Shown here piece by piece: positions 1-33,762 of a DNA stretch of 33,762 nt. The position numbers were made by a program, and so were the translations under genes. Each line of letters starts with the position of its first letter. Positions within the stretch are counted from its first letter, which is position 1. The DNA is from Paludibacter sp. (lineage in GTDB: Bacteria; Bacteroidota; Bacteroidia; Bacteroidales; Paludibacteraceae). The notes under the pieces were generated by a model. The model did not search any database. It was not told where the DNA came from and saw nothing but the letters and a program-made list of their open reading frames with translations. The DNA is taken from assembly GCA_031292575.1 (NCBI GenBank), contig JARLGX010000012.1:1-33762 (forward strand), written 5' to 3'.

Positions 1-33
1 CCATAATTAGCTGAGCAAAGTTTGTCACTGGTG

Positions 34-59
34 GGTGGGATTTTCTTTTTAATCCCACC
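34..59. terminator. Terminator-like hairpin near left edge
   Basis: GGTGGGATT (34-42) pairs perfectly with AATCCCACC (51-59) around a T-rich loop. It may close a gene that lies left of the window. There is no clean T-run after it, so it could instead be one more palindromic repeat. Confidence 0.35.
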
Positions 60-244
60 GTTTGTACTATGAGGAATTGTATTCCGATAAACAAATTGGT
101 TTTTAAGACCGCATTACAAATGCTAAGAATACAAAAGTTGGAATTGAAATAAATCCCAACAACAGTGCGCAATTGTTTACATTTAAAGAATATATCCAGA
201 AGGACTTAGCCATTCACCGAACATCAGGAATTAGAAGACCTTCT

Positions 245-385
245 CACGCGCGATTTTATCGCGTGGAAAATTGTCTGAATCCGGATGAAGCTGATGAATC
301 AGATAAAAACAGCTATTCTGAAATCTGCTAAATCTTTAAATCTGATTAAATCGTGGTTCAGACTGTGACAAGTGAATGCCAAACA
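245..385 (+). repeat. Dispersed repeat family R1, copy 1 (full length)
   Basis: The unit opens with a hairpin (CACGCG...CGCGTG, 245-265), then runs from GTCTGAATC (273-281) to the complementary GGTTCAGAC, ending in GTGACAAGTGAATGCC. The same body recurs at 825-904 and the whole unit at 11416-11554. Terminal inverted halves and multiple copies point to a non-coding mobile or formerly mobile element. Confidence 0.75.
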
Positions 386-561
386 AAGAACAATATGCAC
401 GCTGACGCAAGTTTCTTGGTAAACCAAGCGGCATAGCCGAGCGGTAACTTGTGTCTTGTTTTGAAAAAACAATCTATTCTTCTTTTTTGCTATAACGAGC
501 AACACATGATTACAAATCGGCACGAACATGGGAGGTATTGGTAAGTTAGTATAACATATAC

Positions 562-756
562 CGTGCCTACAGCACTCTTTTACGGTTTGAGTGGTCGTTA
601 CACCGGGCTAAAGCCACGGTGTTACAAAACTAAATCGTGCCTCTGGCACTACTTGTCAAAGCCTTACTTTATATCGTCCCATAGGGACCCATTTTGTAAC
701 AACGGGTTTTAACCCGTTGCAGGAAGTAAAGAAAACAACTGGAGTCCCGTAAGGAC
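562..756. repeat. Cluster of short palindromic repeats
   Basis: Successive palindromes are visible: CGTGCCTACAGCACT (562-576), CACCGGGCTAAAGCCACGGTG (601-621) as a stem-loop, CGTGCCTCTGGCACT (636-650), GTCCCATAGGGAC (676-688), CAACGGGTTTTAACCCGTTG (700-719) and GTCCCGTAAGGAC (744-756). Two motifs occur twice in slightly diverged form. These resemble REP-like palindromes abundant in Bacteroidota intergenic DNA. Confidence 0.7.
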
Positions 757-824
757 GAAACATATAAAATAATAGGGCAAATACTTACCATCAGGTGTAT
801 ACACAAGCTGGTTTTGCAGTGAAA

Positions 825-904
825 CACAGCTATTCTGAAATCCGCTAAATCATTTAATCTGATTTAATCGTGGTTCAGACTGTGACAAGTGAATGCCAAA
901 CAAA
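825..904 (+). repeat. Dispersed repeat family R1, copy 2 (3' part)
   Basis: Matches the right half of copy 1 almost base for base, from CACAGCTATTCTGAAATC to GTGACAAGTGAATGCCAAAC, but lacks the leading hairpin and left inverted arm. It is therefore a truncated copy in the same orientation, 540 bases downstream. Confidence 0.75.
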
Positions 905-912
905 AGTGCAAC

Positions 913-947
913 ACGCAATCATCATACCCGTTGATGGTTGCGTTTTT
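913..947 (+). terminator. Terminator-like hairpin with T-run
   Basis: ACGCAATCATCA (913-924) pairs with TTGATGGTTGCGT (931-943) with one mismatch, and the stem runs into TTTTTC. No gene ends just before it, so it may protect the downstream LytTR gene from read-through or be another palindrome. Confidence 0.4.
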
Positions 948-996
948 CATCCTTGATGCTTAAAAACACCACATTTTTATACATTTTTTTGTCAAA

Positions 997-1083
997 AAAT
1001 AAAGATGTCCAAAAATAAATGTAATTGCATTTTTAATTATCTGAAAAACAAGAAATTAAAATAAAGGGATGTCCAAAATTAAT
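997..1083 (+). promoter_or_regulatory. Direct repeat upstream of the LytTR gene (possible operator)
   Basis: The string AAATAAAG(GG)ATGTCCAAAA occurs twice, with ATGTCC at 1005 and again at 1069, 64 bases (about six helical turns) apart, both within 200 bases upstream of the LytTR gene. LytTR proteins bind direct repeats, so autoregulation is a reasonable inference, though the sequence could be chance in AT-rich DNA. Confidence 0.35.
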
Positions 1084-1093
1084 TTATTGAAAA

Positions 1094-1126
1094 TTTGGTT
1101 GTTACTAATTTAAGTATTTATATTTA
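1094..1126 (+). promoter_or_regulatory. Weak promoter candidate for the LytTR gene
   Basis: TTTG (1094-1097) lies 21 bases before TATATTTA (1119-1126), close to the Bacteroidota pattern TTTG-N19-TAnnTTTG but with the last base of the -7 box changed. It is 66 bases before the start codon. Confidence 0.3.
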
Positions 1127-1191
1127 CAGCAAAAATTAACTCGTTTTAAAACCAAGTCTTAAAGCTTACGAAGACATAGAGCTAACCCACT

Positions 1192-2067
1192 ATGCAGAAA
1201 AGAATAAAAAACTACCTGAACGAACCATCCACGTTATTTTTATCCTACACAGAAGGAAAAATCTATTTTATCTTATTGATACCGATACTGGGCCTTTCAT
1301 TAAACATTCTCCAACCCATGGGGCTCGTTAATTGGCACGAGTTTCACAAAGACTTGATTTTAAACTGCTACAGTCTTAACTTAGTTGGCACTTACGCTGT
1401 ACTATACTTCGTTTACTCCCGGCTTCGCCCAGCCTATTTCTGTCGCGAAAGCTGGACAAAAGGCAAACAGCTACATCTTCTAAGCATTTACATCCCCCTG
1501 GCGGCTGTCAGCAGTTGGGTATTTGTAGCCTTCCATACTCAGGAAGTTGAGTTCAGCCTAAATTCATTTTTAAATATACAGGTTTATAATTGCATAGCAA
1601 GCTTATTCATCATTCCCGGTTTTAGCTATTTTATTTCTCACAAAATCAAACCTGTAATCGAAGAAAAAGAAGAATTCACTCCCGAAAACAATGAAACATG
1701 GGAAAGCACTGAACTTCCTTCCGAAATGATAATAAACAGTATACCATTGGTTACAGATAATATCAGTTATATCGAAAGCAAAGGGAACGATTTACATTTT
1801 TGGGTACTACATAACGGGGGATTAATAGAAATCATTACGCGGTATACATTGAAAAAACTTCAAAGTGATTTAAAAGAATATGTACAGTTTTATCGCTGGC
1901 AAAATTCATTTATTGTAAACATACATCATGTAAAAGACTGGGATATAGTTGACGGAAAGATGATTATTCATCCTAAATATTGTACAGTAGAAATCACAGT
2001 AAATCGGAAGAGGTCGGAAGAAATAAAAGAATTACTCCGTAAAAATTACATATTCAGAGCAAAGTAA
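1192..2067 (+). CDS. Membrane-anchored LytTR-family DNA-binding regulator
   Basis: A 291-residue protein with about four hydrophobic helices (roughly residues 24-43, 57-76, 94-114, 126-148), an acidic linker, and a C-terminal LytTR domain (about 185-288). The domain shows the family signature ISYIES at 191-196 and FYRWQNSFIVN at 233-243, the segment that sits near the DNA-contacting loops. There is no receiver domain, so it is not a classical AgrA/LytR response regulator; it resembles the membrane-bound LytTR proteins common in Bacteroidota. Inference: it senses something at the inner membrane and binds direct repeats nearby. Two candidate targets flank it: the repeat pair upstream at 997-1083 and the 20-bp phased repeats at 2561-2614 before the next gene. 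ATG start follows a plausible leader; no close Shine-Dalgarno, as is usual in this phylum. Confidence 0.85.
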   Translation: MQKRIKNYLNEPSTLFLSYTEGKIYFILLIPILGLSLNILQPMGLVNWHEFHKDLILNCYSLNLVGTYAVLYFVYSRLRPAYFCRESWTKGKQLHLLSIYIPLAAVSSWVFVAFHTQEVEFSLNSFLNIQVYNCIASLFIIPGFSYFISHKIKPVIEEKEEFTPENNETWESTELPSEMIINSIPLVTDNISYIESKGNDLHFWVLHNGGLIEIITRYTLKKLQSDLKEYVQFYRWQNSFIVNIHHVKDWDIVDGKMIIHPKYCTVEITVNRKRSEEIKELLRKNYIFRAK

Positions 2068-2124
2068 TGAAGTCGTCTTGACTTTTTGATGAATATTAGA
2101 GATTATAAAAGTTAGTTTTTTATT

Positions 2125-2299
2125 GACCCCCAAACCCCCAAATGGGGGCTTTATGACCAAGTATGTAAAATTCTCTTTAATGATATTCTTTTCTTAGAAT
2201 CACTCTTGAGCCCCCATTTGGGGGTTTGGGGGTCATAACAGAAAAAAAACGTCTACTATCTTGGAATTCGAAATTATAAGGATTGTAACTTATATAATG
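2125..2299 (+). repeat. Long inverted-repeat element R2, copy 1
   Basis: GACCCCCAAACCCCCAAATGGGGGCT at 2125-2150 is repeated in reverse complement at about 2210-2235, giving a 26-bp stem around a 60-base spacer. From 2171 to 2299 the sequence is almost identical, in reverse complement, to 33622-33762 at the right end of the window, apart from about 14 extra bases there. The CCCCCAAA...TTTGGGGG core is a repeat type often seen in Bacteroidota. Confidence 0.8.
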
Positions 2300-2338
2300 C
2301 CTATTATTAAATAGACTTTATTGACCTGTGTAGCTTAT

Positions 2339-2510
2339 AATGTCGCTCCTACGGAGCTTAATGGCAACAAATGAAAGACTTTTTCTACCTCCCGATAGCT
2401 ATCGGGAATCGCTTCTCCGAAGCTTACAAATATAAGAGTTCCGTTAGGAACGTTAATCTGGTAGAATTTGTATACCAGTACAAAATGAAAGCTCCGTAGG
2501 AGCGACATTA
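2339..2510. mobile_element. MITE-like element with perfect 21-bp terminal inverted repeats
   Basis: TAATGTCGCTCCTACGGAGC(T) at 2339-2359 is the exact reverse complement of the 21 bases at 2490-2510. Inside are three more palindromes: CCCGATAGCTATCGGG (2391-2406), GCTTCTCCGAAGC (2411-2423) and GTTCCGTTAGGAAC (2438-2451). At 172 bases with no coding capacity it has the shape of a non-autonomous mobile element or composite REP. A 75-codon open frame on the minus strand is produced by the palindromes and is not taken as a gene. Confidence 0.55.
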
Positions 2511-2560
2511 TTGTAAAGTCAGGATGAATTTTCCACTTCTCTCCCACCCTTACCCAAAAC

Positions 2561-2614
2561 AAGTTATCACACTATCCTGCAATTTATCACAGAATCCTGC
2601 AATCCATCACATTG
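2561..2614 (+). promoter_or_regulatory. Three phased 20-bp direct repeats (operator candidate)
   Basis: AAGTTATCACACTATCCTGC (2561-2580) is followed immediately by AATTTATCACAGAATCCTGC (2581-2600; 17 of 20 identical) and by AATCCATCACATTG (2601-2614), a partial third unit. The 20-base period is close to two helical turns. The array ends 27 bases before a -7 box at 2641, where an activator would bind. LytTR sites are direct repeats with about a two-turn period, and the LytTR gene is directly upstream. Confidence 0.55.
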
Positions 2615-2640
2615 TTATTTTTAACCTGAAATGAAGCCAT

Positions 2641-2648
2641 TATCTTTG
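2641..2648 (+). promoter_or_regulatory. -7 promoter box for the 2706 gene
   Basis: TATCTTTG fits the Bacteroidota -7 consensus TAnnTTTG, 58 bases before the ATG at 2706. No good -33 TTTG lies 19 bases upstream (the position reads TTTT), which fits a promoter that needs an activator bound at the neighbouring repeats. Confidence 0.45.
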
Positions 2649-2705
2649 AGCCGTCGAAAGACAGAGATAATTTTCAATTTATAAATTCATAATTCAAAAG
2701 AGACT

Positions 2706-3413
2706 ATGGCAGCAGGAGCAAGAATTCCTCGCAGTATTAATGAGTTCGGTAATTATATAGTAAAAACAAACGGCTATATCAGCACCGGCGACCCTGTAAC
2801 TAACGGTGAAAGACTGGGACTTTTACCTGTTGAAATAACACAATGGAAAGCATTTGAAACACAATGTACTCCATTACTTGCGATGTATAATGATATTACC
2901 AACAGCCGTACACGCGCTATTCGTAATAACATAATACAAATCATTGATAATACGATTGCATATGATCAGTCAAACCATATTCTTGATCGTATAGCCGCTT
3001 CGCCCAATGCAACAATTTATGATTTGGGTATATTTAATATCAATGGTGGCGTATTACCTAAAACAACCCGTACAATACCTACGGTAGCTATCAGGGAGTT
3101 GGTGTCGGTAACTTTTCAAATACTTGGAGGTGCAATGTTGGGTATAAAATGTTACAGTACCACCGGTTCACGGGCAGCTATATTTGGTGAGGCTGATTGT
3201 GTGCAGATTCTCTATCAAACAGGCACTACGCCTCCTGCATCCACAAGCGACGATACATTGAAGTCGGGTATTTCTACCAAGGCATCGTTTAATCTCACAC
3301 TCAATCCCGAGACTAAGGGAAAGTATCTTTATATTTACTTTCGGTGGTACAATACCAAGCACCCTGAACTGGCAGGACCCTGGAGTGAATTACAGTCTAC
3401 GATGATTATGTAA
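2706..3413 (+). CDS. Conserved-type hypothetical protein, 235 residues
   Basis: I do not recognise a named family with certainty. The protein has no signal peptide and no membrane segment. The N-terminal two thirds look helical and soluble. The last 60 residues (about 175-235) look like a short beta-rich domain ending in YFRWYNTKHPELAGPWSE, which resembles the closing strands of a fibronectin-type or similar sandwich fold. Similar proteins with a 'GPWS' end are, as I recall, common in Bacteroidota without known function. The gene stands alone: a promoter box at 2641, three phased direct repeats at 2561-2614 in front of it, and a clear terminator behind it (3446-3489). This places it as a singly transcribed, probably regulated gene, and the adjacent LytTR regulator is the obvious candidate controller. 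Function unknown. Confidence 0.8.
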   Translation: MAAGARIPRSINEFGNYIVKTNGYISTGDPVTNGERLGLLPVEITQWKAFETQCTPLLAMYNDITNSRTRAIRNNIIQIIDNTIAYDQSNHILDRIAASPNATIYDLGIFNINGGVLPKTTRTIPTVAIRELVSVTFQILGGAMLGIKCYSTTGSRAAIFGEADCVQILYQTGTTPPASTSDDTLKSGISTKASFNLTLNPETKGKYLYIYFRWYNTKHPELAGPWSELQSTMIM

Positions 3414-3445
3414 ACATCCGGTAGTAAGGTGTCACTGTAAGAAAA

Positions 3446-3489
3446 AATAATGCAATTATCGATTGAACGGTAATTGTATTATTTTTTTG
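3446..3489 (+). terminator. Rho-independent terminator after the 2706 gene
   Basis: AATAATGCAATTA (3446-3458) pairs with TAATTGTATTATT (3471-3483) with one mismatch, followed by a run of T to 3488. It sits 33 bases after the stop codon at 3413. Confidence 0.75.
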
Positions 3490-3909
3490 TATAACCATCA
3501 ACTCTTTCAAGTAAAGGTCAGAATATATTCTTTGCAAGCAAAGCGAACAAGTTCGAGCGATGGTATTTAAATATTTCATTCTGCCCCTCGTTTGCAACGA
3601 GGGCTAATTGGTTAAACGTTTTTAAACTGATAAGTGAAATATTAGCGGCTACAAAAAAATGCAATTGAAATTTACAATGATAAAAGAATTCAGTTATCTT
3701 TACATTTTAAAACACCAAATTACGTCTATAGTAACAACTAAAATTATTGTTTTAACCTGTAGCCATATTTTAGGACAAGACAAAAAAAACAAAAACAGTA
3801 GACATCTAAATACCGAGTGTCAAGAATTAACCATCCTAAATAAGAGGAATGATTTTGATTCTAAAAAAAAATAGATTATATTTGTAAATCAACATTTTAA
3901 AACAAAGGA
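3490..3909. other. Intergenic stretch before nhaD
   Basis: About 420 bases. It holds a palindrome GCCCCTCGTT...AACGAGGGCT (3583-3604) of the REP-like kind, AT-rich DNA with a 71-codon open frame (3659-3874) that I reject, and the nhaD promoter at 3854-3884. Confidence 0.5.
3854..3884 (+). promoter_or_regulatory. Promoter of nhaD (Bacteroidota type)
   Basis: TTTG at 3854-3857, 19 bases, then TATATTTG at 3877-3884: an exact match to the Bacteroidota promoter pattern TTTG-N19-TAnnTTTG. The predicted start of transcription is 15-20 bases before the ATG at 3910, giving a very short leader. Confidence 0.65.
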
Positions 3910-5190
3910 ATGATACTTTCTATAATCATAATTTTTATTATAGGATATATTGCTATAGCTTTCGAACATAGCATTAAACTAGATAAAGCCGCATCGGCTT
4001 TGATAACAGGTGTTCTTTGTTGGGTAGTGTTTATTGTTTTTTCACCTGATAAACACAATGTGAATGAACAACTTGTTGCACATCTTGGAGATGTTTCGGG
4101 CATTTTGTTTTTCCTTTTGGGAGCAATGACTATAGTTGAACTTATTGATGCACACGAAGGTTTCAATATTATCACAGCCAGAATAACAGAAACGAAAAAG
4201 AAGAATTTGATTTGGATAATCGGGCTGATTACTTTTTTTCTATCAGCTGTATTGGATAATCTGACAACGACAATTGTAGTGATTTCATTATTGCAGAAAC
4301 TGATAAAAAGCAAAGACGACCGATTAATGTTCGTGGGGATAGTAATAATTGCTGCAAATGCTGGCGGTGCATGGTCGCCTATTGGTGATGTAACGACTAC
4401 GATGCTATGGATAGGCGGTCAAATAACCACTTCAAATATTATATTGAAACTGATATTGCCGAGTCTGGTTTGCCTGATTGTACCACTAATATTGGTAACA
4501 TTCAGATTAAAGGGAAATGTAGAAAAACCGTCTGCCACTAGTTTACAATATTCTGATATTTTGTCAAAAAAACACCAATATATCGTTTTGATTTCGGGTG
4601 TTTTGGTGTTAATGATGGTTCCGGTTTTTAAAACTCTTACTCATTTACCACCCTATATGGGAATATTATTAGGATTGGGCATATTGTGGATAGTTACAGC
4701 CGTACTAAATAAATCGAAAGCTGTTGAGCATAAAGAGAAATTCTCTGTATCTCAAGCACTGAAAAATATTGACATCCCGAGTATTTTGTTTTTTCTGGGA
4801 ATTTTAATTGCTATTGCTGCGATGCAATCTTCAGGAATTCTGACCGGTTTAGCCGATAAAATGACAACCAGTATTGGGAATACAAATATTATTGTTATGT
4901 CCATCGGGTTACTTTCAAGCGTAATTGATAATGTGCCGTTGGTAGCAGCGGCACAAGGCATGTATGGTTTACATCAATATCCTGTTGATCATTATTTTTG
5001 GGAATTTCTGGCTTATTGTGCCGGAACGGGAGGAAGTGCTTTGATAATTGGTTCGGCAGCCGGAGTTGTGGCTATGGGAATGGAAAATATGAGTTTTATG
5101 TGGTATTTGAAAAAAATCAGCTGGCTTGCATTGATTGGTTTCTTTTCAGGAGCGTTAGTTTATATTATTCAAGATTATTTATTCTTCTAA
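3910..5190 (+). CDS. nhaD: Na+/H+ antiporter, NhaD family
   Basis: A 426-residue inner-membrane protein with about 11-12 hydrophobic helices, of normal NhaD length. Family marks in order: GAMTIVELIDAHEGFNIIT (about residues 72-90), the charged break SAVLDNLTTTIVV (about 112-124), the core NAGGAWSPIGDVTTTMLW (about 149-166), and in the second half SSVIDNVPLVAAA (about 336-348), whose DN pair mirrors the first-half DN, as expected of the inverted-repeat ion-transporter fold. NhaD exports Na+ or Li+ in exchange for H+, giving salt and alkali tolerance and pH homeostasis. It has its own promoter at 3854-3884; its stop is only 13 bases before the DUF389 gene, so the two are probably one transcript. 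The start codon is preceded by AAAGGA directly. Confidence 0.9.
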   Translation: MILSIIIIFIIGYIAIAFEHSIKLDKAASALITGVLCWVVFIVFSPDKHNVNEQLVAHLGDVSGILFFLLGAMTIVELIDAHEGFNIITARITETKKKNLIWIIGLITFFLSAVLDNLTTTIVVISLLQKLIKSKDDRLMFVGIVIIAANAGGAWSPIGDVTTTMLWIGGQITTSNIILKLILPSLVCLIVPLILVTFRLKGNVEKPSATSLQYSDILSKKHQYIVLISGVLVLMMVPVFKTLTHLPPYMGILLGLGILWIVTAVLNKSKAVEHKEKFSVSQALKNIDIPSILFFLGILIAIAAMQSSGILTGLADKMTTSIGNTNIIVMSIGLLSSVIDNVPLVAAAQGMYGLHQYPVDHYFWEFLAYCAGTGGSALIIGSAAGVVAMGMENMSFMWYLKKISWLALIGFFSGALVYIIQDYLFF

Positions 5191-5203
5191 CAATCTGTTA
5201 TCA

Positions 5204-6562
5204 ATGAAAAAAATAGCTGCAATCATCTTAGTATTTATAAGAGACCGGTTCAACTTAAGTCATGAACAGGATGACTATCAATCGACTATTCTTGCGATAG
5301 AAAAAGGGGTTGATTTTAGGGGTGTGAATGTGTGGACGCTCATTTTTGCAATTTTTATTGCTTCTATTGGGTTAAATGTCAATTCTACAGCAGTTATTAT
5401 TGGCGCTATGCTTATATCCCCGTTGATGGGTCCAATTATGGGATTAGGACTAAGTGTTGGGATAAATGACTTTGCACTACTAAAAAAATCGCTTAGAAAC
5501 ATGTCGATTGCCGTGGTAATAAGCATTATCACTTCAACCATCTATTTTTATATAAGTCCTTTGAATGAAGCGCAGTCGGAATTGCTATCAAGGACTACAC
5601 CTACTATATATGATGTTTTGATTGCTCTTTTTGGTGGTTTTGCAGGAATTGTTGCCGGATCAACCAGAGAAAAAGGTACTGTAATTCCCGGGGTAGCTAT
5701 TGCTACAGCTCTAATGCCTCCACTTTGTACTGCGGGATTTGGAATTGCAACCGGTCATTTCTTTTATTTTATAGGTGCAGCCTACTTGTTTTTTATTAAT
5801 GCTGTGATGATAAGTTTATCCACATTTTTGTTTGTGCGGTTTTTAAAATTTCCGCTTAAACAAGAAGTTGACAAAGCTCATACTGTCAAGGTAAAAAGAT
5901 ACATCTATATTGTGGTTACCATCACTGTTTTACCAAGTATTTATTTCGCCTATCAGATTGTTCAACAAACTATTTTCAAAACAAATGCAGTTAAATTTAT
6001 TAATAAAGAATTGGTTTTTAAACAGAGTCAGGTTATCAATACAAGATACACATACAACAGAACAGATAGTGACCAGATAGAAGTGTTGCTTACTGGTGAG
6101 AAAATTGATCAGGCAACCATTGAAAAATTGAAAAATAAACTAAAGTACTACTCGTTAAATAAAGTTCGTTTGGTTATAAAACAGGGTTTTAATAACAGTT
6201 CAAGCTTAGACATGAGCCAATTAAAGAGCGGAATAATTGAAGAAATTTATCATAAAAATGATTTAGCACTTGTAGATAAAGATGAACGGATTAAAGTATT
6301 GGAAAATGAATTAATCGGATCTATAAATGTTCGTTACCCAATAAAAGACATTACTGAAGAAATGAATGCTATTAATCCTAAAATACGGTCGGTAAGTGCC
6401 AATCAGCTTGTTTATTATAACTTAGATAACCAGAAAATGGACACCACAATCACTGTAAACATAAGATTAAAATCCAGACTGAGCTTGAAAGAACACCATA
6501 CGATACAGAAGTGGTTATATAAGCGACTTAAAAATGGAAATGTAAAAATAATAGAAGAATAA
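5204..6562 (+). CDS. DUF389 integral membrane protein
   Basis: 452 residues. The hydrophobic DUF389 domain spans about residues 40-255 with about six helices. Its conserved signatures are present: NSTAVIIGAMLISPLMGPIM (about 60-79), then GIVAGSTREKG and ATALMPPLCTAGFG (about 167-180). A long hydrophilic C-terminal part (about 255-452) follows, predicted as a soluble appendage. The biochemical role of DUF389 proteins is not established. It is 13 bases downstream of nhaD on the same strand, so a link to cation or osmotic homeostasis is an inference from position. No signal peptide. Start codon chosen because it is the first ATG after the nhaD stop and leaves the family N-terminus intact. Confidence 0.85.
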   Translation: MKKIAAIILVFIRDRFNLSHEQDDYQSTILAIEKGVDFRGVNVWTLIFAIFIASIGLNVNSTAVIIGAMLISPLMGPIMGLGLSVGINDFALLKKSLRNMSIAVVISIITSTIYFYISPLNEAQSELLSRTTPTIYDVLIALFGGFAGIVAGSTREKGTVIPGVAIATALMPPLCTAGFGIATGHFFYFIGAAYLFFINAVMISLSTFLFVRFLKFPLKQEVDKAHTVKVKRYIYIVVTITVLPSIYFAYQIVQQTIFKTNAVKFINKELVFKQSQVINTRYTYNRTDSDQIEVLLTGEKIDQATIEKLKNKLKYYSLNKVRLVIKQGFNNSSSLDMSQLKSGIIEEIYHKNDLALVDKDERIKVLENELIGSINVRYPIKDITEEMNAINPKIRSVSANQLVYYNLDNQKMDTTITVNIRLKSRLSLKEHHTIQKWLYKRLKNGNVKIIEE

Positions 6563-7014
6563 TGAGTTTAATAATTCCTTATTTTGACATCAAACAATAA
6601 TCAATAGCAACGATAGTGAAATGAATAATTATTGATATTTATTTATGATAATCGATACAAATTCAGAAATAATTATATCTTTGCAATCTCAATTTAATCT
6701 GAATTTAATACTCCACTTCAAAAGTAAAATCATATAAATATATAAATCGCTATATATTAAGATTCTAATTCTTTTGATATTCACCCGAAACCATTCATCT
6801 TAATAACTAATATTAATGTGAATATGTATCAACTCGACTTTTCGATTATGGGACAATGACTTTTTAGTATAATACTAATTAGTTTAACTATAACCATCAC
6901 CCCAATACCGTACTAATTAAAAAATCAAATAATTGATTAGGATTAGAATACATCAAAAGGTATGTATTATTGAAGACAACGAATGAACAATAATGACTAA
7001 AAATTTTATTAAAA
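6563..7014. other. AT-rich gene-free stretch
   Basis: About 450 bases, visibly very AT-rich, without a credible gene. A possible -7 box TATCTTTG occurs at 6676-6683 but lacks a -33 partner and lies 330 bases from the next gene. No repeats of the families seen elsewhere. Confidence 0.5.
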
Positions 7015-7323
7015 ATGAAGATTGCAGTACCCACAAAAGATGACGAACAAATTGCTGATCAATTTGAGAATTTTGAATTTTACACCATCTTTTGTATTTC
7101 GGACGATAATGAAATTATGGCTGAGACGATTCTTGAAACTCCTAATGATGGTTGTAGTGAATTCCAAATTGCCAATGATTTGGCAGAAATGGGAGTAAAT
7201 ATAATGTTTGTCTGTCAAATAAACAACTTACTAAGTAGGGAATTGGGTTCACACCATATCCATTTAATTTGCAACTGTGAAGGTAATATTTACGAACTGG
7301 TAGAAAAGTACCTGACAGCTTAG
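7015..7323 (+). CDS. NifX/NifB-like small protein (Nitro_FeMo-Co fold)
   Basis: 102 residues opening with MKIAVPTKDDEQIADQFENF, the typical first strand and loop of the dinitrogenase iron-molybdenum cofactor-binding fold (NifX, NafY, NifB C-terminus). The domain fills the whole protein. Free-standing versions occur in many anaerobes without nitrogenase and their role is unclear. The usual HFG in the first loop is replaced by QFE; cysteines are at about residues 28, 47, 64, 88 and 90. No nif gene is seen in the window, so nitrogenase maturation is not supported. It ends 28 bases before the CLC gene on the same strand, so they are likely co-transcribed, which suggests a ligand-binding or regulatory partner of the transporter (inference only). 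Confidence 0.75.
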   Translation: MKIAVPTKDDEQIADQFENFEFYTIFCISDDNEIMAETILETPNDGCSEFQIANDLAEMGVNIMFVCQINNLLSRELGSHHIHLICNCEGNIYELVEKYLTA

Positions 7324-7351
7324 TATTTTTGTTGATGTTATATATTAGATT

Positions 7352-9130
7352 ATGGAAAATAAAGGTTGGTATTTGAAAATGCTTTCTTGGCGCGAAGCCC
7401 ATATTAAGGAACGTAATTTCATTCTTATTTTGAGTTTTGTAGTTGGTGTTTTTGCTGCTATTGCTGCATTTCTTTTAAAATCAGTAATACATACAATTAA
7501 GTATCTACTCACTGAAGGCTTTAGTCACTACACTGTAAATTATTGGTATCTTGTATTTCCTGCTATTGGAATTTTTATAACTTCCATTTTTGTCCGTTAT
7601 GTAGTAAAAGATGATATAAGTCACGGTGTGACGAGGATTCTGTATGCCATTTCTCAACGTAAAAGTATTCTAAAACTTCACAATGTATGGACTTCTATAG
7701 TAGGCAGTTCTATTACCATTGGATTTGGTGGTTCTGTTGGAGCTGAAGCGCCTGTTGTGCTTGCAGGTTCGGCCATTGGGTCGAATTTAGGGAGATTATT
7801 TAAATTGGACCAAAAGACACTTATGTTGCTGGTAGGATGTGGTGCTGCCGGAGCGATTAGCGGAATCTTTAAGGCACCCATTGCCGGTTTGGTTTTTACG
7901 TTAGAAGTGCTTATGCTGGACATGACACTTACAGCTCTTGTTCCACTCCTCATTTCATCCGTAACGGCCACTGCATTTTCTTACTTTTTCTCTGGAAATA
8001 CGTTCACTTTTGAATTCGATAAATTTGAACCATTTGCCATTTCACGTATTCCATATTTAATTTTGTTGGGCATAGTTTGTGGGCTTGTATCACTCTACTT
8101 TACACGTGGGATGAATCGTATTGAAGGTTTTTTTCGTCGATTTAAAAACCCATATTCTAAATTAGCGATTGGTGGTTCTGTGTTAAGTTTGCTTATTTTT
8201 ATTTTTCCACCTCTTTACGGAGAAGGATATGATACTATTATTGCCGTACTGAATGGACATTCGTTGACCACATTAAATAGTACTTTTTTCATGGGAATGG
8301 GAAATAGTCCGTGGGTAATAATTATCTACTTCTCTTTAATTATTATTTTTAAAATATTTGCTTCCGCTTCAACAAATGCCGCCGGTGGTGTTGGAGGAAT
8401 TTTTGCTCCAACCCTGTTTATAGGTTGTTTAACCGGTTTTGTTGTAGCTCGAGTTTTCAATTATTTTGGTTTTACCATGCCAGAAGCGAATTTTGCTTTG
8501 GCAGGTATGTCCGGGCTTATGTCGGGGGTAATGCACGCTCCATTGACCGGAATATTTCTTATTGCAGAGCTAACAGGAGGCTATAATCTTTTTATGACTT
8601 TAATGATTGTTGCCACCGTTTCGTATCTGACCATCATTATTTTTGAGCCACACAGTTTATATGCCATGCGGTTGGCACAGAAAGGCGAGTTGCTTACGCA
8701 TCATAAGGACCGTGCAATATTGACTATGCTTAATTTTGAGAATTTTATTGAGACCGATTTTGTCGAATTAAACCCTGAAATGTATATGGGTGAATTAGTA
8801 AAGAATATCTCCCGTTCCAGACGAAATCTTTTTCCGGTTGTAAATCCTCAATCTCGTGTTTTAGTTGGGCTTGTAATGGTTGACGAAGTACGCAATATCA
8901 TGTTTCGACCAGATTTGTATGACCGTTTTAAAGTACAAAAACTAATGACTTCCATACCAGCAATGCTTACCCCTGACATGCCTATGGAAAAAGTTATGGA
9001 AGTTTTTGAAGATACACAAGCATGGTATTTACCTGTAGTAGATGAAAATAAAGTTTATTTAGGCTTCATGTCAAAATCAAAGATTTTTGATTCATACCGA
9101 CATGTACTGGCTCATTTTTCGGAAGAATAG
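7352..9130 (+). CDS. CLC-family chloride channel/transporter with C-terminal CBS pair
   Basis: 592 residues: a CLC membrane domain (about 20-440) and two CBS domains (about 455-585), which bind adenine nucleotides in relatives. Signatures: GGSVGAEAP (126-134), the equivalent of GREGP, keeping the external gating glutamate as E132; and GVGGIFAPTLFIG, the GxFxP anion-binding loop. SLYAMRLAQKGE holds the probable pore tyrosine. Counting from E132 to VFTLEVL (181-187) aligns the ClC-ec1 pair E202-E203 with E185-V186, so the inner proton-relay glutamate is a valine, as in channel-type CLCs. The protein may therefore be a channel or a non-canonical exchanger. GSGIP is replaced by SHGVT. Follows the NifX-like gene by 28 bases and is closed by a terminator at 9204-9236. 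Confidence 0.9.
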   Translation: MENKGWYLKMLSWREAHIKERNFILILSFVVGVFAAIAAFLLKSVIHTIKYLLTEGFSHYTVNYWYLVFPAIGIFITSIFVRYVVKDDISHGVTRILYAISQRKSILKLHNVWTSIVGSSITIGFGGSVGAEAPVVLAGSAIGSNLGRLFKLDQKTLMLLVGCGAAGAISGIFKAPIAGLVFTLEVLMLDMTLTALVPLLISSVTATAFSYFFSGNTFTFEFDKFEPFAISRIPYLILLGIVCGLVSLYFTRGMNRIEGFFRRFKNPYSKLAIGGSVLSLLIFIFPPLYGEGYDTIIAVLNGHSLTTLNSTFFMGMGNSPWVIIIYFSLIIIFKIFASASTNAAGGVGGIFAPTLFIGCLTGFVVARVFNYFGFTMPEANFALAGMSGLMSGVMHAPLTGIFLIAELTGGYNLFMTLMIVATVSYLTIIIFEPHSLYAMRLAQKGELLTHHKDRAILTMLNFENFIETDFVELNPEMYMGELVKNISRSRRNLFPVVNPQSRVLVGLVMVDEVRNIMFRPDLYDRFKVQKLMTSIPAMLTPDMPMEKVMEVFEDTQAWYLPVVDENKVYLGFMSKSKIFDSYRHVLAHFSEE

Positions 9131-9203
9131 ATTTTCGACTCATTGGTCTATACGCTGCAGTTGAAAAAGTATAAGATAAAAACAGAAACACCAAAAATGA
9201 AAG

Positions 9204-9236
9204 AAAAAAGGAGATACTATTAGTATCTCCCTTTTT
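9204..9236. terminator. Strong terminator after the CLC gene
   Basis: GGAGATACT (9210-9218) and AGTATCTCC (9222-9230) form a perfect 9-bp stem with a 3-base loop, preceded by AAAAAA and followed by CTTTTTC. The A- and T-runs on the two sides make it usable from both directions, serving the CLC gene on the plus strand and the remnant on the minus strand. Confidence 0.8.
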
Positions 9237-9248
9237 CTAGTTTAAAAA

Positions 9249-9386
9249 TCAAAACAGAACGGTAATACCCGGACCGATCAACCAAAACATTGTTTTTGCA
9301 GAAAATAAATATCCACCACCAAAGTAAAGGGAAAAAGAGAGTTTTCTGTCAGTGTTTACCGGATTTAATGTCCCTAAAACAACCCG
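9249..9386 (-). pseudogene. 3' remnant of an outer-membrane protein gene
   Basis: Reading the minus strand gives about 45 codons ending VNTDRKLSFSLYFGGGY, then LFSAKTMFWLIGPGITVLF and a stop. Alternating hydrophobic residues and a terminal aromatic (F) are what the last two strands of an outer-membrane beta-barrel look like. Upstream the frame runs into a piece of repeat R3 (9384-9430) and a stop codon, with no start codon or signal peptide. It is best read as the tail of a barrel gene whose body was deleted at the repeat. No function expected. Confidence 0.5.
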
Positions 9387-9430
9387 GTTAAGCGTAGTGA
9401 GTGGTCTTAAGTTTGGACAAGCGTCTTCCC
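9384..9430 (-). repeat. Fragment of repeat R3
   Basis: On the minus strand CAAACTTAAGACCACTCACTACGC matches the right end of the repeats at 26412-26584 and 27336-27512 (CGAACTTAAGACCACTACGC), with a 4-base insertion, and the adjacent AAGCGTCTTC also matches. It is a truncated third copy of that family, 17 kb away. Confidence 0.6.
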
Positions 9431-9490
9431 CAGCCTAGCCCAGATGATTAATTGTAAACTACTTATAAACCTGACCAATTGTAAATGTAT

Positions 9491-10558
9491 CTACTGTTGT
9501 AACATTTCCATGTGGCAGTAAAGTAATTCACCACTATGTTCATCGCGGAGATGCAAGCCATTTCCTTCACAATACCTATAGGATTTACAGTTGGCGCATT
9601 TCCCTGTCCGTGTCCACGAGCGGTCACGCATGTTTTGATACCGGTTGTTCCACACATCCCAAAAGTTGTCAGTATAAATATTGCCCTGAATATAATCAGC
9701 CCGCAAGCTGGGACATGCACTGATGGATCCATCCACCAGTACCGACCCGATATGAATTCCTGCCTGACAGAAGAAAGGGCTGTCGCGTACTTCCATTTCA
9801 TAATTGCCCAGAAAACCTTCACAACCATAAGAGGCACTAATCAATCCTCCTTTCCTGGTTTGTTTGATAAATTCCATTAAACGTATAAAATCCTGTGTCG
9901 ATAGTTGCAGGATAGGGTTATCTTTGGCCCGCCCCTTTGGAAAGACAGTAAACAACCTCCAGCGTTTGACTCCTTTGCTAATCAATAAATCACGGATAGC
10001 TTCCAGGTCATCTATATTTTGTTTATTCACGCAGGTAACAATGTCATACATCAAATCCTGCGTGTGAGTGACAAGTTCAATGGCAGCTATGGCTTTTTCC
10101 CACGAACCGTTTTTACCGCGAAACATATCATGTGTTTCCGGATTAAGTCCATCCAGGCTAATGGTAATGGATCGCAATCCGGCATTTAATAAAGAATTGA
10201 AACGGGCAGGTGTCATTCCAAAACCGTTTGTGACCATTCCCCACGGAAAGCCACGTTTGTATATTTCTTCGCCGCATTTCTCCAGGTCTTTACGCATTAA
10301 CGGTTCGCCCCCTGTAATGACCACCATGGTTTTATTCGGATTGACACGCGTAGCAACAGAATCGAGTACTTTCAGGAAATCTTCCATGGGCATATCGGGC
10401 GACATGGCTTCTTTGGAGCAGTCGCTCCCGCAATGGATGCAGTTCAGGTTGCAACGAAGTGTGCATTCCCAAAACAGGTAGGTCAGTTCATGGAGTTTGC
10501 TTTGATTCCTTTTATGTTGCTGAAAAAGCGAAAGGATTATTTTCTTTTTAATATTCAT
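9491..10558 (-). CDS. Radical SAM/SPASM enzyme of the rSAM/lipoprotein system
   Basis: 355 residues. The radical SAM motif CNLNCIHC gives Cys36, Cys40 and Cys43 for the 4Fe-4S cluster that cleaves S-adenosylmethionine; ITGGEPLMRKDL is the GGE motif, and ITISLDG a later core strand. A C-terminal SPASM region (about 270-350) has cysteines in FFCQAG, SACPS, GKCANC, RYCEG and LYCHM, enough for auxiliary clusters, as in peptide-modifying enzymes. It follows the 160-residue lipoprotein by 6 bases. From memory this pairing corresponds to the NCBI families TIGR04133 (enzyme) and TIGR04134 (lipoprotein), a described but biochemically unexplained Bacteroidota system. The presumed substrate is the lipoprotein or a peptide carried by it. 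Cytoplasmic; probably the last gene of a three-gene operon. Confidence 0.88.
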   Translation of the reverse strand: MNIKKKIILSLFQQHKRNQSKLHELTYLFWECTLRCNLNCIHCGSDCSKEAMSPDMPMEDFLKVLDSVATRVNPNKTMVVITGGEPLMRKDLEKCGEEIYKRGFPWGMVTNGFGMTPARFNSLLNAGLRSITISLDGLNPETHDMFRGKNGSWEKAIAAIELVTHTQDLMYDIVTCVNKQNIDDLEAIRDLLISKGVKRWRLFTVFPKGRAKDNPILQLSTQDFIRLMEFIKQTRKGGLISASYGCEGFLGNYEMEVRDSPFFCQAGIHIGSVLVDGSISACPSLRADYIQGNIYTDNFWDVWNNRYQNMRDRSWTRTGKCANCKSYRYCEGNGLHLRDEHSGELLYCHMEMLQQ

Positions 10559-10564
10559 CCTTTC

Positions 10565-11047
10565 TTATTTCTTTTTGAGTTTAAAATCAACTGTTTTTAA
10601 GGCATGACCATCATACCAACCTCCGGTTGCATTGGTCAGATCAGTTTGCCGAAACACAACATCTTTAGTCTGTGAGTTAAAATCACCACCGTTAGCAGTA
10701 CCATCTATGTCATCCACTTTTACATGAAAAATAATCGAGTCTGAAGGAAAATGCGTAATTAGTATGTCATACTTTCCTGAACTGTCGGTTTCTTTGATTG
10801 CCAGTGTATCAATAGTCGGACCTACTAAATCCCCATTATTTTGAATCTGGGAAATAATAACCCGTATGTTTTGTACAGGCGAAGAAGTGGTGCTGTCGGT
10901 AACTGTTCCTTTCATTTCATATTCAGCGTGCGGTACTCCATATTCTACCAAAGGAGGATGGATGACATTGCAGCCCGTTAAAAAGCCAATAAACCCAAGA
11001 ATAACTATAATAATTCTGTCGTACCGTTTAAGTATCAGATTTTTCAT
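10565..11047 (-). CDS. Lipoprotein partner of the radical SAM enzyme
   Basis: 160 residues with a lipoprotein signal: basic start, hydrophobic stretch and lipobox FLTGC, so Cys26 should be lipidated. After it comes VEYGVPHAEY (34-43), a tyrosine-glycine motif I associate with the TIGR04134 lipoprotein family, then MKGTVTDSTTSSPVQNIRVI, which looks like a carboxypeptidase-regulatory-type beta-sandwich, continuing to the end. A likely envelope protein facing the periplasm or surface. The ATG overlaps the stop of the upstream gene as ATGA (11044-11047), implying translational coupling, and the radical SAM gene starts 6 bases after the stop. Whether it is the enzyme's substrate, an anchor or an assembly partner is unknown. 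Confidence 0.82.
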   Translation of the reverse strand: MKNLILKRYDRIIIVILGFIGFLTGCNVIHPPLVEYGVPHAEYEMKGTVTDSTTSSPVQNIRVIISQIQNNGDLVGPTIDTLAIKETDSSGKYDILITHFPSDSIIFHVKVDDIDGTANGGDFNSQTKDVVFRQTDLTNATGGWYDGHALKTVDFKLKKK

Positions 11048-11235
11048 GTTAGTTTTTGATGATCGGTTTGTTGAACTTTATGGATAGTAATTGTTTTGGC
11101 AGGTAAAACACCATAAAGAGGTTTAACCCCATAAGCCGGAACAGGTTCATCCGGTTTGCAGGATGCTAATAAAAAAATTGAAAATAATATCCCGACAATC
11201 AGTTTGTCATATAGTATCAAGGTAATCTTTTTCAT
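11044..11235 (-). CDS. Short lipoprotein, truncated-looking paralogue of the next gene
   Basis: 63 residues. The N-terminus parallels the next gene closely: both read LIL..YD.. then I-rich hydrophobic sequence, both place the lipobox cysteine at residue 26 (FLLASC here), and both follow with a YGV motif (AYGVKPLYGV, 34-43, here). It lacks the beta-sandwich and ends in a basic, polar tail (ITIHKVQQTDHQKLT). It is therefore either a lipidated short peptide, an attractive candidate substrate for the radical SAM enzyme, or a decayed duplicate. The intact overlap ATGA with the next start argues that it is kept in frame. First gene of the operon. Confidence 0.65.
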   Translation of the reverse strand: MKKITLILYDKLIVGILFSIFLLASCKPDEPVPAYGVKPLYGVLPAKTITIHKVQQTDHQKLT

Positions 11236-11360
11236 TTCTGGTTATTTTTAGTTTGATATTATATAGATGCAATTTGATTTACAAACGTTGCATGAACCTT
11301 CATAAATCTGCAAAATAATTAAACTGACTGCCAGCTTTCGAACAAACGGATTTCATGCTA

Positions 11361-11368
11361 CAAATATA
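11361..11368 (-). promoter_or_regulatory. -7 box candidate for the lipoprotein/rSAM operon
   Basis: On the minus strand the bases read TATATTTG, an exact TAnnTTTG box, about 125 bases before the first start codon at 11235. No TTTG at the standard 19-base distance was found, so the assignment is tentative. Confidence 0.35.
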
Positions 11369-11415
11369 AAAATTAAATTTCTTTATTTCTACTTTACCAA
11401 AATAAAGAACCCTAG

Positions 11416-11554
11416 CTCCCGCGCGATTTTTTCGCGTGAGAAATTGTCTGAAGCTGGATAAAGCTGATTAATAAGATAAACACAGACACTCTGAAATCTG
11501 ATTAATCATTTAAATATGATATAATCGTGATTCAGACTGTGACAGTGAATGCCC
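11416..11554 (+). repeat. Dispersed repeat family R1, copy 3 (full length)
   Basis: Same layout as copy 1: hairpin CTCCCGCGCGATTTTTTCGC.GTGAG, then AAATTGTCTGAA, a CTGATTAAT-rich body, the complementary GATTCAGAC and GTGACAGTGAATGCC. It is more diverged than copies 1 and 2 are from each other. Confidence 0.72.
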
Positions 11555-11664
11555 CCATGTTGGTGTGAGTTTGCAACCCGTGCCAACAATAAAAGAAAAG
11601 TAACACGGGTCACAGACCTGCGCCAGCTGCCGTTTCAGACACATCGAACAATATTAAAATAAGA

Positions 11665-11692
11665 TTGTTTAAATAATCACTGAATACTTTTG
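11665..11692 (+). promoter_or_regulatory. Promoter candidate for the 11758 gene
   Basis: TTG at 11665-11667 and TACTTTTG (11685-11692), a TAnnTTTG box, are separated by 17 bases, slightly shorter than usual. The box lies 66 bases before the ATG. Confidence 0.4.
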
Positions 11693-11746
11693 GATAAAAT
11701 TTAAACTTAAGTATACTAAGTACATTCAAATAATTCTATTAAAAAA

Positions 11747-11752
11747 AGGAGG
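11747..11752 (+). promoter_or_regulatory. Perfect Shine-Dalgarno AGGAGG
   Basis: AGGAGG with 5 bases to the ATG at 11758. Such a full match is rare among Bacteroidota genes and is not seen at other starts in this window; it fixes the start codon. Confidence 0.75.
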
Positions 11753-11757
11753 AAACA

Positions 11758-12222
11758 ATGGGAAATATTGTTGATTTTGTAAATGTATCTTTAACCGGCC
11801 TGGAGTCTTCGCCTGTTTCGACAGCACTTGCAGGTTTACGTGCTAACGAATCAAGATATTTTAAAAACAAATACAATCATGATTTTATTGTTAGCCCTGC
11901 AACCGAAAGCAAAGATATACTTGACTATGTTAGTAATATTCTTCTGGTTGAACGTGATATTAAGATTTCATCAAAGCCTCTTGAAACATCTGAATTTGTG
12001 GTAGACGATATAAAATGGACCTACGTATTCTATGAAAGCGGACTTTCAATCAACGTTTTGTATACACTGAATAATCCCAAGAAAAGAGCTGTAGGCTTTA
12101 AACTTTCAGAGGGTATGGAAGTACCAAAGGAGCTGGAGGCTAAATTCAAGTTTGCAAGACAAAAGTCAAAACTCGCAGGAACAATTCGAGGTTCATTTTT
12201 TGTAATTAAGGGAGAATACTAA
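11758..12222 (+). CDS. Orphan hypothetical protein, 154 residues
   Basis: Not recognised. It has no signal peptide and no membrane helix; it looks like a small soluble alpha/beta protein. The N-terminal third (1-45) contains VSLTGLESSPVSTALAGLRA, and the C-terminal part is rich in strands with a lysine-rich stretch (about 120-145, ELEAKFKFARQKSKLAG). The gene stands alone between a divergent operon and the convergent tamA gene, whose stop is 34 bases away. A perfect Shine-Dalgarno implies strong translation and is unlike its neighbours, a mild hint of transfer or of a high-abundance product. Function unknown. Confidence 0.75.
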   Translation: MGNIVDFVNVSLTGLESSPVSTALAGLRANESRYFKNKYNHDFIVSPATESKDILDYVSNILLVERDIKISSKPLETSEFVVDDIKWTYVFYESGLSINVLYTLNNPKKRAVGFKLSEGMEVPKELEAKFKFARQKSKLAGTIRGSFFVIKGEY

Positions 12223-12256
12223 AAACATTCAATTCCTCAGGTTAGTGCCAGGGTAC

Positions 12257-14629
12257 TTAGAACGGATACCCGATGGCTATATTCAATACAAGGTTATCAC
12301 TTCTCCAGGTACCACTTCCGAAGTTAATCTGATTCACTACCCATTTTTGGTTATCCGGCAACCAGGGTTTGCGTAAAGGCATGGCCACATCAAACCGCAA
12401 GACAAAGAACGAAACATCAAATCGCAATCCTACCCCTGCTCCCACTGCCAGTTCATTCATAAAAGTGGAAGCTGCAAACGGAGTTCCAATGTTTTCGGCA
12501 TTTGATTTCTGTAACCAAACATTTCCGGCATCAACAAACAATGCTCCTTTCACAAAGCGATAAATACCAAAGCGATATTCCGCATTCGTTTCAAGTTTTA
12601 TATCGCCACCAAGTTGCAAAAAAGCATTGGTATGGGTATTCTGAAGGTAAGTTCCCGGACCGAGAGAGTTAATCTGAAATGCACGGATACTATTTGGTCC
12701 TCCACTGAAAAACTCTTTGCTATAGGGCAAAGTCGACGAGTTTCCATACGAATTTGCAGCTCCGGCATATACCCTGAATGCCAGTTTGTTATTATCCCTG
12801 AAATTGTAATAAGCACGGCCATCAACACTTAACTTTATGTATTGCGAAAATGGGGAACCTACAATCTTTGACGGATAATCGGGAGTTGGCTTTTTACCTG
12901 CAACTAATTCGGCTACATAAAAGAGATTCCCTGCTGTTTCTGCATTAAAATGAAAATAGTATTGGATTGTCTTATTTGGAATTAGCTGTTCGTTATAGAG
13001 AAATGAATAATTTGCTCCGGCAATAAACTGTTCTTCGTAGCTTTTTTTCAGAAAAGGATTTAAAGCCAACAAGGCAATAAATGCAGGTGATTGGTTCCCA
13101 ATGGACGTATAACTTATACTTACCGGATTCAATTCCTGTTCAGTCAGGATGTTTTCTTTCCACTTAAACCCATATCCAAATTGGAAAGTATTCATATTAA
13201 AAAGGTTGACTCTTTGTAGAAAGTTGTATGAAAGAGTGAAATTTGTTTTTGGAATATAAATACTCTTCGATGGTTTGATATTAAAAGGAACCAGAAAGCG
13301 CGGAAATGTCAGTTCCACTTGTGGATTTAAGGAATAAGAAAATGAATTATTATTTTGTCCCAATTGTGCTTCGAACGATCCGGCCATAGTCAGATTTAAA
13401 AGCTCGGCACCTTTAAAGGTATTTCTGTTCAACAAACTTAAATTCATCCGTGGTCCGGTATAGTTGTTTGATTTAGAAACCATATCGAGTTCCGCTTGAA
13501 ATGTGTGTTTTGTCATGGGGGTCATTAAAATAGTTGCATCTAAATATCCCGTGGCGGTTGTATCGCCTTCGGAGAATTTCACCTGTACAAACTTGAATTC
13601 ACCCATCGACATTAACCGATTCAAAGTTATGTTATGATTTTCCCTGGAATAGATCTCATTTTTACGAAGATAAACCGATTTCAATATTACTTTCGGATAA
13701 ATATTCATGTCTGATTTTTTACCCAAGAATATTGTATTTTGAACCATCAAAGTATCTTTAGTACTATCGGCCACTCCATCTTTTAATGAATAATTCTGAT
13801 CGATATACACATTACGAATATGGTAAACCGCCAAAGCTCCAGCCGGAATGCTATCTTTCAACGTAAGTTTCAACGAGATTGTATGATTTACAGTTGACGT
13901 ATCTGCTTTAAAAAGTAAATAGTCGGGATTAAAATAGAAATATCCCTTGTTTTTCAGCAAGGCATCGATGCGTATCCGTTCGGCTTTTAATCTGTCCAGG
14001 TTATATTCATCACCTGCTTTAATAAAACAATTTGCTTTGTCAGAAAAAATTATATGACTCAAACTATCATCCGATATATCATAAGTTATATCTTTAATGT
14101 CATACGGCTTATGAACATGACTGGTGTAAAGAACGCTTGCCGTGTGTTTTTTTTCAATGATTTTAAATTCCGTATAGCTATTGAAATATCCCATATTGAA
14201 GAGCTTTGCATCAATTACCGCAGATGTTGCTTTTGGGTTAACACTACTCATCAATACGGGTGCTTCTCCATTTTTTCTGAGCCATTTATCAAATTTACTC
14301 TTGGGATTTTGTCCGGCAGACATGTATAGCCACAATTGAGGCTGTAACCCCAAATAGCTTTTATTTGGAAGTGGACGGACAGAAGCCTGGGCAGCCGCTT
14401 TAATACTTCCTTTGTTTACTTTCTCTGTTGACACAACCTTTATTTCAGCACCGGTATAAAGCTTATCGCCTGCGGACAAATGTTTTGTAACATTACATGC
14501 TGCAAGTAGAAAAACAAGAAATAAAATACACAAAGACCCCCTAACCCCTTTAGGGGAATTTGAAAAAACTCCGAACCGCCGAAGGGGAACTGAGTTATGT
14601 TCACTGTGTATGTTGATCTCTTTATTCAT
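12257..14629 (-). CDS. tamA: TamA-like Omp85-family outer-membrane assembly protein
   Basis: 790 residues. A lipobox-bearing start of the Bacteroidota type, LLAACNVTKHLSAGDKLYTG with Cys45, is followed by POTRA-like repeats (about 60-370) and a C-terminal 16-strand barrel (about 380-790) that contains a GPNSIRAF-type loop (FFSGGPNSIRAFQ), the equivalent of the Omp85 loop-6 region, and ends IAIGYPF with a terminal aromatic. Role by family: an outer-membrane partner of TamB for barrel-protein insertion and/or lipid transport. It follows tamB by 42 bases, so they form an operon. Odd: residues 13-32 (SVPLRRF through KGVRGS) are encoded by a palindromic intergenic-type repeat, which pushes the signal sequence 20 residues away from the only ATG. 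Alternative starts after the repeat would have to be TTG or GTG. Confidence 0.88.
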   Translation of the reverse strand: MNKEINIHSEHNSVPLRRFGVFSNSPKGVRGSLCILFLVFLLAACNVTKHLSAGDKLYTGAEIKVVSTEKVNKGSIKAAAQASVRPLPNKSYLGLQPQLWLYMSAGQNPKSKFDKWLRKNGEAPVLMSSVNPKATSAVIDAKLFNMGYFNSYTEFKIIEKKHTASVLYTSHVHKPYDIKDITYDISDDSLSHIIFSDKANCFIKAGDEYNLDRLKAERIRIDALLKNKGYFYFNPDYLLFKADTSTVNHTISLKLTLKDSIPAGALAVYHIRNVYIDQNYSLKDGVADSTKDTLMVQNTIFLGKKSDMNIYPKVILKSVYLRKNEIYSRENHNITLNRLMSMGEFKFVQVKFSEGDTTATGYLDATILMTPMTKHTFQAELDMVSKSNNYTGPRMNLSLLNRNTFKGAELLNLTMAGSFEAQLGQNNNSFSYSLNPQVELTFPRFLVPFNIKPSKSIYIPKTNFTLSYNFLQRVNLFNMNTFQFGYGFKWKENILTEQELNPVSISYTSIGNQSPAFIALLALNPFLKKSYEEQFIAGANYSFLYNEQLIPNKTIQYYFHFNAETAGNLFYVAELVAGKKPTPDYPSKIVGSPFSQYIKLSVDGRAYYNFRDNNKLAFRVYAGAANSYGNSSTLPYSKEFFSGGPNSIRAFQINSLGPGTYLQNTHTNAFLQLGGDIKLETNAEYRFGIYRFVKGALFVDAGNVWLQKSNAENIGTPFAASTFMNELAVGAGVGLRFDVSFFVLRFDVAMPLRKPWLPDNQKWVVNQINFGSGTWRSDNLVLNIAIGYPF
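14535..14592 (-). repeat. CCCCTAACCCC repeat inside the tamA N-terminus
   Basis: ACCCCCTAACCCCTTTAGGGG (14536-14556) and CCGAAGGGGAAC (14580-14591) are the two halves of a palindromic repeat related to those at 14664-14686 and 20474-20503. It lies in frame within tamA, encoding about residues 13-32, just before the hydrophobic core of the signal sequence. Confidence 0.7.
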
Positions 14630-14663
14630 TTTTTTCTTTGATTTTAATAGTCGATACTAATTT

Positions 14664-14686
14664 AGTTCCCTTTAGGGATTAGGGGC
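14664..14686 (-). repeat. CCCTTTAGGG repeat forming the tamB stop
   Basis: AGTTCCCTTTAGGGATTAGG (14664-14683) has the palindromic core CCCTAAAGGG. On the minus strand it encodes the last four residues A-P-N-P and the stop codon of tamB. Same family as the repeat in tamA 75 bases away. Confidence 0.65.
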
Positions 14687-17600
14687 TGTTTTTTTCTTTA
14701 TTGTTTTCGTAAAAAGGTCTTTCCATTCGTTGAAATCATGGACATAAACAACCCCAACTCCGGTTTCAATTAACTGTCCGTCGATAGGATCTTCGTAAAG
14801 ATTATGTCTAAACCCTTTTAATAGAAAGCGACCATCTTTCGTCATTTTGTAATCTACAGTAATATCGCTGGTTACATTACTTGCCGAATTCTGTGTTGCA
14901 GCTCTTCCTTCTACATCCACAGTTCCACCAAGTTGCACGGTTAACCGGTTATTGAAAAGTTGTTTTTTCAAGCCTATCTCCACTTGTGTTCTTCCTTGCG
15001 CCTGACCTGTTTGATAATCGTTGTACGACTGAATATCAAAATTCAATCCTACACCCGGAACTAATTTCGAACTCAACTGGTTTAATTGTGTCGATAAAAA
15101 GTTTCCAACTGTTGAGCGAAGCAAAGTGGAAGTCGGGTCGGTTTCAGTTTGCAACGGGTTGTCCTGAACAAATCTGCCTAACACTAATAACGCGAAAACC
15201 TGTTTGTTTAAAGAAGATGGATCCTGGTTCAGCAGGTTTAATTCCTGATTCACAGCACCACCCAAAATTCCTTTATCTTCGGGAGCTAATTGTATTTCGA
15301 AACTAATTTCGGGTTTTAAGATGGCACCGGTTAATTTCAGTACGACCAAAAAAGGATAGGTTTGTTTATATCCGTTTTGATCGGCTGTACTTAATCCCGC
15401 CATTTGATTAGCCACCAGGTCGTAAGGTGCTGCTCTGACAGAATAGCTTGCATTGATAGTAATATTGGCATCCAAGGGAGAACCATTCCATATAATTGTA
15501 CTTCCGGTAATAATATTGAATTTCCGTTTCAGAACTGATTCCAAAGACATCAAATAACTTCCATCATTCAAATTATAAGCTCCTGTCAGACTCATTTTTC
15601 CACTACGGTCCATCGTAAAACTTAACGCTGCATCGCCTTTAACCACTAACGAATCGGTTGAAGTCGGATCCATCAATAAACGCAGCGTTGCTTCTTTATC
15701 AATTTGAATAACAGAAGAAAGGTCAAAACCTGTAAGACTCGACTTATCAATCACTTTTTTGTTTGTTTTGTATAAAATCGAATTCATATTTTGTTTCGTG
15801 TTGAATTCCACCACATCTTCGCCTTTGTCGGTAGTAAGTTTGTCTTCGGGAACTGCAAAGGTAAAGTTAGAACCCTTTTTCATCTTCAATTTAGCATTCA
15901 CTACAGGAAAAGCCATTGGTCCGTTCACGTTAATTTTGCTGTCAATAACCATTCGTCCGTAAAATTCCTTATTATCCTTCACCGTGGTGTTGAAAAGTAA
16001 AAAGTCTTTTGTATTCACCTGCAACCCATAAATATAATTGGAAAAGTTCTTCATTTTTACAAAACCATCAATTACAGCTGTATGTTGGCTTGGATCTAAC
16101 AAGGTAAAGTTCGTAAAATAGATTCCATCCGATTTCAACTGCACCGTTTCATGTTTTAATTCATACCGGTTATTGAGGTAAGTCGGATTCATAAAGGCAT
16201 TATTAAACGTCAGTTCGCCAGTTATATCAGGAGCAGCAGTACTTCCGGCCACTAAAAAGCTTCCGCTGACAGTGCCCGAAGCTTCTGTAATTTGTCCCAT
16301 CGAAAAAGCCTGAACGGTTTTCATCGAAAGAGATTGAACATCTCCCTTTATGTTGAGTGAATTAGGACCGCCCTTTGGAACAAAATATCCATTCATAGTT
16401 AGGTTATTATCTGCGCCTGCCAGTTTGGCATCAATGTCAAACCGCTCGGATGTTGGATTGTCGGCTTTCAAGGCTAAGTTTCCAATGGGAGCATTCTTAA
16501 CAAACAGGTTTGTGATGGTAGCATCGGCAATGATGCCGTAGGAGTTGTTTACCCTTTTGAGTAATACATTTCCATCCACATTGCCCCGCACTAAACTACT
16601 GTCTTTTTCCACAATTTTGGAAAGATCCTCCAGCTTGAAATTTTTAATGGCAATATTCAAATCATCATGAAAGGTATCATGCACCGAAGCAATATTCATC
16701 CTACTTTTTGCACTATTCATAAACAGATGATGAATCAGGAAACCCTGGCTTCCAAATTCAATATAATTATCGGCGGCAATGTCCCATCGGTTATTCATCA
16801 AATAGAATCCGTTGGGATCAAGCGTAAGTTTGTAGTTGGTTTTATCTTTGGTAATTTGTGCCTGAATAACCAGCTTTTTATTTTTATTATCAATCGAAGA
16901 TAAATTAGCCCGTATTTTATTATCAGCCAGTTTCCCTTCGAATAACAGATTAGCAAAGTTTATTTGGGCGTTGGAAATTCCGGAACTTGAAACACTATAA
17001 TTCAAAGCCGTAGAATCGGAATGTACATCAAGCATCAGGTCGTTAATTGCAGTTGTTCCATACAATATATGTTTCATGGTGGCATTTAGTTTCAATTCGT
17101 TTTTACGGCTATCAAAACTTCCGGTAATGATTCCCGGCTCAAATTCTTTCAGTTGAGGCAATAGCACTTCCGAGAGAATGGGATGATTGCGAAGTTGTAT
17201 TTCGAAATTGAACTTGGAACTGTCGTTTTTCTGTTTAACCGGTTTAGTGTCCGAAAAAAGAAAGAATTTATTTATAAATTGAGAAAGTGCACCGGGAAGT
17301 GAAGCCGGAGAAAGTGTGCCGTTGTACTTCAACCCCATAAGTGCACTGCTAAAATTGAGTTCACTTTTATTCGGTTGATTTACCGAGGCAACCATAACTG
17401 AATCGAGCACATATTTCTTGCCGTTGTGTGTAAGTATCAGGTTTGTAATTCCGGCTATTCCGTTTAGGTTATCAACGGTTCCTCCTTTAAAGTCGGCAGT
17501 TGCGTCCATGCCAATGCGAATATCATCTTTGCTGAAATTGAGTTTTTGAAGGTCGGCTCCCTGCACATTCAAATGAAATTTGTATTGTTCCTTATTGGGT

Positions 17601-19639
17601 GTCATATTTACCAACCCATCAAAATCCAACACCGCATTTTTATCATTCAAATTTACTTTCCCTGCAAATTCTTTTCCACTGGCTGTTCCATCAATACGGA
17701 GATTATGATAAGTATATTTGTTAAGATAAATTTGCAACACATCTGCCTTGATTTGTGCGGTCAATGTTTGTGGATTAAGTCCATGCCCATTCACTTGAGC
17801 GGATAAAGATACCGGACCATAGATGCTGTCGTTTTTCAGCAAGCTTCCCACGTCGAAATTACTAATATCCACATTCCCATTGAAATTTTCATTGGCATCG
17901 ATTGTTGCAAGCACACTGGCATTGCCATAACTGCTGCTCATGCCCATGCCGGCTTGGAAAGATTTTAGTTTTCCTTTAAAATTAATCAGCAGCGCGATGT
18001 TTTCAGGAAGATTGATGTTTGATGGAACAGCAGACCCCGCCATCATCATGATATCTTGCTTACCCGAGGTCAATTTCATATTCGGAAAAATATAATAAGC
18101 CGTTCGGGCATTGGGCAATCCGTCAATGCTGAAATCGGTTTTTAAGCGCGTATTAGTGCCTGTTTGAATAACTATATTTTCCCCTTTCAGATTATTTATC
18201 TGTCCATGTATCTGACCTGAAGCAGTGGTGGTATTTGTCTTGTTTTGAAAGAATGGTTGTGAACCAAGTTGCGGATTGAAATAGAGAATATCGGAGTTTT
18301 TGATAAGTGCTTTTTTTAGATTGATAGTGAGCATCAACGAGGGAAGCGAATTTTTCAACGATTGCAACGAAGCGTATTGCATGTTCACATCGGCATTTAT
18401 GGAAGAATTAGCCGTGTTGGCTTTAAGCTTTTTGGCCGTGATGGAGTGATTATCCATACTGAAATCAGTTTCAAACCGACTGATGGCAAAGTTGTTTTGG
18501 TCAATGGCACTGAATTTAGCAACGCTGACTTTGGTCAGGTTGGTTGAATAATACAAATCATTGGCTATGAGCGTAACCTGATGATACTGGATGTGTGAAG
18601 CATCAAAAGCATGCTGCACTTTTGGTTTGTTTGATACCTGGTAGGATAGCGAATTATTCTCAAGATTAATCTGCTTAATGCTTACTTTCCAATCGTTTGG
18701 AATTTGTGATACAGGAACTTTTGCACCTGATTGTGGAACAGATGCCAATTCGCTTGTCAGGTATTGAACATTGCTTTCCGACAAGATTATGTTGTTCGAT
18801 GATACTACTTCGTTTTGCAAATCAACTGAACCATCTTTTAATTCAAACTGCTTTATGAGTGCATAAACAGATTGATTATTTACAGCATCTCCAAAAGTCA
18901 CCGTTGAATTATTAATCCGAATGTTGCCGGCTGTAATTTTTGGTAAAACACTTATAGACTTCTTTGTTGCAGTTTTTCCCGATTTGGTCAGTTGCACATT
19001 GGCTTTTAATTTATCAACCAGCAAATCGTTCAAGTTATAGTTGGAATTCGGAAGATCAAGTTTATTGATTTTCAAATTCAGTTTTTCGAGCGAAGCCGAT
19101 ACATTCATTCCACTAAACTCATCGTTGTAACGAAGCCGGATGTTTTTCAGGCTTACATTATCAATAGTAACTGTCCATGGAGATGTTTTTTTTGCTTTGG
19201 CTGTGTCTACCTTAGCGGTATTGGCAAAGGCAGTAATCAGAAAATTATAGTTGAACAGTGAATCCGTTTTGGTGCTGTACAAGTTCAGGTTCAGGTTTTC
19301 AAAGGCTATAAAATTGATATTTATCTTATTGAATATTAAATCATAAAGTGCTATGTTCGCTTTTACTTTGCCGGCATACACTAAAGTATCTTTGTTCAAA
19401 TCGTCCAGGAAAAGTCCTTCGATCACAACCGACTTAGGAAAGGAGATACTTATGTTTTTTATCTCAACACGCGTATGTGTTTTGTTGCTCACAAAGGAAG
19501 TGGCAGCATGAATAAGCTTGTTTTGAACAGCAGGGATTTGAATTATTCCGGCTATAATGAGGAATAAAAGCACGAAAACACCAACCACCCATAACACAGC
19601 TTTGAAAGTTTTCTTTAAAATGGAACGTACTTTATTCAT
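14672..19639 (-). CDS. tamB: TamB-like translocation and assembly module protein
   Basis: 1655 residues. A short cytoplasmic start, one membrane anchor (about 13-35, AVLWVVGVFVLLFLIIAGII), then an AsmA-like N-terminal region (VQNKLIHAATSFVSNKTHTRVEIKNISI) and a very long run of beta-strand repeats, consistent with a groove spanning the periplasm. The C-terminal DUF490/TamB domain (about 1250-1640) includes DPTSTLLRSTVGNFLSTQLN, then KLVPGVGLNFDIQSY and a VEIGLKKQLFNNRLTVQLGG ending. Family role: with TamA it links inner and outer membranes in outer-membrane protein assembly or phospholipid transport. First gene of the tamB-tamA operon. The last codons (TAPNP-stop) come from a palindromic repeat, so the original C-terminus may have been a few residues longer. 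Confidence 0.92.
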   Translation of the reverse strand: MNKVRSILKKTFKAVLWVVGVFVLLFLIIAGIIQIPAVQNKLIHAATSFVSNKTHTRVEIKNISISFPKSVVIEGLFLDDLNKDTLVYAGKVKANIALYDLIFNKININFIAFENLNLNLYSTKTDSLFNYNFLITAFANTAKVDTAKAKKTSPWTVTIDNVSLKNIRLRYNDEFSGMNVSASLEKLNLKINKLDLPNSNYNLNDLLVDKLKANVQLTKSGKTATKKSISVLPKITAGNIRINNSTVTFGDAVNNQSVYALIKQFELKDGSVDLQNEVVSSNNIILSESNVQYLTSELASVPQSGAKVPVSQIPNDWKVSIKQINLENNSLSYQVSNKPKVQHAFDASHIQYHQVTLIANDLYYSTNLTKVSVAKFSAIDQNNFAISRFETDFSMDNHSITAKKLKANTANSSINADVNMQYASLQSLKNSLPSLMLTINLKKALIKNSDILYFNPQLGSQPFFQNKTNTTTASGQIHGQINNLKGENIVIQTGTNTRLKTDFSIDGLPNARTAYYIFPNMKLTSGKQDIMMMAGSAVPSNINLPENIALLINFKGKLKSFQAGMGMSSSYGNASVLATIDANENFNGNVDISNFDVGSLLKNDSIYGPVSLSAQVNGHGLNPQTLTAQIKADVLQIYLNKYTYHNLRIDGTASGKEFAGKVNLNDKNAVLDFDGLVNMTPNKEQYKFHLNVQGADLQKLNFSKDDIRIGMDATADFKGGTVDNLNGIAGITNLILTHNGKKYVLDSVMVASVNQPNKSELNFSSALMGLKYNGTLSPASLPGALSQFINKFFLFSDTKPVKQKNDSSKFNFEIQLRNHPILSEVLLPQLKEFEPGIITGSFDSRKNELKLNATMKHILYGTTAINDLMLDVHSDSTALNYSVSSSGISNAQINFANLLFEGKLADNKIRANLSSIDNKNKKLVIQAQITKDKTNYKLTLDPNGFYLMNNRWDIAADNYIEFGSQGFLIHHLFMNSAKSRMNIASVHDTFHDDLNIAIKNFKLEDLSKIVEKDSSLVRGNVDGNVLLKRVNNSYGIIADATITNLFVKNAPIGNLALKADNPTSERFDIDAKLAGADNNLTMNGYFVPKGGPNSLNIKGDVQSLSMKTVQAFSMGQITEASGTVSGSFLVAGSTAAPDITGELTFNNAFMNPTYLNNRYELKHETVQLKSDGIYFTNFTLLDPSQHTAVIDGFVKMKNFSNYIYGLQVNTKDFLLFNTTVKDNKEFYGRMVIDSKINVNGPMAFPVVNAKLKMKKGSNFTFAVPEDKLTTDKGEDVVEFNTKQNMNSILYKTNKKVIDKSSLTGFDLSSVIQIDKEATLRLLMDPTSTDSLVVKGDAALSFTMDRSGKMSLTGAYNLNDGSYLMSLESVLKRKFNIITGSTIIWNGSPLDANITINASYSVRAAPYDLVANQMAGLSTADQNGYKQTYPFLVVLKLTGAILKPEISFEIQLAPEDKGILGGAVNQELNLLNQDPSSLNKQVFALLVLGRFVQDNPLQTETDPTSTLLRSTVGNFLSTQLNQLSSKLVPGVGLNFDIQSYNDYQTGQAQGRTQVEIGLKKQLFNNRLTVQLGGTVDVEGRAATQNSASNVTSDITVDYKMTKDGRFLLKGFRHNLYEDPIDGQLIETGVGVVYVHDFNEWKDLFTKTIKKKTAPNP

Positions 19640-20130
19640 TTAAGTAGCAGGATAAATAGATTGTCGTATTTATTTCGATTAGATAACCCTTTCTATATTT
19701 TATATTTACTTAGTGAAACTTCGTGTTTTTGTGGCTTAGTGGCTATTTTTCTTGCCACAAAGGCTCAAAGAAACACAAACAATTAACAATATTGTTTGGT
19801 TCCACTTACTTATTTCAATATATTGGAAAACACGCTCTTTCGGGGTACCACTACCATTCTTGCGGGTCTTAACCCCGAACTTTGGTATCTTAATCCCGAA
19901 GTTTGGTATCTTAATCCGAAAGTTCCGTATTTTAATCCCGAAGTTTGGTAGAGCTCTACCAAAGTTCCATATCTTAATACCGAAGTTCGGTAGTGTTCTC
20001 GTAAAGTTTGGTAGATCTTTACAATTATGAGGGGTTATACCCTGAGGTGTTTAAAAGACTTGTTTCGTTCACATCCATACCAAGAATATGAGGAATAACC
20101 GGTAACAATTCATAATTATGAATCAACAAT
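19640..20130. other. Intergenic stretch with minisatellite
   Basis: About 490 bases. From 19705 to 19785 there is a loose inverted repeat (TTCGTGTTTTTGTGGC ... GCCACAAAGGCTCAAAGAAA), then the 21-bp tandem repeat at 19863-20020. No promoter with a clear TAnnTTTG box was found for tamB. Confidence 0.5.
19863..20020 (+). repeat. 21-bp tandem repeat (about 7.5 units)
   Basis: Units resemble GTATCTTAATCCCGAAGTTTG; successive copies begin near 19864, 19885, 19906, 19927 and onward, each with a few substitutions. Because 21 is a multiple of three, the plus strand can be read as heptads such as ILIPKFG in one open frame (ATG 19752 to stop at 20030). I treat it as a minisatellite whose coding status is open. 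Confidence 0.75.
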
Positions 20131-20421
20131 TTATTCATACAACCCCAGCTTGTTTCGGAGGAGTGTAAGCTCATCTTGCAATTCTGTTATTCGTCCCAAC
20201 AAATGATTGATGGTTTCAATGCCTTCAAGATTAATGTCCAATTCATAATAAAAACGAATGAACTTTTCCAACTGCTGAAGTTGCTCTGTGTGAATATACC
20301 AACCATCTTCAATCGTCGTAATCTCAATCAATCCGATTTGTTGTAACGAACTGACAAATGATAGTTCAATGTCGTGTTTGGCACAGAATTTATCGATTGC
20401 TATTAAATTATCTGTCTGCAT
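20131..20421 (-). CDS. cbpM: Chaperone modulator CbpM
   Basis: 96 residues, a small MerR-like helical protein: N-terminal helix-turn-helix-like part (IAIDKFCAKHDIELSFVSSL), the segment GLIEITTIEDGWYIHTEQL (30-48), then a helical second half (EKFIRFYYELDINLEGIETI...LLRNKLGLYE) as in CbpM/YccV-type modulators. In Escherichia coli CbpM binds the J-domain of CbpA and blocks both its co-chaperone and its DNA-binding activity. It lies directly downstream of cbpA, separated by 84 bases that include a palindromic repeat, so it is probably co-transcribed. Length is normal for the family. Confidence 0.82.
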   Translation of the reverse strand: MQTDNLIAIDKFCAKHDIELSFVSSLQQIGLIEITTIEDGWYIHTEQLQQLEKFIRFYYELDINLEGIETINHLLGRITELQDELTLLRNKLGLYE

Positions 20422-20473
20422 GGTTTATGATTAGTATTGTCTCATATATTTCTAAAATACTTAAAAACCACTC

Positions 20474-20503
20474 TTAAGTCTCCCTTCGGGGGACTTAGGG
20501 GGC
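20474..20503 (-). repeat. Palindromic repeat between cbpA and cbpM
   Basis: AAGTCTCCC (20476-20484) pairs with GGGGGACTT (20488-20496) with one mismatch, followed by AGGGGGCTTTT. It is another member of the CCCCC/GGGGG palindrome family and may act as an RNA hairpin that lowers cbpM expression relative to cbpA. Confidence 0.6.
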
Positions 20504-20505
20504 TT

Positions 20506-21390
20506 TTACTTACTATTTCTTAGTTCCTCAAACAATTCTTTTTGTTTCTCTGTCAGATTTGTCGGCACTTTAATGGAATATGTTACCTGTAAATCGCCAA
20601 ACTGTCCTTCATTTTTATACACAGGAAATCCTTTGCCTTTCAACTTCACTTTCGTGCCATTTTGGGTTTCGGGTTTTACTTTCAGTTTTACTTTTCCGTC
20701 CAGCGTATCGAGGATAATTTCACCACCCAACACGGCCGTATAGATATCCAAATCAACCGTGGCAAATACATTATTTCCCAGTCGTTTAAAATTTGGATGG
20801 TTGGCTACCGAAAAGGTTATATACAAATCGCCATTCGGTCCGCCATTTGTTCCTGCTCCACCATGTCCGGGTATTTTGATAATTTGCCCGTTTTCAACTC
20901 CGGCAGGAATAGTGATTCGGATATTATTTCCGTTTACCGTTAAGGTTTGTTTGTGGGTTTTGTATGCATCTAATAAGTCCAACTGAATCTCGGTGGTATA
21001 ATCTTCGCCCCTGAATTTTGTTTGTCTGCTTCTACCGCTTCCGCCAAACATCGATTCAAAGAATTCGGAAAAATCGCCTGTAGATTGTCTGCCTGAGAAA
21101 CCTCCTCCGGCTTGTGAACCGGCATATTGCGACTGCTGTTGTTTTTGTTTTTCAAACTCATCGGCATGTTGCCAATCCTTTCCGTACTGGTCGTATTTCT
21201 TCCGTTTCTCAGGATCGCTTAATACTTCATTGGCCTCATTAATCTGCTGAAAATTAGTTTTAGCATCCTGATTGTTTGGGTTCAAATCGGGATGATATTT
21301 TCGGGCAAGTTTCCTGTAAGCGTTTTTGACATCTTTGGGCGATGCTGACTTGTCTATTCCTAATATTTTATAATAATCTACGAAATTCAT
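20506..21390 (-). CDS. cbpA: CbpA-type DnaJ co-chaperone
   Basis: 294 residues. J-domain at 1-70 with the HPD motif at 33-35 (KYHPDLNP), needed to stimulate Hsp70 (DnaK) ATPase; a Gly/Ser/Phe-rich linker (about 85-125, GGGFSGRQ, FGGSGRSR); then two C-terminal substrate-binding beta domains (about 130-285) with PAGVENGQIIKIPGHG and GGEIILDTLDGKVKLKVKPE. The zinc-finger of true DnaJ is absent, which with the neighbouring CbpM identifies the CbpA class. Role: co-chaperone and, in E. coli, curved-DNA binding in stationary phase. Slightly short of E. coli CbpA (306). On the minus strand the leader reads TATATTTTGA, near a -7 box but not exact. Confidence 0.9.
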   Translation of the reverse strand: MNFVDYYKILGIDKSASPKDVKNAYRKLARKYHPDLNPNNQDAKTNFQQINEANEVLSDPEKRKKYDQYGKDWQHADEFEKQKQQQSQYAGSQAGGGFSGRQSTGDFSEFFESMFGGSGRSRQTKFRGEDYTTEIQLDLLDAYKTHKQTLTVNGNNIRITIPAGVENGQIIKIPGHGGAGTNGGPNGDLYITFSVANHPNFKRLGNNVFATVDLDIYTAVLGGEIILDTLDGKVKLKVKPETQNGTKVKLKGKGFPVYKNEGQFGDLQVTYSIKVPTNLTEKQKELFEELRNSK

Positions 21391-21607
21391 AATTGAAAGT
21401 TTAATCAGGATTATTGGAAAAATCTGAGCTTGTTACATTCAAAATATAAATAAGTATGTCATCAAAATTAGTTTATATTATTTCTATTCATCCGACAAAC
21501 TGCCTGAAGCGGTTGTTTTGCCATCACAACTCTGATCGATTTGCGGTCTGAGTCATAATAATGCTGTATTTTAATACAAACTAATTTTTACTACGTACTT
21601 ATATCTA

Positions 21608-21799
21608 TTAGTCATCCCTCATTGTTTGTATCAAATTAATACCTGCAAAAAAGAATATCAGCCCAAGTATAGCGAAAATGATAATTTCTTTAATGGTATG
21701 AGTACTACCCGATAAATTTATAAACAGGATTGCCGAGTATACTAAACTAACTATTCCCAGTACAGTTAGTACAGCTCCAAAAATTCTTTTGATATTCAT
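21608..21799 (-). CDS. Small two-helix membrane protein
   Basis: 63 residues with two hydrophobic segments (about 5-28, IFGAVLTVLGIVSLVYSAILFI, read in parts, and about 37-58, EIIIFAILGLIFFFAGINLI) separated by a short polar loop with STHTIKE, and a charged tail MRDD. Similar short proteins are common in Bacteroidota without assigned function. It lies between cbpA and the OYE gene, on the same strand as both, with about 200 bases on each side, so it may have its own transcript. It could be a stress-related membrane protein given the surroundings (UspA, CbpA), but that is inference. Confidence 0.7.
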   Translation of the reverse strand: MNIKRIFGAVLTVLGIVSLVYSAILFINLSGSTHTIKEIIIFAILGLIFFFAGINLIQTMRDD

Positions 21800-21994
21800 A
21801 ATTTCTAATACTATAGAATGTAACCCAAATGCATACTAACCCAGCATGCATACTTATACAAAGATGAGATTTTTGCGGAACGTTGCTGTTACACAATTAC
21901 AAGAAAGAGTTACAAAATTCATTGTTTCAGTTCCGGTGCAAAGTTGTTAGCCACAATGTCAATGCCTTTTCTAACCGGCAACTTCATATTGCCA

Positions 21995-23080
21995 TTAACT
22001 GTAATCGGGATAATCGGTATAACCTTCGCCAGCGGCTGTGTAAAACAAATCCATCTTCAATATTTGCGATAAAGGCCAGTCGTTTTTCAACCGTTCAACT
22101 AAATTTGGATTGTTGATAAACGGGCGACCAAAAGCAATCAAATCAGCTATTCCACTTTCAATATCGGCTTCTGCACGTTCTTTGTCGTATCCTCCCGAAA
22201 GAATAATTGAATTTTTAAAACGGGTACGTATAATGCCTTTTATTTCAAACGGAACTTCAGGATTACCCATAGCCGAATGGTCTACTAAATGAAGATAAAC
22301 TATTCCCAGTTTGTTCAGTTCTTCTGCCAGATACGTGTATGTTTCATCTATTTCAGGGTAGAGTGGCATATCACTGGCAACTCCATAAGGTGAAAGTCGG
22401 ATGCCTGTTCTTTCTTTTCCAATGGTTTCGGCAACAGCAGCAACCACTTCGAGCACAAACCGGCAACGGTTCTCAATGCTTCCACCGTATTTATCTGTTC
22501 TGATATTACTGATGGGCGACAAAAATTGTTCGAGCAAATATCCATTGGCAGCATGAAGTTCCACCCCATCAAAGCCTGCTTCAATAGCATGTCCGGCAGA
22601 TGCAACATATTCTGTCAGGGTAAGCAGCAGGTCATCATCATTCATTTGTTTTGGAATAGGAAAATCCTGCATTTGTTCGGAATCGGTCCACATTTGTCCG
22701 GCAGCCTTTACAGCCGAAGGAGCTATAATCTGTGCACCTTCGGGCAAATTGAGCACATGGCTTATTCTTCCCGTATGCATAAGTTGAAGAAATATTCTTC
22801 CATCGGCTTTGTGAACGGCTGTTGTTGTTTGCTTCCAACCTGCTACCTGCTCTTTGCTAAAACAACCCGGAATGCGTGAATAGCCCAACCCGTTAGGCGA
22901 CGGTGAAGTACCTTCGGTAATTATCAATCCGGCACTTGCCCGCTGCCCGTAATACTCGGCCATTAAGGCATTAGGCACATTCCCAATAGCACGACTCCGT
23001 GTCATGGGTGCCATCACTATTTTATTTTTCAATTCTAAGTCACCTAACTTTGTAGGTTCAAATAATTTATATTCCTTCAT
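21995..23080 (-). CDS. Alkene reductase, Old Yellow Enzyme family
   Basis: 361 residues, full-length TIM-barrel flavoprotein. FMN-site and substrate marks: N-terminal KNKIVMAPMTRSRA (19-32), GLIITEGTSPSPNG, LQLMHTGRISH (100-110), and the catalytic segment HAANGYLLEQFLSPISN with His176, Asn179 (substrate anchoring) and Tyr181 (proton donor), followed by RTDKYGGSIENRCRF. ILSGGYDKERAE and DLIAFGRPFINNPNLVERL close the phosphate-binding end. Family reaction: NAD(P)H-dependent reduction of activated C=C bonds, often also nitro compounds and nitrate esters (NemA/XenA-like). Stands alone between small genes on the minus strand; likely a detoxification enzyme for electrophiles. Confidence 0.92.
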   Translation of the reverse strand: MKEYKLFEPTKLGDLELKNKIVMAPMTRSRAIGNVPNALMAEYYGQRASAGLIITEGTSPSPNGLGYSRIPGCFSKEQVAGWKQTTTAVHKADGRIFLQLMHTGRISHVLNLPEGAQIIAPSAVKAAGQMWTDSEQMQDFPIPKQMNDDDLLLTLTEYVASAGHAIEAGFDGVELHAANGYLLEQFLSPISNIRTDKYGGSIENRCRFVLEVVAAVAETIGKERTGIRLSPYGVASDMPLYPEIDETYTYLAEELNKLGIVYLHLVDHSAMGNPEVPFEIKGIIRTRFKNSIILSGGYDKERAEADIESGIADLIAFGRPFINNPNLVERLKNDWPLSQILKMDLFYTAAGEGYTDYPDYS

Positions 23081-23161
23081 TAGTAGATAATTGCTTTAAT
23101 AAGTAGTTGATAATAAATAATAACAATAGACAGGTAGCTAAAGTTACATGCTGAGCTCAAA

Positions 23162-24064
23162 TTAACCTGCTTTGACCGGTATTTCTTTCTTCGCAATTTC
23201 AGTGGGTAAAACTTTTCCTGAAAACATGTTGGCATAAGCATGGGTAAATTCAGCTCCATAAAGCACAATCATGGATGAATATGTGACCCAAAGCATGATT
23301 AAGATGATAGATCCTGCGGCACCGTATCCTGTTCCAGGATTTGCTTTGCTAAAATATAATCCCAAGGCATATTTTCCTATTTCAAACAGAAAAGCCGTAA
23401 CAAATGAACCTATCCATACGTGTTTCCATTTTACTCTGGCATCGGGTAATACTTTAAACATAAGTGCAAACAATACGGTCAGAATGCCAAATGATAAAGC
23501 TGTGTTGAGCACTTGTAAGATAAGTAAAAACGAATCGGAAAAGTGGGCTGTCAACCAACTTCCAAAAGCCGAAATCATTGTCGACACAATCAGTGATACA
23601 ATTAATAGAAATGAAATGGTAATGATTAACCCGAACGAGAATAACCGCACCCGCACAATCTGCCAGATACCCGATTTTGTTTTATCCAGTTTTACTTCCC
23701 AGATAGCATTTAATGCCATTTGAAACTCGGCAAACACACCGGTTGCACCAACCAGAATCGTAATAACTCCAATGATGGTGGCGATAAGCGAATTTCTAAG
23801 TCGGCTGGCTTGTATGATGATGTCTTGCATTTGTTTGGCGGTATCGGCTCCCAGGGTGGACGTAAATTGAGCTGCCACCTGGTTATCCACTGCTTCGCGT
23901 CCAAAGAAGTATCCGCCAAGTGTCATGATAACCACTAACAATCCCGGTAATGAAAAAATGGCGTAATAAGCTATGATGGCACTTTCGCGAAACGGATCTT
24001 TATCAAACCAGCCTTTGAAAGCATTCTTTAAAACAGTAAAAACTTTTTGAAAATGGGTTCTCAT
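23162..24064 (-). CDS. YihY/BrkB-family inner-membrane protein
   Basis: Start set at the ATG at 24064 (300 residues, MRTHFQKVFTVLKNAFKGW); the upstream extension would need a GTG. About six hydrophobic helices. Family marks: DPFRESAIIAYYAIFSLPGL near the N-terminus, the acidic GVFAEFQMALNAIWEV segment, the KVLPDARVKWKHVWIGSFVT loop and GYGAAGSIILIMLWVTYSSM with the final VLYGAEFTHAYA. These proteins were once called ribonuclease BN in error and their function is unsettled; some are linked to envelope or virulence traits. It ends 82 bases before the OYE start and begins 65 bases after the universal-stress gene, on the same strand, so a stress-related transcript is possible. Confidence 0.88.
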   Translation of the reverse strand: MRTHFQKVFTVLKNAFKGWFDKDPFRESAIIAYYAIFSLPGLLVVIMTLGGYFFGREAVDNQVAAQFTSTLGADTAKQMQDIIIQASRLRNSLIATIIGVITILVGATGVFAEFQMALNAIWEVKLDKTKSGIWQIVRVRLFSFGLIITISFLLIVSLIVSTMISAFGSWLTAHFSDSFLLILQVLNTALSFGILTVLFALMFKVLPDARVKWKHVWIGSFVTAFLFEIGKYALGLYFSKANPGTGYGAAGSIILIMLWVTYSSMIVLYGAEFTHAYANMFSGKVLPTEIAKKEIPVKAG

Positions 24065-24129
24065 CCGATTTTTTGTTTCTAATTCCTCTAATTTAAAATA
24101 ATACACTACCCGAAGTCAGCAGCCAACTT

Positions 24130-24591
24130 CTAATCTTGCTTTTTGGTGGGAACAATGTAAAGTGGCAGCGTAGTTTTCTTTAATACATCTTGTGCTTCAC
24201 TTCCCAGAATAATGTTTTCCAACCATTTACGGCTGTGCGAACCCATGACAATAATATCAGCCTTCAAATCTTTGGCTGTACCCAAAATAATGTCAGCAAT
24301 TTCTCCATATTCCAATACAGTCTGAATGGATTCATCACCAAGATGTTTTTTTACTTTATCCAGGTACTTCTGTGTTGCTGTCTTTAAATCGCCCATAACA
24401 TCAACCTGCAATTCGCTCATATACGTGTAAGCTGAATAATAAACCGGTTGTTCGGAAATGACATGCAGCAATACCACTTTTGCATTCATGGCTTTTGCCA
24501 ATGCAAAACCTTGTTCAGCTACTTTTTGCGATGTTTCATCATAATCAAGTGCTATCAATACTTTTTTAATTACTGTTGTTTTCATATTCAT
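24130..24591 (-). CDS. Universal stress protein (UspA family)
   Basis: 153 residues, a single Usp domain. N-terminal strand KKVLIALDYDETSQKVAEQG carries the adenine-binding aspartate; AKVVLLHVISEQP is the second strand; the phosphate loop reads IVMGSHSRKWLENIILGSEA. In the ATP-binding consensus G-2x-G-9x-G-S/T the second glycine is serine here (GSHS), a change I have seen in Bacteroidota members, so nucleotide binding may be altered. TLPLYIVPTKKQD forms the last strand. Cytoplasmic. Role by family: survival under stress or growth arrest. Start could also be Met3. It is the first gene of the minus-strand run uspA-yihY, opposite to gpmA. Confidence 0.9.
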   Translation of the reverse strand: MNMKTTVIKKVLIALDYDETSQKVAEQGFALAKAMNAKVVLLHVISEQPVYYSAYTYMSELQVDVMGDLKTATQKYLDKVKKHLGDESIQTVLEYGEIADIILGTAKDLKADIIVMGSHSRKWLENIILGSEAQDVLKKTTLPLYIVPTKKQD

Positions 24592-24890
24592 TTATTTTTA
24601 ACTGATTATTTGTATCCATATTTAAGGCAAAGTTCCATACTTTTTGACTTATATGTGTTACATAGTTTTTGAATAAAGTTACATGTTTCACACTTTTCTC
24701 GCTCCCCTTCGTTCGTAGAGACTGCATAAAACTAATTCAAGTACATTCTTTTTGAAAAGGTCTTAAAAGCAATCTTTTTAAGAACATATCAACCATTTAA
24801 ATGTTAGAGAATAAATATTATAAGCTTGAAACTTATTGCATAAAATTGAAAGTAAAGTAGTAAAACAGATAATCATTAAAAATAACCGGT
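24592..24890. other. Divergent intergenic region, uspA/gpmA
   Basis: About 300 AT-rich bases that must hold promoters for both genes. I found no exact TAnnTTTG box with a partner on either strand. No repeat of the families seen elsewhere. Confidence 0.4.
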
Positions 24891-25631
24891 ATGAAATTAG
24901 TTTTGATACGTCATGGAGAGAGTCAATGGAATAAAGAAAATCGGTTTACAGGTTGGACCGATGTTGACTTAACAGAGAAAGGAATAGAAGAAGCCAAAAA
25001 TGCTGGAAAGCTTCTTAAAGCAGAAGGTTTTACTTTCGACATTGCTTACACTTCGGTGCTGAAAAGAGCCATCCATACACTTTGGAATGTAATGGATGAA
25101 ATGGATCTTGCCTGGATTCCGGTATATCGTTCGTGGAGACTGAACGAAAAAAGCTACGGTGACCTGCAAGGATTGAACAAAGCCGAAACTGCACATAAAT
25201 ATGGTGATGATCAGGTGCTGCTTTGGCGGCGAAGCTTCAATGTTCGTCCTCCCGAATTGGATATATCTGACAAACGACATCCTGTAAACGAGCTGAAATA
25301 CGGCGCAATTGACAAATCGTTATTGCCTGCCACCGAATGTTTAAAAGATACTGTCGACCGATTCTTACCTTATTGGCATGAAACAATCCTACCTTCTATT
25401 CTTCAGCAGCAAAAAGTTTTAATTGTAGCGCATGGTAATAGTTTAAGGGCGTTGGTTAAGCATCTGGATCGTTTGTCGGATGAAGAAATTCTGGACGTTA
25501 ACATCCCAACCGGAGTTCCACTGGTTTATGATCTCGACGAAAACCTGAATGTAAGGTCAAAGAATTATCTGGGAGATGAAGAAACTATTAATCAGTTAAT
25601 GAATGCTGTAAAAAATCAGGGAAAAGCGTAA
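24891..25631 (+). CDS. gpmA: 2,3-bisphosphoglycerate-dependent phosphoglycerate mutase
   Basis: 246 residues, normal for the family. [10 protein letters not shown] holds the phospho-acceptor His8; [15 protein letters not shown] follows; [18 protein letters not shown] contains the catalytic glutamate (about 86); [17 protein letters not shown] holds the second catalytic histidine (about 181). Reaction: 3-phosphoglycerate to 2-phosphoglycerate in glycolysis and gluconeogenesis (EC 5.4.2.11), cytoplasmic. It is monocistronic: a perfect hairpin at 25661-25689 follows the stop codon by 30 bases, and the next gene is on the opposite strand. Confidence 0.95.
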
Positions 25632-25660
25632 TGAGTTTTAATTGTACGTTCATGCCGAAG

Positions 25661-25689
25661 CCAGTAAGGATATTTTATATCCTTACTGG
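25661..25689. terminator. Perfect hairpin after gpmA
   Basis: CCAGTAAGGATAT (25661-25673) and ATATCCTTACTGG (25677-25689) form a 13-bp perfect stem with a 3-base TTT loop. The following bases are CTCGTTTG rather than a T-run, so it is a weak intrinsic terminator or an insertion target. Its right arm is the start of the direct repeat that recurs at 26359. Confidence 0.6.
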
Positions 25690-25728
25690 CTCGTTTGTGT
25701 GAACAGTGACATTCTCTATCATCTCTTT
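25678..25728 (+). repeat. Direct repeat D, copy 1
   Basis: TATCCTTACTGGCTCGTTTG, then TGTGAACAGTGACATTCT and ATCATCTCTT, matches 26359-26406 with two substitutions and a 2-base insertion. The pair brackets the dihydrofolate-reductase-like gene exactly. Confidence 0.8.
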
Positions 25729-25737
25729 TCGCTCAGA

Positions 25738-26325
25738 TTATAAATCAGGGCGAGCAGGTTGTTTTGTTTCGTAGTGAAGCGCAATTACTCCGCAAGAAAA
25801 TGTTTTTGTTTCTATAAGGTTCAGTTTAGTCGTTTCGGTCATACCTTTATATAACGGAATGCCGTGTCCAAGTAAAACCGGATTAATAAATAACCAAAAC
25901 TCGTCAATTAGTCCTTGGCTTAACAATGCATGTGAAGCGGTCGGACTTCCGAAAATTAGGATATTTTTCCCGTCTTGTTTTTTTATTTTATTTATGTTGT
26001 CTGCAAGTTGGTCGCTAATAACTTTGGTGTTTTCAAGACCTTCTTCGCTTATTGTCTTTGATAAAACTACTTTTGAAACTTTGTTGTACCAAGCAGAATG
26101 TTCTTTGTCGTGTTTTGATGCCGTTGGTTGTTCGCCGGCAGTGGGCCAGTAACTCTGCATCATTTCATAAGTTACTCGTCCATAAAGCGCAGTGTCTGCT
26201 TTGTTTGTCATCGTGGCAACAAAGTCAAACATTTCTTCGTCTATATTTATCCAGTCCATTTCTCCATTAGGTCCTGCCACAAAACCATCAAGTGAAATGT
26301 GCATAAAGAAGATTAATTTTCTCAT
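25738..26325 (-). CDS. Dihydrofolate reductase-fold protein (RibD C-terminal family)
   Basis: 195 residues. The RibD_C/DHFR-like fold is seen in MRKLIFFMHISLDGFVAGPNG (in two parts: strand 1 and the SLDGF motif with the GPNGEMDW loop), ADTALYGRVTYEMMQSYWP (the GRxTYE motif), KVVLSKT, ILIFGSPTASHALLSQGLID (the nucleotide-binding GS segment) and FINPVLLGHGIPLY. Stand-alone members reduce unidentified pteridine-like or other substrates with NADPH; they are not proven folate enzymes. The gene is bracketed by direct repeat D at 25678-25728 and 26359-26406, and it opens the accessory block on the minus strand, so acquisition as a unit is likely. Confidence 0.88.
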   Translation of the reverse strand: MRKLIFFMHISLDGFVAGPNGEMDWINIDEEMFDFVATMTNKADTALYGRVTYEMMQSYWPTAGEQPTASKHDKEHSAWYNKVSKVVLSKTISEEGLENTKVISDQLADNINKIKKQDGKNILIFGSPTASHALLSQGLIDEFWLFINPVLLGHGIPLYKGMTETTKLNLIETKTFSCGVIALHYETKQPARPDL

Positions 26326-26358
26326 TTTGTTCTTTGTTTAATTATTTATACTATTTGT

Positions 26359-26406
26359 TATCCTTACTAGCTCGTTTCTGTGAACAGTGACATTCTATCA
26401 TCTCTT
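26359..26406 (+). repeat. Direct repeat D, copy 2
   Basis: TATCCTTACTAGCTCGTTTC, TGTGAACAGTGACATTCT and ATCATCTCTT; partner of copy 1 at 25678. Only copy 1 has the left hairpin arm, so copy 2 looks like the duplicate produced by an insertion or recombination event. Confidence 0.8.
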
Positions 26407-26411
26407 GTTAG

Positions 26412-26584
26412 CCGTAGTGTATGAATTCTGCACCCAACGTTCGGCATATGGCTCCAGCCTATGTTGCTGCTAAAAGAAAAGCTCCCGCTTTTCATAGTAT
26501 ATTTCAATCTGCAAGGCAAAGCCTTGCTTCTAACTGCGACCAAGCGAAGACTCTTGGCCGAACTTAAGACCACTACGCTCAACC
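26412..26584. repeat. Repeat R3, copy A
   Basis: About 173 bases bounded by CCGTAGTG and its complement CACTACG. Inside are a second pair GTTCGGC...GCCGAAC and two hairpins, GAAAAGCTCCCGCTTTTC and GCAAGGCAAAGCCTTGC. A near-identical copy B lies at 27336-27512 in the same orientation. Nested inverted arms suggest a structured element. Confidence 0.8.
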
Positions 26585-26606
26585 GGGATGGATTAAGTAC
26601 AGTAAT

Positions 26607-27284
26607 TTACAAGTTAACAGTCAATTTTAATACAGTATTAATTCTTGAGACATTATCGGATTTAGTACTAGAATGGTTATTTAATGTAAGTTTATCATAG
26701 TATCCGGGCAAAATTGAAATGCCTGCACCAACATCTATTATTTTCGATATATGATAATTAATTTCAGTACCCAGTAAAACATCAAAAATACATTTGGTAT
26801 ATATATCTTTCAGGTAAAAATTCTCCATTGGGCTATTCTTACTAACATAATACCATTGAACTCCCGGTGCAATTTTCCAATTGATATCTAATTTACTATT
26901 TGAAAGTTGTTTTTTATGTATTAATTCAAGTCCGACAAAATCAAATCTTGATTTATCCGTCAAAGTACCGCTAACAAGTATTCCACTTGCATATACATCT
27001 TCTTTATTAACCATCGTTGAAGCATTATTAGAATATAAGTTGGAAATTATTCCTAATCCAAAGGAATTAAAAAATACTCCTGCTTCGAATTCATTTACAA
27101 CACCGGCTTTAAGTTGATTAATCAAATATCTATCCATATTGTCAGTAAATATGGTAGCTTTAAAAGGTAAATAACTTATACCTATATTATAACTTCCAAA
27201 GAATGTTACTTTATTAGGTTCTGCTGAAAATAATTTTCCCACAAAAATTAAAATAAAAATTGAAGTAGATATAACTTTTCTCAT
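26607..27284 (-). CDS. Small predicted outer-membrane or secreted beta-barrel protein
   Basis: 225 residues with a cleavable signal peptide (MRKVISTSIFILIFVGKLFSA, cut probably after the SA). The mature part has alternating hydrophobic strands, glycine turns and aromatic residues (GSYNIGISYLPF, FGLGIISNLYS, DVGAGISILPGYY) and ends VLKLTVNL, as in small eight-stranded outer-membrane barrels. I do not recognise a specific family. The gene lies exactly between repeat R3 copies A and B, so gene and repeat behave as a unit; it has no promoter box that I can see. Function unknown. Confidence 0.72.
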   Translation of the reverse strand: MRKVISTSIFILIFVGKLFSAEPNKVTFFGSYNIGISYLPFKATIFTDNMDRYLINQLKAGVVNEFEAGVFFNSFGLGIISNLYSNNASTMVNKEDVYASGILVSGTLTDKSRFDFVGLELIHKKQLSNSKLDINWKIAPGVQWYYVSKNSPMENFYLKDIYTKCIFDVLLGTEINYHISKIIDVGAGISILPGYYDKLTLNNHSSTKSDNVSRINTVLKLTVNL

Positions 27285-27335
27285 TTTACCTTGCTTTTTT
27301 CATTTAATCATATATTCTAAACTTTCTCTGGTTCA

Positions 27336-27512
27336 CCGTAGTGTATAAAACCTGCAATTCCCAACGTTCGGCATATGGCTCTGCCTTCGTCGAAGCTAAA
27401 AGAAAAGCCCCGCTTTTCATAGTATATTTCAATATGCAAGGCAAAGCCTTGCTTCTAACTGCGACCAAGCGAAGACGCTTGGCCGAACTTAAGACCACTA
27501 CGCTCAACTGAG
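27336..27512. repeat. Repeat R3, copy B
   Basis: About 177 bases closely matching copy A over the whole length, including CAACGTTCGGCATATGGCTC, the GCAAGGCAAAGCCTTGC hairpin and CTTAAGACCACTACGCTCAA. Differences cluster in the spacer near the left arm. Confidence 0.8.
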
Positions 27513-27547
27513 GTTTGAGCCACATTTCGGGCATCTAATTTCAGTTT

Positions 27548-28009
27548 CTAACATAATGTTGGTTTTAAAAATTCGAATAATTTTAAAATTGATAATATAA
27601 TTGCTAAAACACTTCCAGTTTTAATTACAATATTCCAAACTTTATTAAGTGTTATTTTTCTTTTGTAATATTTCTGCCAGTGATTAAAATATGCCCAATC
27701 TTCACCTGTTGATTTAAAATCATAAATCGTATTCTTACGACTTTCATCTAAACCGAAAGTTGCAAGTAGACTTCCGCCAGTAAACATTTTTCTCACTTTA
27801 GTTTCACTGTAAAGATTAAATTGCAAAGAATTTAATTTTGCTTTTTCATTTAACTGTTTTGTCGTAGTTTTAAATGCTTCATTGATTACGTCAATGTCTT
27901 TTTGATTATAATTCTCTTCTTCAAAGTTTAGTCTTAGAAAGTAACCATAGTCTAGCTTACAGAGCAATTTTTTAGTATCGTCATTCTCGAAATTTAGATT
28001 ACTTTTCAT
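27548..28009 (-). CDS. Hypothetical protein with C-terminal membrane anchor
   Basis: 153 residues, AT-rich codons. The N-terminal 120 residues are charged and soluble, with DYGYFLRLNFEEENYNQKDI and a mixed helix/strand pattern; a single hydrophobic helix (about 125-147, VWNIVIKTGSVLAIILSILK) is followed by FEFLKPTLC. No signal peptide, so it is probably a tail-anchored inner-membrane protein facing the cytoplasm. No family recognised. It is separated from the downstream gene by repeat R3 copy B and from the upstream gene by the 44-bp palindrome at 28032-28075, the same gene-then-palindrome order as its neighbours. Accessory gene of unknown role. Confidence 0.68.
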   Translation of the reverse strand: MKSNLNFENDDTKKLLCKLDYGYFLRLNFEEENYNQKDIDVINEAFKTTTKQLNEKAKLNSLQFNLYSETKVRKMFTGGSLLATFGLDESRKNTIYDFKSTGEDWAYFNHWQKYYKRKITLNKVWNIVIKTGSVLAIILSILKLFEFLKPTLC

Positions 28010-28031
28010 TGTTTCATTAGTTTTATTTTTT

Positions 28032-28075
28032 AAGCCTACCGCTAACGACCGAGCGTGTATTAGCGGTTAGGGCTT
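28032..28075. repeat. 44-bp imperfect palindrome, attC-like
   Basis: AAGCCTACCGCTAA (28032-28045) is nearly the reverse complement of TTAGCGGTTAGGGCTT (28060-28075), lacking two bases in one arm. The arms contain GCTAACG and GTTAGGG, reminiscent of the RYYYAAC/GTTRRRY core boxes of integron attC sites, though the element is shorter than known attC sites. It lies between two genes of the accessory block. Confidence 0.6.
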
Positions 28076-28094
28076 TAATTGTTTTCTTTTCGTA

Positions 28095-28748
28095 CTATTC
28101 GTAAAGTGATTTTAAATCGTGTTTCCCAACATTTATTGCAAAGCAATCCATTGGTCGGATTAATTTCTTTTTCGTCAAATCAGTAGGTTTTTTAATATCG
28201 CTTTCATCATAAAGTTGAACTATACATCTGCATTCGGGACAATTGGGTGGAAAATATATATCCCAAAACTCATCATCAACTGATCTAACAATATTGTTCA
28301 ATTTTTTACAAGTCGTACATGTTGTTTCATCAGTAATTGCGTTGTATTTTAGAAAGGGTAATATGTCTTTATTTCTTTGGATATATTTCCATGTTGAATA
28401 ATTATCTGCCATCAAAATAAAATTATCGCTCTCTATTTTCAAAGTATCAACATCATAGTCAGGAATTCTTTCGAGAATCAACTTGACGAATTCCTTTTGA
28501 GTCATTGATTTATAGTAAAGTTTCTTAACTGATTCTGAAATAAAAATCGCATTTTCTTTAGTTTTAGCTTGAGTAAAATATCCAATCTTGTTGTTTAAGA
28601 AGTAGGCAATACTGTCATTCGCTTTTTCAGATTCTACTTTATTCGAATTGTCCGAATGGAATTCAATCAAATTACCACTTTTCTGTTTTCTTAATTTGAT
28701 TAGCGTCAAAACTATCAAAACCAAAACAACGATTATAATGATTTGCAT
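28095..28748 (-). CDS. Membrane-anchored protein with Mu-F-like C-terminal cysteine motif
   Basis: I set the start at the ATG at 28748 (217 residues), 4 bases after the upstream stop, instead of an upstream ATG at 28841 that overlaps the previous gene by 89 bases. One N-terminal helix (about 2-18, QIIIIVVLVLIVLTLIKL) is followed by a charged linker and a soluble domain. Near the C-terminus it reads NAITDETTCTTCKKLNNIVR, then YFPPNCPECRC: cysteines 144, 147, 170, 173, 175. The order D-x-x-x-C-x-x-C-x-x-L, PP, then CRC is that of the phage Mu-F/SPP1 gp7 head morphogenesis domain (PF04233), a domain also used in polymorphic toxins. In a short membrane protein outside a phage it is unusual; metal binding by the cysteines is an inference. 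Paired with the next gene upstream. Confidence 0.65.
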   Translation of the reverse strand: MQIIIIVVLVLIVLTLIKLRKQKSGNLIEFHSDNSNKVESEKANDSIAYFLNNKIGYFTQAKTKENAIFISESVKKLYYKSMTQKEFVKLILERIPDYDVDTLKIESDNFILMADNYSTWKYIQRNKDILPFLKYNAITDETTCTTCKKLNNIVRSVDDEFWDIYFPPNCPECRCIVQLYDESDIKKPTDLTKKKLIRPMDCFAINVGKHDLKSLYE

Positions 28749-28752
28749 AGAA

Positions 28753-29211
28753 TTAGAAATTGATTGTAATACAATTAGAGAATATTGAATTATATAGTTG
28801 AAATAAAGAATAGACACCAGCAGCAACAGCTCCAAAAACAAGTAGGATTTTTTCTATATAACGAAGTTGTCTCGTGTTTTTTATATCCTTTTCTTTCTGA
28901 TAAAAACCTCCAGAATTTTTGAACATTCGGCCGGCATAAGTAATATAGAATCTGTGATTAAGGCGTTTGTTTTCAACGTATTCTCCAGAAGTGTTTTGTT
29001 CAATAATGTTGATGTATTTTTCTTCGGTTGAAATAAGTTCGTCCTTTAGAAGCTTATCCATAATTAGCCAAAGCTCAAATTCGTCATACTCTAAACCGTT
29101 CTTTTTTAGCCCCTCTTTTAATTCATAAAACTCTCGAAAAGAGTTTGGTTGTTGAATTGTCGCAAGATATTTTAAAACATTGTCAAGCTTCGTAATTTCA
29201 GCAATTTTCAT
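28753..29211 (-). CDS. Winged-helix-like protein with C-terminal membrane helix
   Basis: Start set at the ATG at 29211 (152 residues, MKIAEITKLDNVLKYLA); an 11-residue extension would begin with GTG. The first 100 residues look like a winged helix: helices VLKYLATIQ, FREFYELKEGLKKNG, EFELWLIMDKLLKDELI, then strand YINIIEQ and HRFYITYAGRMF. A hydrophobic helix (about 122-143, KILLVFGAVAAGVYSLFQLY) ends the protein. No signal peptide. No family firmly recognised; proteins of this shape are scattered in Bacteroidota genomes. Its stop is 4 bases before the start of the Mu-F-like gene, so the two are almost certainly translated as a pair, both anchored in the inner membrane, one at each end. First gene of the accessory block on the minus strand. 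Confidence 0.7.
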   Translation of the reverse strand: MKIAEITKLDNVLKYLATIQQPNSFREFYELKEGLKKNGLEYDEFELWLIMDKLLKDELISTEEKYINIIEQNTSGEYVENKRLNHRFYITYAGRMFKNSGGFYQKEKDIKNTRQLRYIEKILLVFGAVAAGVYSLFQLYNSIFSNCITINF

Positions 29212-29244
29212 AGTTTGTTTCAAGTTTTTTTTTACAATAACCAC

Positions 29245-29619
29245 CTACAATTTATATTGTCACCTTGGTAACCATATATAAACTTTAGAAATTGGTTTAG
29301 TTGTTATTAGTTGTTTATTAATTAGTATTTTATAATTTAGTCGATTGTTTAACATAGGTGCTCATACATGAATTTAACCAGTTGCTCTTTTATAAATGTT
29401 TTGTTGTTGTTTTTAATTAAAACAGCCCCAAAGATAAATACTTATTTTAAATTAACCTTGTTTTTCTATGGAATATTTAATTTATCTGTTGGGCTCTTAA
29501 TATTAGCAGATGCATTGAGTGGGATATGCGTGTAAATCTCTCTGGTTTTGTTACATGAGTGCCTTCATCAACCAAATGTGTGTGTAGTTTTCTTTCGTTT
29601 CAATGCCTTTTGCTTGTTC
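29245..29619. other. AT-rich leader of the accessory block
   Basis: About 375 bases with no gene. On the minus strand TATCTTTG (29429-29436) is a TAnnTTTG box about 220 bases before the 29211 start, without a clear -33 partner; it is the only promoter candidate for the block. Confidence 0.35.
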
Positions 29620-30040
29620 GTCAGACGTGTATTCGTCTTCGTCAGATGCGTTATCCTTTACTGACAGATGCGTTATCGTCTTCGTCAGACGCGTTCACCT
29701 TTACTGACAGATGCGTTATCGTCTTCGTCAGACGCGTTCACCTTTACTGACAGATGCGTTATCGTCTTCGTCAGATGCGTTATCCTTTACTGACAGATGC
29801 CTTATCGTCTTCGTCAGATGCGTTCACCTCGACCGACAGACGCGTTATCGTCTTCGTCAGACGCGTTCACCTTTACTGACAGATGCCTTATCGTCTTCGT
29901 CAGATGCGTTCACCTTTACCGACAGATGCGTATTCGTCTTCGTCAGATGCGTTATCCTTTACTGTCAGATGCGTTATCGTCTTCGTCAGATGCGTTATCC
30001 TTTACTGTCAGATGCGTTATCGTCTACTGACAGATGCGTT
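29620..30040. repeat. 21/22-bp tandem repeat, about 20 units (43-bp higher-order period)
   Basis: Units alternate between GACAGATGCGTTATCGTCTTC (21) and GTCAGATGCGTTCACCTTTACT (22), with T/C changes in CAGAYGCG. CGTCT-TCGTC-AGACG makes a small hairpin at each junction. Because 43 is not a multiple of three and unit sequence lacks stops, several frames stay open through it; I do not take any as a gene. Confidence 0.85.
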
Positions 30041-30176
30041 CCGTTGAATGGGATAGGTTTTGGAACTTACCCCAGACACACAAAATCTAGTTTATAGGAG
30101 TTGAAGTTGGTTTTCAGTTGCCTGAAGGCTGGTTTCTGTTTACCAGGCTGCTACCATCCGTATAGAAAAATGGACA
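30041..30176. other. Short unassigned stretch
   Basis: 135 bases between the tandem repeat and the M1 peptidase stop, containing TTCAGTTGCCTGAAGGCTGG and no clear terminator for the peptidase gene. Confidence 0.4.
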
Positions 30177-33164
30177 TTACATCCCAATTTTCCCTTGTTT
30201 GGAGAAGTTGAGACTGAACACAATGCGGATGCGGTTTTTCAGTGATCCGGCAACAGATTGGATATTGGACGTAACCAGCAATGGAATATGTATTTCGAAA
30301 AGATTCCAAAGGCCGAACTTGAGTCCGGCTTCGGCAAAGAAGGGTGAATTATAGTTGCTTGTCAATCCGTGATCGGTTAATGCCATATTGACAAATGGTT
30401 TAATGCCGATATGTCCTAATTTACCGGGCAAACTGCTCGACAAAGAGAGTGATACCAACCGGTTGTTGTAACCGAGTTGTTCATTAACCGGAGATACCAG
30501 CCCGCCTTCGGTAACGGTCATTTGACGGGAAAAAAATGTAGTGGGAAACGCGCTAAAACGATCGGGATAAGTGCCATCGTACAGGTATTGTTCGGGTCCG
30601 CTTCTGGCACTTGCCGCTAAGGAGTAATAGGCGTGCGGGGATGTATTATTCAGCATGGTTCCTGCATATAACCGCATCTCCAATCCATTGTTTATGCCGG
30701 TATAACTCAGTGTATAATTCAGTTCAACCGCTGCTTTTTGATAAGAAGCACCCGATTCAAGCGAGACCACTACGTTGTATGGATTCACCGGACTTATTCG
30801 TTGCACTTTGTATCCAAGTTGTATGTACGAATCCATTTGTGCTTTCGTCCGGTTTTCTAATTGATAAAGATCGGAAGCCAGTATATAATGTCCGTACATG
30901 CTTTGCCTGTACGAGTTGGTTATGTTGGTTGGTCTGAAATTAATCTCAACGCCCGTCATCAATTTTTGATAATTCCGATTGCCCGGAGCGCCGAATTGGG
31001 TGCCTTCGAGGGTAAGTTTTGCCAACCTGATGAAATTATTGTAGGGAGTTATGTTGTATGTAATCTTTCCATAGCCCTCCAGGTTGGAATTATTGAACGT
31101 ATAGAAAGGCATAAGGATGTATTCCAGTGGTTTTGGAATAATAAACCCATTGTGCAATGCCACACCAACCATAAATCCGTTTTCCGCATTCCAGTTCACC
31201 GCCGGAATATACATGAGTGTATGCTTTTCGGGATTTTCCAGACTGAATAACAGCTGAGGTTGTACAGGATCGGCTTTGGGGAAAAGGCCTGTGGTGCGGA
31301 TATTGTTATTTAGTCGGTCGAGTTCGGGCATTACGTGGTCGGGATCAATTTTAAAACTCGTAAAATTACCTGCGGGAACATCAATCCATTTTTGTCCTTT
31401 AAAACCATCCACCCATTTTTCGAAACAAACCGAATCGCCCTTCAACCCTGCTATAAGCACCGGCGAAGCCAATTCACCCACGTTACTGATTAGCAACTGT
31501 TGGTTTTTGTAGCTATCCATTTTATAATCGAGCCGCTTGGTAGTACCTATCAAATCATCGAAAAACCAATGCAGGTCTTTGTGCGTATCTGCTTCAAACA
31601 CATGTCGAAGATCATCCGGTTGCGGATGTTTAAATTTCCACTGTCGGTAATAATCGTGCATGATGGCATCGTATGCCGAATCGCCCAGGTAAGCTCTCAG
31701 GTAATTGAAACTGATAGCTGCTTTGTTGTAAGGAATAAGCGTATAACTCGTGGCATCGTAGTCGGTCGATGTCAGGTTGACAGGTTGGTCGAGATTCTGG
31801 CGCGCTAAAATAAGCCATTCCAGTTCTGTCTTCCGTTCCATGGGTATTTTGTCAATATGAAAGAACTTTGCCTGCGACAGTTTCGGAACATAGTCTTCCC
31901 AAAGCTTTTTATCAGGATAGCATTTGGTCATATACCGTATTTCACAGGAAGTGGTAATGCCTTCGTCCATATACGGATACCGCCGTTCGTTGGAACCGAG
32001 TGCTCCATAAAACCAGTTATGGCAACATTCGTGTACAATTACATCGTCCAGCGAATACGCATCTTTGGTAAGTCCAATCACTGTAATGGTTGGATATTCC
32101 ATTCCAAGTCCGGCATTCAACGCACTTTGCACTGCCGTGAAACTGCTGTAAGGATAATCGCCAATCCAGGCCGATAAATCGAGTACGGCACGATTGATAT
32201 ACGGAATTGCTTTTCTCCAGAGTTCCGACTGCTGATTGGTAAACATCAGCCAGGTGGTAACTTTCTTGCCCGAACGGGGAAGTGTAACGCTGCTTTTCAA
32301 CACATGAAACCGTTTGTCGGCAAACCAGGCAAAATCATGAATGTGATTGATGGTATACCGGAGAGTTTTCATTCGCACGGAAGATGGCGGGAAACTGACG
32401 TCTCCCAATTTGGATTTACTTATCCAGCTGGTATCGGCTGCCTGTTTATCGAGCCATGCTTCTTCGTGTTTGTTTTGGAGGTTGCCTGTTGCCCCAACAA
32501 TGTAATTATCGGGCAAGGTAATGCGCACATCAAAGCTTCCGAATTCCGAATAAAATTCACCCTGATCGAGATACGGCATTTGATGCCAACCTGTATTATC
32601 ATACACCGCCGGCTTGGGGTACCATTGCGAAATTTGATACGACTGACCTATATGACCCAACCGGGAAGTAACTCCTTTGGGTATTTTGACATGAAACGGG
32701 GTGGAAATATGAATCGTCTCGCCCGGATAAAGCGGCTCATTCAACATCAGTTGGCAAATATCCGGTTGGTTGGGTAACAAGTGCCACCGGATGGGCAAGT
32801 TATTGACTTTAAAGTTCAATGAATCCATATAGCCGCTCAGGGCAGGGTCATTAAACAAGCGTTCTTTTCCTTTAATATTGATAAGCTGCTTCGCCAAATC
32901 GGTTTTATTGCTTGAATACCCGTTGGGCCACAGGTGAAAATAGAGAAAATGCAGCGTATCGGGCGAATTGTTGGTATATTCCACCTGTTCAAATGCATTC
33001 AACTCATGACTTTTGTCATTCAATGTAACATCAATGCTGTAATTTACTTTTTGCTGAAAGTATTGTTCCGAAAAAGCCTTCGGGAATATCCCAAGTATCA
33101 TCAACCAAAGCAGTAATATTTGTTTTTGCTTCGTTGATCCGAGATGTTTCCTGTATTTTATCAT
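30177..33164 (-). CDS. M1-family zinc metallopeptidase with outer-membrane-like C-terminus
   Basis: 995 residues with a signal peptide (hydrophobic ILLLWLMILGIFPKAFS, about 16-32). The N-terminal beta domain (about 36-260) contains ISQWYPKPAVYD; the catalytic domain has the substrate-recognition motif LGMEYP (GMEN-like, 353-358) and the zinc site HECCH at 378-382 with Glu401, exactly 18 residues after the second histidine, as in the HExxH-x18-E rule. A helical part (about 440-560) follows. From about 630 to 995 the sequence changes to alternating strands with aromatic girdles and glycine turns, like a surface-antigen barrel, ending near IRIVFSLNFSKQGKIGM. Predicted function: an aminopeptidase-type enzyme fixed in the outer membrane, exposed to peptides. 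It is separated from the upstream small gene by a terminator. Confidence 0.88.
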   Translation of the reverse strand: MIKYRKHLGSTKQKQILLLWLMILGIFPKAFSEQYFQQKVNYSIDVTLNDKSHELNAFEQVEYTNNSPDTLHFLYFHLWPNGYSSNKTDLAKQLINIKGKERLFNDPALSGYMDSLNFKVNNLPIRWHLLPNQPDICQLMLNEPLYPGETIHISTPFHVKIPKGVTSRLGHIGQSYQISQWYPKPAVYDNTGWHQMPYLDQGEFYSEFGSFDVRITLPDNYIVGATGNLQNKHEEAWLDKQAADTSWISKSKLGDVSFPPSSVRMKTLRYTINHIHDFAWFADKRFHVLKSSVTLPRSGKKVTTWLMFTNQQSELWRKAIPYINRAVLDLSAWIGDYPYSSFTAVQSALNAGLGMEYPTITVIGLTKDAYSLDDVIVHECCHNWFYGALGSNERRYPYMDEGITTSCEIRYMTKCYPDKKLWEDYVPKLSQAKFFHIDKIPMERKTELEWLILARQNLDQPVNLTSTDYDATSYTLIPYNKAAISFNYLRAYLGDSAYDAIMHDYYRQWKFKHPQPDDLRHVFEADTHKDLHWFFDDLIGTTKRLDYKMDSYKNQQLLISNVGELASPVLIAGLKGDSVCFEKWVDGFKGQKWIDVPAGNFTSFKIDPDHVMPELDRLNNNIRTTGLFPKADPVQPQLLFSLENPEKHTLMYIPAVNWNAENGFMVGVALHNGFIIPKPLEYILMPFYTFNNSNLEGYGKITYNITPYNNFIRLAKLTLEGTQFGAPGNRNYQKLMTGVEINFRPTNITNSYRQSMYGHYILASDLYQLENRTKAQMDSYIQLGYKVQRISPVNPYNVVVSLESGASYQKAAVELNYTLSYTGINNGLEMRLYAGTMLNNTSPHAYYSLAASARSGPEQYLYDGTYPDRFSAFPTTFFSRQMTVTEGGLVSPVNEQLGYNNRLVSLSLSSSLPGKLGHIGIKPFVNMALTDHGLTSNYNSPFFAEAGLKFGLWNLFEIHIPLLVTSNIQSVAGSLKNRIRIVFSLNFSKQGKIGM

Positions 33165-33190
33165 TGGTTATAAATGGGATAAATTTAAAA

Positions 33191-33220
33191 ATAGAGCTCT
33201 GTAAAAACACAGAACTCTAT
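33191..33220. terminator. Bidirectional terminator
   Basis: ATAGAGCTCTGT (33191-33202) pairs with ACAGAACTCTAT (33209-33220) with one mismatch. On the minus strand it is followed by TTTTTAAATTT, so it terminates the 33242-33583 gene; on the plus strand the stem is followed by TTTTG. Confidence 0.75.
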
Positions 33221-33241
33221 TTTGTTGTATAACCTTACTAA

Positions 33242-33583
33242 TTAAAGGATAAGCAATAAGATGATAATGATTAAAATTGTACTTCCACCAATGTAGATGT
33301 AGGTACCATCTTTGTGCATAGTTGCCTTAATGTCTTTCAGTTCCTTTTTCAAATCCTTTTTTTCGCTGGAGGATAGTTTCGATTTATCCATTTCACGAAT
33401 TTCTTCCACACGTGCCCTGTAAGTACTTACTTCTTCGGCAGATAATTTACTTTCGGTTGCTGCGGGAGCAGTTGTGGCAGCTGTTTCAGTTGCTGAGCTT
33501 GTTGTTTTTGTTTCGGCAGCAAATACCGTTGAAGCACTCAGCGAGAATATCGCTAATAGTGCAATAAAAATTGTTTTTTTCAT
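33242..33583 (-). CDS. Small envelope protein: signal peptide, coiled coil, C-terminal helix
   Basis: 113 residues. A cleavable signal peptide (MKKTIFIALLAIFSLSASTVFA, cut after VFA), a Thr/Ala-rich spacer (about 23-45), a charged helix likely to form a coiled coil (VEEIREMDKSKLSSSEKKDL and KKELKDIKA, about 58-90), and a hydrophobic end (about 94-113, YIYIGGSTILIIIILLLIL). The motif EIREMDKSKL...EKK with a terminal GGS-LIIIILL helix is typical of small Bacteroidota proteins of unknown function. It is probably anchored in the inner membrane with the coiled coil in the periplasm. Monocistronic, with its own terminator. Confidence 0.8.
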   Translation of the reverse strand: MKKTIFIALLAIFSLSASTVFAAETKTTSSATETAATTAPAATESKLSAEEVSTYRARVEEIREMDKSKLSSSEKKDLKKELKDIKATMHKDGTYIYIGGSTILIIIILLLIL

Positions 33584-33621
33584 TTTTGATTTTTTAATTA
33601 GTTGTTTAAATATTCAGTAGT

Positions 33622-33762
33622 CATTATATAAGTTACAATCCTTATAATTTCGAATTCCAAGATAGTAGACGTTTTTTTTCTGAAATTTTTTCTGTTATGA
33701 CCCCCAAACCCCCAAATGGGGGCTCAAGAGTGGTTCCAAGAAAAGAATATCATTAAAGAGAA
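33622..33762 (-). repeat. Long inverted-repeat element R2, copy 2
   Basis: Reverse complement of 2171-2299, nearly identical, with about 14 extra bases (TTTCAGAAAAAA-type duplication) between CATAACAG and ACGTCTAC. It runs off the window's right edge, so its full extent is unknown. Confidence 0.8.

What the first reader, a model, noticed from the sequence alone, without database searches (positions are those of the whole stretch)
9491..11235. Radical SAM/SPASM enzyme with two tandem lipoproteins, one of them a 63-residue peptide-like form
Seen: a three-gene minus-strand operon, first two genes overlapping as ATGA, third 6 bases later. Both lipoproteins have the lipobox cysteine at residue 26 and a YGV motif about ten residues later, but the first stops at 63 residues. 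Known: an rSAM/lipoprotein pairing is described in Bacteroidota (TIGR04133/TIGR04134 by memory) without known chemistry. Inference: the short form may be the actual modified peptide, with the tyrosine-glycine motif as target, and the long form a carrier.
Basis: partly seen in the sequence, partly recalled or inferred. Interest (0 to 1): 0.7.

Follow-up and report, generated by a model that had tools for sequence, protein, structure and literature searches.

The report
Lipoprotein-modifying radical enzyme with Tyr-Gly targets
A bacterial operon encodes a radical enzyme beside two lipid-anchored proteins that share a tyrosine-glycine site, and related enzymes suggest it may cut the core of that tyrosine out of the protein backbone and rejoin the ends.

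Summary
The enzyme (9491-10558, minus) is TIGR04133 and the long lipoprotein (10565-11047) is TIGR04134. The 63-residue ORF (11044-11235) fits no family model but is a real gene: nine homologues, purifying selection. Of 128 related enzyme loci with 500 nt upstream, a script finds a YG-bearing lipoprotein beside the enzyme in 113; inspection adds ten YG partners. 21 loci hold a short form, 7 only short forms. YG remains where the lipid cysteine, the signal or the beta domain is missing. So YG is the likely target and both lipoproteins look like substrates; 'long form as carrier' is not supported. In a tree the enzymes join the clade that holds TIGR04103, the PlpX-type splicease family, apart from MftC and eight others, and 8 of 16 clade loci examined also have YG partners. 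PlpXY acts on MYG and LYG; the window has LYG and AYG, relatives MYG. Best reading: splicease-like tyramine excision in lipoproteins, inferred, not shown. Against it: one SPASM cysteine is missing, no PlpY-like partner was found, and half of the sister loci lack a YG partner.

The parts
11044..11235 (-). Short lipoprotein gene, 63 aa; lipobox Cys26, predicted mature lipopeptide of 38 residues with two YG sites
   Evidence: ORF; homologues; pN/pS; no NCBIfam or Pfam match at E <= 1
11128..11133 (-). First YG (Y35-G36, context PVPAYGVKP) of the short protein
   Evidence: sequence; YG in nine of nine homologues
11110..11115 (-). Second YG (Y41-G42, context VKPLYGVLP) of the short protein
   Evidence: sequence; YG in eight of nine homologues, NG in P0001
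10565..11047 (-). Long lipoprotein gene, 160 aa, TIGR04134; lipobox Cys26, one YG in the linker, then a transthyretin-like beta domain (about residues 40-160)
10937..10942 (-). YG (Y36-G37, context LVEYGVPHA) of the long protein
   Evidence: invariant in 50 of 50 aligned sequences
9491..10558 (-). TIGR04133 radical SAM/SPASM enzyme, 355 aa; C36-x3-C40-x2-C43; SPASM cysteines 264, 282, 321, 324, 330, 348; position 334 is Gly where sister enzymes have Cys
   Evidence: column counts; model mean pLDDT 89.5
9202..9238 (-). Terminator-like hairpin with a T-rich tail downstream of the enzyme gene
   Evidence: consensus scan, (5 found in the region, 2.0 expected); not evidence of function

Best explanation
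The operon encodes a radical SAM/SPASM enzyme and two of its own substrates. Step 1 (inferred): in the cytosol the enzyme binds the unexported lipoproteins. [quoted passage not shown] Step 3 (inferred): the product is exported, lipidated at Cys26 and cleaved, leaving an electrophilic ketoamide close to the membrane. The short gene is a minimal substrate (anchor plus two YG sites); the long one has the same anchor and one site with a transthyretin-like domain behind it. A likely use is a tethered protease trap, because two papers report that spliceotide products inhibit proteases. Shown here: the genes, their conservation, the YG recurrence and the enzyme relationships. Not shown: any modification.
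Against: No modification observed. TIGR04103 score only 119.7 against a cut-off of 725, and four other models (TIGR04053, AhbD, NirJ2, TIGR04347) score higher than it. All 14 sister enzymes have a SPASM Cys where none of 132 TIGR04133-like rows does (the window counted twice), so one auxiliary cluster must differ. PlpX works with the RRE protein PlpY, but no PlpY-like gene was found beside the enzymes or in the own genome (without a positive control). Of 16 sister loci, 8 show no YG partner; in L217 a homologue of the L218 partner has LYM for LYG. The native-like tag PIRPLYGLPI was not accepted at two FtsZ sites. Two lipoproteins beside the enzymes have YA (L158, L164). Five of 128 loci have no YG partner in view. 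The branch to TIGR04133 is long (1.87).
Confidence: 0.58

Rival explanations
1. YG is the target but the chemistry is another one: for example oxidation or decarboxylation of Tyr, a Tyr side-chain cross-link, or epimerisation.
For: One SPASM cysteine is missing, and Cys47, Cys176, Cys246 and His336 are near-invariant in the family, so the active-site surroundings differ. The solved SPASM enzymes with a similar fold are a mix of peptide cross-linkers and others (their chemistry recalled). MftC, a SPASM relative, decarboxylates Tyr (PMC8326336, passage).
Against: MftC falls outside the clade. Y and G are constant while X varies (E 62, C 38, M 25, V 23, K 23 of 221 sites), which fits the reported promiscuity for X in XYG; for a cross-link I see no second conserved partner residue in the short forms (one search list, by eye).
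Confidence: 0.25
2. YG is only a docking or recognition motif and the enzyme modifies something else, such as the signal peptide or the lipobox Cys.
For: Part of the signal peptide is family-specific: an xGF-like motif before the Cys in 74 of 146 against 5 of 54 background sequences.
Against: YG persists where the Cys or the signal is absent, its first copy lies 1 to 87 residues after the Cys, and it is repeated in tandem in L120 and, in the sister clade, L207, which suits a substrate site better than a docking site.
Confidence: 0.08
3. The short gene is a truncated, non-functional duplicate of the long one.
For: Signal pattern and YG are shared with the long form; in the six-row clade L034, L035, L036, L174, L088, L089 the last two are labelled long only.
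Against: Purifying selection about as strong as on the long gene, same Cys and first YG in nine of nine homologues, short-only loci (7 of 128) and at least nine changes of the short/long label forced by starred branches.
Confidence: 0.05
4. The genes are merely linked and the enzyme acts on another molecule.
For: No biochemical test exists here.
Against: The long-lipoprotein family recurs in 102 of 134 loci, always on the enzyme's strand (122 of 122 ORFs); the next gene family recurs in 9 loci (ORFs of at least 110 residues).
Confidence: 0.04

Closest known systems
TIGR04133 / TIGR04134 (NCBIfam 'rSAM_w_lipo' and 'lipo_with_rSAM')
   Same: Enzyme and long lipoprotein both score over the curated cut-offs; same pairing.
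   Different: The model names give no chemistry and do not match the 63-residue form. Short forms, Cys-less and non-secreted YG partners and the YG target are added here.
PlpX-type spliceases (TIGR04103; IPR026482 in PMC11002830)
   Same: SPASM radical SAM, same side of a strongly supported split, XYG sites in the substrate; window KPLYGVLP resembles the tag core PIRPGYGLPI or PIRPLYGLPI.
   Different: Below the TIGR04103 cut-off; lacks one SPASM Cys; no PlpY-like partner found; substrates are exported lipoproteins instead of Nif11-type precursors. The equation of PlpX with TIGR04103 is recalled; the paper gives IPR026482.
TIGR03913, GDL-motif peptide maturases with DUF1843 peptides
   Same: Same clade; partner peptides with PYG, LYG or AYG near the start, also LYA and MYA.
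   Different: Longer enzyme; cytosolic partner peptides without a signal. Chemistry unknown to me.
SuiB, anSMEcpe and the sactipeptide enzyme 5why (CteB by recall)
   Different: 16-19% identity; different chemistry; SuiB and CteB carry an N-terminal leader-binding domain (recalled) for which this 355-residue enzyme has no room.

Membership tests
TIGR04133 | Score over the curated cut-off of 425 bits | tested here: met
   574.8 bits, profile positions 2-349 of 350
TIGR04133 | Radical SAM CxxxCxxC and a SPASM domain | tested here: met
   Pfam PF04055 82.3 bits, PF13186 34.4 bits, both over the cut-off
TIGR04134 | Long lipoprotein over the cut-off of 39.8 bits | tested here: met
   96.1 bits
TIGR04134 | Short lipoprotein over the cut-off | tested here: not met
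   no match at E <= 1
PlpX-type splicease (TIGR04103) | Score over the cut-off of 725 bits | tested here: not met
   119.7 bits
PlpX-type splicease (TIGR04103) | Shared clade with a TIGR04103 enzyme | tested here: met
   support 100/99 for the 41-row side of a 50-row tree, midpoint root, one TIGR04103 row over the cut-off
PlpX-type splicease (TIGR04103) | XYG site in the substrate | tested here: met
   two sites in the short, one in the long protein; 123 of 128 loci
PlpX-type splicease (TIGR04103) | Seven SPASM cysteines as in the sister enzymes | tested here: not met
   six of seven; position 334 is G, S or A in 132 of 132 rows (131 genes, the window twice) and C in 14 of 14 sisters
PlpX-type splicease (TIGR04103) | PlpY-like RRE partner | tested here: inconclusive
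   no small ORF beside 132 loci resembles the Nostoc candidate (best E 0.22); no match in the own genome but no positive control
PlpX-type splicease (TIGR04103) | Excision of tyramine | not testable with these tools
   needs mass spectrometry

The most novel reading that the evidence does not exclude
Bacteroidota (and at least one Treponema) carry a widespread class of backbone-spliced lipoproteins: the enzyme excises tyramine at XYG in membrane-anchored proteins and in minimal lipopeptides of 22-40 mature residues, giving lipid-tethered ketoamide traps for proteases; in the clade with CYG right at the lipobox the homologated residue would be the lipidated cysteine itself.
Probability: 0.38. 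Interest if true: 0.86.

Novelty: new variant of a known kind. Interest (0 to 1): 0.68.

Why it matters
TIGR04133 scores over the cut-off in 87 of 393 genomes sampled from the order, yet the literature searches made here found no open paper that gives its chemistry. If it excises tyramine, protein-backbone splicing would be a common modification of Bacteroidota lipoproteins, with a reactive group that can be labelled or can block proteases, and the 63-residue form would be a ready-made minimal substrate. One mass measurement decides it. Caution: Scott and others (Chem 2022) reported 939 predicted splicease systems (as cited in PMC10533398); that paper was not held, so the link may already be in print.

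Tried and rejected
Rejected: the short ORF as a chance or decayed frame. Rejected: 'long form as carrier'.

Weak, not used as proof: the signal peptide as a leader for the enzyme. A family-specific pattern exists (74 of 146 against 5 of 54), but no position except the Cys is near-invariant. A surface-export signal after the Cys (CKPDE in the window) was considered from recall, but other short forms are basic there (CRTKPQTKYG in L112), so it is not general.

Led nowhere: papers on TIGR04133 or TIGR04134 (0 papers); Rfam at gathering scores (0 matches); promoter scan (8 found, 8.7 expected); recurring neighbour genes other than the lipoproteins (next family in 9 of 134 loci). The fold match of the long form's beta domain says nothing about function.

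Limits of the counts. Of the enzyme places listed, the two of G751 were left out of the fetch by oversight; fetched later, both have a YG lipoprotein beside them, but they are in no count. 158 loci had tblastn matches at E <= 1e-30; 151 matches of at least 150 bits gave 134 distinct genes after removal of identical 3' ends. Twelve of the 134 (L152-L163) scored under the TIGR04133 cut-off, and 11 of the 11 of these with 500 nt upstream have a YG lipoprotein. The 173 neighbouring ORFs were chosen by a lipobox filter without regard to YG, from 35 residues up; the 106 background ORFs from 60 residues up, and both sets may hold false frames (one YG row has a mature part of 678 residues). The 75-residue limit for 'short' is arbitrary; 13 of the 25 short ORFs have a mature part of at most 40 residues. 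For the tree, five of 55 rows were left out (one duplicate, four distant enzymes); for the identities, P0002, P0008, L034 and L036 were left out and no gaps were allowed, so the tail figure is too low. The tree is a quick one.

Papers: seen as passages only: PMC10533398, PMC11002830, PMC8326336, PMC10373908, PMC10885120, PMC11117315, PMC9484694, PMC10994174, PMC10434189; others as search listings.

Full report
What is there. Searches confirm the three-gene minus-strand operon to the base. The enzyme scores 574.8 bits to TIGR04133 (cut-off 425) and the long lipoprotein 96.1 bits to TIGR04134 (cut-off 39.8); the short protein matches no NCBIfam or Pfam family at E <= 1. The own genome holds one TIGR04133 gene and one TIGR04134 match over the cut-offs, both here.

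The short gene is real. A protein search gave nine homologues of 54-83 residues, 68-96% identical. Nine of nine keep the first YG and eight the second; P0001 has NG there. Over the window and three named relatives (L034, L035, L036) pN/pS is 0.32-0.43 in six pairs, against 0.36-0.51 for the long gene. Among nine short sequences (window, seven homologues, L035) mean ungapped identity is 0.76 in the signal peptide, 0.87 from the Cys to the second YG, and 0.31 in the tail, a figure lowered by a one-residue gap in two of them.

Neighbourhoods. TIGR04133 was sought in 395 genomes across the phylum (3 over the cut-off) and 393 of the order (87 over the cut-off), plus 22 loci by pattern search, of which L055 is a distant enzyme. 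This gave 134 enzyme genes, 12 of them under the TIGR04133 cut-off. Of 128 with at least 500 nt upstream, 113 have a YG lipoprotein beside the enzyme by script: 92 long forms only, 14 short and long, 7 short only. I looked at the other 15: four are YG lipoproteins that the filter missed (L049, L090, L135, L144); L097, L107 and L117 have a YG right after what looks like an ordinary signal peptide without Cys; L175 has a Cys-less YG protein; L120 has a downstream unsecreted protein with three tandem YG units (sequence); L164 has YG lipoproteins 2.8 kb upstream, its nearer ones lack YG. L096, L127, L052, L101 and L046 have none in view. That makes 123 of 128, or 122 if L164 is not counted. Two enzymes of G751, left out by oversight and fetched later, both have YG lipoproteins.

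Why YG. Lipoprotein-like ORFs chosen without regard to YG have it in 148 of 173 beside the enzyme and 15 of 106 elsewhere; YGxP in 130 of 173 and 2 of 106. In the alignment of 50 long forms Y36 and G37 are invariant, with T87, G91, D113 and G147. Over 221 sites the residue before Y varies (E, C, M, V, K most often) and the residue two after G is Pro in 152. The first YG lies 1 to 87 residues after the Cys; in one large group it follows the Cys directly (CYG). 55 of 150 lipoproteins have two or more YG. In the predicted structure of the long form the YG lies in a stretch without strands before a transthyretin-like domain (residues 31-40 mean pLDDT 73). The short forms are that stretch without the domain.

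Short forms recur. On a quick tree of 131 enzymes and four outgroup rows, the label short against long (112 labelled rows, 21 short) needs 12 changes, at least 9 forced by starred branches; shuffled labels need 19.7 on average.

Partners of the sisters. Of 16 sister loci judged by eye, eight have a YG partner: the Nostoc Nif11 precursor ends ALYGLPPELF; G343 and G245 have DUF1843-like peptides with PYG, AYG and LYG; Azospirillum has RPYG in one of two DUF1843 peptides; Aureibacter PYG in one of three, with YA in the others; Agathobacter has an unannotated upstream frame ending MYGTGVRM; L207 has a protein with six KYGYP units just after the enzyme; L218 has an upstream protein ending LLYGTPPVPLYQAPSK. 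Eight do not: six of one clade (L208-L211, L213, L216), L215, and L217, where a 72% identical homologue of the L218 partner has LYM. Several of these loci are close kin of each other.

The chemical lead. Papers seen as passages say that PlpX with the RRE protein PlpY excises tyramine from Xaa-Tyr-Gly, that natural sites are MYG and LYG, that a ten-residue tag suffices without the leader, and that spliceotide products inhibit proteases. The tag core PIRPGYGLPI was accepted in an Affibody and, with longer flanks, at two FtsZ sites; PIRPLYGLPI was not accepted at two FtsZ sites. The window's second site, KPLYGVLP, and relatives' VPMYGVVP and VPMYGAP look like such tags.

Against. One SPASM cysteine (position 334) is absent in 132 of 132 rows (131 genes, the window twice) and present in 14 of 14 sisters, while C47, C176, C246 and H336 are near-invariant in the family. 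From recall of anSME, that Cys is a ligand of the first auxiliary cluster, so that cluster is probably altered. No PlpY-like gene was found. The TIGR04103 cut-off is not reached. I therefore call it splicease-like, not a splicease.

Spread. TIGR04133 with a lipoprotein lies on records labelled plasmid of Parabacteroides distasonis (422 kb), Phocaeicola massiliensis (98 kb, unannotated; lipoprotein downstream) and Treponema saccharophilum, a spirochaete, near an invertase-type recombinase gene. This suggests transfer between phyla; the plasmid labels of the first two were not tested.

Novelty. The searches found no open paper that treats this family. Scott and others 2022 was not held, and its 939 predicted systems may include it.

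Noticed in passing
L207 7515-8159 (G238): A 214-residue protein just downstream of a splicease-like radical SAM enzyme ends in six KYGYP units, like a multi-site precursor.
   Followed up: partly
L120, 11 nt downstream of its enzyme: A 104-residue unsecreted protein with three tandem units (ECIYGPPPG, ECIYGPPPG, ECVYGPPPG) beside a TIGR04133 enzyme.
   Followed up: partly
L197 (Treponema saccharophilum plasmid pTS1): TIGR04133 and a CYGMP lipoprotein on a spirochaete plasmid near an Mpi-family invertase gene, suggesting transfer between phyla.
   Followed up: no
L202, L206, L212, L214: DUF1843 or similar peptides beside GDL-type maturases carry PYG, LYG, AYG, LYA or MYA near their start, so this class may share the chemistry.
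   Followed up: partly
window 12257-14629, minus: TamL, the lipoprotein of the translocation and assembly module (785.8 bits), lies 1 kb from the operon; an untested 1655-residue ORF follows at 14672-19639.
   Followed up: no
TIGR04133 family, position 334 of the window enzyme: The sixth SPASM cysteine is missing in all rows compared while C246 and H336 are conserved; an unusual auxiliary iron-sulfur cluster is likely.
   Followed up: partly
L208-L211, L213, L216: A clade of SPASM enzymes next to TIGR04103 and TIGR04133 with no partner peptide that I could recognise.
   Followed up: no
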